From: Rhizobiaceae bacterium
Lineage (GTDB): Bacteria > Pseudomonadota > Alphaproteobacteria > Rhizobiales > Rhizobiaceae
Reading direction: 5' to 3'
DNA length: 64,000 bases
NCBI GenBank assembly: GCA_014238155.1
Contig: JABABQ010000063.1
Span: 153,920 to 217,919, forward strand
Positions 1 through 64,000 of the stretch are shown piece by piece; position 1 is the stretch's first letter, and each line of letters starts with the position of its first letter. A model generated the notes under the pieces. It did not search any database and was not told the origin of the DNA. It saw only the letters and a list, made by a program, of their open reading frames with translations. The position numbers were made by a program, and so were the translations under genes.

Positions 1-42
1 GCAAATCGTCGGATGCTGGGCATTTAACAGGGAGAACAGATT

Positions 43-1203
43 ATGGCGAATGAAGACAATACACGCATCAGGCTCGGCATGGTTGGCGGCGGGCAGGGCG
101 CGTTCATTGGTGGCGTTCACCGCATCGCATCGCGCATCGATGACCAGTTTGAACTGGTCGCTGGCGCCTTGTCATCCGATCCTGAAAGAGCCCATGCATC
201 TGGAGCCGAACTCGGACTGGCGGCAGACCGAACCTATGGCAGCTTTCTCGACATGGCCAAACGGGAAGGGCGGCTCAAAAACGGTATTCAGGCAGTATCA
301 ATCGTTACCCCAAACAATATGCACTATCCAGTTGCTCGGGAATTTCTCAAACGCGGCATTCACGTCATTTGCGACAAGCCGCTCACCGCTGGTCTCGGTG
401 ATGCAAAGAAGCTGGCGGCTTTGGTTGAAAAAACCGGCGCTGTCTTTGTTCTGACTCATAATTATACCGGGTACCCAATGGTACGCCATGCACGAGAGAT
501 GATCGCCGGTGGCGAACTTGGAGAGATCCGTGTGGTTCAGGCTGAATATCCTCAGGACTGGTTGTCGGCAGACTTGGAATCGACAGGGCAGAAACAGGCG
601 TCATGGCGCACTGACCCGGCGCAGGCAGGAGCAGGCGGTTCAACCGGCGACATTGGAACGCATGCCTACAATTTGGCCAGCTTTATGACTGGTCTGGAAG
701 TTTCTGAATTGTCGGCTGATCTCAGCGCATTTGTTTCCGGTCGCCAACTTGACGACAACGCCCACGTAATGTTGCGCTTCTCCTCCGGTGCTCGCGGCAT
801 GTTATGGTCCAGCCAGGTAGCTCCAGGCAATGAAAATGCTCTTGCAGTCCGCATCTATGGATCCAAGGGCGGTCTGGAATGGCGTCAGGAAGATCCCAAT
901 TATCTTTGGTATACGCCGCTGGGAGAGCCAAAACGGCTGATCACCCGTGGTGGGGCGGGCTCCGGCGGAGATGCTGGGCGCGTTACCCGTGTTCCTCCGG
1001 GGCATCCTGAAGGCTATCTTGAAGGGTTTGCCAACATCTATACCGAAGCCGCCCGGGCCATTCGTGCCGCGCAAAGCGGTGGTGAGGTGGAATCTGGAAC
1101 AGTATATCCAACGGTTCAGGATGGTCTTAAAGGGGTCGCATTTGTCGATGCCTGTGTCCGATCCAGCCGTCGCAACAGCGCATGGGTCAAACTGGCAATA
1201 TGA
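43..1203 (+). CDS. Gfo/Idh/MocA family oxidoreductase
   Basis: 386-aa ORF; N-terminal Rossmann GMVGGGQGAFIG and CDKPLT motif typical of the family; preceded by gggaga RBS-like sequence. Confidence 0.93.
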   Translation: MANEDNTRIRLGMVGGGQGAFIGGVHRIASRIDDQFELVAGALSSDPERAHASGAELGLAADRTYGSFLDMAKREGRLKNGIQAVSIVTPNNMHYPVAREFLKRGIHVICDKPLTAGLGDAKKLAALVEKTGAVFVLTHNYTGYPMVRHAREMIAGGELGEIRVVQAEYPQDWLSADLESTGQKQASWRTDPAQAGAGGSTGDIGTHAYNLASFMTGLEVSELSADLSAFVSGRQLDDNAHVMLRFSSGARGMLWSSQVAPGNENALAVRIYGSKGGLEWRQEDPNYLWYTPLGEPKRLITRGGAGSGGDAGRVTRVPPGHPEGYLEGFANIYTEAARAIRAAQSGGEVESGTVYPTVQDGLKGVAFVDACVRSSRRNSAWVKLAI

Positions 1204-1235
1204 ATCAATGCGCGCGCCGTCAAATTATGCAGGGG

Positions 1236-1937
1236 TCAGTCGCGTCTGACCGGCGCAATCACTGCAGGAGAACTAGATTTTGCAGCCTCCGCCGGTTGCT
1301 TCCCGTAGGTTTTGTATCGCTCCAAAATATCGGCCATTTCCGCGTCTTTAAGGATCACCGGTTTGCCCATCTGACAAACAATTGCAAATTGCCGACAAAA
1401 CGTCTCGAGTTCGACTCCCAGCATATATGCAGAATCCAGATCAGGACCAAAACAAATCAACCCATGGTTTGCCAGAAGACAAGCGGTACGATCTTCGATT
1501 GCAGTTATCATATTGTCCGACAGTTCCTGGGTGCCGAAAGACGCATAATCTGCGCATCGAAGAGTATTACCACCCGCCGCTGCAACCATGTAATGGAACG
1601 CCGGCACGTCTTTTCGCAGACTGGATACGGCTGTGGCAAATGGAGAATGCGTGTGCACAACCGCTTGGGCTTCGGGGCGGGCTGCGTAAATATCCATATG
1701 CATACGCCATTCCGAAGACGGCAGAAATTCACCGCGATATCCGCCTTGCAAATCCATTTCTACAATGTGGTGTTCCTGCATCAGATTATAACGAACACCA
1801 GACGCGGTAATGACAAACCCATCCTCGGTTCTCGAGCTAATATTTCCCGAGGTCCCTTGATTAAGGCCCGTTTCGTTCATCCTCAAACACGCCGAGATTA
1901 TATCTTGTTTTATAGACGAAAGGCTTTGAGCGGTCAT
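1236..1937 (-). CDS. class II aldolase/adducin family protein (fuculose-phosphate-aldolase like)
   Basis: 233-aa ORF with NQGTSGNIS and VVHTHSPFATA motifs of class II aldolases. Confidence 0.9.
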   Translation of the reverse strand: MTAQSLSSIKQDIISACLRMNETGLNQGTSGNISSRTEDGFVITASGVRYNLMQEHHIVEMDLQGGYRGEFLPSSEWRMHMDIYAARPEAQAVVHTHSPFATAVSSLRKDVPAFHYMVAAAGGNTLRCADYASFGTQELSDNMITAIEDRTACLLANHGLICFGPDLDSAYMLGVELETFCRQFAIVCQMGKPVILKDAEMADILERYKTYGKQPAEAAKSSSPAVIAPVRRD

Positions 1938-2059
1938 AGGGGGGAATCCTCATCAGCGTCGGTTGGTAGTGATCAAACAGACGCAGGAACACTCTTTAAA
2001 GTCAGCTCACTATGGCACTCGAGTTGGTGCCCCGCAACAAATAGCGAAGGGAATTTATA

Positions 2060-2389
2060 ATGCAACGCATGGGAATGATGATCGGACTACGACCTGAAGA
2101 TATTCCAGAATATAAACGCCTTCATGCAGACGTTTGGCCGGAAATTCTCAACCGGCTTTCAAAGAGCAATATCACCAATTATTCTATCTATTTGCGCCAA
2201 CCCGAAAACGTCATGTTCGCCTATTGGGAATATCTGGGCAGCGACTTTGAAGCCGACAATCTGGCAATTTCGGAAGATCCGAAGACCATGGAATGGTGGA
2301 AATTATGTGGTCCAATGCAGGTACCGCTGGAATCAAGAGCGAAGGATGAATGGTGGGCTTCGATGGAAGAAGTATTTCATCTCGACTAA
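2060..2389 (+). CDS. L-rhamnose mutarotase family protein
   Basis: 109 aa; RMGMMIGLRPEDIPEYKRLHADVWPEIL... matches the RhaM/RhaU-type mutarotase pattern. Confidence 0.9.
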   Translation: MQRMGMMIGLRPEDIPEYKRLHADVWPEILNRLSKSNITNYSIYLRQPENVMFAYWEYLGSDFEADNLAISEDPKTMEWWKLCGPMQVPLESRAKDEWWASMEEVFHLD

Positions 2390-2464
2390 ATGTTCGAACG
2401 AAAGTGCAAGCAGACAAACATTGATGCGGATCGCGGCTGCGGGACCCGCAAGAAAGGAATTCAA

Positions 2465-3211
2465 GTGAACAAATATGATTTACAAGACCGAGTGGCAATC
2501 GTCACCGGTGGGGCGCAGGGAATCGGGTTGGCGGTTGCGAAACGGATGATGGATAATGGTGCACAGGTTGCGCTATGGGACCGCGATTCCAAACGCCTGG
2601 CGCAAACCTCCTTGGACCTTGAAGGCAAGGCACTGGCTGTTGAAGTAGATATTGCCGACAGCAAGTCCGTTGCCGAAGGCGTAGAAGCAACAATGAAGAA
2701 GTTCGGTAAAATTGACATTCTCATCAACAACGCTGCGCTGATCGGGGTGAATGCCACTCTGGTGGATTATCCCGTCGAAGAATTTGAAGCGGTTGTTGCA
2801 GTTGGCCTGACCGGCACGTTCAACGTAAGCAAGGCCGTCGTACCCCACATGAGCGCCGTCGGTTATGGCCGCATCGTCAATGTTTCTTCTGTAGCGGGAA
2901 AGGAAGGCAATCCCAATGCTTGCGCTTATTCGTCGACCAAAGCCGCCGTTATCGCGTTGACCAAAAGTTTAGGCAAGGAATTGGCTGCCGAAAATATCGC
3001 CGTCAATTGCGTCACACCTGCTGTTGCAAAAACCAAGGGCGCCATGGAGCAGTCTGAGGAACACATTGCCTATATGTTGTCGAAAATTCCGCGTGGTCGG
3101 ATGATGGAACTGCATGAGGCTGCATCAATGATCTGTTGGCTGAGCACGGAAGAAAATTCATTTACAACCGGTGCTGTTTTTGACCTTAGCGGTGGTCGCG
3201 CCACTTATTAA
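2465..3211 (+). CDS. SDR family oxidoreductase
   Basis: VAIVTGGAQGIGLAVA, NNAA, YSSTKAAV (YxxxK) motifs; GTG start at 2465 preferred over the ORF start at 2390. Confidence 0.92.
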   Translation: MNKYDLQDRVAIVTGGAQGIGLAVAKRMMDNGAQVALWDRDSKRLAQTSLDLEGKALAVEVDIADSKSVAEGVEATMKKFGKIDILINNAALIGVNATLVDYPVEEFEAVVAVGLTGTFNVSKAVVPHMSAVGYGRIVNVSSVAGKEGNPNACAYSSTKAAVIALTKSLGKELAAENIAVNCVTPAVAKTKGAMEQSEEHIAYMLSKIPRGRMMELHEAASMICWLSTEENSFTTGAVFDLSGGRATY

Positions 3212-3236
3212 AATTTTCACCGGACCCAATTGGGGC

Positions 3237-3611
3237 CTAGCGAGTGGTGCATTGCCAGACGCGTGTTTTGCAACCACTCGCAAATTGCGAACATTTATTT
3301 ATGGCCAGTCGCTGAGCGCGGCGCGAGGTTGAGCCCCAGGCGCTGCCCCAGCCTTTATTGTTACCCCAGGCGACAGCACCACACGCATTGCGGAACCAAA
3401 AAACCCGGCAATCTCTGGCATGTTTACGGCAGCCACGCATAGCTTTGCGTTCGGCCGCGCGGCGATTTGGGTAATCCCACGAACGCCCGAAGGCGCCGGA
3501 ACTGGGTGAATAGGCAATGGCACCAAAATTGTCGGCATAGGCCGCATGGGATCCGACAAACCAGCTTGCCAGAAGGACTGCAGTTACAAAAATGGATGTG
3601 TGTCGAATCAC
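3237..3611 (-). CDS. DUF4189-like small secreted protein
   Basis: signal-peptide-like N-terminus then FGAIAYSPSSGAFGRSWDYPNRRAAERKAMRGC with paired Cys; likely GTG start at 3611 (ORF open to 3665). Confidence 0.72.
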   Translation of the reverse strand: MIRHTSIFVTAVLLASWFVGSHAAYADNFGAIAYSPSSGAFGRSWDYPNRRAAERKAMRGCRKHARDCRVFWFRNACGAVAWGNNKGWGSAWGSTSRRAQRLAINKCSQFASGCKTRVWQCTTR

Positions 3612-3820
3612 TGTGCTGCCCAATTTTTTAAATTGTTGGAAATCCAGATTACATTGAAGAAACACGGTTGCAAGTATACCTGAAAGCCTCGGCGGTCAGG
3701 ATATTTGCCAGGGATTGCCGCGCCTGAGCAACTAAAACGGTTATAATATATTGGAATTTGTGCCAGTTTTCTTGCACTTCTCAAACGACAGTTGGCCCTG
3801 TCGCAATCCTGGGCATAGGC

Positions 3821-4663
3821 ATGTTAAGAATTGTATTCCTGTCCTTTTATCGGGCAATCGTAAAATTGATCGACGATGGCGGACTTGCGATTGCTTCCAA
3901 CGTTGCTCTGTCGTTGCTGCTCTCATTGTTTCCATTTTTGATGCTGATCGCCTCGCTGGTCCGCCTCTACGGTGATCCGTCGATGGCACAACAGATCGTG
4001 TTTCTGGTTCTCGGCTCATGGCCGGGAGATTCGGCCGATGCAATTACCGAACAGGTGAGAGTGTTGTTGTCGCAAAATCCCGGAGAATTTTTTTCATTTT
4101 CCACACTGGTGGCGCTGATGTTAGCGACAAACGGCATTGAAAGTGCCCGCGACGGGCTCAACCGGGCCTACAAAGTCAGCGAACGTCGGTCGTTTCTGTG
4201 GCGGCGAATTCAAGGCGCGGTCTTTGTGTTGCTCGGAGCAGTAGCGTTGATCGCATCCAATGTCATATTGGTTGGCGCTCCATTTGTCTGGTCCCTGATG
4301 TTAGACAGGATGGTGTGGTTGTCAGAGTTTGCATTGATGTTCCGCTTGCTGCAGTTTGGTCTGCCGCTGGTATTGCTGTGGGTCACGCTGTTTGCATTCC
4401 ATCGGCTTCTTCCAGATTTGAAGGGACATCGAAGAGACTTGCTTTGGGGTATTCTGATTACCCTGGTAGGTATCGCGGTCGGATCCCACCTGTTCGGCCT
4501 GTATCTGCAATATATCGCCAATTACACCGCCGTTTATGCAGGTTTGGCCGGGGTGATGGTGGCGATTGTTTATCTTTATGGCCTTTCGGTTCTGTTGTTG
4601 TTTGGTGCGGAATTCAACACTGCATTGGTTGAAGTCAGCCAGGAGGCTAAAAACACAACATAA
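3821..4663 (+). CDS. YihY/virulence factor BrkB family membrane protein
   Basis: multi-TM ORF with YihY-type DDGGLAIASNVALSLLLSLFPFLM and C-terminal YLYGLSVLLLFGAEFNTAL. Confidence 0.9.
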   Translation: MLRIVFLSFYRAIVKLIDDGGLAIASNVALSLLLSLFPFLMLIASLVRLYGDPSMAQQIVFLVLGSWPGDSADAITEQVRVLLSQNPGEFFSFSTLVALMLATNGIESARDGLNRAYKVSERRSFLWRRIQGAVFVLLGAVALIASNVILVGAPFVWSLMLDRMVWLSEFALMFRLLQFGLPLVLLWVTLFAFHRLLPDLKGHRRDLLWGILITLVGIAVGSHLFGLYLQYIANYTAVYAGLAGVMVAIVYLYGLSVLLLFGAEFNTALVEVSQEAKNTT

Positions 4664-4708
4664 GACTTGATCGTGCCGCAGTTTATCGTTAGCGATAGCC
4701 GCGCGCGA

Positions 4709-4784
4709 AGGGGTATAGCTCAGTTGGTAGAGCGACGGTCTCCAAAACCGTAGGTCGCGGGTTCAAATCCTGCTGCCCCTGCCA
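4709..4784 (+). tRNA. tRNA-Trp (anticodon CCA)
   Basis: AGGGGTATAGCTCAGTTGGTAGAGC...GGTCTCCAAAACC...GGTTCAAATCC...TGCCCCTGCCA; 7-bp acceptor stem pairs and CCA is encoded. Confidence 0.97.
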
Positions 4785-4891
4785 GTTTTATCAACAATTC
4801 GATCGCAACGATCTAACATCTATTTCATTTGCAAATTTGTTATTCGAGCTGCGAAAATGCCAATCGTGGATTGAATCTTCGGATTGTGACA

Positions 4892-5104
4892 ATGAAGTGG
4901 TTTTTGGTTTTCCTGTTCGTCATTCAGACTGGTGAAAACACTCAAAAGGTGGTCGAGGGCGAGAAGTTTGAAGGATACGACGTTCAGCCATATGCCAGCC
5001 GTGAAGCATGTTTGGAAAGATCAAAGTTCTTCTATCAGCAAACATGGGAAAAGCTGCCTTTGCAGATCCTCAACATCTATTCGCGTTGCGAACTAAGAGA
5101 CTAA
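4892..5104 (+). CDS. hypothetical small secreted protein
   Basis: 70-aa ORF MKWFLVFLFVIQTGENTQKVVEGEKFEGYDVQPYASREACLERS...; hydrophobic N-terminus and two Cys; longer ORF starts at 4829. Confidence 0.5.
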   Translation: MKWFLVFLFVIQTGENTQKVVEGEKFEGYDVQPYASREACLERSKFFYQQTWEKLPLQILNIYSRCELRD

Positions 5105-5351
5105 TAAGCAGCCGCGGGCCGGTTTGTCCGTTGCAATCCCGGCTCACAAAGAAACCCCTTGCACCTTTCCAAATTCTCGCTATAACGCCGCTCATTCCAC
5201 ACGCGGATGCGTGATGGTCAACGTTTCTTCGTGAAGCGATCAGCCCCGAGTTAGCGATAACATGGCACTGACCAGCACTTCCGGTGCGACAGAAATTGGT
5301 TCTGTCGTTCTTATCCGCGCCAGGTACAACCGGTAAAAGGAGATGCGAGCC

Positions 5352-6551
5352 ATGGCTCTGCCCGATTTTTCTATGCGCCAGCTATTGGAAGCTGGAGTTC
5401 ACTTTGGTCATCAGACCCACCGCTGGAACCCGAAAATGGACAAGTTCATTTTCGGCAAACGCAACAACATCCACATTCTTGATCTGTCCCAGACCGTGCC
5501 ATTGCTGCACAACGCGCTGAAACAGATTTCTGATACCGTTGCCCGTGGTGGCCGCGTGCTTTTTGTTGGCACCAAACGGACCGCTTCCGAACAGGTCGCT
5601 GACGCAGCCCGACGTTCCGCCCAGTATTACGTCAACGCACGCTGGTTGGGTGGCATGCTGACCAACTGGAAAACCATTTCAAACTCCATCAAGCGGTTGC
5701 GCGAGTTGGAAGAATTGCTGGCCGGTGAACAGTCAGGATTCAAGAAAAAAGAATTGCTGAAACTGACCCGTGAGCGTGACAAGCTGGAACGTGCGCTGGG
5801 TGGCATCAAGGATATGGGCGGCACGCCGGACCTGATCTTTGTGATCGACACCAACAAGGAAGCCATTGCTGTTTTGGAAGCTGCGAAGTTGAAAATTCCG
5901 GTTTGCGCTGTTCTTGATTCAAATTCCGATACCGCCAACATCGACCTGCCAATTCCCGGTAATGATGACGCCTCACGCGCCATAGCATTGTACTGTGATC
6001 TGGTTGCCAAAGCTGCTATTGACGGCATTGCCCGTCAGCAAGGCGCTTCTGGTGTTGATCTGGGTGCGCAGGCAGAAGCGCCTGCAGAAACGATTCTGGA
6101 AGCGGTCGCCGCCATCCCGGAGACTGCCCCTGAGGCACCAGCAGCCGAAGCGGCTCCTGTCGCAGAAGAGGCCCCCGCGGCCGTTGAGGCTCCTGCCGCA
6201 GAAGTTGAAGCTCCTGCCGCAGAAAAAGCACCAGTTGTTGAAGCTCCCGTTGCAGAAGAGGCGCCCGCCGCTGAAGCCCCCGCTGCAGAAGAGGCGCCCA
6301 CCGCTGAAGCTGCTCCTGCTGAAGCTGCACCGTTGTTTGCGGCACCTGAAGGTGACGCCGATGACCTGAAAGAGATCAACGGCATTGGTCCAGTTGCAGA
6401 AGGTCAGCTGAAAGAGCAGGGCATCACAACCTACAAGCAGATCGCTGAATTGACCGCTGAAGACATTGCCAAGGTCGACGAGTATATGCCGTTTTCGGCT
6501 GCCCAGATCGAAGACTGGAAAGCTCAGGCTGCAGAGCGTCTGAAGTCGTAA
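5352..6551 (+). CDS. rpsB: 30S ribosomal protein S2 with long Ala/Pro/Glu-rich linker and C-terminal helix-hairpin-helix-like domain
   Basis: [29 protein letters not shown] is the S2 N-terminus; upstream of tsf; C-term [32 protein letters not shown]. Confidence 0.97.
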
Positions 6552-6632
6552 GTCAATTGCATAAGGTTGGTCGCATGGCTGCCATGCAGCTCTTGTAGAT
6601 CGACAATTCTGCACGATGTAACACGCAATACC

Positions 6633-6652
6633 GGAGCCCCAATCGGGGCTCC
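6633..6652 (+). other. rpsB-tsf intergenic RNA hairpin
   Basis: GGAGCCCC-AATC-GGGGCTCC, perfect 8-bp stem with a 4-nt loop; no T-tract, so not called a terminator. Confidence 0.55.
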
Positions 6653-6711
6653 CGATACTATGACACAATCATACGCCCCGGATTGTGGGGCCAACCAGAA
6701 AGGCTATTGAG

Positions 6712-7629
6712 ATGGCTATTTCAGCATCAATGGTGAAAGAACTGCGCGACAAAACCGGCGCGGGAATGATGGACTGCAAAAACGCGTTGAACGAAAACGA
6801 TGGTGACATCGAAGCCGCGATTGACTGGCTGCGCGCCAAAGGCATCGCCAAGGCCGACAAGAAATCTGGCCGTACCGCTGCTGAAGGTCTCGTGGCAGTC
6901 GTCAGCGATGGTTCAAAAGCAGCTGTCGTTGAAGTGAATTCAGAAACTGATTTTGTTTCCCGCAACGATGATTTCCAGGCTCTTGCCGCTGGCATTGCCA
7001 AAGTGGCCATGGGCACGGATGGTTCGGTCGATGCAATTTCTGCAGCCAACATGGGTGGCAAGCCGGTATCGGAAAATATCACCGAAGCGATTGCAACAAT
7101 CGGTGAAAATATGGGTCTGCGCCGTGCTGCTGTAATGGAAGTCGGTTCTGGTGTCGTGGCTTCTTATGTTCACAACTCCATCGCCGAAGGCCTGGGCAAA
7201 ATCGGGGTTCTGGTTGCACTTGAATCAGAAGGTGACGCTATTGCTCTCAATGCAATTGGCCGTCAGGTCGCCATGCACGTTGCTGCCACCAATCCGCTGG
7301 CTGCAACACGCGACGACATGGATGCCGACGTTGTTGAAAGAGAAAAGAAAATCTTTGTTGAAAGCGCCCGTGATTCCGGCAAGCCGGAAAACATTATCGA
7401 AAAGATGGTGGAAGGTCGCATTCGCAAGTTTTACGAAGAGAATGTCCTGATGTCCCAGACATTTGTTATTGATGGTGAAAACTCCGTCGAACAGGCTCTC
7501 AAGAATGCCGAAAAAGACGCTGGCGCGGCGATTGCGCTGAAGGGATTTGCTCGCTTCCAGCTCGGCGATGGCATCGAAAAAGAAGAAGGTGACTTCGCTG
7601 CTGAAGTTGCAGCAATGTCAAAAGGCTAA
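6712..7629 (+). CDS. tsf: elongation factor Ts
   Basis: [26 protein letters not shown]...[23 protein letters not shown]; after rpsB. Confidence 0.98.
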
Positions 7630-7653
7630 GCCAACTTCATCTGAGGATCATTA

Positions 7654-7685
7654 GGGCGGCATCTGACACAGGTGCCGCCCTTTTT
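7654..7685 (+). terminator. Rho-independent terminator after tsf
   Basis: GGGCGGCA...TGCCGCCC stem followed by TTTTT. Confidence 0.88.
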
Positions 7686-7831
7686 CATGCGGTTTGATGT
7701 GTTGATGAAATGAAGGGGTCAGACCGGCAAATTCTTTATGTTGCCATCAGGTGACAAGACCAGCCGCATCTAGTAACTCTTTGACAATCTGGGCCCCGTG
7801 CCGGCGAGAGATTCGAGGATACGCAAATTCG

Positions 7832-8554
7832 ATGAGCAAACCGCTTTTTGCCCGCATTCTATATAAGATCTCCGGCGAAGCGCTAATGGGTGATCAGGCC
7901 TTTGGAATTGACCCCAAAAAAGTGGCTCTCGTTGTTGATGATATTGCCGAAGCCGCTGCTCTGGGAACGTCAATCGCGTTGGTCGTTGGTGGCGGCAATA
8001 TTTTTCGCGGGATTGCACTGGCTTCAAAAGGTGCTGACCGGGTGACCGGTGACCATATGGGCATGATGGCAATTGTCATGAACGCGTTGTCACTGCGCAT
8101 GGAACTGGAAGGGCGCGGCGTTAAAGTTACGGTGTTATCCGGTCTGGCTGTGCCGCAAGTTTGCGATACATTCACTCAGCGCGGCATGGTGGAAGCGCGG
8201 GACAGGGGAGATGTGCTGATTTTCGCTGGTGGCACCGGCAATCCATATTTTACATCTGACACGGCTGCGGCTCTGCGAGCGGCTGAATTTGGTGCTGATG
8301 CAATCTTCAAGGGAACTCAGGTTGATGGAATTTATTCCGCCGATCCTAAAAAAGACAAAAATGCATTGCGATATGACAAGCTTACTCACAGCGACCTGCT
8401 GGAAAGGCACCTAAAAATCATGGACGGCTCGGCTGTTGCGTTGGCCAGAGACAATGATATTGATGTGGTGGTATTTTCGATACACCAACCTGGTGAGCTG
8501 GCACGTGTTCTATGCGGGCGGGGCACCTATACCAGGGTAAGCAGTAACAATTGA
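7832..8554 (+). CDS. pyrH: UMP kinase
   Basis: ILYKISGEALMGDQ, VVGGGNIFRG, KGTQVDGIYSADPKKD motifs; ATG at 7832. Confidence 0.97.
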   Translation: MSKPLFARILYKISGEALMGDQAFGIDPKKVALVVDDIAEAAALGTSIALVVGGGNIFRGIALASKGADRVTGDHMGMMAIVMNALSLRMELEGRGVKVTVLSGLAVPQVCDTFTQRGMVEARDRGDVLIFAGGTGNPYFTSDTAAALRAAEFGADAIFKGTQVDGIYSADPKKDKNALRYDKLTHSDLLERHLKIMDGSAVALARDNDIDVVVFSIHQPGELARVLCGRGTYTRVSSNN

Positions 8555-8620
8555 ATCAGAAGACAGGTTCTGGGTGGCAATTAAGCTCTCAATCTCTCAG
8601 AATCGGCAAGGGATAAGACA

Positions 8621-9181
8621 ATGGCAGATGGCATCAACCTCGGCAGTATTAAGAAACGAATGGAAAGCTCCGTAGCCGCTTTTGGCAAGGATCTTGGTGG
8701 CCTAAGAACTGGGCGGGCGTCCGCAAGCTTGCTGGAACCGGTAATGGTCGACGCCTATGGGCAAAAAATGCCAATCAATCAAGTGGCCAATGTCGGAGCC
8801 CCCGAACCGAAACTAATAACAGTGCAGATCTGGGACAAGTCCATGGTCGGGCCCGTCGACAAGGCAATCCGTGAAGCCGGACTTGGCCTGAACCCCGTCG
8901 TCGACGGACAGAACCTGCGCATTCCTCTGCCAGACCTCAACGAGGAACGTCGTCGCGAATTGGTTAAAGTTGCCAAGGGCTATGCCGAAGATGCAAAGGT
9001 CGCCATTCGCCACGTGCGCCGCGATGCGATGGAAACGTTGAAAAAGGCCGAAAAAGACAAAGAAATCGGCCAGGACGAGTCTCGTGGCTCAGCAGATAAG
9101 GTCCAAAAAATGACCGACGATACGGTCGCCCGGGTAGACGATGTACTGGCCAACAAAGAAGCTGAAATTATGCAGGTTTAG
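8621..9181 (+). CDS. frr: ribosome recycling factor
   Basis: 186 aa; [21 protein letters not shown] and [21 protein letters not shown]. Confidence 0.97.
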
Positions 9182-9228
9182 TAGCTCTAAAAGAGTTCAA
9201 CACATATAGCTGAGCCGAGGATAGATTA

Positions 9229-10002
9229 ATGTCCAATGATGTCAGATTGCCGGAGAATGAGACGCCAGGACTGGATAGTTCTGACTCATGCAGCCCTTCG
9301 CATGTGGCGATTATCATGGACGGTAACGGGCGCTGGGCGCAGGCAAGAGGACTGCCACGCAGTCGTGGGCACCGAAAAGGCGTCGAAGCCGTGCGTGCTG
9401 CTGTTCGCGCAGCCGGTGAGTTGAACATCAAAACCCTGACACTGTTTTCCTTTTCGTCGGAAAACTGGAGCCGACCGGCGGACGAGGTCAACGATTTGAT
9501 GTCATTGATAAAAATATTCATCCGGCGCGACCTGGCAGACCTGCATCGTGAAAATGTCCGTGTTTCCATCATCGGTTCACGGGATAATATTCCAGGTGAC
9601 ATTCTGCCACTACTTGACGAGGCCGAAAACCTGACGCGTAACAATACAGCTACCCGGTTGGTGATTGCTTTTAACTATGGTGCACGTGATGAAATCACCA
9701 GAGCGATGCGTAAACTAGCCGATCAGGTAGCAACAGGTGATCTGGCCCCCAATGACATCGATATTGAAACTATTTCCAACTCTCTTGATACTTCCGATTG
9801 GAGCGATCCGGAATTGATTATCCGCACGTCCGGTGAGCAACGCCTGTCAAACTTCCTGTTGTGGCAGGCAGCATATTCTGAGTTTATCTTCCTTGATTGC
9901 CTGTGGCCCGACTTTACCAAAGCACAGTTTGAACAGGCTTTGGACGAGTATCGCAGCCGCAGCCGTCGGTTCGGTGGGGTTGTGGCCCAGTCCAGCGCAT
10001 GA
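9229..10002 (+). CDS. uppS: isoprenyl (undecaprenyl diphosphate) synthase
   Basis: [57 protein letters not shown]. Confidence 0.97.
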
Positions 10003-10814
10003 ACTCCAATTCCATCAAAAGTGGCATGCTGTCTTCAGAACTCGGAAAACGGGTGATTTCCGCTGTTTTTATGCTGATAGTCATTCTGTGGGTAAGCTGG
10101 TTGGGCGGTTGGCCCTTTACCATCTTGTCGCTTTTGTTATCCGGGTTGCTCTACTACGAATGGCAAGCAATTGTACGCCAGACACCGTTTGACGGCATCG
10201 AAGCCGTGCTGACGGCTGGTTTTATTGGTCTGCTGATCTGCAACCTGCTCGGCTATCTTGCCGCCGGTTTGGTGGTATTCGTGGTGCTTGGCCTGATGCT
10301 GGAACTGACCACATCGGGCACGGAGCGGTCAGACGTTCGCTGGATCGGCCTTGGCGCCCTATATTGTGCAATTCCAGCGATAGCCTTTCCGATAATCCGA
10401 GATAATGGCGGTCTTGGACTGATATTATTTTTGTTTTTTACAGTTTGGATTACTGACTGTGCAGCCTATTTTGTTGGCCGGCAGTTCGGCGGTGCCAAAC
10501 TCTTGCCTGCTGTGTCCCCCAAGAAAACCTGGTCCGGCGCCATCGGCGGTCTGGCTTTCTCCGTACTTTTTGCTGTGGTGTTGATCGCTACAAATCCGCA
10601 ATTGCCTGCTTTTGCTGTGATATTCGTCGCGGCACTGCTGTCAGTCGTCTCACAGGCAGGAGATTTGTACGAATCCTGGGTCAAACGTTTGTTTGGAGTT
10701 AAGGATTCCAGCCAGTTGATACCAGGACATGGTGGGTTTCTCGATAGATTGGATGGCCTTGTGGCGGCTGCAGTTCCGGTGGCGATTATCGTCGCGTTAG
10801 CTGCCGGAGTTTAA
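9999..10814 (+). CDS. cdsA: phosphatidate cytidylyltransferase
   Basis: ATGA overlap with upp[15 protein letters not shown]...[12 protein letters not shown]...[24 protein letters not shown]. Confidence 0.95.
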
Positions 10815-10945
10815 GAGCAGCAATACGTGTGGCAGAACATTTTTATGGTTTGTGCGCGAGATTGCAAAATCTGACACAAGATTGACGAAATTTTGAATAA
10901 TTAATTGTACCGCTTTATTCGGACGTGGAAACAGGGACTAATCGA

Positions 10946-12097
10946 ATGGACTTGCTGGCAGCGCCAATGGCGCTTTTGGATTTCGGACTAACCAAACTGG
11001 TCCCGTTCGTCTTCGTATTGACCATCGTCGTGTTCTTCCATGAATTGGGACATTTTGCCGTTGCCCGTTGGAACAAGATCAAAGTCGAGGCTTTTGCGGT
11101 TGGATTTGGCCCGGAATTGTTGGGCAAGGTCGACAAGCACGGCACCCGCTGGAAGCTGTGCGCAATTCCTTTGGGTGGTTATGTAAAATTTCTCGGTGAT
11201 CAGGATGCCACAAGCCAACCCAATCACCAGGCGTTGCAAAATATGACCGCTGCTCAGCGCGAAGGTACCTTTGAAAACAAGGCTCTATGGCAACGCGCGG
11301 CGGTGGTGGCGGCAGGTCCTTTGGCCAATTTCATACTCGCCAGTGTAATCTATACCGGCTTTTTCATGTATTATGGTGAAACCAAACTGGCCCCGGTTAT
11401 CGGCTCAATACAGGAAAACTCGGCCGCAGCGGAAGCCGGATTTCAACTCGGCGACCGTGTTGTCAGCGTCCAGGGTGGCGAGATTGGCAGCTTTCAGGAC
11501 ATCGCCAACTACACGCTGGTCAGTTCAGACGAACCACTTCAATTTGTGATCCAACGCGACGGCAAGAAATTGGACATTACGGCGATTCCGCGCATGACCA
11601 AGCGCAAAGATCGTTTTGGCAATGAATTTCAGACCGGCCTGGTGGGTATTGGCCCTGGAAGCGATCCGAGCAATATCATTCGAAATCCTCTGGGGCCCGT
11701 TGCTGCATTTGTAAAAAGCATCGATGCAATTGGTATGATCATCAGCCGGACCTATCATTTTATTCGGGAACTGATCGGTGGCAAACAGGATGCAAGCCAG
11801 TTGAGAGGGCCATTGGGCATCGGTCAGATGACTTCTCAGGTTGCCACATTGGGTATTCTCCAATTGATTTCGCTAGCAGCAGCGCTATCGGTAAGCATCG
11901 GTCTAATGAATTTATTGCCGGTTCCCATGCTGGATGGGGGGCACCTGTTGTTTTATGCGATTGAGGCCATACGGGGGCGCGCACTCGACCCGAAGACACA
12001 GGGAATCGCATTTAGAATCGGATTGACGTGTGTTTTGATGTTGATGTTATTCGCGACATCCAACGATATCCTGCGATTGTTCGGCGGAAGTGGCTGA
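10946..12097 (+). CDS. rseP: RIP metalloprotease RseP/MmpA
   Basis: HELGHF zinc motif, PDZ region, NLLPVPMLDGGH motif; start ambiguous (10925 or 10946). Confidence 0.95.
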   Translation: MDLLAAPMALLDFGLTKLVPFVFVLTIVVFFHELGHFAVARWNKIKVEAFAVGFGPELLGKVDKHGTRWKLCAIPLGGYVKFLGDQDATSQPNHQALQNMTAAQREGTFENKALWQRAAVVAAGPLANFILASVIYTGFFMYYGETKLAPVIGSIQENSAAAEAGFQLGDRVVSVQGGEIGSFQDIANYTLVSSDEPLQFVIQRDGKKLDITAIPRMTKRKDRFGNEFQTGLVGIGPGSDPSNIIRNPLGPVAAFVKSIDAIGMIISRTYHFIRELIGGKQDASQLRGPLGIGQMTSQVATLGILQLISLAAALSVSIGLMNLLPVPMLDGGHLLFYAIEAIRGRALDPKTQGIAFRIGLTCVLMLMLFATSNDILRLFGGSG

Positions 12098-12332
12098 TAA
12101 ATTAACCAAAAATTTACCAATACCCCACTTGGTGTGGCCTTTTCGTCGCTCTGCAAAGAAATTGGCAAGGAGACGCGGCAAGAGTGGTTGCAACCGTAAA
12201 AAAAGACTGTACAAACTCTTAACAAGTGTCTGTAACTGCCGAATTTCCGCCGTGGTTCAGGCTTATAAGATTTAACCCCAACTCACGCATATTCGTGAGC
12301 AGCAATTTTTAGTTCGAAGGCAAGACAGCTTC

Positions 12333-14648
12333 ATGAAACCTTTCATCCAGCTTTGCGCGTCGTTTATGCGTATTTTGGCGGTCCTCACATTCGTCGCAAG
12401 TGCTCCGGCACTGGTAGCCTCATCACCTTTGACGAGCGGTGCCCACGCAGCGGTCGTTGGTTCAATTAGTGTGCGCGGCAACCAGCGTGTTGATTCAGCC
12501 ACTATCCGTTCTTACGTCACGATCAAGCCGGGTCGTAATTACAGCACCTTTGACACCGATGAATCTCTGCAAAATCTCTTTGCGACTGGATTGTTTGCAG
12601 ACGTACGTATTACACGCAGCGGCAATGTGCTGATTGTGCAGGTGGAAGAAAGTCCAACGATCAACCTGGTGCTGTTTGAAGGCAATGACAAAGTTCGCGA
12701 CGAACAGTTGCAGGGAATTGTGCAATCGCAAAGCCTCGGTATTTTCAGTCAGGCCAAAGTGGACAGCGATCTTGAACGAATCAAGGAAACTGTCCGTCGA
12801 TCGGGCAGGGCGTCTGCGCAGGTAACCGCGCGCATTGATCAGCTCGAAAATAATCGCGTAAACGTGGTTTATCAAATCAACGAAGGCGATCGCACAAAAA
12901 TTGCCTCGATCGATTTCATCGGCAACAATGCGTTTGGCGACAATCGCCTGATGGAAGTGATTTCGCATAACGAAAGCAACTTCCTGAGCTGGTTGAAACG
13001 TGACGACGTGTACGATCCAGACAGACTGCGCGCAGACGAGACACGCTTGCGCACGTTCTACTATAATCGCGGCTATGCCGATTTTCAGGTGATTTCTTCG
13101 GTTGGCGATTTCAGTGCAACGGACAATTCCTACACCATCACAATCACTGTGGATGAAGGTGATTTATACCGTTTTGGATCGGTGGAAATTGACAATGCGT
13201 TGGCTGTTGTTGACGCCGAGGCCCTGCGTAGTGAATTGGAAATTGCACCCGGAGATATCTACAGCGCGAGAAATGTTGAAAAATCTTTGGTCGCCATGAC
13301 CAATGCCATTGCCCGCTCTGGTTATGCTTTCTCCGAGGTAACGCCGCGTGGTGATCGCGATATCGATAACCGAACAATCAACATTACGTTTTTTATCGAC
13401 GATGGCCCGCGCGTTTATATCGAACGCATAGATGTCCTCGGCAATGACCGCACCAGAGATTACGTTATCCGTCGCGAATTCGACGTTTCTGAAGGCGATG
13501 CATATAACAAAGTTTTGGTGAATCAGGGTAAAACCCGTCTCGACCGACTGGGCTTTTTTGACGCTGTGCGTATATCAACCCGTCAGGGTTCCGCACCCGA
13601 TCGGGTTGTCATTGTGGTTCAGGTCAAAGACAAGGCGACCGGCGAATTTGCCATCGGTGGTGGTTATTCCTCCAATGGTGGTGCGATAGCTGAAATCAGC
13701 ATGACTGAGAAAAACTTTCTTGGCCGCGGTCAATATCTGAAAGTATCCAGCGGTCTTGGTGAGGATGCCCGCAAATACGAACTGTCGTTCACAGAACCTT
13801 ATTTCCTTGGCCATCGAATTGCCGCAGGCTTCGATGTTTCAAGAGTCATTTCAGACTCAAACAGCGATGCCGATTATTCTTCGGAAATTATCCTTGGTCG
13901 AATTCACGCAACTGCGCCACTCACAGAAAATCTGCGCTTGGGAATCAATTACACAATCGAGCACGAAGAGCTTTCCAGTAACAGCGCAAGTATCGCAGTG
14001 CAGGACAGTGTGACCCGCAGCCCCTATCTGACATCGTCACTGGGATACAGCCTGACTTATTCCGCTCTGGATAGCTTCCGCTCCCCGCGCGAAGGTATTT
14101 ACGCGAAGTTTGAACAGGATTTTGCCGGTGTCGGAGGAGATGGCGAATTTGTTCGCTCAACGGCCCGAGCCGTCGGCTACTATCTGTTGTCAGAAGATTC
14201 CGATATCGTATTAATGGGTGCCGTTGGTGGTGGTCATATCTTTACTTTTGGTGATGATACTTTGCGCGTGACCGATCACTTCTTCCAGGGCGGTGAAACA
14301 GTTCGCGGATTTGACACACGTGGTTTTGGACCAAGGGAAGGCACCGAGGCGATTGGTGGTTTGACCTATTACAACGCGACTGCCGAGATTAAGTTCCCGC
14401 TGCCCTTACTACCGAGATCCTATGGAATCAGTGCCGCCCTATTTGCTGAAGCCGGTACATTGTACGACAGTGACTATTCTTCATCGGTTGCCGTATCTGA
14501 CTCAGATAGTATTCGCGCGTCCGTTGGTGCATCGATCATCTGGGAATCACCATTTGGCCCACTTCGCGGCGACTTCTCTCATGTGTTAATGAAGGAAGAT
14601 TTCGATGAAACTCAGTTCTTCCGCTTTGGTGTTAGCAGCAGTTTCTAG
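12333..14648 (+). CDS. bamA: outer membrane protein assembly factor BamA
   Basis: 771 aa; POTRA repeats, C-terminal barrel with VRGF motif, terminal FRFGVSSSF. Confidence 0.97.
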   Translation: MKPFIQLCASFMRILAVLTFVASAPALVASSPLTSGAHAAVVGSISVRGNQRVDSATIRSYVTIKPGRNYSTFDTDESLQNLFATGLFADVRITRSGNVLIVQVEESPTINLVLFEGNDKVRDEQLQGIVQSQSLGIFSQAKVDSDLERIKETVRRSGRASAQVTARIDQLENNRVNVVYQINEGDRTKIASIDFIGNNAFGDNRLMEVISHNESNFLSWLKRDDVYDPDRLRADETRLRTFYYNRGYADFQVISSVGDFSATDNSYTITITVDEGDLYRFGSVEIDNALAVVDAEALRSELEIAPGDIYSARNVEKSLVAMTNAIARSGYAFSEVTPRGDRDIDNRTINITFFIDDGPRVYIERIDVLGNDRTRDYVIRREFDVSEGDAYNKVLVNQGKTRLDRLGFFDAVRISTRQGSAPDRVVIVVQVKDKATGEFAIGGGYSSNGGAIAEISMTEKNFLGRGQYLKVSSGLGEDARKYELSFTEPYFLGHRIAAGFDVSRVISDSNSDADYSSEIILGRIHATAPLTENLRLGINYTIEHEELSSNSASIAVQDSVTRSPYLTSSLGYSLTYSALDSFRSPREGIYAKFEQDFAGVGGDGEFVRSTARAVGYYLLSEDSDIVLMGAVGGGHIFTFGDDTLRVTDHFFQGGETVRGFDTRGFGPREGTEAIGGLTYYNATAEIKFPLPLLPRSYGISAALFAEAGTLYDSDYSSSVAVSDSDSIRASVGASIIWESPFGPLRGDFSHVLMKEDFDETQFFRFGVSSSF

Positions 14649-14674
14649 TTTTCTCACTTCGAGAAACGCCAAAG

Positions 14675-14698
14675 GCCGTCACCCATGTGACGGCTTTT
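14675..14698 (+). terminator. probable Rho-independent terminator after bamA
   Basis: GCCGTCAC-CCAT-GTGACGGC stem followed by TTTT. Confidence 0.7.
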
Positions 14699-14718
14699 GC
14701 ATAAACGGGTGTTGAAAA

Positions 14719-15783
14719 TTGGCACAGGCCGTATCCTTCTTTGAATCCCTTTCCGGTATCACCGTGGGTGATATTGCCAATGGCACCGATTGTACCCTGG
14801 AAGATCCGTCAAAAGCGGATATCGAAATCCTGTCAGTGCAGCCAATTGAATCTGCCGAAGCAGGAAGCCTGACATTTATCGATAATCCAAAATATGCCGC
14901 CGCATTGAAGACGACGAAGGCAACTGCTGTCATCTGCGCACAACGGTACGTTGATTCGGTACCAGACAACGTTATCGCTCTGGTCAGCTCGCAGCCCTAC
15001 AAATCCTTCGCCCGGGCCATGGGACTGATCTTCCCCTCCGCCATGCGGCCACAACCGATCATCGCCAGCGGTATCGCAGGCGGTGCATTTGTTGACCCTG
15101 CCGCGCTGGTCGAGGACGGGGCCTCTATTGAACACGGAGCGGTGGTGGGTCCGGGCGCCCGTATCGGTCGCAACGCACATATCGGGCCCAATGTGGTGAT
15201 TGGTTCAAACGTCCAGATCGGGCGTAACAGTACCATCTGTGCGGGAGCTACAGTCATCCACGCGGTGGTTGGTGACGACGTTATTGTTCACAGCGGGGTT
15301 CGCATTGGTAATGATGGATTTGGCTTTGCAATGGGCCCCGGTGGACATCTCAAAATACCGCAAGTTGGGCGGGTAGTCATTCAGGACAAAGTTGAAATCG
15401 GTGCAAATAGCTGCGTCGACCGCGGGTCCAACCGGGACACCATTATCGGTGAAGGTACCAAGATTGATGATCTGGTGATGATTGGCCACAATGTGGTGAT
15501 CGGTCAGCATTGCGTCATTGTTGGCCAGACGGGCATTGCAGGTAGCAGTGAGTTAGGGGATTATGTGGTGCTTGGCGGGCAAACTGCAGTCAACGGACAT
15601 ATCAAAATCGGATCAGGAGCGCAGATAGCCGGATTGAGCGGTGTGTCTAGCGATGTGCCTCCTGGCGTTCAACTTGGCGGCGTGCCGGCTCGCAACATCA
15701 AGCACTGGATGCGCGATATTGCGAGACTACGTCGTGAGGCTGCGCAGATGGAAAAAAAGAGAGGCAAACAGAGTAATGAGTGA
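14719..15783 (+). CDS. lpxD: UDP-3-O-(3-hydroxymyristoyl)glucosamine N-acyltransferase
   Basis: hexapeptide repeats; VCRNS-like [32 protein letters not shown] start at 14719. Confidence 0.96.
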
Positions 15784-16243
15784 CCAAAAGAACGAGCTAA
15801 AAACTCTCGACATCAAGCAGTTGATGGAATTGCTGCCCCACAGGTACCCATTTTTGCTGGTTGACAAAATCATCGAGATTGATGGCGACCAATCGGCCCG
15901 GGGGATCAAAAATGTTACGGTAAATGAGCCTCATTTTACTGGTCATTTTCCCCATGCTCCAATCATGCCAGGCGTGCTTCTGGTTGAAGGAATGGCACAA
16001 ACAGCCGGTGCAATAGTTGCCCACGAGCACTATACGGGTGAACCCAAAACGACCTATTTCATGACGATTGACAAGGCAAAATTTCGCAAGATCGTGGTGC
16101 CCGGTGATACTGTCGAATATGTCATTTCAAAAAAGATCCAAAAGCGTAACATTTTTAAATTCAACTGCATTGCAGAAGTAGCTGGCCAGAAAGTGGCAGA
16201 AGCAGAGATCGGCGCAATGATGATGGCCAGGGACGAACAGTAA
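15776..16243 (+). CDS. fabZ: 3-hydroxyacyl-ACP dehydratase FabZ
   Basis: [17 protein letters not shown]...[26 protein letters not shown] at 15776. Confidence 0.97.
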
Positions 16244-16244
16244 T

Positions 16245-17036
16245 TTGTCAAACAACATTCATTCATCAGCAGTCATAGAAGATGGTTGCAAGCTTGGTGC
16301 CGACGTGGTCATCGGACCATTTTGCCATGTTGGATCGGACGTCGTTCTTGGCGACGGTGTAGAATTACTCAGCCATGTTTCAGTTCAGGGGATTACAAAG
16401 ATTGGTGATCAAGGGCGGATTTTTCCGTTCGCATCGGTCGGAAATGAGCCACAGGATTTGAAATATGCCGGCGAAAGAGTCACCCTGGAAATTGGCAACA
16501 ATTGTACCATTCGGGAAGGGGTCACGATGAATCCCGGAACAGAAGGGGGTGGCCACGTGACGACAATCGGTGACAATTGCACATTTCTGGCAAACTCCCA
16601 CGTTGCTCATGATTGTCGTATTGGTAACGGGGTAATCTGTTCGAACAATGCGATGATTGCTGGGCATTGTGAAATTGGCGACCATGTGATTTTTGGTGGC
16701 GGTTCTGCGATCCATCAGTTCAGCCGTGTCGGGCACAATGCATTTATTGGCGGTCTGGCCGGTGTGGAAGGGGATTTAATCCCCTTCGGCATGGCGATGG
16801 GCAACCGCGCTAATTTGGCCGGACTCAATTTGATCGGCATGAAACGTGCGGGAATTCCCCGCGAAAGCATTCATCAGGTCAGAGCCGCTTTCAAAGAGCT
16901 GTTTTCCGGAGACAAACCGGTCCAGGATACGGCAAAGATACTGCGCGAAACCGCAGATGATGCCCAGGTGATCGATTTGCTAGAATTTGTAACCGCGTCT
17001 GCAGATCGGCAACTTTGCACACCAGCAAGTTCCTAA
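16245..17036 (+). CDS. lpxA: acyl-ACP--UDP-N-acetylglucosamine O-acyltransferase
   Basis: hexapeptide repeats; IHSSAVIEDGCKLG; HQFSRVG; TTG start. Confidence 0.96.
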   Translation: MSNNIHSSAVIEDGCKLGADVVIGPFCHVGSDVVLGDGVELLSHVSVQGITKIGDQGRIFPFASVGNEPQDLKYAGERVTLEIGNNCTIREGVTMNPGTEGGGHVTTIGDNCTFLANSHVAHDCRIGNGVICSNNAMIAGHCEIGDHVIFGGGSAIHQFSRVGHNAFIGGLAGVEGDLIPFGMAMGNRANLAGLNLIGMKRAGIPRESIHQVRAAFKELFSGDKPVQDTAKILRETADDAQVIDLLEFVTASADRQLCTPASS

Positions 17037-17071
17037 AAGTTTCGTGATTATGTGCCAACGGAGCAACCGGA

Positions 17072-17950
17072 TTGGACAACAAACAGAAAACGACCCAACT
17101 ATCAGCCCCCCTGGCAATCATTGCAGGAAATGGCCGCCTACCATTGCTGATTGCAGAAAAGCTAAAAGCGCGTTCGCAACCGATATTTATCATTGGCATC
17201 CGGGGCGAAGCTGACGAGGCGATTGAGAAATTTCCGCATGAATGGTGCGGGTGGGAGCAAATTGGACATATTTTCAAGACCATCAAACAACACAATATCT
17301 CGAATATCGTCCTGGCCGGTGGCGTTGTCGGCCGACCAGAATTAAAGCTGCACAAGCTTGATTGGGGTGCAATTCGCACGCTTCCAGGCCTGCTGGCTGC
17401 ATTGATGGGCGGCGACAACCAAATACTCACTGGCGTGATATCGGAAATCGAAAAACGCGGCTTCACCGTGTGCAATGTTGCAGAGCTTTTGCCAGACATG
17501 ACCGTTCAACCCGGTGTAAATACACTCGCCAAGCCGAAATCTGCACAACAAAAGCAAATTGCCGAAGGTTATGCGGTAACCCGCGCCATGGGTCAGTTCG
17601 ATATCGGTCAGGCGTGTGTGGTCGTCGGCAGCAGAGCAGTGGCTGTGGAGGGAGCAGAGGGCACTGATGCCATGTTGCGTCGGGTCAGCGAAATGCGTGA
17701 AATCGGCCGACTCCCAAAGCGCCGCGGTGGAGTCTTGATAAAGGCGGTTAAACCCGGCCAAGATGAAAGAGCAGATTTGCCGGCCATTGGTCCCGATACA
17801 ATATTATCTGTTTATGAAGCGGGATTGCTCGGCATTGGTGTAGAAGCTGGAAAAACACTAATCATCGACCAGCAAGAAACTTTGCAACTGGCCAAAAGAC
17901 ACAGCGTGTTCATTTTTGGCTTTGATGCAACCCATTTGGACGCAACATGA
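17072..17950 (+). CDS. lpxI: UDP-2,3-diacylglucosamine pyrophosphatase LpxI family
   Basis: LAIIAGNGRLPLLIAEK..., VGRPELKL, GTDAMLRRV; between lpxA and lpxB. Confidence 0.93.
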   Translation: MDNKQKTTQLSAPLAIIAGNGRLPLLIAEKLKARSQPIFIIGIRGEADEAIEKFPHEWCGWEQIGHIFKTIKQHNISNIVLAGGVVGRPELKLHKLDWGAIRTLPGLLAALMGGDNQILTGVISEIEKRGFTVCNVAELLPDMTVQPGVNTLAKPKSAQQKQIAEGYAVTRAMGQFDIGQACVVVGSRAVAVEGAEGTDAMLRRVSEMREIGRLPKRRGGVLIKAVKPGQDERADLPAIGPDTILSVYEAGLLGIGVEAGKTLIIDQQETLQLAKRHSVFIFGFDATHLDAT

Positions 17951-19098
17951 GCAAACCCCTGAAAATCTATCTCGTGCTTGGGGAAGAATCCGGTGATAAG
18001 CTCGCTGCCGATCTGACACCTGCGTTGCAGGCACAGGCACGGAATGCAGGACTAGAGGTCAGCTTTTCTGGACTTGCCGGCCACCAGATGACCCAACAGG
18101 GCATGACATCTCTGTTCGACATCAAAGACATCGCAGTTATGGGATTCTCAGCCGTGCTGGCCCGTCTGCCAAAAATTGTGCGCCGGGTTTATCAAACCGT
18201 TTCCGATATCGTTGAAGACCAGCCAGATGTGATTGTACTAATCGATAGCCCGGATTTTACGCACGCGGTGGCAAAAAGAGTGCGCAGGCGTCTGCCGAAT
18301 GTTCCTATCATCAACTACATTTGCCCAAGTGTCTGGGCCTGGCGCTCCGGGCGGGCAAAGAAAATGTCAGCATATGTCGATCATGTTCTGGCGATTTTAC
18401 CGTTTGAACCTAATGTCTTGAAAGATCTCGGAGGGCCTGACGCCACCTATATCGGTCATCCCCTGGCCCGACAAATTTCGGGCACCAAATTGCCAGCCAG
18501 TTCCCGCAGAGCTGCCAAGAAATTTGATACATTGTTGATCCTACCCGGCTCGCGCCAAGGCGAAATAAAGCGTATGCTGGAAATATACGGGAAAACACTG
18601 ACGATACTGCAAGAGCGCGGCGTACAGTTTCACCCGGTGATTCCAGCAGTTCCGCATCTCAAGCAACAGTTGCAGGATCAAACATCCGCCTGGCCAGTAA
18701 TTCCAGAACTTGTAGACAGTGCTGACAATATGGACACGTTTGCTGGTGCCCGCGCGGCATTGGCAACCTCTGGGACAGTTGCATTGGAGCTTGCTTTGCA
18801 CAAAGTCCCCATGATCATGGCTTACCGGCTGGATCCGGTCGGCAGAATGCTGACCAGACTGATTACCACCTGGTCAGCGGTCCTGCCGAACCATATTCTG
18901 GACCGGGTCCTGGTGCCCGAAGAACATAATGAAATGGTCATTCCCGAACGATTGGCGCGGTATCTGGAACGTTTGCTGGCTGACAGCCCCGAACGCTCAA
19001 GCCAGCTGAAGGGCTTTGATGAACTCGTAAAAGCCATGGAAACCAAACAGCCGCCAGGAGAACTGGCGGCCGAAATCATTTTGCGTCACGTAAAGTAG
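17947..19098 (+). CDS. lpxB: lipid-A-disaccharide synthase
   Basis: ATGA overlap with lpxI; GEESGDKL; LILPGSRQGEIKRML. Confidence 0.96.
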   Translation: MSKPLKIYLVLGEESGDKLAADLTPALQAQARNAGLEVSFSGLAGHQMTQQGMTSLFDIKDIAVMGFSAVLARLPKIVRRVYQTVSDIVEDQPDVIVLIDSPDFTHAVAKRVRRRLPNVPIINYICPSVWAWRSGRAKKMSAYVDHVLAILPFEPNVLKDLGGPDATYIGHPLARQISGTKLPASSRRAAKKFDTLLILPGSRQGEIKRMLEIYGKTLTILQERGVQFHPVIPAVPHLKQQLQDQTSAWPVIPELVDSADNMDTFAGARAALATSGTVALELALHKVPMIMAYRLDPVGRMLTRLITTWSAVLPNHILDRVLVPEEHNEMVIPERLARYLERLLADSPERSSQLKGFDELVKAMETKQPPGELAAEIILRHVK

Positions 19099-19141
19099 TC
19101 AGCGCCGGTTGGTGAGATTTATTCCGTAGAAACCGTCGGTC

Positions 19142-20431
19142 TTAGCGATCTCCAATTTTGACAAAATTCCGTTCTGTAGGGCCGGTATAAAGCTGACGAG
19201 GACGGCCAATTTTCTGTCGTGGGTCCTCAATCATTTCTTTCCACTGAGCGATCCAGCCAACGGTTCTTGCAAGTGAGAACAAAACGGTGAACATGTCTGT
19301 TGGGAACCCCAGTGCTTTCAAAGTGATACCGGAATAAAAATCGATATTTGGATACAGGCCGCGTTCCTTGAAATAGGGGTCTTCAATGGCGATTTTCTCC
19401 AGTTCCATCGCAACATCGAGGATCGGGTCGTCCTTGATTCCCAAAACACCCAGAACTTCATGGGTAGTCTGCTGCATGATTTTGGCGCGCGGATCATAGT
19501 TTTTGTAAACTCGGTGTCCAAAGCCCATCAGACGGAACGGGTCGTTTTTGTCCTTGGCACGTTCGATAAATTCAGGGATTCGATCGGGCGTTCCTATTTC
19601 GTTGAGCATGTTCAACGCCGCTTCATTTGCTCCACCATGCGCAGGTCCCCACAAACAGGCGATACCCGCAGCGATGCAGGCAAACGGATTGGCACCCGAC
19701 GAACCCGCCAGACGAACTGTGGAGGTCGACGCATTCTGTTCGTGATCCGCATGGAGGATGAAAATCCTGTCCATGGCACGGGCGAGAACGGGGTTCACAT
19801 TGTAGTCTTCGGCGGGAACAGCAAAGCACATGTGCAGAAAATTTGACGCGTAATCCAAATCATTGCGCGGATACACAAATGGCTGGCCGACGGAATACTT
19901 ATACGCCATGGCCGCGATAGTCGGCATTTTCGCAATCATCCGCATGGCAGCAATTTCACGCTGTGCCTCGTCGGTAATGTCGGTTGAATCGTGGTAAAAG
20001 GCAGAAAGTGCACCAACGACCCCGACCATGATGGCCATTGGATGGGCATCGCGACGAAATCCGGAAAACAGTTTTGTCATCTGGTCATGCAACATCGTGT
20101 GATTGGTCACGCGAAAGGTAAAGTCTTCCAGCTGATCAGCGGTGGGAAGTTCTTGATAAAGCAGCAGATAGCACGTTTCCAAAAATGATCCCTGTTCGGC
20201 CAATTGGTCGATTGGATATCCCCGATGCAACAAAACACCGGCATCGCCATCAATATAGGTGATGGCACTTTCACATGAGGCCGTGGATGTGAAACCCGGA
20301 TCAAATGTGAAGCAGTCAGTGTTTTTGTAGAGCGTTGAAATATCAACTACATCCGGGCCAATAGAACCGGATCGCATGGGAAAATCATAATTCTCATTTC
20401 CAATTTGAAGCGTTGCTTTTTTTTCTGCCAT
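19142..20431 (-). CDS. gltA: citrate synthase
   Basis: 429 aa; [61 protein letters not shown]. Confidence 0.98.
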
Positions 20432-20669
20432 TTTATCCCTTTCAAATATTGTTCCCCACTTGAACCGAAAAGATTCAAGACCACCAGAATTACCAGCTGG
20501 TTATGGAGCGCCGCAGTGCCCGGCAATATATCAGGGCACATTCGCAAACGGGCGCATCAGACGTTCCTCATGAATAGAGGATTTGCCCCACCGGAACAAG
20601 ACAAGGACCGTGAATCAACCAATTGTGCTTTGGTCGAATAGCAACGAGACAAGTTTGTGAATCAGGGGA

Positions 20670-22103
20670 TCAGGTGACAGCCTGATCAGAAAGGCGCGCC
20701 AGGCATTCTTGCTTGCTCAACACTGCCATGACATCAAATACGCCAGGTGATGTCGTGCGCCCGGTCAAGGCTGCCCTGATTGGCTGAGCAACCTTGCCAA
20801 GTTTGAGATCACGTTCCTTGGTGAATTCGCGCACTTCCTGTTCAATGTTCTCAAGTGTCCAGTCAGACACGGCTTCAAGGCGCGGCAACAGACCATTCAA
20901 CACTCTGCGACCCGCTGCCCCATCATTGTCCAAAATTGACTGCGCCTTCTCTTCCATAACCAAAGGCCGTGCGGCAAACAGAAAACGCCCACCATCAATC
21001 AACTCCAGCAGAGTTTTGGCGCGTTCCTTCAATCCCGGCATGGAAGCCAGCAACTGAGTTTCAATTGTCTCCGTCCAGCGCTGTTGATACCACTCTCCAC
21101 CTTCAATCTCAGGAAGAATGATCTTGACCTGAGCCAGCAGCCGAGCATCTTCAGCATCACGGATATATTGTCCATTCATGTTTTCAAGCTTGCTGAAATC
21201 GAAACGCGAAGGTGACTTTCCAATACCTTCCAAAGAAAATAAATCACTCAGCTGTTCGGTAGTGAAGTACTCATCATCCCCATGGGCCCATCCAAGGCGT
21301 ACTAGATAGTTGCGCAAGGCTTCAGGCAAATAGCCCATCGCCCGATAGGCTTCAGCCCCGGTCGCCCCGTGACGTTTTGATAGTTTTGCACCATCTGGAC
21401 CATAGATCAGTGGGATATGGGCCATCTGTGGCACATCCCAGTCCAGCGCATCATAGATTATTTGTTGACGTGCTGCGTTGGTCAGGTGGTCGTCTCCGCG
21501 AATAATGTTGGTGACGCCCATATCGTGATCATCCACCACAACGGCCAGCATATAAGTCGGCGTGCTGTCTGAGCGCAGCAGCACCAGATCATCCAGATCC
21601 TTGTTGGGAAAACGAACTTCGCCTTGAACTTTGTCATGAACCACAGTTTCCCCGTCTTGGGGAGACTTGATACGAATAACCGGATCCACGCCCGCAGGTG
21701 CATCTGATTCCGGGCGATCACGCCATCGACCGTCATAGCGGGGAGGGCGCTTTTCTGCTCGCGCCAACGCGCGCATTTCTTCCAGTTCTTCCTGACTGGC
21801 ATAACACTTATACGCACGACCGGTATCGAGCAATTGTTGAACCGCTTCACGATGACGCTCAACTCGCGAAAACTGCGAGATTGGTTCACCGTCCCAATCG
21901 AGCCCCAACCATTTAAGCCCGTCCAGCAGAGCGTCGACAGCTTCCTGCGACGAACGCGACCGATCAGTATCTTCGATGCGCAATAGCATTTTTCCACCAT
22001 TTGCCTTGGCATACAGCCAATTGAAAAGCGCAGTTCTGGCTCCACCAATGTGGAGAAAACCTGTGGGAGAAGGCGCAAAACGAGTAACAACGGGTGCGGA
22101 CAT
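20670..22103 (-). CDS. gltX: glutamyl-tRNA synthetase
   Basis: [35 protein letters not shown] (KMSKS-type); start refined to 22103. Confidence 0.97.
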
Positions 22104-22256
22104 GCCTAGAAGCTCAATTGGGTTGGAAGATTGAAGGTGTTGCCCCTTTAGCACAGGATTGCAATCATACAAGCCAAACTGCGACACCAGTGCCTGTTGA
22201 TGCACATTGCGCATGAAATGTGATGGCTTCTGGAATTAGAGGGAAAAGAGAAGGCG

Positions 22257-24650
22257 ATGAAGCGCCTTGCGGCAAAGTTTCGACGATCAGAAAAACCGAA
22301 GTCCGATTTGTGGACGCCGGTATCCGGTGATGACGCTTTAGATCGTTTGCCCGACCAATATGATATCGATGCATCGAGCCAACAAAAGGGTCTGGCGACG
22401 GCGCCAGATTCCAACTTTCCGGTAACCGCACCGGCCGGATTGTCACGATTTCAACTTCGGTTGGATTACTTCGCACAATCGATCTGGGATTGGGTTGCCC
22501 AACAATTGCATCTGGAGCAAGCGCAACGGGGCGGGTTTTTGTGGATACCTGTATTAATAGGCAGTGGTTGCGCGGTGTATTTTATTTTGCCCCGCGAACC
22601 CTGGCCGTTAGCATTTCCGCTATTGACCATGCTGTTGGCAGTTCTGTCCTGGATGATGAGGCGGATCAGAATTCTTCCAATCTGCCTCGCCTTGATGCTG
22701 ATCGCAGGGGGCGTAAGTCTGACACAATTGCGCACACTTTCGCTTTCCACCGTCATGCTTGAACGCAGTTTGATTACTACAATCTCCGGTCGGGTTGTGA
22801 GAACCGAGCCACGACCAAATGGGCGCGTGCGCTATACAATATCGGTACTGCATATTGACGGTATTTCGCCGTCGCCAGCACAGGTGCGTCTCACCGCCCG
22901 TCAGAGAGATCATTTGTTTGAATATGGCGATGTGATCTCGGGGCGAGCGCGACTGGCGCCGCCACCCGGACCGGCTCTGCCTGGTGGCTATGATTTCCGG
23001 TTCTTCTCCTGGTATGCTGGCATAGGTGGTTCGGGGTTCTTTCTTGGAACACCCACATTGATTCAACCAAAAACGGCGAACAATTGGTTGATCCAGACCT
23101 GGGCAGCCGTGACGAGAGAACACATAGCAAACCTGCTGAGACGGGCGCTTCCTCCTCACTCCAGTTCATTAGCCACAGCCTTGATTGTTGGCGAGCGAAG
23201 CCGGATTGATGAAGCGACCAACGAAGCGCTGCGACGATCAGGTCTGGCACACATTCTGGCTATATCGGGATTGCATATGGCGCTGGTGACACTGACGGTC
23301 GTTGGTGGGGTTCGATTGATTCTGGCCGCTGTTCCGGCGCTCGTATTGCAACGCCCAGTTAAGAAAATTGCCGGATGTTTTGGTCTGGTCAGCGCCACAA
23401 TTTACTTGATGCTGTCGGGGGCAAATCTGTCCACGCAAAGAGCCTATATCATGGTTGTCGTGCTGTTGCTGGCGACGTTGATGGATCGGCGAGCGCTGAC
23501 GATGCGCAATGTGGCTATTGCTGCGCTGGTGGTTTTATTCATGGCTCCCGAGGCCGTTTTGCAACCGGGGTTTCAGATGTCATTTGCTGCGGCTGCCGCA
23601 TTGATCGCCGCTTTTGAATGGATAGCGCAGCGCGACTGGAAGCAAACGCAACCAGCACCCGGCAGCCGGTCTTCAGACATTAAACGCAAGGCAGCCCGCC
23701 ATATTTCAGGTTTGGTGTTGGTTCCGTTGATTGCCGGACTGGCCACCGGGCTTTATGCCGGTTTTCACTTTTACCGCGTCGCACCGCTGGGCCTGTTGGC
23801 CAATGTTCTGGCAATGCCCGTAGTGTCGCTGGCCGTCATGCCACTGGCTTTGCTCAGCGTTATTCTTATGCCTTTCGGGCTCGAACAACTAACCCTGACA
23901 CCCTTGAGCAGCGCTTTGGAACTGGTCGTCACTATCGCAAAATGGGTGTCAGAACTTAGTACGTCAAAACCATTGGCCGTGATTGGATCAACAGGACAAT
24001 TGGAATTGTCTACCTTACTACTTGGAACTCTGGGACTCATAATCGTAACCCTGTCCAGATCCCGATTAAAGCGGTTGGCCATACCTTGCTTTATGGTGAT
24101 GGTTGGTTTCGCGGTCTCTCGTCAACCCCCCGATTTTATCATTTCCGAAAACGGTCGGCAGGTGGGAGCCCTGGGAGCTGAAGGGGTTCTTGTCTTATCC
24201 CGGCCAAATGCTGAAAAATTTACAACCAAAATTTGGCGGCAAGCCTATCGTGCGCCGAATTCCGTGGAACTGGATAAACACCACAACAACAATCTGTCGC
24301 GCCGCTGTGACCCCTATGGATGTGTGCTGAGAAAGTCGAATACCGTAGTTGCTCATATTCACAACACGGCGCGACTGACCCAGGACTGCTTAATGGCGGA
24401 CATCATCGTCGTCCCCTACGACGTACCGTGGGCATGCCAGTTTTTGCCCGCCAAACAACGTCCGGTTGTTATCGAGGCCAGTTCCCTCAGGCGGACAGGT
24501 GCCCTGGCAATCTTGGTCCACGATACAAAAGACAGTATCTCAAACCATCAATATGGGCCGTTCGTGGAGGCAACGGGTTCGGCAAACATCCACGATCAGC
24601 TGTATCGAATACGACGCGCAAGAAATGATTCTATTCGACCGTGGAACTAA
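22257..24650 (+). CDS. comEC: ComEC/Rec2 family competence membrane protein
   Basis: 797 aa; DUF4131-like N-term, competence domain LAHILAISGLHMALV...RAYIM, multiple TM segments. Confidence 0.93.
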   Translation: MKRLAAKFRRSEKPKSDLWTPVSGDDALDRLPDQYDIDASSQQKGLATAPDSNFPVTAPAGLSRFQLRLDYFAQSIWDWVAQQLHLEQAQRGGFLWIPVLIGSGCAVYFILPREPWPLAFPLLTMLLAVLSWMMRRIRILPICLALMLIAGGVSLTQLRTLSLSTVMLERSLITTISGRVVRTEPRPNGRVRYTISVLHIDGISPSPAQVRLTARQRDHLFEYGDVISGRARLAPPPGPALPGGYDFRFFSWYAGIGGSGFFLGTPTLIQPKTANNWLIQTWAAVTREHIANLLRRALPPHSSSLATALIVGERSRIDEATNEALRRSGLAHILAISGLHMALVTLTVVGGVRLILAAVPALVLQRPVKKIAGCFGLVSATIYLMLSGANLSTQRAYIMVVVLLLATLMDRRALTMRNVAIAALVVLFMAPEAVLQPGFQMSFAAAAALIAAFEWIAQRDWKQTQPAPGSRSSDIKRKAARHISGLVLVPLIAGLATGLYAGFHFYRVAPLGLLANVLAMPVVSLAVMPLALLSVILMPFGLEQLTLTPLSSALELVVTIAKWVSELSTSKPLAVIGSTGQLELSTLLLGTLGLIIVTLSRSRLKRLAIPCFMVMVGFAVSRQPPDFIISENGRQVGALGAEGVLVLSRPNAEKFTTKIWRQAYRAPNSVELDKHHNNNLSRRCDPYGCVLRKSNTVVAHIHNTARLTQDCLMADIIVVPYDVPWACQFLPAKQRPVVIEASSLRRTGALAILVHDTKDSISNHQYGPFVEATGSANIHDQLYRIRRARNDSIRPWN

Positions 24651-24655
24651 TATAA

Positions 24656-25363
24656 TTAATGATAACTGCGAACTAGGCCGACAAGCTTACCTTGTACATC
24701 AACGCGATCCGGGCCAAATACTCGTGTTTCATAGGCAGGGTTGGCAGCTTCAAGTGCAATATCCTGTCCTTGACGCCTAAATGTCTTAAGCGTGGCTTCT
24801 TCATCATCTATAAGGGCAACAACGATATCTCCGGGCGTTGCAGTACCGGCTTTTTGAATAACAACTGTATCGCCATCGAGAATACCAGCCTCGATCATCG
24901 AGTCTCCTTTGACTTCCAGAGCGTAATGTTCCCCACCACCCAGCATTTCCGGTGATACAGTCACCATATGCGTGTTTTCCTGAATTGCCGATATCGGCGT
25001 GCCCGCTGCTATGCGACCCATGACCGGAATACTTGCAAAACCAGGATTATCATCATTGGCGGCGCGTGCGGCACGTGCGGTTGAATCAGCAACATTTGAT
25101 GCAGCATTTGTCGTCGCCGAAGTCGCCACCGCCGCAACACTTGCTGCAGATTCGGGCAGTTTCAGAATTTCAAGTGCGCGAGCCCGATTCGGCAAACGTC
25201 TGATAAATCCTCGCTCTTCAAGAGCCGTGATCAATCGATGAATTCCTGATTTGGATTTCAGATCCAGGGCATCCTTCATCTCGTCAAAAGACGGCGGCAC
25301 ACCAGCCTCCTGAAGACGTTTCTGAATGAACATGAGCAATTGGTGCTGCTTGCGGGTTAGCAT
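24656..25363 (-). CDS. lexA: LexA repressor
   Basis: [51 protein letters not shown] cleavage site; [13 protein letters not shown]; Ala-rich linker; start 25363. Confidence 0.97.
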
Positions 25364-25446
25364 GGGTCTATCCGTTCCTGTCGGCCACCCTGGGCGGGCG
25401 GGTGATTCGGTCAACAAAGTGATACAAAACAAGAACAAGTTAGCAT

Positions 25447-25461
25447 GTTCTTAATGTGTTC
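25447..25461. promoter_or_regulatory. SOS box (alphaproteobacterial LexA site GTTC-N7-GTTC)
   Basis: GTTCTTAATGTGTTC, exact GTTC-N7-GTTC ~85 bp upstream of the lexA start. Confidence 0.85.
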
Positions 25462-25551
25462 TGCAAGTTTTCTCCTTTTGCCCCCTCAACTTTGCATGGC
25501 AGCCATGTGATCTTGGCGTTGGTTTCAACTGGACTGAACAACCAATATTAG

Positions 25552-25734
25552 GTGCACGAAGACACCTTACCGGATCCTTACATGTTTCCCTTTCGAACTC
25601 GGACGACAAATAAAAGCAAAAACCGCAAGTCTGCTCTACTCAGTTCAATGAGTGGTGTTGATTTGGCCGATATCGGTTTGAAGCCCGCAGACATTGAGCG
25701 TTTGGTAGACAAACTAAGACTGCTGGATCAGTAG
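25552..25734 (+). CDS. hypothetical small protein
   Basis: 60-aa ORF; C-terminal GVDLADIGLKPADIERLVDKLRLLDQ looks protein-like; divergent from lexA. Confidence 0.35.
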   Translation: MHEDTLPDPYMFPFRTRTTNKSKNRKSALLSSMSGVDLADIGLKPADIERLVDKLRLLDQ

Positions 25735-25756
25735 TTCTGACACCCTCATCGCATTT

Positions 25757-26965
25757 TCAAAGCAGGATGATTTGGCAGGATTCACCAGCGGCGCTGGCCG
25801 GTGCGAATGCCGGCCTGATCATCAAACACGTCGCGCGGGCCATCAACGTCAGGATTGAGCTGTCCTGATTGTCAAATGGTGTGACGAAATAGGTGCCGTC
25901 TCGTTTCTCGTATGTGGCACGCATATATTCTTCCCTCTGATCGTTCTCTGACAATTCAATATCAAGTATCGCATCAAGGCGCTCGGCGGTTGCGTCCTGC
26001 CCGGTCATCCTGTTGATCAGCGGAACCAGAAAAATCTCGGTGCAAACCAGACTTGATACCGGATTGCCCGGCAATCCCAAAAATCTTTTCCGATGTTTTC
26101 CTTCCATCGATTGCCCAAACATGACGGGCTTGCCCGGACGCATCGCCAATTTCCAGAAATTCAGTTCCACTCCTTTGTCCTGCAGAGCTTGCGCCACAAG
26201 ATCATGGTCACCAACCGATGCCCCGCCCAGCGTGACTACGATATCGGCATCCTTTGCAAAGTTGAATTTGTCCTGTAGCGAAGCAAGCGTATCGCCCGCA
26301 ATGCCAAGATCCAGCACGTCACCTCCCGCCCGGCGCACTAACTCGGCAACCCCGAAGCCATTGGAGGCTATGATTTGATCGTCGGCTGGAATTTGACCCG
26401 GCAATACCAACTCATCACCTGTGGCAATTATCGCAACCAATGGCTTTTTATGGACCGGCAGTGTGGGAATGTTCATTGCCGCAGCAAGGGAGATTCGAGA
26501 CGACGTCAGGCTGTCACCAGCAGATAACAGCACTTGCCCCTTCGAAAAATCGAGACCTGCCGGACGAATATAGCGACCAACAATCTCTCCTTTTAAGATT
26601 CGCACGCTGTCATGATCACGATGAACATTTTCCTGGATGACGATAGTGTCGGCTCCCAAAGGCACCGGTGCACCGGTGAATATGCGGACACATTGACCCG
26701 CAGCTACCGATCCACCAAATCCATGTCCAGCAGCAGATTCACCAACCAATTTGAGCATTGTCGGGCATTTGACGACATCTTCGGCTCGCACCGCGTATCC
26801 GTCCATGGCAGATGCTGCAAAGGGCGGTTGGGTTCGCGTGGCACTCAGATCTTGCGTCAGGATACGTTTACCGGCTTCGGCCAGTATCACCATTTCGCTA
26901 TCAGTTTGCTCTACATTGGCCAGAATGCGTTGCAGCGCAGCTTCTACCGACAGCAAACCACTCAT
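25757..26965 (-). CDS. moeA: molybdopterin molybdotransferase
   Basis: [34 protein letters not shown] motifs. Confidence 0.96.
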
Positions 26966-27450
26966 GATTGGGAATCAGCCTTCCAATCGCCGGATTTACC
27001 GCCAGATTTTGACAACAGTCGCGTTGGGCCAATTTCCATGGCACGGTCAACAGCCTTTGCCATATCATAGACGGTAAGTGCGGCAACGCTAGCGGCGGTC
27101 AACGCCTCCATTTCCACGCCGGTTTGACCAGCAACCTTGGCCATCGCCTCAATGCGCAGGCCGGGTAGATCTGGATTGACCTGTATGTCCACTGACACTT
27201 TTGTCAGGGCAAGGGGATGGCACAGCGGGATTAATTCGTGGGTCCGTTTTGCAGCCATTATGCCAGCCAGACGCGCCGTGGCCAGCACATCACCTTTTTT
27301 AGCATTACCAGATATAATCAGGTCTAGCGTTGACTGTTGCATCAGCACGCAACTTTCAGCCACCGCAATCCGTTCGGTATGCGCCTTGTCGGCAACATCC
27401 ACCATATTGGCGCTGCCATCAGAAGCAATATGGGTGAGCTTGCCGGACAT
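26962..27450 (-). CDS. moaC: cyclic pyranopterin monophosphate synthase MoaC
   Basis: [54 protein letters not shown]. Confidence 0.97.
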
Positions 27451-28266
27451 CTAGGCGGCACTTGGCCGAGAGGCGGATTTATCCAGCAATGCAGCTGTCG
27501 CGGCAGCCACATCTGACTGTCGCATCAGGCTTTCACCAATCAGGAAAGTATTGACATCATTCGCTGCCATTCGGGCAAGGTCTTCGGGTGAGAATAAACC
27601 CGATTCACCAATCACAATGCGATCGTTTGGCACTAATGGCGCAAGCAATTCCGTTGTGGTCAGGCTGACATCGAATGTTTTCAAATTGCGGTTGTTGATT
27701 CCCAACAGACAGGAATCCAACTTTAAGGCCCGGTCCAATTCCTCGCGATTGTGAACTTCCAGCAATACATCCATGCCCAGTTCGAAGGCCGCCACTTCCA
27801 GCAGTTTTGCAATATCATCGCTGACAGCCGCCATAATGATCAAAATACAATCGGCACCCCAGGCCCGGGCTTCGTGAACCTGATAGACGTCGTACATAAA
27901 ATCCTTACGCAGACAGGGCAGGGCCACGGCATCTCTGGCGGCACTCAAGAATTCAGGCGCGCCTTGAAATGAGGGGCTGTCGGTGAGGACAGAAAGACAC
28001 GCAGCCCCACCGGATTGATATGCTTTGGCCAGGTTGGGAGGGTCGAAATCCTCCCGAATTAAGCCTTTTGAAGGGCTGGCCTTTTTGATTTCCGCTATCA
28101 GAGCATATTGATCTTGCTGGTGCTTGGCCCGCAGTGCTTCAGCGAAACCGCGAGGTTTTGAGACGTCGGTAGCACGAGCCTTCAGGTCGTCCATACTGAC
28201 CAGCGATTTGGCCTTTTCAATTTCCTGGCGTTTATAAACCCCGATTTTTTCCAGAATATCACTCAT
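27451..28266 (-). CDS. trpC: indole-3-glycerol phosphate synthase
   Basis: [54 protein letters not shown]. Confidence 0.97.
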
Positions 28267-29281
28267 TTGACGAACCGTTGGAAACCTCCACCAGCTTGGC
28301 GAGTGCTTTTGCCGCAGCGCCACTGTCAATCGATTCTGCCGCCAATTGCGCACCGGATTTTAAGTCGCCAGCAAGATCGGCAACCAGCAATCCAGCACCC
28401 GCATTGAGCAGGACCATATCGCGATAGGCATTTTTGTCGCCGTCCAACACAGCTTTCAGAGCAGCAGCATTATAGGTTGCGTCACCACCCTTCAGATCAG
28501 CCAGAGAGTGACGACCAACACCTGCATCTTCGGGTTCAATTTCAAAGCTTGAAACAGCACCATCTCTCAATTCAAACACCGTGCTTGTGCCAGTTACTGT
28601 CAATTCATCCATACTGTCGCCATGCACCAGCCAAGCGCGTTCAGAACCGAGGTTTTTCAGCACATTGATCATCGGTTCCAGCAATGCAGGCGAAAAGGCT
28701 CCAACAACCTGTCGCTTGACACCGGCCGGATTGGAAAGCGGCCCCAGAATATTAAACACGGTACGCGTGCCGAGCTCGACACGGCTAGGCCCGACAAACC
28801 GCGTCGCCGCGTGATGAGCCGGAGCAAACATGAAACCGACGCCTGCCTTCTCAACGCATCGCGCTGTGCCTTCAGCACCTGTTTCCAGATTAACCCCCAG
28901 ACTTTCCAACGTGTCAGCAGTTCCGGTTTTTGAGCTGAGGGCACGGTTGCCGTGTTTGGCAACCTTTGCACCCGCGCCAGCCATGACAATCGCCGAACAG
29001 GTGCTGATACTATAAGTACCGGTCTGGGTGCCCCCGGTTCCGACAATATCAACGGCACCTTGTGGCGCATCCACTTTCAGCATCTTGTCCCGCATGGTCG
29101 AAACTGCGCCGGTGATCTCTTCCACCGTCTCACCCCGAACCCGCAAAGCCATCAGGAACCCACCAATTTGACTTGGCGTAGCGTCGCCCGACATCATGAT
29201 GTCGAAGGCGTCTTGCGCCTGTCCACGGGTCAACGATTGTCCCGTCGCAACGATGCCAATGAGGTCTTTGAAATCTGCCAT
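28259..29281 (-). CDS. trpD: anthranilate phosphoribosyltransferase
   Basis: [35 protein letters not shown]; start refined to 29281. Confidence 0.97.
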
Positions 29282-29319
29282 GCTTTGTCCTTCTGACGTC
29301 CCAACTCTCGCCGGTAACG

Positions 29320-31209
29320 TCAATACCCCTGGGTCAGCGTATGACTGATCAGGGCAGGGTTCTGGGTAACCGAATAGGAATTCTGCAGATTGGTAATCAT
29401 CTGGGACAGCAAATCATCTGCGGCACCCTGATTTGCCAATTCAAGCTCTTCCTTTGGTGCTTCAACGGCCTGAGCTTCAACTCCCTTGCGCTCTGTAACG
29501 ATAATCAGCAGTTTTTCGACTGCTGTTGCACCATCGGCGAGAATAATCGCCTTATCGTCTCCCCGATAACCTGCGGTCGTTGCACTGCGAGGAAATCCAT
29601 CCTGACCCGCGTTACGTTTTAGAAATCCGGTGGTCTGAACCAGCAAGTCGATTTCCAGCGCCACATCATTAAGTGCAGCACCGGCTTCCAGCCGCTTTTT
29701 CAATTGCTCGGCTTTCTCGGTAACTCGTTTGGCTTCCTCAGCAGACGTCCAATCTGCGATCGCTTTTTCCTTGACCTCGTCCAGAGTGCGGTCCCTGGCC
29801 GGAATGATTTCCAGCACATCATACCACACGTAGCCTGTTGTGCCGACATCCAGCGGGCTGGCTTGTCCGCCAACGTCAGTAGAAAAAGCTTGAGAGAGCA
29901 AGTCGCGTGATGATGGCAGATCGCTGATCACAGTACCCTTGTCATCGCGTGCTGAGCGGTCGATCGCATCGATCACGCGGGTATCGACGCCAAGACGCTG
30001 ACCAATTTCGGAAAGTGCAGTGGCACCCGCACGCGCGTCCTCTACCGTTTCCTGCACATCGATGAGGGAATCGACTGCCTTGCGCAGCGCCAGGTCTTTG
30101 CGAATATCGTCTTTTACTTCGTCCAGCAATTTTGTGGATCCTGGTGTAATTTCAGTCACCCGTACCATGGTTGGCCCAAACGGACCCTTGAGAATCTCAC
30201 TTGGCGAATTGATTTCGAGTGAAAACGCTACATCCTGTATTGCGGCTGGCAGCTGACTTTTGCTCAACTGACCCAGATCAGCATCGGCCAAAGTGACATC
30301 GTTATCGCTCAGGATGGTTTCAAAAACTGATCCGTCGCTCAATGCCTTAACTGCGGTGTCCGCCAGTTCCTGCGATTTGAAGACGATCTGTTGAACCCGC
30401 CGCTTTTCGGGCGTCACATAGCTGTTCCTGCGAGATTCATAATCGGCAGCAATGTCTTCGTCTGAAATTGCTGTTTCATCGGCAAGATCGGATGCCTCAA
30501 CTTTGAGGATTTCCAGCTTGCGAAATTCCGGTGCTGCGTAGGTCTTTAGATTGGCGCCAAAATAGCTCAGCAATTGTTCATCAGTTGGGGCAGGGACAGC
30601 ATCAGCATGCTGCTTCGTCACCGTGATATACGAAAACTTGCGCTCTTCATTGGCATAGTCGCTCAATGCGTCGGCAAACACTTTTGGCAGGATAGTGTCC
30701 GTTGCAAATGACTGCATCACTTGTCCACGTACCGCCGACGCGTTTTGCAGCGCGATGTAATCGCTTTCCCTCATTTGAGCGTCGTATACGGCCCGGCGGA
30801 AAGTATCGCGATTAAACTTTCCTGAAGAATCACGAAATTGTGGGTTTTCAGCCAACATGCGGGCCAGCGTATCTTCCGACAGGGACAATCCCTGACTACG
30901 GGCATATTCATCAAGAACTGCAAAAGACACAACATTGCTCAAGGTTCTGGCTTCAACACCGAATAACCGTCCTTCCTCTTGAGTGAGGCGACGTCCAAGA
31001 CGTCGCTGCATGTCATTCATATTGCGGTTATAGGCGCTGAGAAATTCCCGCACGGTGACTGTGGTTTCGCCGACCTGAGCAATACTGGTGCCATTGGCGC
31101 CGGAAAGGATGCTGCCGGAAATGCCCCACAAGGCAAAACTGCCGACCAAAAGTACAAGTAAACCCTTGGCCACCCAGCCGGTAACAAACGAACGAAGAGA
31201 TTCAAGCAA
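29320..31209 (-). CDS. peptidylprolyl isomerase, SurA N-terminal/PpiD-type
   Basis: 629 aa; N-terminal TM anchor, SurA_N-like region [31 protein letters not shown], rotamase region. Confidence 0.9.
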
Positions 31210-31379
31210 TGTCAGAATTCCTGTAAAAAGAAGTCACCAATAATGTTGGCGAAATAATTGCGGCCAACATATGGTGGTCAGCCATGATCGGCAAGCACTT
31301 AGCCGATCAGAAAATGTTGATTTTGTCGCAATTGGTAAGTAGGCAACCTGCAAGTCAATTCTTACGGTCGGAGCCCGTC

Positions 31380-32144
31380 ATGACACCTGATATTATTCCT
31401 CTCGTTGCTGGTAACTGGAAAATGAATGGTGCACGCGACCAACTCGACCAGTTGGCCCTGATGTCCCGGGGGCTGGATGATGACCTCGCAGAGGCCGTTG
31501 ATGTGGTGGTTTGCCCGCCCACAACATTGTTATATGTGGCCACGACACTGTCTGAAGACACGCCGCTGCAAGTTGGAGCTCAGGACTGCCACAACGAGCA
31601 GTCCGGCGCCCATACCGGCGATATTTCTGCTGAAATGATCAGGGACTGTATGGCCGACTATTGCATTGTCGGGCATTCCGAACGACGAACCGATCACGGT
31701 GAATCTGATTATCACGTGGCCGGTAAGGCGCAGGCCTGCTGGCGTGCCGGCCTGACTGCCATTATCTGCGTCGGTGAGACCGAAGCAGAATATGATGCCG
31801 GCATGGCGCAAGCGGTGTTGAAGCGCCAGATCCTGTCTTCCGTCCCCGAAGGAGCGACTGAAGATGACACTATCGTCGCCTACGAACCGGTCTGGGCCAT
31901 AGGAACGGGCAAAACCCCAAGCCCGGAAGACGTGCGGGACATTCATGCATTTATCAGGGAAACCCTGGCTGAGAAGCTGGGTGGTCACGGTGAACGTATG
32001 CGGGTTCTCTATGGTGGGTCGGTAAAACCGGCTAATGCTGCAGAATTGATGTCGATTTTGAATGTTGACGGCGCATTAGTGGGAGGCGCCAGCTTGAAAG
32101 CCGATGACTTCCTCGCCATATGCGAAATATATCGAGACATGTAA
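31380..32144 (+). CDS. tpiA: triosephosphate isomerase
   Basis: AGNWKMNG; VGHSERR; AYEPVWAIGTGKTPS; YGGSVKPAN. Confidence 0.98.
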   Translation: MTPDIIPLVAGNWKMNGARDQLDQLALMSRGLDDDLAEAVDVVVCPPTTLLYVATTLSEDTPLQVGAQDCHNEQSGAHTGDISAEMIRDCMADYCIVGHSERRTDHGESDYHVAGKAQACWRAGLTAIICVGETEAEYDAGMAQAVLKRQILSSVPEGATEDDTIVAYEPVWAIGTGKTPSPEDVRDIHAFIRETLAEKLGGHGERMRVLYGGSVKPANAAELMSILNVDGALVGGASLKADDFLAICEIYRDM

Positions 32145-32243
32145 GCTGTCATGCTCTTGGCAAAACCAACAGGTTCGGCTAGTAAGCCGCGTCGAAGCCG
32201 ATAGGTTGTACGACGCATCTATTGAATTGGAAACTTTCCAGAT

Positions 32244-32648
32244 ATGACCACCGTACTCATCGTCATCCATATTATGCTCGTTCTGGCGCTCATCGTGCTG
32301 GTTCTCCTGCAACGTTCCGAAGGCGGTGCCTTGGGAATCGGTGGCGGCGGCGGTGGTGGCGGCGGTGGCGGTTTCATGTCGGCCAGGGGTGCTGCTGACG
32401 CGTTGACCAAAACCACCACGATTATCGCAGCTGGTTTTTTCGTTACATCAATTGCCCTGGGTGTTGTGGCAAATCAGACGAACCGCACCGAAGACGTGTT
32501 GCAGCGTATCGAAGGAGCTGGCCAAACAGGCGTTCCAACCGAAGGTGGAGAAGCTCCGTCCACTGCGCCTTCCGCCGGGACTTTACTGGATGACCTGAAC
32601 AAGGAAGGTGAAGCCACACCAGAAACCGGTGTGCCCACATCCGAATAA
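32244..32648 (+). CDS. secG: preprotein translocase subunit SecG
   Basis: short two-TM ORF with LVLLQRSEGGALGIGGGGGGGGGGGFMSARGAADALTKTT. Confidence 0.94.
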   Translation: MTTVLIVIHIMLVLALIVLVLLQRSEGGALGIGGGGGGGGGGGFMSARGAADALTKTTTIIAAGFFVTSIALGVVANQTNRTEDVLQRIEGAGQTGVPTEGGEAPSTAPSAGTLLDDLNKEGEATPETGVPTSE

Positions 32649-32779
32649 AGTTGATGCCGCTATGTCCGGCGGTTTCAATATTCATCCGGCGGCCATTTTT
32701 CTGGCTTCCGCAACACGAAGCGTGTGCATAACTCAAAAAACAAAATTTTGGGGTTTGCGCTTTCTCACAAACGGTCTAA

Positions 32780-35205
<2,426 letters not shown>

Positions 35206-35559
35206 TTAACGCGCGGCAATCAGGCCAATTTCCACTGTAAAGTCCGGTGTCGCGAGGCGTGGAGATTCAACACAAGCGCGACAGGGTGTATTGTCGGGCG
35301 ATACCCAAGCATCCCACACAGCATTCATTTCAGCAAAATCATCCATGCTGCACAGCCAGATTGTCGCAGACAGAGCTTTCGACTTATCGCTTCCAGCATC
35401 TGCGAGCAGACCATCAATCTGGCCAAGAATGGCTTTGGTTTGTTCTGTGACCGTGCCGCCCGGTGCTGACTGGGCAACCTGTCCGGCCAGATAAACGGTG
35501 TCACCATGGACAACGGCCTGACTCATGCGTTCGCCGGTGTGAAATCGTGTAACTGTCAT
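35206..35559 (-). CDS. RidA family protein
   Basis: VHGDTVYLAGQVA; CRACVESPRLATPDFTVEI C-terminal RidA signature; immediately upstream of the racemase-family gene on the same strand. Confidence 0.9.
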   Translation of the reverse strand: MTVTRFHTGERMSQAVVHGDTVYLAGQVAQSAPGGTVTEQTKAILGQIDGLLADAGSDKSKALSATIWLCSMDDFAEMNAVWDAWVSPDNTPCRACVESPRLATPDFTVEIGLIAAR

Positions 35560-35574
35560 ATTTAAGCTCCATGT

Positions 35575-36099
35575 TTAGCCATCTTTCAGGCCGGAAATTG
35601 GTTCGACATAGGACATTTCCATATCCCAGGGGAAATAGATCCAGGTGTCCTGGCTGACTTCGGTGACAAAAGTGTCGGCCATCGGTACGCCTGTGGGTTT
35701 TGCATAAACGGTGGCAATATGGGCATTGGGCAGCATATCACGCACCTTTTTGGCTGTCGCGCCGGTATCGGTCAGGTCATCAATGACCAGAACTCCACGC
35801 CCACCATCTGCCTTGACCATTTCTTCGTTGATCTCTTTGATCACATCCAGTTCGCCCTGATCCTTATATTCGTGATAAGACGCGATGCACACCGTTTCGA
35901 TTGTCCGAATGCCCAACTCGCGCGCGATAATAGCTGCGGGAACCAGCCCGCCGCGAGTGATGGCAACAATTGCCGACCAGGGTGCTTTCTCTTTTCCCGG
36001 ACCGGACAGTCTCCAGGCCAGTGCTTTGCAGTCACGGTGAAATTGATCCCAGCTAACGGGAAAAGCCTTCGAAGAAGGGGACATGGCGACGATCCTCAC
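35575..36099 (-). CDS. gpt: xanthine phosphoribosyltransferase
   Basis: [45 protein letters not shown] (PRPP loop). Confidence 0.94.
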
Positions 36100-36269
36100 T
36101 GTTGGGTGGTTGCAAGGCGATAACCCAACTCGACGCTCGGAGCAAGACGGGATTGATACCGACTCACAAACTCCCCATCATATGGCAGCCCCATCAGGAA
36201 AAGATCATACCTGTCGCTCTCATGTGCAAAAACAAAATCATAACCAACCAAGACCGATAGGCTTTGGAC

Positions 36270-37109
36270 TCAGTGAAGGGCTTGGCTCAGGTTCGGCCGG
36301 GAAGATTGCAAAAAATCGTGCGACGGGATGTGTGGTTTATCGAGATAAAAACCCTGAAACAGATCAGCGCCCAGTTCCCGCGCAAAAACAAACATATCTG
36401 AAGTTTCTATTCCTTCGATGATGACCCTGCCACCATCATCATGTGCTCGGGATATGAACGAATCGAGCAAGCGTTTCTGGCGGGTCTGAACCATGCTTTG
36501 CGCAAACAGGTGACCGTCTATCTTCACGACATCGGGCATCAGCGAATGATAGCGTTCCAGATTGGATTCGCCTCGGCCATAGTCATCCATGGCAATTCTG
36601 ACGTGCTGTGCCTTGGCAAAATCTCTGAGCCATAAAAGGATTTTTTCACTGGCGGGAACCGTTTCCAGAAACTCCAACACAATTGTTGAGCGACTAAGTC
36701 CGTTGATTGCCAACCGACTGAGCATAAACAGAAACTCTTTCTCCATACTCTCAATATCAGTGTATCTTGCCAGATTAACATTGATGTACAGATCACAATT
36801 AATAGGCGTCGCAGATTGGAAGTTACGAATGTGAAGTGCCTGACAAATGCATTCAATAAACAAAGCATCTTCAGGACCAATTTGTCGAAACAGCAGACTG
36901 GGTGTGATGCTGACGTCGTCTACGAAGGGTCGAATTAGTCCCTCAAGACCGGCAACTCGCAGAGTTTCAGCATCTTCAAAGCGAAAAATGGGTTGATAGG
37001 CAGAATAGAGCGTGTAGCCATTGTAATGGCCGACACTAAGACCATTATCTAATCGTTCGATGGCTTCGCCAACTCGAACTGGTCTTGACGTTCGTATTTG
37101 CATTCCCAT
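36270..37109 (-). CDS. stand-alone EAL-domain protein (putative c-di-GMP phosphodiesterase)
   Basis: YQPIFRFEDAETLRVAGLEGLIRP (EAL replaced by EGL), VLEFLETV, AMDDYGRGESNLE, VKIDGHLF, VIIEGIET. Confidence 0.85.
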   Translation of the reverse strand: MGMQIRTSRPVRVGEAIERLDNGLSVGHYNGYTLYSAYQPIFRFEDAETLRVAGLEGLIRPFVDDVSITPSLLFRQIGPEDALFIECICQALHIRNFQSATPINCDLYINVNLARYTDIESMEKEFLFMLSRLAINGLSRSTIVLEFLETVPASEKILLWLRDFAKAQHVRIAMDDYGRGESNLERYHSLMPDVVKIDGHLFAQSMVQTRQKRLLDSFISRAHDDGGRVIIEGIETSDMFVFARELGADLFQGFYLDKPHIPSHDFLQSSRPNLSQALH

Positions 37110-37312
37110 AAGCCGTACCTTCTTTCGTTTACGTTCCCGTCAATCGCACAACTAAGAACAAATTGAAATGCTTGCAACAACACATTTCGTAAAAAACGGC
37201 AGATAAATCGATTAAATCGAAATTATATTGAGAATAGAAATTTTTTTAAACTCAGCATGTTTACAAAAACATGTTAATACAAAGAGGTACCAAAAATTAT
37301 TGTAATGTAATA

Positions 37313-38053
37313 CTATAACATCACATTTTTCAACATATTTTGGACATCTTTTATTGCCAGCGCCACGGCGATTTGATCACGGCCTCTTACGACAATTTGG
37401 GTGGAATAGGCTCCATCTTCGTATCTGGGGTATGATCCGATCATCGTGTCGGGATGATTGTCTTGAATTTTGCCCAACGGTCCGCCAACCGTGCCCTCAC
37501 CATAAGGACAGTCTACAACTTGGGATATGATTTTTTGCCCGCCCTTCAATGTCGGCGCGATAGCATCCATCATCGCCTGCATTATCTGGGGAACGCCGGC
37601 CATGATGTGCACATTTTGAATGCGGATACCTGGAGCCTTTGAAATTGGGTTGTCGATCAGTTCGGCCCCTTTCGGGGTGCGAGCCATGCGTTGCCGGGCT
37701 TCGGTGAATTCCATATTTCGGGATTCATAATACTGAGCCATTTCTCGCATGGCCTTTGGATGTGGTTCGCAGGGAACTCCAAAGGCCTGCGAGATTGATT
37801 CAGCCGTAATGTCGTCGTGCGTTGGCCCAATGCCTCCGGTCGTGAAAACATAATCGTAACGGTGGCGCAGGGCATTGACGGCTTCAACAATTGCATCCTT
37901 GTCATCGGGGACGATGCGGACTTCACTCAGGTCGATCCCCATTCCGGTCAGATAATCGGCAACAAAGCCAATATTCTTGTCTTTGGTTCGGCCGGACAGA
38001 ATTTCATCACCAATCACCAGCATTGCGGCGGTGACAATCTTAATTTCAGACAT
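37313..38053 (-). CDS. molybdopterin-binding/CinA-N domain protein
   Basis: AMLVIGDEILSGRTKDKNIGFVADYLTGMGIDL; FTTGGIGPTHDDITAESIS. Confidence 0.92.
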   Translation of the reverse strand: MSEIKIVTAAMLVIGDEILSGRTKDKNIGFVADYLTGMGIDLSEVRIVPDDKDAIVEAVNALRHRYDYVFTTGGIGPTHDDITAESISQAFGVPCEPHPKAMREMAQYYESRNMEFTEARQRMARTPKGAELIDNPISKAPGIRIQNVHIMAGVPQIMQAMMDAIAPTLKGGQKIISQVVDCPYGEGTVGGPLGKIQDNHPDTMIGSYPRYEDGAYSTQIVVRGRDQIAVALAIKDVQNMLKNVML

Positions 38054-38124
38054 TCTAAAACTTCTTTCAACAAAGCAAATAAGTGGCTATTCGCTGCAGC
38101 AATTCGATGTTAGCTAAGCGCAAC

Positions 38125-38211
38125 GCCCCCTTGGCGAAATTGGTATACGCAGCAGACTTAAAATCTGTAGGTCGAAAGACCGTGCCGGTTCAAGTCCGGC
38201 AGGGGGCACCA
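38125..38211 (+). tRNA. tRNA-Leu (anticodon TAA)
   Basis: GCCCCCTTGGCGAAATTGGTATACGC...GACTTAAAATCTGT...GGTTCAAGTCC...AGGGGGCACCA; long variable arm; 7-bp acceptor. Confidence 0.97.
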
Positions 38212-38424
38212 TTCAAATAATTTATCACTGACAGTCCAGTGCGGCGGCAGGTATTCTCCTCCATAAAGGGCCGTTCAACACCGATGATCATTGAATAGTG
38301 CGATATCTTGCACTTTTCGATGGGGTCTTCACCTGTTTATCTAAGTTGTGCCGTTGATTCCTCCTACTGATCCGGCACACCCGGTGCGAAACCTTTCTTG
38401 AGCAGGGGTGAGCAAGTGGGCTTC

Positions 38425-38456
38425 CGCCTGGTTACCATCCCACCGGTAACCAGGCG
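38425..38456. other. strong 12-bp inverted repeat / hairpin
   Basis: CGCCTGGTTACC-ATCCCACC-GGTAACCAGGCG, perfect stem in an intergenic region. Confidence 0.75.
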
Positions 38457-38646
38457 GGTCTATTTGTATCGAGCGTCAATCAGTTTGCAGCCAGAACATG
38501 ATCTAAACCAAACGGCGCCCCTGGTTGGAACAGATAAAATTTTGAAGCAATCAGAGTGAACAATTAAAAATTGCAATATCTGCAGTGTGCAAGGCAAAAA
38601 AAACCGGGCATAGAAGTTCAATCGCATCATCCTTGAAAGCTGGCTA

Positions 38647-39831
38647 GTGTTTGGCATCATAATTCTGGCTGCCGCCTACATCATCAGTCATTTCTACCGC
38701 TCGTTCCTGGCTGTTCTTTCACCCCAGTTATCGGTGGAACTTGGCCTCAATCCCGCTCATCTTAGTGACGCCCTGGGGGCCTGGTTTGCGGCATTTGCCT
38801 TAAGCCAGTTCCTCGTTGGCGTGATGCTCGACAAGTTTGGACCTCGCTGGACGACCGCCGGACTGTTCGCCATTTGTGGCAGTGGCGGCGGAATGCTGTT
38901 TTCACTTGCCCAGTCATATTTTGAGGTACTTTTCGGCATGGTGTTGCTGGGAATTGGCTGTGCACCAATCCTGATGGCGTCGGTCTATATTTTCAAGCGC
39001 AGTTATGACGGTCGAAAGTTTGCCACATTGGCCTCAACTTTCATTGCGGTCGGCCTGTTGGGCAACATTCTTGGGGCAAGTCCATTGGCCCACGCCATGG
39101 AAACATTTGGCTGGCGCGCCGTCATGATGGGCCTGTCCGGCATCACACTTTTGCTTTCCGTGTCGATGATATTTTGGGTTAAAGATCCACAAGTCCTGTC
39201 GACAACGGAAGGGATCAAAGGTGGCTACCTCGAAATTTTGAAGATGAAGGAGCTGTGGCTCATCTTGCCACTGGTATTTGTCAATTATGGCGTTACCGGC
39301 GGGATCAGAGGCCTATGGGCAGGACCATATCTGGACCTCGTTCACGGAATATCGGCCATTGATATTGGCAAGATTATGCTTGCAATGGCGATTGCAATGA
39401 CCGTTGGTAGTTTTGCCTATGGACCGGCAGACCGCATTTTCAACAGTCGCAAATGGGTCGTTCTTGGTGGAGGAATGTGTTCACTGATCAGTTTGCTCTA
39501 TTGGAACCTGAACCCTGATGTTGCCCCTATATCTGTCGCAGTAATCCTGGTCGTGATTGGCTTTTGTTCTCTGTTTTACGGCCTGTTGATGGCTCACGCC
39601 ACCGCCAATATTCCAGCTCACATGGCGGGCAGGGGGGTCACATTGGTCAACTTCTTCAACATGGGTGGTGTCGGTATCATGCAATGGATTTCATCGGAAG
39701 TTTATCGACGCCAGGTCGACGAAACGACCGTGCTGGATGGATTTTCCGGGGTGCTCATGTTCTATTTCATCGCTCTGACAGTTGCCTTGGCGATTTACGC
39801 ATTTTCAAAAGACAGCAAACCGGTTGCCTAA
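38647..39831 (+). CDS. MFS transporter
   Basis: ~12 TM pattern; FYRSFLAVLSPQLSVELGL; GTG start at 38647. Confidence 0.88.
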   Translation: MFGIIILAAAYIISHFYRSFLAVLSPQLSVELGLNPAHLSDALGAWFAAFALSQFLVGVMLDKFGPRWTTAGLFAICGSGGGMLFSLAQSYFEVLFGMVLLGIGCAPILMASVYIFKRSYDGRKFATLASTFIAVGLLGNILGASPLAHAMETFGWRAVMMGLSGITLLLSVSMIFWVKDPQVLSTTEGIKGGYLEILKMKELWLILPLVFVNYGVTGGIRGLWAGPYLDLVHGISAIDIGKIMLAMAIAMTVGSFAYGPADRIFNSRKWVVLGGGMCSLISLLYWNLNPDVAPISVAVILVVIGFCSLFYGLLMAHATANIPAHMAGRGVTLVNFFNMGGVGIMQWISSEVYRRQVDETTVLDGFSGVLMFYFIALTVALAIYAFSKDSKPVA

Positions 39832-39843
39832 AACCGTGCCGGC

Positions 39844-40848
39844 CTAATTCGGTAAGTTTGTTCTCAAATTCCCAACTTCATAACGGTTTCGATTTTTGAG
39901 AATCGGATTAGCCATCGCTTGTAGACTGTCGTGCAATGGATCGTTGGCTGTGAGCAAGTGTGCAACCGTAGCCGCCATCATAGCTTCAGACGCGCGCGTA
40001 GATCCATCATCACATTTCAATGCAATTCCCAGACCCAGTTCCGCGACCGTGCCGCAATACACGCCCTCAGCCCCGGTTTTTCCAAACAAACGTCCCGGTT
40101 CAAGTTCAATCAATTGTTTGCAAAAACGTTTGGTTCCAGCCATATAAAAAGGCGCCGACATGCAGGCATTCAACAGACGTTTGCCAGCCTTGGCTCGCTC
40201 ATCACCGAGGCTCTGACCAGTTGCCATTTTTGCAAATCCCTGGGCCATTGCCGTCAATGGCGTGGCATAGGTTGGAATAGAACAACCGTCCATTCCGCGC
40301 AAATCTTCAGCATGCGCCACACCTGTGACATCTTCCAACGCAGCCCGGACCGTTTTCATGATTTGATGGTCGGGACTGATATATCCCTTGGGATCGATAC
40401 CCAGATGGGTAGCTGTGCAGATAAAGCCTGAATGCTTGCCCGAACAATTGTTGCATAGTGCTCCCGGTGCGGTTGTGCGGGTTTTAGCCTGATGTATCAA
40501 TACAGGTTGATGGCTCGACCACTGCCCACCGCATTCCAGGTTGGTTTCATCGCGACCGGCTCTCGCCAACATGGACCGCGCCATTTCAATATGGGCGTCT
40601 TCACCTGAGTGAGATGAGCAGACCAGCGCCAGTTCATCGTCGCCAAATCCATATGCGTCGGCGGCGCCGCTTTCTATCAGCGGCAGAGCCTGAACCGCTT
40701 TGATTGCTGAACGGGCAAAAACAGGGCGGGCAGTATCTCCAATATTTAGAACTGAATTTCCATCAGCATCCATCACACTGATAGCGCCACGATGTCGTGA
40801 TTCAACAACAGAGCCGCGCGTAACTTCGACAAGAACTGGGTTGGACAT
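39844..40848 (-). CDS. type II (rhizobial-type) L-asparaginase family protein
   Basis: VEVTRGSVVESRHRGAISVMDADG; CSSHSGEDAHI; NNCSGKHSGFICTATHLG; DGCSIPTYA. Confidence 0.93.
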   Translation of the reverse strand: MSNPVLVEVTRGSVVESRHRGAISVMDADGNSVLNIGDTARPVFARSAIKAVQALPLIESGAADAYGFGDDELALVCSSHSGEDAHIEMARSMLARAGRDETNLECGGQWSSHQPVLIHQAKTRTTAPGALCNNCSGKHSGFICTATHLGIDPKGYISPDHQIMKTVRAALEDVTGVAHAEDLRGMDGCSIPTYATPLTAMAQGFAKMATGQSLGDERAKAGKRLLNACMSAPFYMAGTKRFCKQLIELEPGRLFGKTGAEGVYCGTVAELGLGIALKCDDGSTRASEAMMAATVAHLLTANDPLHDSLQAMANPILKNRNRYEVGNLRTNLPN

Positions 40849-40879
40849 CGATTTTTTCAGCTCTAATAGGGTGGGAAGG

Positions 40880-41015
40880 GGACAAATCTTACCCTAGTTG
40901 CAGATCGAATAATGATGGTCTCAAGTCAGCGAGTCAACGCCGTAAATCTTGCTTCACAGAGCTTTGAAGCATTCTCGGACATGCCGCCCAAAAGCATTGG
41001 AAGCGGCCCCGATAC
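40880..41015 (+). repeat. 136-bp direct repeat, copy A (LysR 3'-end relic plus downstream sequence)
   Basis: colinear with 43663-43798 without net indel; last 46 bp identical. Confidence 0.9.
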
Positions 41016-41480
41016 TGTCCGACAATGTCGAGCACCTTGTCCACGAACAGCGGGTCAGTCGACAATTTGAACGTCTCGCTGCCATGTGGCTGAAGACCAA
41101 ACGCATTCCAAATCCGCCGGGTTTTAGTATGTGAAAGTCCGGTCTCGGCGGCCATCGACCGGATCAACCAATAGGTGGCGTCTTTCGGCGTGGAGTTCAA
41201 TGTGCACTCAATCACCTCGGCCACCTGATCATCCGTAACCGTACGCGTCCGGCTCGCACGATACTCATCGCTAGGCCCCTCGAAACCTGTCCGTCACAAA
41301 ACGACGCCTCCACTTGCCAGCCGTACGCTCATGCACACCAAGCCAGTAGGCAACTTCCTTGCTGGTCAATCGGTCGGCGCAAAAGCAAGATCCGGACCTT
41401 CGCCCGAAAAGAGGTCGTCCAAAACTGTGCTGCCAAGCTTGGATAAGTAATGATGCCGCAAAGATCGGTGGCCGTCACAT
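41016..41480 (-). pseudogene. IS630-type transposase relic, frameshifted and 3'-truncated
   Basis: minus-strand translation across frames: RAKVRILLL / CADRLTSKEVAYWLGVHERTAGKWRRRFV / DEYRASRTRTVTDDQVAEVIECTLNSTPKDATYWLIRSMAAETGLSHTKTRRIWNAFGLQPHGSETFKLSTDPLFVDKVLDIVGQY. Confidence 0.88.
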
Positions 41481-41795
41481 ATGGTTCTCCATAACAATTG
41501 CCAAGATTGTTGGATCGTTATTCACCGTCGTCAAAGCTTCAATTCAATCGTCCAGTAGTTGGATCAGAACTCGGCCTGAAAGAAACGGCATAAACCAATT
41601 GAGAATTTGCGAAATATTCCTTGTGGATGAATCAACAAAATTTCTATATTCCAATGGCTATCATGTATTATCGCTATCGGATTGATTTATTGTGAAAAAT
41701 TATTACAAATGGATATTTAAAATAATCACCAAAGAATAAAATATGAATTAGAAGTTCATCGCTAGCCGCGCGAAAATCTGCAAGTTCAGATCTAG

Positions 41796-43427
41796 ATGTT
41801 TACACATTTTTACATCGCCCACAGTGGCTGGAGAAGAAGTCAAACCATGATCAGATTATTATGTTGTGTGCTTACCTGGGCACTTCTGACGATCAATTTT
41901 CATTCACCGACCGCGGCACAGGTGGTTGAAAAAACCCCTGCCAATAATCCCAATCGTGAATTGGCCGCGGGTCTGTTTCAATTCGAACCCTACCTTTATC
42001 CCGAGACAGATGGCTTTACCACCCGGTGGACAGGGCTTGATTATGAGCTCTTGGAATTGATTTTTAAGAAATTGGGAGCTCATACTCGTTACGAGGAGAC
42101 CAGTTGGCTGGGCCAACTGGAAGCGGTTAAAGAAGGCGTTCAGGATTTTACCTTTGGCGTGTTCTATTCCGACGAGCGAGCCGAATACGGTCATTTCTCC
42201 ACACCTTACAGGCAGGAACACAATGTGGTCCTGGTGCGCAAAGGCACGTCGAACCGTTTTGACTTCAGTGATGCCTATGAATTGCGACAAATGATCCGAA
42301 ATCGCAAAATCAAACTCGGCATAATTGATGGTTGGATTACTGCGGACAAGCAACTCAATGAGTTGATCCAATCTGAGGAATTCAAGGATCAGTTTGTCAA
42401 GGAAGACAGCGATTTCAGCAATATGCAAAACCTGCTGAGTCGAAATGTAGACGGGGTTATTGCGGACCGACTGACAGCAGCCACATTCGCCTGGAAGCAG
42501 AATATTCAGGACAGGATTGAACAACATCCCGGTTTTTCCGAATCAGGCGATATCTATGTCTTGTTTTCCAAAAAAACTGTCGACCGATCGTTTGTCGACC
42601 GTTTCAATCGCGAACTTGTTGTTATCCAGCGCGAAGGCACCTATAGCGGGACGATGCACAAGTTTTTGTTGCCTGTCCTTTTGGGCATGACGATTGATAC
42701 TTCCTGGTTTTTTGTCATCACCGTTGTCGGCACCATCGCTTTTGCTCTCTCGGGCGTTCTTTTGGCCTTTAAGGAAAATTATTCGATATTTGGCGCGTTC
42801 GTTCTGGGTTTGTTGCCAGCCTTGGGCGGTGGTGTCATGCGTGATCTGGTTGTCAATCGAACACCACTCAATATTGTCGCGGAACCGATATTCTTATACA
42901 TCGTAATATTGACAGTTTTCTTCGGGTTTTTGACCGTATTTTTACTCAACGAAATTGCTGATCGCTATTTCGTTCCTCTCAAACGTCTCGCTGACCAACA
43001 CTTTACAATTTCTCTGGTGGTTTCGGATGCGATCGGTTTGGCCGCATTTACAATCAGCGGGGTATTTGTCGCCATTGAGGTCAACGTCCAGCCCGCTTGG
43101 CTGTGGGGCGGTGTCTTGGCCGTCCTGACATCAGCGGGTGGCGGCATATTGCGCGATGTTATACGTTCCGATCCAGATATTCCAACACTCAAGACACAGT
43201 TCTATCCGGAAATTGCGTTTATTTGGGGCAGCATCCTGACATATTTCCTGCATTCGGAGGTCGGCAATCTCGACCAGAACAACATTTTTCTTGGTGTAAT
43301 CCTCATTATCGTCGCTACTTTTTTCACCCGTTTGTTCGTCTATTACAAAGGCATTCCAAGTCCGTCATTCTCTGTTCTGTCAGCCCGCGTTGCACGCAAG
43401 CACAACAGTTCCGACGAATCCGATTAA
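41796..43427 (+). CDS. fusion protein: secreted SBP_bac_3 (amino-acid-binding-like) domain plus two TRIC/UPF0126 membrane repeats
   Basis: signal peptide, LDYELLELIFKKLGAHTRYEETSWLGQLEAVKEG...DFTFGVFYSDERAEYGHFSTPYRQEH (SBP), then GTIAFALSGVLLAFKENYSIFGAFVLGLLPALGGGVMRDLV and VVSDAIGLAAFTISGVFVAI...GGVLAVLTSAGGGILRDVIR (two TRIC repeats). Confidence 0.87.
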   Translation: MFTHFYIAHSGWRRSQTMIRLLCCVLTWALLTINFHSPTAAQVVEKTPANNPNRELAAGLFQFEPYLYPETDGFTTRWTGLDYELLELIFKKLGAHTRYEETSWLGQLEAVKEGVQDFTFGVFYSDERAEYGHFSTPYRQEHNVVLVRKGTSNRFDFSDAYELRQMIRNRKIKLGIIDGWITADKQLNELIQSEEFKDQFVKEDSDFSNMQNLLSRNVDGVIADRLTAATFAWKQNIQDRIEQHPGFSESGDIYVLFSKKTVDRSFVDRFNRELVVIQREGTYSGTMHKFLLPVLLGMTIDTSWFFVITVVGTIAFALSGVLLAFKENYSIFGAFVLGLLPALGGGVMRDLVVNRTPLNIVAEPIFLYIVILTVFFGFLTVFLLNEIADRYFVPLKRLADQHFTISLVVSDAIGLAAFTISGVFVAIEVNVQPAWLWGGVLAVLTSAGGGILRDVIRSDPDIPTLKTQFYPEIAFIWGSILTYFLHSEVGNLDQNNIFLGVILIIVATFFTRLFVYYKGIPSPSFSVLSARVARKHNSSDESD

Positions 43428-43662
43428 TAGTCCACTCGAAAATAGGTTGAATTTTGATCAAGAATAAGAAATCGGCCAACTCGGTAGTGCAAGGACTACA
43501 TCTCAAATCATGAGTGAAGCATCAGGGTCAGGACTCATTAAAATGATGTATTCTGCGGTGGTGAATTTTGTTGCTAGCAAGGAGCAGAGCCGCAGGAAAC
43601 CAGTCGATTTTCAAGACTCTGCGACGATGTCCCGCGGCGAAATTCGCCCCGCCCGAAGAGTT

Positions 43663-43798
43663 GGACAAATCTTACCCCAGTTGCAGATCGATTAATGATG
43701 ATCTGTTGGCACTGATTCAACGCCGGAACGCTTTCCTCAAAGTGTTTTGAAACATTCTCGGACATGCCGCCCAAAAGCATTGGAAGCGGCCCCGATAC
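43663..43798 (+). repeat. 136-bp direct repeat, copy B (3' end of intact lysR plus downstream sequence)
   Basis: matches 40880-41015; encodes GIGAASNAFGRHVRECFKTL* on the minus strand. Confidence 0.9.
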
Positions 43799-44612
43799 CA
43801 CTCGGTTGACACAGACAGACATGATAAGAAGGCAGCGCGGGCAATTGGTGTTTGGATCCCAATACCTCAAATTGTGGACTCACCATGCTGGTTGGCATCG
43901 GAGCAACAGCCAGATCAGCCACAAGCGCTGCCTGCTGGCCGAGAACCGTCTCGCTGGTATAGGCGATACGAAAGTCCACTCCGGCTGCTGTCAATCGATC
44001 AGTTGCTGCTTCGCGCCAACAGCAGCCCGTGTCCGCCAATGCCAAAGGTACGGTGGGTAATTTACTGGCTTTGCCGCCCTTCAAACCAACCCACACAAGC
44101 TGCTCCACATACACCACCTCACCAATGCCATCATTGATGCCTCCAGGCACGCTGGTAATCAGTGTCAAATCCAATTTGCCCTCATCAAAGCGGCGCAACA
44201 GATCCCGGCTGGTTCCCAGAACCACTTCAACCTCCACCAATGGATGAGTGTCCGCAAAACGTCGCAGGATGGGTGGCACATACTGGGTTCCAAAATCATC
44301 GGGGGCACCAAATCGAACCAGGCCCTCGATGGCCGGTTCGTGAAATCGAGCAACTGCCGCCTCATTCAGCCGAAGCATGTCATGGGCATAGCTCAACAGT
44401 GTTTCCCCATCAGCGGTAAGCCGAACTGCTCGGCCTTCGCGGACGAACAATTGACGTCCCAACTGCTCTTCCAGCTTTTTCATCTGCATCGAAATCGCAG
44501 ACGGCGTGCGGTTAACCCTGCGGGCGGCTGCCGAAAAGCTGCCAAACTCCGATATCACGGCAAAACTGCGCATGAGATCGGTTTCCAGCAACAGATTGGA
44601 CAAGGGCGTCAT
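43737..44612 (-). CDS. LysR family transcriptional regulator
   Basis: FAVISEFGSFSAAARRVNRTPSAISMQMKKLEEQLGRQLFVREGR HTH plus substrate-binding domain. Confidence 0.94.
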   Translation of the reverse strand: MTPLSNLLLETDLMRSFAVISEFGSFSAAARRVNRTPSAISMQMKKLEEQLGRQLFVREGRAVRLTADGETLLSYAHDMLRLNEAAVARFHEPAIEGLVRFGAPDDFGTQYVPPILRRFADTHPLVEVEVVLGTSRDLLRRFDEGKLDLTLITSVPGGINDGIGEVVYVEQLVWVGLKGGKASKLPTVPLALADTGCCWREAATDRLTAAGVDFRIAYTSETVLGQQAALVADLAVAPMPTSMVSPQFEVLGSKHQLPALPSYHVCLCQPSGIGAASNAFGRHVRECFKTL

Positions 44613-44713
44613 GCAATGATCTTTCAAATTTTCTGATAGGCATGCTCAATACTATTCGTTGGACTGAAACCTAGTCAAGACCGATATTGGAGAAAACAAA
44701 AAGGAAACCTCCC

Positions 44714-45001
44714 ATGTCAATTGTCCAAACGAGCCTACATCAACAAACTCCGACCCCGGCCTGGAAGAAATGGGGCATCGCCAAAAGGGCGCAATTCAGA
44801 AAGTATCGTCAGCACCGCCGGCAGTTAAAAATCGACCGTCTGGCGTATCAGCACATGCTGTATCTCGACGACCATATGCTGAGCGACATTGGTCATCGGA
44901 GGCGGGATGTTGATGCTGCCAATGCGTTGCCGTTAGGTGAAAATGCGGCACTGGCAGTTTATCAACACAGGTTGGCGAACCGACGGCAATCCCAAAATTG
45001 A
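44714..45001 (+). CDS. DUF1127-like small protein
   Basis: C-terminal YLDDHMLSDIGHRRRDVDAA matches the DUF1127 pattern; divergent from lysR. Confidence 0.75.
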   Translation: MSIVQTSLHQQTPTPAWKKWGIAKRAQFRKYRQHRRQLKIDRLAYQHMLYLDDHMLSDIGHRRRDVDAANALPLGENAALAVYQHRLANRRQSQN

Positions 45002-45091
45002 CGGTTTATGTTCGCGACTTCAGTTGCGTAGAAAATAGGCGTCACCTAATCTGGTGACGTCCATTGCTGTGGCAACAGAAACGTCAAAATC

Positions 45092-45442
45092 ATGAACCAA
45101 AAAGTCCGGGTTATCCGCTCCTACACCGCAAGTTATGATGATCCAATAAGGGTTACTTCGGGTGCACAACTGAAATTGTCCGGCCGCAGCGATAACTGGC
45201 AGGGTCATATCCGGCTTTGGGCCAGGGCAGAAGATGGCCGCGAAGGTTGGGTTCCTGACAATTTAGTCGAACAACACAAAATTGGAAGTTGTCTGGCGAA
45301 GTTTGACTATTCGGCAATTGAGCTCAGTTGCGTTACCGGAGAGGTTTTGACCAAAGTCCAGAGCTCCCATGGTTGGACCCGGTGCAAAAACGGGCAGGGG
45401 GATGCGGGCTGGGTGCCAGACTTGAACCTGCAAGCGTTATAA
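45092..45442 (+). CDS. SH3-domain-containing protein
   Basis: two SH3-like segments (REGWVPDNLVEQ; GDAGWVPDLNLQAL). Confidence 0.75.
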   Translation: MNQKVRVIRSYTASYDDPIRVTSGAQLKLSGRSDNWQGHIRLWARAEDGREGWVPDNLVEQHKIGSCLAKFDYSAIELSCVTGEVLTKVQSSHGWTRCKNGQGDAGWVPDLNLQAL

Positions 45443-45541
45443 CTAAATCATAGAGTACTTGTTCTGCGATCTTGTCAGGCGTCAAAAACCAGTGGAAGGT
45501 GCGTGAGCACCTCCGTTGACGAAAATTTGGTGAAGACGCTC

Positions 45542-46153
45542 ATGAACTTGGAATATTTGCTTACTTCAATCATCGTCATTTTACTTCCGGGAACCGGGGT
45601 GCTGTACACTTTGGCCGTCGGGTTGGGCAGGGGGCTTCGACCCAGCATTGCGGCCGCGTTCGGGTGCACGCTGGGTATTGTTCCAGCGGCAATTGCCAGC
45701 ATAATTGGCCTGGCTGCAATTCTTCACACCAGTGCAATGGCATTTCAGTTTATTAAATATTTGGGCGTTGCGTATCTCCTCTATATGGCCTGGGGTCTGT
45801 TGCGCGACGGAGGAGCGCTGGGCGTCAAAAAGGCTCGCGGCGACGTTTCGTACAGCCAAACGATCATAAAGGGAATTTTGATCAATGTGCTCAATCCGAA
45901 ATTGTCATTATTTTTCATGGCTTTTCTACCGCAATTCGTGCCGGTGCAGTCGACCGGTTCAACCGCCACACTCATTCTGCTTGCTGTCGCGTTCATGGTG
46001 CTGACATTCATTGTATTCGTCGGCTATGGGGCGTTTGCGTCGCTGGCGCGTGATTATGTGATCTCGCGTCCTCAGGTAATGAAGTGGTGCAAATATGCAT
46101 TTGCCGGATCATTTGGACTGCTCGGTTTGAAGCTGGCTCTGACCGATCGCTAA
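45542..46153 (+). CDS. LysE family translocator
   Basis: LLPGTGVLYTLAVGLGRGLRPSIAAAFGCTLGI...; FIKYLGVAYLLYMAWGLLRDGG; LNPKLSLFFMAFLPQFV. Confidence 0.93.
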   Translation: MNLEYLLTSIIVILLPGTGVLYTLAVGLGRGLRPSIAAAFGCTLGIVPAAIASIIGLAAILHTSAMAFQFIKYLGVAYLLYMAWGLLRDGGALGVKKARGDVSYSQTIIKGILINVLNPKLSLFFMAFLPQFVPVQSTGSTATLILLAVAFMVLTFIVFVGYGAFASLARDYVISRPQVMKWCKYAFAGSFGLLGLKLALTDR

Positions 46154-46216
46154 GCTGGCCGGGCCATCCGCCAGTACTTTGTCACCCGTTGCAGAGACAA
46201 CTGGAGTTATTGAGCG

Positions 46217-46861
46217 TCAAACTCGAGCCACTTTACAGGCTGCCATGAGCTTGTAATAGGCGTCAGAAAGCATTCGAAATGCTTCTGGATCGCCACCCAT
46301 ATCCGGATGAATTGTAAGTGCTTTCCCCCGAAAAGCAGACTTTACTGTCGCTGAGGTGATGCTGGTATTCGGATCAAGGCCCAACAACCGGATTTCATTT
46401 GCCAATCCGGGAAATTTCTTGCGTACCGCCGCCCGACTGGTCTTTTTCGACCTAATGGCGACTTCCGGTTTTGCCTTTTTAACGTCCACAGGCGCTTGTT
46501 TCACGGGCGCGTCGACTTTACTGCATTTCACCCGCAATTGATTTCGCATATTATCCGCGTCCGTGAATTGTCCTCGACGCGAAAAGGCCAGCCCAAGATC
46601 ATTGCCACGCCGCCAAACAACGCATGAACTGGCGCAGAGATCCTCGGCGCGGCTGATCAGAAGGAATTCGTCTGGAATATTGTCTGAATTGGAAACGCTG
46701 ATGCGGGCCCCGGTATCGGTGATGTCTCCAAGCGTGCATTGCCGAGTCAAACTGGCTCCATCGATACTTATCAGACCGGGTTTGATGAGTTGAATACGCT
46801 GTTGCGCACGGCCCGAGAACATCGCGTATGTCTGTTCGATTTCCGATGGCGACGTCGACAA
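46217..46861 (-). CDS. PilZ-like domain fused to a C-terminal J domain
   Basis: N-term RAQQR (RxxxR) and DITDTGARISV; C-term FRGKALTIHPDMGGDPEAFRMLSDAYYKLM with HPD. Confidence 0.8.
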   Translation of the reverse strand: MSTSPSEIEQTYAMFSGRAQQRIQLIKPGLISIDGASLTRQCTLGDITDTGARISVSNSDNIPDEFLLISRAEDLCASSCVVWRRGNDLGLAFSRRGQFTDADNMRNQLRVKCSKVDAPVKQAPVDVKKAKPEVAIRSKKTSRAAVRKKFPGLANEIRLLGLDPNTSITSATVKSAFRGKALTIHPDMGGDPEAFRMLSDAYYKLMAACKVARV

Positions 46862-47343
46862 GTCCTAATTCCTGACAGCATAATTATCCAGATAGGTAAC
46901 TTTGGCATCACAACTTTAATCGCCGATTGAGAGCGGCATGGGACTTGGCAAAAACTCGCAAGTTGGTTAGCGAGCTATGAAATATCAGGGCACTTGATCG
47001 CCCGACAATGTGATATCGCCAACGCATCGTGGCAAAGGCATTGTCAAAGCCAGTTTGAAATGGCTCTTGTTGGGCTAAATAGAAATGCCTCACATGGTGG
47101 TTTCCGAACCAGTGCAGGCGGAGCAGGACATGGACGTGACCGCCAAAAGTCACGGCCAATGGACCCGCCAGAGTGAGACACAGCCACCCCGGCTTGAGCA
47201 ACTTCAGTTTTTTTAAATGCCGGGAGTGCGGGCGAAGCGCCATTTCGCTGCGTCTGCGCCAATGGCTGCTTTGAAGCTCTGTCGATTGGCAAGAGATCGA
47301 CCAAGCTATTGTATCTAGGTTTGGCAATGCCGATGATGCGGCC

Positions 47344-48632
47344 ATGGCGACCGAACTCGAATTCTCCTTCAATGCGCTTACAGCTACGGCACGACGGCAT
47401 ATCCGGGTGTTTCAGTTGCACCAGTTTGTTGACCGCTTTGCGATGGGTCTGACCGTGGCGGTAGTTGCGCTGGCATTGATGGACCGGGGCATGGACCTCT
47501 TCCAAATATCCCTTCTCTTTGGTGTCTATTCACTCACAACGATGGCGATGGAACTGCCGTTCGGTGGATTGGCGGACAATATGGGACGCAAGCCAGTTTT
47601 TCTGGCGGCGGTTATCGCCAGTTTGATTTCGCTGGCGCTCTTCCTGTCATCGAGCGATTTTTACGTTCTGGCGCTTTCGTTTGCCTTTATCGGGTTTGGA
47701 CGCGCCTTACGGTCAGGAACGCTCGACGCATGGTTTGTCGAAACCTTCAAAGCGGCTGCACCAAATGTGGACGTTCAACCCGCCCTTGCCAAAGCTCAGT
47801 GGGCCAATGCTATGGGCTTGGCCATAGGAGCCGTGTTGGGGGGTCTCCTGCCAGACGCTTTCGGTGCGACGGCGAAGGGACTTGGTTTCAGCATCTATGA
47901 TGTCTCCTACGCTGCAAGCTTTGGCGTGATGCTTGGAGTGTTCAGTTACACCCTGCTCGCTATTGAGGAAAAACCGCGTCCGCTGAATCCCAATGCACTC
48001 AAACAGGGGTTCGCCAGCGTCCCGTCAGTCGTCAAGGACGCGGGTCTTCTCGCGTTGAAACATCCGACGCTTTCGATGCTTTTGACAGCTTTGGCGCTAT
48101 TCCTAATGGCAACAAATCCGGTTGAGGTTATTTGGCCGACATATGCCAAGCCCATGCTGGATCAGGGCTACGCCAACACTGCGATCGGCGTTCTGACTGC
48201 AATCTACTTTTTTTCAATCGCTTTTGGCGCGTCGCTGTCTCCCCGCATCAGCCGGATATTCAAACGCCGCCACGCCGCCACGCTTACAGCAATGTTTGCT
48301 TGTATCGCAGGAGCTCAGATCGCATTGGCGATGCAGGGCGGTATCGTCGGCTTTGTTGGTGTTTTCATCGTGTATTCTATCATTCTTGGGGCAAGCGAGA
48401 CGCCGGCAAGCAGCATCTTGCACGGATGTGTGGAGGACGGCCAAAGGTCCACAATGCTGTCTCTGCGATCGCTAATACAGCAACTGGGGGCGCATTAGGA
48501 CTGGTGTTGGCGGGAGCCGTCGCCGAGATCTACTCTACACCTGTTGCTTGGTTTCTTGGCGCAGTGTTTCTTGTCGCTGCGACGACCCTGACTGCTGTGT
48601 TGGCCAAACGACTTGGTGCGGCAACCAAATAG
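47344..48632 (+). pseudogene. MFS transporter with 1-nt frameshift near the 3' end
   Basis: frame 1 ends LSLRSLIQQLGAH*; the -1 frame continues GGALGLVLAGAVAEIYSTPVAWFLGAVFLVAATTLTAVLAKRLG; G5 run at 48486-48490. Confidence 0.85.
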
Positions 48633-48758
48633 CAGTCTTTCAAACAAACCGCAGCATTCGTGCCTCTGGGCTGATTTTGATGAAAAAGGCTTTGATTAGT
48701 TCGATGTTGAAGGTTGGGCGAGCAACTTTCCGTTCGGATTTCACACCGTTTGAGGGAT

Positions 48759-49903
48759 GTGAGTTCCAGCTGAATCGCGACTTTTCAACGTGGTTAGATT
48801 ACCGCCTTTGACGCCTTCCAGCCAATAATTTTTGACGGAACGATTCAGCGGGTGTTTTAAAGCCCAGACATTTCCTCGGGGTATTGTTGAGCTTGTCGCA
48901 AATATGCTTCAGGTCGGTGTCGCTTACAGACAATGGATCGACATCACGCGACAGCCATCTTCGGGCACGTCGATTGGTGTTTTCGACGGTTCCTTTCTGC
49001 CAGGGTGATTGCGGATCACAGAACCATGTCTGGCTCCCGGTTCCAGCCTGCAAGTATGCCCATTCAGTGAACTCTGTGCCACGATCAAATGTGACCGACC
49101 GGCGCGCCGTCCGGGGCAGGGTTCCTAACACATTCACCAATCCTTCCATAATTGGTTTGGAACGACGATCATTATTCTTCAACAGCACTGTAAAGCGGCT
49201 AACCCGCTCAACCAGTGACGTCATATTGCCGTTGCCAAACTTCTTACGAAACTGGATCAGATCACATTCCCAGTGCCCAAATTGCTTGCGTTCCCGCACC
49301 ACGTCAGGACGGTGCAAAATACTAAGCTCAGGGCTGAACCGGCGCCCGTAACGGCGTCTGGCCTGTCTTGGACGGCGTTTGCGGTGATGCTTCGGCAAGT
49401 GTCGCGACAACTTTTGTTCATGGCCATCACTTGAATAGACGTACCGATAGATCGTTTCATGACACACACGATGAAACCGACGCCGTTGGTGGCTTTGTTC
49501 GAGTTTTAAACGACCAGCAATCTGTTCAGGCGACCATCCGTGTTGCAACCGCTCAACAATTGCCTCTCGTAGACCGGCGTGCCGTTTCAACTTGCTCAGA
49601 TTATAGCGGCGGCGCTGAGCCATATCGTTAGCTGTCATACAGTAATAGCCGTCCCAAGATGGCATATCTGCATCTTCATATTTGTTCCGCTTCAGTTCAC
49701 GAAAGATCGTTGAACGATGCCGTCCAAGCTTTTCCGCAATTACATCAATGCTGACTTTTGCGGAGCGCCAACGTTCGATCTTGCGTCTTTCATCAAGATC
49801 AATGTGACTGTAAGTTTGCGAATAGGGGTGATTCACGCGAGATTCCTTCCATATGATAAGCCATTGTTATCATTGGAAAGTCGCACTTCAAAATAGAACG
49901 CAC
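48759..49903 (-). mobile_element. IS30-family insertion sequence (boundaries approximate)
   Basis: imperfect terminal inverted repeats gtgagttccag-ctgaatcgcgacttttcaacg / gtgcgttctattttgaagtgcgactttccaatg (right end reverse-complemented) flank the transposase ORF. Confidence 0.78.
48799..49836 (-). CDS. IS30 family transposase
   Basis: 345 aa; HTH YSHIDLDERRKIERWRSAKVSIDVIAEKLGRHRSTIFRELKRN; HWECDLIQ...; FDRGTEF; NTNRRARRWLSRD. Confidence 0.96.
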   Translation of the reverse strand: MNHPYSQTYSHIDLDERRKIERWRSAKVSIDVIAEKLGRHRSTIFRELKRNKYEDADMPSWDGYYCMTANDMAQRRRYNLSKLKRHAGLREAIVERLQHGWSPEQIAGRLKLEQSHQRRRFHRVCHETIYRYVYSSDGHEQKLSRHLPKHHRKRRPRQARRRYGRRFSPELSILHRPDVVRERKQFGHWECDLIQFRKKFGNGNMTSLVERVSRFTVLLKNNDRRSKPIMEGLVNVLGTLPRTARRSVTFDRGTEFTEWAYLQAGTGSQTWFCDPQSPWQKGTVENTNRRARRWLSRDVDPLSVSDTDLKHICDKLNNTPRKCLGFKTPAESFRQKLLAGRRQRR

Positions 49904-50018
49904 CCCGCTACAAATAAGTGTCGCATAAGATATATTATGGAACATTTATAGCGTTTAGTTTTGCATCATTGGGTGCCAAAACGTCAGAACACTGTACATG
50001 AGAATTTAAAACATTACA

Positions 50019-50852
50019 TTAAACCGCTGTTTCAATGAAAGAAACCTGCAACCCGTCATGAGCTGGCTCAACATGGTCTGGCGTTTCTTCCAACACCGTT
50101 TGATAGTCCAACGGTGTATGCATGTGGGTCAATATCGCACGGACCGGTTTCAACTTATCAATCCATTGCAAGGTTTCCTGGAGGCTGAAATGGCTTCGGT
50201 GGGGTCGGTATTGAAGGGCATCAATAATTAACACGTCCAAGTCTTGAAGGTGTGGCAAGGCCCGTTCGTCGAAGCCGCTGACGTCGCTGGAATAGGCCAA
50301 TCCGCCAACTCGAAACCCCAGCGATACGATATCGCCGTGCTGCTGTTCAAAAGGCAAAATATCAATTTTGCCACCAGCTCCACTGACGGTAAAAGTTTGC
50401 CCCGCAATGATGCGATTTTCAGCCAGAATTGGCGGATAACTCGATCCCTCAGGCGTCTTGAAGCAATAGCCAAATGCCTGGTGAAGCCGCTGCGAAGTCA
50501 ATTCATCGGCCCATATATCAACGACCTTGCGCCGATTGATCAGAAACGACCGTAAATCGTCGATCCCATGAATATGATCCGCGTGAGCATGGGTGTAAAT
50601 CACACCGTCAGCCGCTTCGATTTTTGCGGTCAACATTTGCTGGCGAAAGTCCGGCCCTGTGTCGATAATAACCACGGTTTTGCCGTTTTGGCCGTACTTC
50701 TCAATGAGTAAACTGGCGCGCAACCGGCGATTTTTCGGATTTGACGGATCACAACTGCCCCAGTCTTCACCAATGCGAGGCACTCCGGGCGAAGAGCCAC
50801 AGCCCAACACCGTGAACAGGACGGTTCCTGCGGGCGGCGCAGAGGCGCTCAT
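50019..50852 (-). CDS. MBL-fold metallo-hydrolase
   Basis: LGCGSSPGVPR; YTHAHADHIHGIDDLR; ILTHMHTPLDY. Confidence 0.93.
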   Translation of the reverse strand: MSASAPPAGTVLFTVLGCGSSPGVPRIGEDWGSCDPSNPKNRRLRASLLIEKYGQNGKTVVIIDTGPDFRQQMLTAKIEAADGVIYTHAHADHIHGIDDLRSFLINRRKVVDIWADELTSQRLHQAFGYCFKTPEGSSYPPILAENRIIAGQTFTVSGAGGKIDILPFEQQHGDIVSLGFRVGGLAYSSDVSGFDERALPHLQDLDVLIIDALQYRPHRSHFSLQETLQWIDKLKPVRAILTHMHTPLDYQTVLEETPDHVEPAHDGLQVSFIETAV

Positions 50853-51652
50853 GCAGCATCCAATCTCGCAGGTCTTGGAATCTTGGAGAACAAATTAAAG
50901 AAGTTGTTCGACGTTTGACGGCGAATGTCGGCTTCTTCCATCCCCCAAATTTCGGCCAGAACGCGTGCGGTATCCGCGACAAAAGCCGGCTCATTGCGTT
51001 TGCCACGATTGGGCACCGGAGCAAGATAAGGCGCGTCAGTTTCAACCAGAACCCGGTCGCGAGGCATATCACTGGCAATATCGCGAATATCCTGACTGTT
51101 CTTGAACGTCAAAATACCGGAAAACGACACGGTAAAACCCAGTTCGATACCGCATTCGGCCAGAGCACGAGTGGACGAGAAACAATGCAGGACGGCAGGA
51201 AACGCCCCTGCCCGCATTTCCTCAGTCAAAATTGACATCATGTCGCCATCAGCGCTGCGGGCGTGAATAACCAACGGCAGTCCGGTTTCGCGGGCCGCTG
51301 CAATGTGATTGCGGAAGCCTTGGGCCTGAGCGTCACGGGGAGATGTGTCATAATGGTAGTCCAGCCCAGCCTCGCCAATAGCAACAACCTTGGGATGTTG
51401 GCTCAACTCGACAAGTTGTTGGGGCGTAACATCTAGTTCTTCGTCAGCATTGTGCGGGTGAGTGCCTACAGAACAGAAAATATCTTCATAGCGTTCGGCG
51501 ATGGCCAATACCTGCTGAAATTTGCGCACTCTTGTGCAGATCGTGACCATCCGTTCAACACCCACATCGCGGGCACGCTGCACAACATCATCCAGTTCGG
51601 TGGCAAAATCTGGAAAATCCAGATGGCAGTGACTGTCTACAAGCATGCTCAT
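50849..51652 (-). CDS. TatD family hydrolase
   Basis: [58 protein letters not shown]. Confidence 0.96.
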
Positions 51653-53190
51653 GTCGCAGCTTCGACATAGCGAGGGAAAACACCTTCCGGCTTTTCGATA
51701 ATTGTGGCCGAGTCGAGAAGGCCTGCAGCTCCCAGATGGGCAAACTGTCTTTGGTCGTCACTAATTTTCAACTGGTCCAGCAACTTGCCAGCACTTTCAG
51801 GAATAAATGCCTGACACAGGATTGCGACCTGACGAACAATTTCAGCAGTCACGAAAAGCACCGATTGCATGCGGGCAGGGTCAGTTTTCTTCAACCCCCA
51901 GGGTGCTTGCTCATCGAAATATTTGTTAGCTTCGTCCAGCACATGCCAGATTGCATCCAGAGCCTCGTTGGGAGCCGTCACATCAATCGCCAACCGACAT
52001 TTTTCCAACATTCCATCAGCCAGAGACAGCAAAGCCTCGTCGTCTGACGTCAATTCCCCTGCCCCGCCAACAGCACCGTCCAGATTCTTGAAGATCATCG
52101 ACAAAGACCGTTGTGCAAGATTGCCAAAATTGTTCGCCAGATCGGCATTGGTGTGGTTGACGATATCGCTGTGACTGTAACTGCCGTCGGAACCAAAACG
52201 CACCAAACGTTGGCAAAAATAGCGCAACTGGTCGACGCCATATTCTTCTACCATGCCAAATGGGCTTTCAACATTGCCCACAGACTTCGACATTTTCTCA
52301 CCATTGTTGAGTAAAAAGCCGTGGCTAAAAACTTTTTTGGGAACTGCAATTCCCGCCGACATCAGGAATGCCGGCCAATAAATCGCATGAAACCGGGTAA
52401 TGTCCTTGCCGATGACATGCAGGTCCGCAGGCCAGAACTTCCACAACTCACTCTCGATATCAGGATAGCCAGCACCGGTAATGTAATTGGTTAGCGCGTC
52501 CACCCAAACATACATGACGTGCTTGTCATCACCGGGAACTTTGACACCCCAGTCAAATGTCGTGCGGGAGATCGACAGATCGTTCAGTCCGCCTTTGACA
52601 AAATTGACGACTTCGTTACGGCGCGAATTCGGTAGAATGTAATCTGGAACGGTCTCATACAATTTCAGCAACTTGTCTTCATAAGCCGACAGGCGAAAAA
52701 AGTAACTTTCCTCATCCACCCATTCAACCGGCGACCCCTGCGGCCCAATACGGACTTTGTCGTCATTGACCGTCGTTTCAGCCTCTTCATAATAGGCTTC
52801 ATCGCGGATCGAATACCAACCGGAATAAACATCTTTGTAGATGTCTCCATTGGCGTCCATGGCTTTCCAGATAGCCTGACTGGAAACATGATGATCATCA
52901 TCTGACGTGCGGATGAAACGATCATATGAAACATTCAGTAGGTCGGTCATGCGTTGAAATTCATCAGAATTACGATCCGCCAGCTCGCGCGCGGTAACGC
53001 CCAGATCACGTGCCGTCTGCCACATTTTCTGACCATGAACATCCGTTCCAATCTGAAAAAGGGTTTGATAACCGTCGAGCCGCTTGAAACGGGCAATGGC
53101 ATCAGCACAGATAAATTCGTAGGCATGCCCGATATGAGGGGCTCCATTGGGATAGGAAATTGCCGTGGTGATGTAATAGGTCTTGGTCAT
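51649..53190 (-). CDS. metG: methionyl-tRNA synthetase
   Basis: [30 protein letters not shown]; start refined to 53190. Confidence 0.97.
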
Positions 53191-53241
53191 GGTCGGGAAA
53201 ATTCCGGATGTAATAAGGCCTCGCCGCAATCAGCGGCAGTA

Positions 53242-54300
53242 TCAGGCTCGACGGTTACGTTCAAACAGATCGCCAAACATGGATAATATCACCTGTTTTT
53301 TGTCAAGATTGAAAGCATCTGCAAGCCTGCTGGAACGGATTGCCTTGTCCCACACGTCAGCCCAGCCCGCAAGCTCCGACGGGCTGCATTGTTGGTTTAT
53401 GCGAACCTGACTGCCAATCCAGCCAGTCACCAGGTCTTCGAACAGATGAAAGGCATCCTCCTGACCTCGCCGCGACAAATCTTCTGCAATCTTATGGACA
53501 GTACTCCAGTCGTTACCATCGCCAGTGGCACCGCGGGACATCAGCGTTTCAAATACGCCAAAATCCTTCATCATCGAAGATTCCAACAATTGTATGGTGC
53601 GACGCACTGACCCCTCCGATAATCCGATTGCCTTTTGGCGATCAGCATCGGATGCCTGAACCCTAAATTTGGATAATATTTCAGCAATGTTGTGATTAGC
53701 CAGCGGTTGCAAGGGCAATTGCTGACATCTCGACTTGATTGTCGCCAAAGGCCGCCCAGTGGCATGAGACAGCACGAAAAACAATGACTTTTTGGGTGGT
53801 TCTTCAAGGATTTTTAGCAGCGCATTTGCCGCACTTGCATTCATATCATCAATGGCATCGACAATTGTGATCCGCCATCCCCCTGCACCGGCAGTCATGC
53901 CATAAAAACCCTGCGTGCGCCTGATTTCCTCAACAGATAATTGCGACTTGAAACGTTTGGCTTTTGGGTCCCACGGGCGTGTTAGATGCAGCAATTGTGG
54001 ATGCGCACCCTGCGCCACCTGACGGTGGGTGTCAGTTGAAAAAGTGTCCGGATCAAAATCTTGGGCCAGATTTTCCGGCTGTGGGTTGTTGAACAAGAAC
54101 TTGGCAAACAACACCGCCAGAGAAGCCTTGCCGATACCGCGAAGTCCGCTCAGCAGCCATGCATGATGCATTCGTCCCGAGCGGTAACTGTCAAACAATT
54201 GCCTTAACGCGTCGTCATGCCCCAGGAGAAATTCGCATTGAGACGGATCGGGTATGCTATCAATTTTGTCAGCAATCGGACGTTCATCAATATCGATCAT
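53242..54300 (-). CDS. holB: DNA polymerase III subunit delta'
   Basis: [62 protein letters not shown]; adjacent to tmk. Confidence 0.95.
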
Positions 54301-54950
54301 GACACGTCAGCTGTTTCTAAATGGGCCAGATAGGCATCAATCGTTGCGTCAACCATGGCGCTGACTTCTTTGAGAGATTTGCTGGCATCGATAACGACAC
54401 AGCGGTCGGGTTCACTTCTGGCGATATCGAGAAATCCGCGGCGACGCTTTCTTTGCATCGCCAGATCTTCGCTTTCAAAGCGGTCCGGGCCGTCTTCAGC
54501 CCAAACATCCGCCGCCCGTTTCAGTCCCAGTTCCGGTGCCAGATCAAATATCAGCGTAAGATCGGGGCGAGCACCCTCAGTCACGGCCTTTTCCATCGAC
54601 AGGATGAAATCCAGATCCACACCACCCGATACGCCCTGATAGACCCTGCTTGAATCCATAAACCGGTCACACAATACAATAATGCCACTTTCCAGCGCTG
54701 GTTTGATGAGGTGTTCGACATTGTCGCTACGGGCGGCGGCAAAAAGCACCGCCTCCATATCTGTGCCAAATGCTTTTGCTGCACCGGAAAGCACCACATG
54801 GCGGACCGCTTCGGCGCCCGGTGACCCGCCCGGTTCTCGTGTCACCAGAACTTTGTGTCCCAATTTTCCCAGACGACTGGCAAGTCTCTTGATCTGCGTG
54901 GATTTCCCCGCTCCCTCGCCACCTTCAAAAGTGATAAAATGCCCGCGCAA
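54297..54950 (-). CDS. tmk: thymidylate kinase
   Basis: [44 protein letters not shown]. Confidence 0.97.
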
Positions 54951-55032
54951 TGTTTCCGACCCGCCAGTATAAACGGTCTTGGTTTAACTCAACATCGCAG
55001 CGATTGCGAGTATTGAGATGAAAATCATCGTG

Positions 55033-56208
55033 TTATTCAAAGCGAAATACGCTCAGAATCAACTCCTGAGCAGCGTCCATGGCCCGTTGGGTGAGTGTCC
55101 CTTCACCAACATCTTCAGCCGCAAATAGCGGTGTCTCCTGACTGACTTTTCCATCGATCATGACCTGCAGTTTAGCCAATTTATCGCCTGCCTCTACAGG
55201 TGCCATGACGGGACCTGTGAATACAATGTGAGCCTTCAAGCGATCCTGAAATCCTATTGGAACGAATATGCGAAGCGGCCCCTGCGCCTTTAATTCAACA
55301 CCAGACTTTTCACCACCATACAGCGAGGCCTTACCAACCACCTCTCCTTCGGCAAACAGGTCAATGGGTTTGAAAGCCCGAAACGACCAGCGCATCAGCT
55401 TTACAGCTTCCCCTGAACGCTCTCGCTTGGATGCTATGCCATTCAGCACCATGATGATACGGCGTCCGTTTTGTTCAGCCGACCCCACCATCCCATAACC
55501 AGACGCCTCTGTGTAACCGGTTTTCAATCCATCAGCTCCCGCCACCTTTCCGAGAATCGGATTGCGGTTGCGTTGATTGACCTTGTTCCACTTAAATTCC
55601 GGTTCGGCATAGATTTTATACAGTTCGGGATAGGTCTTAATGATATGCCGGGCCAGATAAGCCAAATCACGTGCTGTCACCCTTTGGTCGGGGTCGGGCA
55701 GGCCTGTGGAATTGGTGAAGGTGGAAGTTTCCAGCCCGATTTTTCGAGCCCGAATGTTCATCAATCCGGCAAAAGCTTCCTCTGAACCGGCCATGCCCTC
55801 AGCGATGGCCATTGCCGCATCATTTCCCGACTGAACTATGACCCCGCGAATGAGATCCTCCAAACGGATATCAGAATTCAGTGCGGCAAACATGGTGGAG
55901 CCACCGGAATTGGCACCTCCACGACGCCACACGTCCTGAGAGATGTTAAAGAGAGTTTCAAAGTTCAATTCGCCAGTGGTAATCGCGTTGAACACCACTT
56001 CCATGGTCATCATCTTTGCCATCGAAGCAGGTGGCATCAATTCATCGGCATTTTTTTGGAAAAGCACCGAACCGCTGTCGAAATCCATCAACAACGCCTG
56101 TTTGGCTTTTGTTTGAAAACTTTGCCCGAGCGCCGGCGAGACCATGCACAGGATTGCAATTGCGCATAACCAGTTCAACATTCGATTGCTTGCTCGTGCA
56201 CCAGACAT
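55033..56208 (-). CDS. D-alanyl-D-alanine carboxypeptidase (DacF/DacA-type)
   Basis: PPASMAKMMT (SxxK), SGNDAAM (SxN), DGLKTGYTEASG (KTG); signal peptide. Confidence 0.94.
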   Translation of the reverse strand: MSGARASNRMLNWLCAIAILCMVSPALGQSFQTKAKQALLMDFDSGSVLFQKNADELMPPASMAKMMTMEVVFNAITTGELNFETLFNISQDVWRRGGANSGGSTMFAALNSDIRLEDLIRGVIVQSGNDAAMAIAEGMAGSEEAFAGLMNIRARKIGLETSTFTNSTGLPDPDQRVTARDLAYLARHIIKTYPELYKIYAEPEFKWNKVNQRNRNPILGKVAGADGLKTGYTEASGYGMVGSAEQNGRRIIMVLNGIASKRERSGEAVKLMRWSFRAFKPIDLFAEGEVVGKASLYGGEKSGVELKAQGPLRIFVPIGFQDRLKAHIVFTGPVMAPVEAGDKLAKLQVMIDGKVSQETPLFAAEDVGEGTLTQRAMDAAQELILSVFRFE

Positions 56209-56359
56209 CCTACTTACCTCAATGTGTCGCAGCTCAGACAGTCGCCCCAATTGTTGGAATCTTATGTGGCAATTGCCTGGAGTTCAACAGGCCGCAACAA
56301 TTCGGCCATCATCAAATCACTATACGCGCCCGGCAGCCCATTACCGAGCGGTCGTTATG

Positions 56360-57172
56360 CTATTTTTTCGCCAGGCGCAGGCCGAGGGTGGAATCCTGAT
56401 CTTTTTCAATTCCAATGGCCTCAAGTGCCACTGCAAACGGATCATTCTTGCGAAATTTATGAGATATGCTTCCAGTGGTCAGATCTGCCAGCCGGATGAT
56501 CGATGGACGCCGACGATTTCGTTGAATGCGCGAAGCAACATCCATATCCAACATTGTGCCTGCCGGCTCAGTTCTGAAACTCGAGGCCAGCATTTTATGG
56601 TCACGGCCGTGCAAAGGCGCCTGCTTGATGTATTCAACGCGCACGCGGGTTACACCGAGATGCTGATAGTTCAGCATTTCTGACGCCCTGGCGGACAGAT
56701 CGATAATCCGACCATCATGATAGGGTCCCCTGTCATTAACCCGCACAACCAGAGAACGTCCATTTGCCAGATTTGTTACCCTGGCATAACTCGGCAACGG
56801 AAAAGTCGGATGCGCAGCAGTCAGCGCGTATTGGTCATAGATTTCACCATTGGCCGTTAGTCGGCCATGGAAATTTGGTCCATACCATGAGGCCTGACCT
56901 GTGCGATCATAACCAAAGTCTTCCTGCGGTGTGTACCATTTGCCCCGGATCTTGTAGGGACGCCCAATCTGGCGGCGGCCACCACCTTTGCGCACTTTGC
57001 GAGATGTGGTTACCCGCGGACTGGCGGCAACACCGTAAGCGTCTTCGGAAAATTTGACTTTTTTGTTGATATGCGAGCCACCGGATCCGTACAATCCGAC
57101 TCCTCCGCAACCTACAACTCCGCCCCCGAGCAACACCAATGCCAACAGATTGGTTTTGAGGCCCATGAGCAC
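56360..57172 (-). CDS. rlpA: septal ring lytic transglycosylase RlpA-family lipoprotein
   Basis: lipoprotein-like N-term GGGVVGCGG; GQASWYGPNFHGRLTANGEIYDQYALTAAHPTFPLPSYARVTNLANGRSLVVRVNDRGPY. Confidence 0.92.
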   Translation of the reverse strand: MLMGLKTNLLALVLLGGGVVGCGGVGLYGSGGSHINKKVKFSEDAYGVAASPRVTTSRKVRKGGGRRQIGRPYKIRGKWYTPQEDFGYDRTGQASWYGPNFHGRLTANGEIYDQYALTAAHPTFPLPSYARVTNLANGRSLVVRVNDRGPYHDGRIIDLSARASEMLNYQHLGVTRVRVEYIKQAPLHGRDHKMLASSFRTEPAGTMLDMDVASRIQRNRRRPSIIRLADLTTGSISHKFRKNDPFAVALEAIGIEKDQDSTLGLRLAKK

Positions 57173-57474
57173 TCACCCTCAACGCAATACAACAACGGTT
57201 TGTAATTAGGATGTTCTGATTACAATCGCGTTAATTCGGCATTCCTCTGGCTAAGTGTCCACCACCGGACCGCCATTCAACAGGCGCTATACTGGTAAAA
57301 GATCAACGTGGGAATTCACACCAAATGTCATGGTCAGCTCTCACATGCGAAATTTCGCAGTCATCTGATAACCATTCATTTTCAATGCCTAAGGAATAGT
57401 GCGCATGTCATGAGAAAGCACCCCTGCCACATCATGACAACTGAGGGAGGCAAGCTCTTCCGAAGTAACAATTG

Positions 57475-57515
57475 CAACCAGGATCGAGGCGCCCTTTGAT
57501 CCTGGTTGTTTTTTT
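57475..57515 (+). terminator. Rho-independent terminator on the + strand with no upstream + strand CDS
   Basis: CAACCAGGATC-GAGGCGCCCTTT-GATCCTGGTTG, 11-bp perfect stem followed by TTTTTTT. Confidence 0.85.
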
Positions 57516-57572
57516 AGGAGCGCCGTCCGATGTTTGGAAATGGACAATTTATTCCAATTTCAACCGGCATCA

Positions 57573-57947
57573 TCATCTGCCGAAACTGGACAGGTTAAGC
57601 TCCAGCATTTCTCCCATCCACATGGCGTGTTGAGTATGGTCTGCCAACACATCGTCGCTTTGCCCGTGGAGAAATACAGTCAAATCCCCTCGATTGACAG
57701 ATAACCACGGAACCACTTCTCCAAACTGTTTGCGGGAGATCAGTAGTTGACAGCTCCAGCGTGGATGCGGCCCCACGGGTTTTTGATGCATTCTACCCAT
57801 CGTGAGGCCGAATTTGGAACTGGCCTCTTCGCACAATTTGCGAGCCGCATCGATGCTCGATTCATCGAAATAGACATGGGCATGAAATTCGGCAAATCCA
57901 GACACAATACGTACTCCTTTCACGCAGCCACCTCCTAATGACCCCAA
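57573..57947 (-). CDS. DOPA 4,5-dioxygenase family protein
   Basis: FAEFHAHVYFDESS...MGRMHQKPVGPHPRWSCQLLISRKQFGEVVPWLSVNRGDLTVFLHGQSDDVLADHTQHAMWMG. Confidence 0.9.
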   Translation of the reverse strand: MGSLGGGCVKGVRIVSGFAEFHAHVYFDESSIDAARKLCEEASSKFGLTMGRMHQKPVGPHPRWSCQLLISRKQFGEVVPWLSVNRGDLTVFLHGQSDDVLADHTQHAMWMGEMLELNLSSFGR

Positions 57948-58022
57948 AACTGATCGGTGATCAAGCTTTCACATGAGTGCACCGCAGGTTGCTGCCGGTA
58001 TTCCAAATTACAGGTCTTCTGG

Positions 58023-58691
58023 TCAAACTGCCAATGGTTCTACCAGACTGGCACCACTGGCTCTGCTTGAATTTACCTCACGTCCAACAGGGTAGCTGAC
58101 AAACTCCCCTCCTCTGTTGACATCAAGCAGCTTTCGAGCATCGTCCACCGATGTATCCGCAGAAAGCCAGTCTGACCAACTGGCCTCGCCCAGCACGATG
58201 GGCATCCTGTGATGCAGGTGCTCAATCGCTGGGTGAGCTTCAGCTGTTAAAACTGTGCAAGAAATTATGTCAAGATTACTGTTATGTGCCCAAAGCCCGG
58301 CAAACAAAAACGGTGGTTTATCCAGCAGATGGATAACATGCGGATCTTTGCCACCATCGTCGGATTTAGTCCATTCGAAATAACCAGATGCCGGTATCAA
58401 ACATCTTTTGCTTTTGAAAGCCTCACGAAAAGAAGATTTTTCATGCGCCGTTTCAGAGCGCGCGTTAAACAGCGGATATTTTGGGATTTCCTTCGCCCAG
58501 AACGGAACCAGCCACCATCGTCCATCCCGAACCACGATTTCATCATCTGAAAGGCTCAAAAAGCCAACTTGTTGAGTTGGTGCGATATTGAAACGCGGCG
58601 GATCATTACGGCCAGTGGCACTGGTCGGAATTAGATCTATGGCGTCGTGGATTTCAGCCCAACTATACTCAAGAATAAAGCGCCCACACAT
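58023..58691 (-). CDS. SOS response-associated peptidase (SRAP/YedK/HMCES family)
   Basis: MCGRFILEY catalytic Cys2; FNIAPTQQV; NARSETAHEKSSFREAFKSKRCLIPASGYFEW; HHRMPIVL. Confidence 0.95.
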   Translation of the reverse strand: MCGRFILEYSWAEIHDAIDLIPTSATGRNDPPRFNIAPTQQVGFLSLSDDEIVVRDGRWWLVPFWAKEIPKYPLFNARSETAHEKSSFREAFKSKRCLIPASGYFEWTKSDDGGKDPHVIHLLDKPPFLFAGLWAHNSNLDIISCTVLTAEAHPAIEHLHHRMPIVLGEASWSDWLSADTSVDDARKLLDVNRGGEFVSYPVGREVNSSRASGASLVEPLAV

Positions 58692-58841
58692 GCCACAAGT
58701 CTTGCGCATCTGGTGTTAAAATGAAAGGGCTAGAGGTTCACCAGACGATCTCGGAAGCGGGAAAATGCCCCAGAAAACAAGTTAGCAGCCGCCTCAATTG
58801 GCGAACTCAATTCGCAGACAGGGGTGATCGTTTCTCGCCTA

Positions 58842-59297
58842 TCACTCGCGTTGCAACTGACCATGATCTGCAAACAAGGTTTCCCACCCGACCCGCTTTG
58901 TATTTCCATTCGTCAAATAAACGTATCCTGTTAATCGGGCATGATTATCCAGATCAGATTCAATCAGATAGGTCGCATCATAATGGTTTCCTTCATGTTG
59001 AAAATTAACTCGCAAGACTGATTGTTTACCTGTAGCTGAATCGGCCAATCTCCCAACGCCGGTGGCATCGAACCCGGATATTGATCGGTGAACCATCAAA
59101 GTGTCATTACTTTTGATAAGCCGGACCCGCCCCACATATGTGACATCACCGTCCGGTCGTTTACCTATGACAACGTAAGTGCCTTCGAGAAATTCATATG
59201 ACAATACAGCATCGACAGCATCTAAATTGGTGACACTGAGTATCATTGCAAAAGCAGCGGCAAGACAAATTTTTGCCTGAAAATACATCTCGCTCAT
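58842..59297 (-). CDS. hypothetical secreted protein
   Basis: signal peptide MYFQAKICLAAAFAMILS followed by β-rich sequence GTYVVIGKRPDGDVTYVGRVRL. Confidence 0.65.
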   Translation of the reverse strand: MSEMYFQAKICLAAAFAMILSVTNLDAVDAVLSYEFLEGTYVVIGKRPDGDVTYVGRVRLIKSNDTLMVHRSISGFDATGVGRLADSATGKQSVLRVNFQHEGNHYDATYLIESDLDNHARLTGYVYLTNGNTKRVGWETLFADHGQLQRE

Positions 59298-59489
59298 GTC
59301 CGGTTTAAAGTTGGGTTTGGGCAAAAATGGTTTCAATATCACATCCCCGCATTCGGTTGATCTGAAGACGCGCAATTTGCTACACTGGGATGAAAATAAA
59401 GGTGCTCTTCGATTCAGTTGCAATCAAGTGACAGCTCCAATTATTGGGGCTCTCGGACAAAATTCGGGGCCAGACCAAGGCACAAATTC

Positions 59490-60185
59490 ATGTTAAGCGT
59501 TGCTGCAAAACTATTTGCCCTCATCCATCTGCTGGCACTTATTCTGCCACTATCAGCATCGGCTCAGCGCGCTCCAACCTCTGTTGAGGCAGATAGTTAT
59601 ATCGGATTGCACAAGGCAGCACATGAAAACGATCTGGAGTCGCTGAAGATCCATATTGATGGTGGTGGCGATGTGAACGCCCGCGATGGTTATGGTCGAA
59701 CACCAGCTCACGTGGCTGCATTTGCCTCAAATGATGAAATTGTCCGCATATTGGCTGAAGCTGGTGCAGACATGAACGCGTTGGAGGCAGGCCTTTACGA
59801 TGTCGTGACCATCGCTGCGGTGGCCAATGATCCCGAATTGATGTCGCTGGCAATAGAAGTCGGCAATGATCCGGGCCTGACCACTAGCATTTATGACGGC
59901 ACCGCGTTGATTGCTGCCTCTCATCTTGGGCATCATGAAGTCGTCAAACGGCTCATAGACGCTGGTGCACCGCTCGATCATATCAACAATCTGAGATGGA
60001 CAGCGCTGATTGAGGCGGTTGTGCTGGGAGATGGCGGCCCCAATCATATCGCGACAGTGAGAGCATTGGTCAGTGCCGGTGCTGACATATCAATCGGCGA
60101 CCGGGACGGCACCACACCTATGCAACACGCCATCTCTCGCGGGTACACCGAAATCGCCTCCATCATCGCCACAGCGCGCCCATAG
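59490..60185 (+). CDS. secreted ankyrin-repeat protein
   Basis: signal peptide; repeats such as DGYGRTPAHVAAFASNDEIVRILAEAGADMNA and DGTTPMQHAISRGYTEIASIIA. Confidence 0.92.
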   Translation: MLSVAAKLFALIHLLALILPLSASAQRAPTSVEADSYIGLHKAAHENDLESLKIHIDGGGDVNARDGYGRTPAHVAAFASNDEIVRILAEAGADMNALEAGLYDVVTIAAVANDPELMSLAIEVGNDPGLTTSIYDGTALIAASHLGHHEVVKRLIDAGAPLDHINNLRWTALIEAVVLGDGGPNHIATVRALVSAGADISIGDRDGTTPMQHAISRGYTEIASIIATARP

Positions 60186-60362
60186 TTAGCCGCATTGACG
60201 GTCCTAACGACCTGCTCATGCAAGCCTGTTTCATTTCAATTGCTTCAATACGACCTGCTGCGCTGCAACAATTGCAACATTTCCCCGTCAGTTCTGAAAT
60301 CTGGCTGAAACAGCCGCCTGTCATATGTGTTCCATCGACTAACAACACATGGAGCGAATATC

Positions 60363-60590
60363 GTGACTTACCTGACCTTTACTTCAGTCCCTCATTCGCG
60401 GGTTTCTTTTCTGCAGATGATGGCAAACTACTTCGAAAAACGAAGAGAAAATGCAGCGCGGAGACAAACTGTTCATGCCTTAAACAGCTTGGGCAATCAT
60501 GCGTTACAAGATCTGGCAATTGATCGATCGGAAATCTTCTCAGCCGCTTATGTCACTCCCAACGATCGCAAACGCGGGTTCATGAAATGA
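60363..60590 (+). CDS. DUF1127-like small protein
   Basis: ANYFEKRRENAARRQTVHALNSLGNHALQDLAIDRSEIFSAAY resembles DUF1127; overlaps the start of the GNAT ORF. Confidence 0.6.
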   Translation: MTYLTFTSVPHSRVSFLQMMANYFEKRRENAARRQTVHALNSLGNHALQDLAIDRSEIFSAAYVTPNDRKRGFMK

Positions 60591-61186
60591 GCCAGTTCGC
60601 GATCGACAGCACGGCTGCTCAATTTTTCTCCAGTAAAGTTGAGCAGCCCGCCTCCCCCACATCAAATTACCCGACCCTGGGAGCAGACTATCCTTCCATT
60701 CGACAGATGACGGCTGGTGATCCAGATCTGCTCAAGGGATTTTTCAACAATCTCACAGCTGAATCCCGGTTCTCGCGATTTATGACGCCCTTTTCGGAAG
60801 TTCCACCTTCGTTGGTCCGTATTCTTTCTGCCGTTCGGCCGCCGTATCACTATGCTTATGCAGCGACAATTGGCACTGGCCGTCAAACCAAAATGGTCGG
60901 TGAAGTCAGATACGTGACAGTCGATTTCGACAATTCCACAGCTGAGTTTGCTGTTGCGGTTGCTGATGAGTGGCAGGGCATGGGATTGGCACGCAAATTG
61001 TTGCAAAAAATCGAGATGGTTGCGGAGGAAACCGGCATTTGCACTCTCGTCGGAATCACATTGAGATCGAATACGGCAATGTTGGAACTGGCTCGACGGG
61101 CCGGATACAAATTGAAACCCGATCCTTGTGAAGCGCGAGCGGTTAAATTGGTCAAACAGATATCGGTAACGCCTCTGGTTCATTGA
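60587..61186 (+). CDS. GNAT family N-acetyltransferase
   Basis: IRQMTAGDPDLLKGFFNNLTAESRFSRFM; VADEWQGMGLARKLLQKIEMVAEETGI. Confidence 0.88.
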   Translation: MSQFAIDSTAAQFFSSKVEQPASPTSNYPTLGADYPSIRQMTAGDPDLLKGFFNNLTAESRFSRFMTPFSEVPPSLVRILSAVRPPYHYAYAATIGTGRQTKMVGEVRYVTVDFDNSTAEFAVAVADEWQGMGLARKLLQKIEMVAEETGICTLVGITLRSNTAMLELARRAGYKLKPDPCEARAVKLVKQISVTPLVH

Positions 61187-61410
61187 GCATCAAACTGTTT
61201 GACCGCAATTCGGGAGAAATGGATACAGCCGGTATTGCGGATTTCGGTGCAAGCAAATTTCTCCCGTTCGCTCCCAAGTGCAATTGCGGGCAAATCCGTA
61301 ACGTAGTGGTCCAAAAAAAGTGATTTTCGAGACATCTGAGCATCCGTGATGCTGTTCAAACGCTGGTTAGGCGACTAACCTTCTCATCTTTTGAGGATGA
61401 GTCTGCGCCA

Positions 61411-63735
61411 ATGCCCGAAATCATGCCTGAAATGACCCCGCCTGAACTCAACAATGGTTCGCTTCGGGAGCCGATTTCTTCTGACCTGCTTGGGACCGCG
61501 GTGCTCGACAAATCGGGAGAATTCGAAGCCGGAACCTATCAAAGTTTCACATTGACCTACACCGCTGGACGATTCGGAATTGACGACAGCGGTAGCCTTC
61601 GCATTGCATTTCGCTTCGCCACCGACCAGTCCAATCCACAATTTACCGACCCGGCTGCTGCCAATTTCACCGTGGTCGAGGCGTCCAACAATGCTCTATT
61701 GGAAGCTCGGTTTGATCCCAAAGGCAATATCCGACCATGGGATCGAACTCTGCAAATCAAGGTCGTCAAAGGCTTCATGAAAGAAGGTGATACGATCACC
61801 GTCCGGTTTGGCGAGACTAATCAGGGTTCACCGGGTATGCGACTGCAAACATTTTGTGAAAAACGGTTTGAGTTCCGGGTTTTAGTCGACCCAATTGCCA
61901 CTTATAATTTCCAGCCTTTGCCAAACCAACCTGCCATTCAGATCGTTCCCGGAACACCTGACAATTGGGTCGCGGTTGTGCCGACGGTCTGCCAGACGGG
62001 AAACCCTTTCGCGCTGAAAATCAAATCCGAGGACATTTGGGGCAATCCGTCAGACAAGGCACAGATAAGACTGATTCCAAAATCAAGTTCGAATCTGAAA
62101 AACCTGCCCAACCACATTGATATTTCAAGCGGTGACTTCACCCGGGAAATCACTGGACTTGTCGCGCCCGACGACGGGCTGTTTGATATCGGGCTTTATA
62201 CCGTTGACGATGTTCTGTTGGCACGCAGCAATCCTGCAATCGCAACCGCCGCACCAGACTTGCTCAGTTATTGGGGCGATCTGCACGGCCAGTCAGACGA
62301 AACGCTGGGAACCAACAGTGCTGCCGATTATTTTGCCTTTGGTCGAGATCTTGCCTTTCTTGATGCGTGTGCTCATCAGGGCAACGATTTTCAAATGACG
62401 CAGATATTTTGGCAGGATCTGAACAGGGTCACAGCACATTTCAACGAAACCGGCCGGTTTGTAACGCTGCCGGGCTACGAATGGTCGGGCAATACTGCAC
62501 TTGGTGGAGACAGAAACGTCTATTTTCCGGTTGAAGGCCGGGTAATGCGAAGATCATCCCACGCTTTGATTGAAGACCGGGGCGACATTGATACAGACTG
62601 TCACACAGCCGGTGACCTGTTTGAATCATTTGCCAGAAACGAAGAATGGGATGTTATCTGTTTTGCCCATTGCGGTGGTCGCTATGCGGATATCTCCATG
62701 GCCCATGACGGCAGGTTTGAAAAATCCGTCGAAGTTCATTCCGCCTGGGGCACATTTGAATGGCTTGTCCAGGACGCATTCAAAAACGGCTATCGGGTCG
62801 GAATCATAGGCAATTCCGATGGCCACAAGGGGCGCCCCGGGGCAAGTTATCCCGGTGCCGGTTGGTTCGGCGCCGTGGGTGGACTGACTTGCTTCTTGAT
62901 GCCCGAATTGAGCAGGACAGCGTTGGTTGAGTGCATCAATAAACGTCACCATTATGCCACCTCTGGTGGCCCAAGCGGTCGAATGCACATAGACCTCAAA
63001 CTCTCCTTCGAACAGCCTGCAAGCTTGTATTATGACGACCCAGCACTGATGAACAATAGCCAGTCAACACCATGTTCAACGGCCATGATGGGAGACATTG
63101 TGCATCTTCCCGACGGTGACGTGCAACTTTCAGTAAATGTAACTGCCGCTTCGCCAATCCGTCGAATTGATGTCTATAACGGGCTGGATCATCTTGAATG
63201 TCACCGCCCCTATGCCAGCCAAGATCTTGGTGACCGGATCGCAGTTATTTGGCACGGTGCCGAATATCGAGGGCGTTTCAGAGCTGTTCCCTGGGACGGC
63301 AGCGCCACATTCGACAAAGCGAAAGTAACTTCAGCCCAGGCGATTAACTTCTTCAACCGCGACAAAGTGCTGGATATCAGCGATAACTCTTCAATAAATT
63401 GGCAATCTGTGACCACCGGCAACAGCGCCGGTTTCATCGCGACACTTCAAAACAGCAGGCAGGGACATATCGAGATCAATACCGGGTTGATCAATCAAAC
63501 GCTGTCACTCGACGATATCGGCTATGAGGACACGGTTCTTGACGCATCGGGCACATTGCCACGCGGCATCAGCCTGTTCCGCCTGCCAGACTTGAACTCC
63601 CACACTTCTGTGGCGCTTAAACGCAATTTATCGCCCGTCGCGGGGCGCGATAACCCCTATTACCTTCGGGTGACGCTGGAGGACGGTACGCAAGCCTGGA
63701 CCAGTCCGGTTTATGTCATGCGGTCGGTTAAATAG
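61411..63735 (+). CDS. DUF3604 domain-containing protein (PHP-like metal-binding motifs)
   Basis: 774 aa; YWGDLHGQSDETLGTNSAADYFAFGRD, LPGYEWSG, CFAHCGGRYAD, GIIGNSDGHKGRPG. Confidence 0.88.
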   Translation: MPEIMPEMTPPELNNGSLREPISSDLLGTAVLDKSGEFEAGTYQSFTLTYTAGRFGIDDSGSLRIAFRFATDQSNPQFTDPAAANFTVVEASNNALLEARFDPKGNIRPWDRTLQIKVVKGFMKEGDTITVRFGETNQGSPGMRLQTFCEKRFEFRVLVDPIATYNFQPLPNQPAIQIVPGTPDNWVAVVPTVCQTGNPFALKIKSEDIWGNPSDKAQIRLIPKSSSNLKNLPNHIDISSGDFTREITGLVAPDDGLFDIGLYTVDDVLLARSNPAIATAAPDLLSYWGDLHGQSDETLGTNSAADYFAFGRDLAFLDACAHQGNDFQMTQIFWQDLNRVTAHFNETGRFVTLPGYEWSGNTALGGDRNVYFPVEGRVMRRSSHALIEDRGDIDTDCHTAGDLFESFARNEEWDVICFAHCGGRYADISMAHDGRFEKSVEVHSAWGTFEWLVQDAFKNGYRVGIIGNSDGHKGRPGASYPGAGWFGAVGGLTCFLMPELSRTALVECINKRHHYATSGGPSGRMHIDLKLSFEQPASLYYDDPALMNNSQSTPCSTAMMGDIVHLPDGDVQLSVNVTAASPIRRIDVYNGLDHLECHRPYASQDLGDRIAVIWHGAEYRGRFRAVPWDGSATFDKAKVTSAQAINFFNRDKVLDISDNSSINWQSVTTGNSAGFIATLQNSRQGHIEINTGLINQTLSLDDIGYEDTVLDASGTLPRGISLFRLPDLNSHTSVALKRNLSPVAGRDNPYYLRVTLEDGTQAWTSPVYVMRSVK

Positions 63736-64000
63736 ATGGATTGGTGATAGATTTTGTATTTGAATTTGCGCCAATTGTCGCGACGCAGATACTACAGTGC
63801 CCATCGAATACAAACAGATTAACTTGGATTGGTTCTGCAAAAAAGATGGCGGTGAGGGTGTCCGTATAACAGGTGTGCGCTTGAGTTCCAATTTGTTCGC
63901 TGATGCGCTAATATACTGTATGAACACAAAGTCCTACGTTCCGATCAGGTTGCTCTATACCGTGTGCGTTCGCTACCAACCGCTGCCAAGTGTGGGAACA

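Follow-up and report, generated by a model that had tools for sequence, protein, structure and literature searches.

Prokaryotic TRIC proteins of the UPF0126 family, among them CpTRIC, SaTRIC, SsTRIC, RsTRIC and the YadS/YicG type, are about 210 aa long and comprise two inverted three-helix repeats plus TM7, with a GGGxxRD signature in both repeats and a D-R-D-Y lock. The solved structures are outward-open and locked on the cytoplasmic side (PMC5401562, PMC5477506). The function of these proteins is under debate: structures and bilayer recordings present them as K+ channels, whereas glycine-use phenotypes present them as amino-acid transporters, UPF0126 genes having proved important in 11 bacteria for the use of glycine (PMC12173739). 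The window analysed here, a stretch of 64,000 nucleotides from a Rhizobiaceae bacterium, encodes a protein that has the same repeats, signatures and lock. Unlike the canonical members, it carries a solute-binding (SBP) domain, an extended TM3-TM4 loop, and a glutamate, Glu472, at a position where canonical TRICs mostly have Thr or Ser.

Architecture of the fusion protein

The original prediction, made from the DNA letters alone, described a 543-aa ORF joining a signal peptide, an SBP_bac_3 region and two TRIC repeats. This description is borne out by the reading of the frame, which is single and intact, and by the Pfam and PDB matches; the features and their coordinates are collected in Table 1. 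The true start is probably Met18 (window position 41847), which would give a protein of 526 aa, because GGAGAAGAAG precedes this codon and Met18 opens a Sec-type signal peptide, read from the sequence as MIRLLCCVLTWALLTINFHSPTAA-Q.

Table 1. Features of the fusion gene and its surroundings in the window.
Feature	Position	Strand	Basis
SBP_bac_3-TRIC fusion gene	41796..43427	+	543 aa as ORF; Pfam, GGAGAAGAAG upstream, signal peptide
Sec-type signal peptide (putative), residues 18-41	41847..41918	+	hydropathy peak at residues 17-35, A-x-A-like end
SBP_bac_3 solute-binding domain, residues 63-291, with R128 and D224	41982..42668	+	PF00497, E 1.6e-16; PDB profile matches
TRIC/UPF0126 repeat 1 (TM1-3), with GGGVMRD, R349 and D350	42714..42932	+	PF03458
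Extended TM3-TM4 loop, predicted cytoplasmic	42933..43019	+	longer span than in canonical TRICs; Lys/Arg-rich family-wide
TRIC/UPF0126 repeat 2 (TM4-6), with lock residues D411, R453, D454 and Y470	43020..43253	+	PF03458; alignment and PMC5477506
Glu472 codon, residue marking the SBP-associated TRIC clade	43209..43211	+	28/28 clade members, 0/52 canonical TRICs
Left copy of the 136-bp direct repeat on either side of the insert (copies 86% identical)	40880..41015		repeat comparison
Right copy of the direct repeat (136 bp), overlaps the LysR gene at its 3' end	43663..43798		repeat comparison
IS630-type transposase remnant (probable), in the left part of the insert	41016..41500 (approximate)	-	read from sequence

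The SBP_bac_3 region, expected at residues ~55-290, was recovered as a Pfam match well over the cut-off (60.7 bits against 26.4). The membrane part matches Gly_transporter/UPF0126 (PF03458) in two stretches with E 1.7e-29 and 102 bits (cut-off 23.5), and each repeat is also matched individually by this family. The predicted motifs ALGGGVMRDLV and SAGGGILRDVI were found in the repeats, the homology of which is indicated by an alignment score of 63 (shuffles -23 +/- 11, maximum 23). PDB sequence searches with the single sequence and with a 20-member profile agree in assigning the N-terminal part (residues ~62-291) to amino-acid SBPs (4zv1, 3hv1, 6h30) and the C-terminal part (residues ~304-529) to TRIC structures (5wuf, 5wuc, 5h35, 5wtr, 5h36). 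An AlphaFold model of the full protein had a mean pLDDT of 44.6 and is uninformative, since just six sequences entered the alignment.

Distribution, clade and origin

Fusions of the same kind are present in other genomes, which rules out a species-specific oddity, and their junction is common to independent relatives, which excludes both an assembly artefact and the chimera of two genes that had been raised as an alternative. Full-length relatives with the same domain order were found in G051 (39% identity), G268 and G298; the G051 protein is identical with a protein of Bauldia litoralis ATCC 35022. A further fusion, in G219, has an N-terminal part that Pfam does not recognize. In G345 (L033), an SBP-TRIC frame is broken by one in-frame TAG and represents either a decayed gene or an assembly error. 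A PF03458 survey of 289 genomes of Alphaproteobacteria returned many TRIC frames of 510-550 aa, and with profiles from the two halves of the protein, a further 16 proteins of 11 genomes were shown to hold SBP and TRIC in a single frame. The long TRIC frames L007, L010, L043, L066 and L069 were rejected as fusions, their N-terminal parts looking by eye like non-coding GC-rich read-through. The resulting alignment (A2) comprises 20 intact fusions from 15 alphaproteobacterial genomes, all with the same domain order and one common junction, at 28-37% identity to the window protein.

In a thin sampling of 399 genomes across Pseudomonadota, full-length fusions were confined to Alphaproteobacteria; everything else that matched at E <= 1e-30 was a stand-alone SBP. 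In this sample, no non-fused proteins come closer to the SBP domain than those from other classes of the phylum (L097-L104). The SBP halves of the fusions cluster apart from the sampled stand-alone SBPs with a support of 90. Searches of viral contigs and plasmids revealed no fusion, and a literature search found no paper describing the SBP-TRIC architecture. The abstract of Silverio and Saier 2011 reportedly mentions N- or C-terminal domains fused to TRIC relatives, and the architecture may therefore already have been noticed. The SBP-TRIC proteins constitute a widespread and, as it appears, undescribed alphaproteobacterial subfamily.

A second kind of binding protein stands in front of related TRIC domains. 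One TRIC protein (L035, in G165) carries an exported NMT1/THI5-type binding protein (Pfam NMT1, E 2.7e-37), and another (L089, in G629) was assigned to this type from its sequence, which is clearly similar on inspection. A maximum-likelihood tree places the TRIC domains of the SBP_bac_3 fusions, the NMT1 fusions and three proteins with no SBP domain (L003, L085, L092) on one side of a branch (100/98), apart from 26 canonical TRICs. The SBP_bac_3 fusions and the three SBP-less relatives group at 100/97, and a larger quick tree (80 rows, 52 of them canonical) is concordant. No SBP gene was found near the three SBP-less members. Their position in the tree fits a secondary loss of the SBP domain, because they are nested among the fusions. 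Glu472 is present in all 28 clade members, namely 23 proteins labelled SBP_bac_3 (interrupted, diverged and degenerate third-copy members included), the three SBP-less and the two NMT1 proteins, and in none of the 52 canonical TRICs. As the SBP-less members also carry it, Glu472 is a marker of the clade rather than of the SBP itself. The segment containing the TM3-TM4 loop has 32-41 residues in the SBP_bac_3 fusions, 40 in the SBP-less members and 24 in the NMT1 fusions; in canonical TRICs its length is 16-21. What the analysis adds to the original prediction is an entire subfamily, with binding proteins of two kinds and a gate signature of its own.

Tandem pairs of fusions were found in three genomes (L086 and L087 in G542 and G645, L084 in G590). 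Within the pairs, identity amounts to 62-72% for the SBP halves and 78-83% for the TRIC halves; between the orthologues of G542 and G645, the values are 87-89% and 84-91%, respectively. The sharing of several genes between these two genomes reflects their close kinship. G542 contains a third SBP-TRIC copy (L107, 1444-2925), which is 494 aa long and has diverged strongly; it is devoid of several lock residues, at the positions of D411, R453 and D454, and has retained Glu472.

In the window genome, which was searched for TRIC genes, the fusion is the only one found. The direct repeats of 136 bp bracket a 2.65-kb insert carrying the fusion gene. The transposase-like remnant in this insert is single-copy in the genome and has no Pfam match. 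In the nearest relative, G003, the site is empty: the asparaginase and LysR genes adjoin, at about 80% DNA identity. No fusion was detected in the 14 genus mates searched, some of which have canonical stand-alone TRICs instead. The empty site, the fusion-free genus mates and the repeat-bracketed insert with its remnant suggest that the gene was most likely acquired horizontally. An IS30-type transposase gene with HTH_38 and rve domains lies 5 kb downstream (window 48799-49836).

The protein had been proposed to work with no ABC ATPase or partner genes, and the surroundings agree with this. Across 24 loci, no partner family recurs beyond the common classes LysR and RND (three loci each), and Pfam revealed no ABC permease or ATPase in the window protein or in nine neighbouring genes. 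An attempt to derive a pathway from conserved gene neighbours was abandoned, as none recur.

Receptor, gate and candidate mechanisms

In the amino-acid SBP family, an Arg and an Asp hold the backbone of the ligand. Both residues, R128 and D224, are invariant in the fusions (20/20) and align in the PDB profile match with the residues that play this part in solved amino-acid SBPs, which argues for a ligand of the amino-acid type; the side-chain pocket points to no particular one. Glycine or another small neutral amino acid would be a first guess.

The residues of the pore are likewise retained. D99, R139, D140 and Y155 of SaTRIC correspond to D411, R453, D454 and Y470 (mapped to PMC5477506). None of these cytoplasmic lock residues varies among the 20 fusions, and R349 and D350 of the first repeat are invariant too. 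The glycine-rich GGxxRD kinks of TM2 and TM5 are present (G345/G346 with R349/D350), together with the D-R-D-Y lock. The plug motif of prokaryotic TRICs has been given as E(D/Q)XYA (PMC5401562). This motif, which belongs to the described members and is no requirement for Pfam membership, is modified here: Tyr470 is retained, the Glu position is altered, and Glu472 is new, two residues past the gate tyrosine. Hydropathy analysis shows clear TM1-5 and TM7 and a weak TM6. Counts of Lys plus Arg average 5.3 for the TM3-4 loop, 3.1 for the C-terminus and 2.2 for TM5-6, whereas TM4-5 and TM6-7 average 0.5 and 0.3. By the positive-inside rule, this distribution would place the N-terminus, and hence the SBP domain, in the periplasm, as predicted.

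The original prediction of a ligand-gated or receptor-coupled TRIC transporter can reasonably be inferred from these features. The favoured reading, to which roughly an even chance (about 0.5) may be given, is a self-contained, ATP-independent carrier for amino-acid uptake with a tethered SBP. The Sec signal peptide would export the N-terminal SBP_bac_3 domain, which a short linker would join to TM1 of the TRIC part, so that a TRIC trimer would bear three receptors. The receptor would close on an alpha-amino acid, with the carboxylate on R128 and the amino group on D224, and dock in its closed form at the outward-open periplasmic mouth of the pore. The two inverted triple-helix bundles would then alternate to let the amino acid through: as the mirror R349-D350 side closes, the lock on the cytoplasmic side (D411-R453-D454-Y470) would open. 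Glu472, beside Y470, could provide ion or proton coupling or alter the gate.

Of this scheme, the fold assignments, residue conservation, charge topology and the clade are observed, and the ligand class, docking, transport, coupling and trimer are proposed. In its favour, SBP and TRIC matches above the Pfam cut-offs are located in one chain, an arrangement kept in 20 intact fusions. The ligand-site residues R128 and D224, the charge pattern and the glycine-use phenotypes of UPF0126 genes count in the same direction. The solved TRICs appear suited to take substrate from a receptor, being outward-open and sealed inside, and the absence of recurrent partner genes backs a self-contained protein. 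Specificity seems to reside in the SBP, judging from the sharing of one TRIC clade by two unrelated binding-protein families and from the greater divergence of the SBP halves than of the TRIC halves in the tandem pairs; gene conversion of the TRIC half could be an alternative cause of the latter. Several observations count against a carrier. The authors of PMC5401562 doubt a metabolite role for TRICs; the glycine link is genetic and stems from UPF0126 genes outside the SBP-TRIC subfamily; and three clade members lack the SBP.

The K+ conduction that purified prokaryotic TRICs show in bilayers (PMC5477506, PMC5401562) counts against a carrier as well. It would suit an amino-acid-gated cation channel, in which the SBP, on closing around its ligand, would pull on TM1 and thereby open the TRIC pore to K+, similar to an ionotropic glutamate receptor with an unrelated pore. 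GluR0 offers a precedent for a cation pore gated by an SBP-type domain (PMC13099474), and the glycine kinks and lock residues of the pore are kept. The known TRIC gate is cytoplasmic, however, and distant from a periplasmic receptor, and the tandem copies with diverging SBPs and the two unrelated SBP families fit uptake equally or better. Such a channel, the main rival of the carrier, is considered unlikely. The same holds for its extended form, a trimeric amino-acid-gated cation channel that arose independently of ionotropic glutamate receptors, in which interchangeable SBPs of the amino-acid or NMT1/THI5 type would gate the TRIC pore.

The length of the TM3-4 loop, which exceeds that of canonical members, bears on a further possibility, a nutrient sensor. 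Its SBP would signal the ligand to a TRIC that mainly sets membrane potential or K+ balance, or would act through the extended cytoplasmic loop, and no ligand would be transported. A role in membrane potential has been suggested for prokaryotic TRICs (PMC5401562), and SBP domains are found in sensors such as BvgS, with 4q0c among the PDB profile matches. The loop is not strongly conserved in sequence, though, and neither an output domain nor a conserved partner gene was found, making a sensor decidedly unlikely. Finally, the periplasmic domain might sense an exported product and limit efflux; PMC5401562 cites a proposal of metabolite efflux through prokaryotic TRICs (Silverio and Saier 2011). 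This exporter is improbable: a periplasmic SBP with intact ligand residues is normally an uptake part, and the passage of PMC5401562 citing the proposal treats it as unverified.

Comparison with known systems

The SBP-TRIC subfamily could help to settle whether prokaryotic TRICs are channels or transporters. As the receptor is part of the same chain, its ligand could be sought by simple binding assays, and flux or gating could then be followed in the same protein.

Among amino-acid ABC importers with fused SBPs, GlnPQ (6h30) also has SBP_bac_3 ahead of the membrane domain in one chain. Its membrane part is an ATPase-driven ABC permease, whereas that of the fusion is a TRIC with no ATPase. The NMT1/THI5-TRIC fusions (L035, L089) have the related TRIC clade, Glu472 and an exported SBP in front in common with the SBP_bac_3 fusions, and differ from them in the SBP family and in a shorter TM3-4 loop.

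If the carrier reading is true, the fusions would resemble the TRAP and TTT secondary transporters in receptor-dependent, ATP-independent uptake, and a further kind of binding-protein-dependent uptake independent of ATP would stand beside these two. The membrane proteins of TRAP and TTT systems are unrelated to TRIC, and their SBPs are usually separate. No DctQ/DctM-type subunits of TRAP systems were detected in the window protein; its membrane part is PF03458, with no other Pfam match.

GluR0 likewise combines an SBP-like ligand-binding domain and a cation pore in one chain. There, a pore of the K+-channel type interrupts the binding domain, whereas Pfam finds in the fusion a complete SBP, followed by the TRIC repeats. 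If the channel reading holds instead, the SBP-TRIC proteins would provide a second, unrelated route to amino-acid-gated ion flux.
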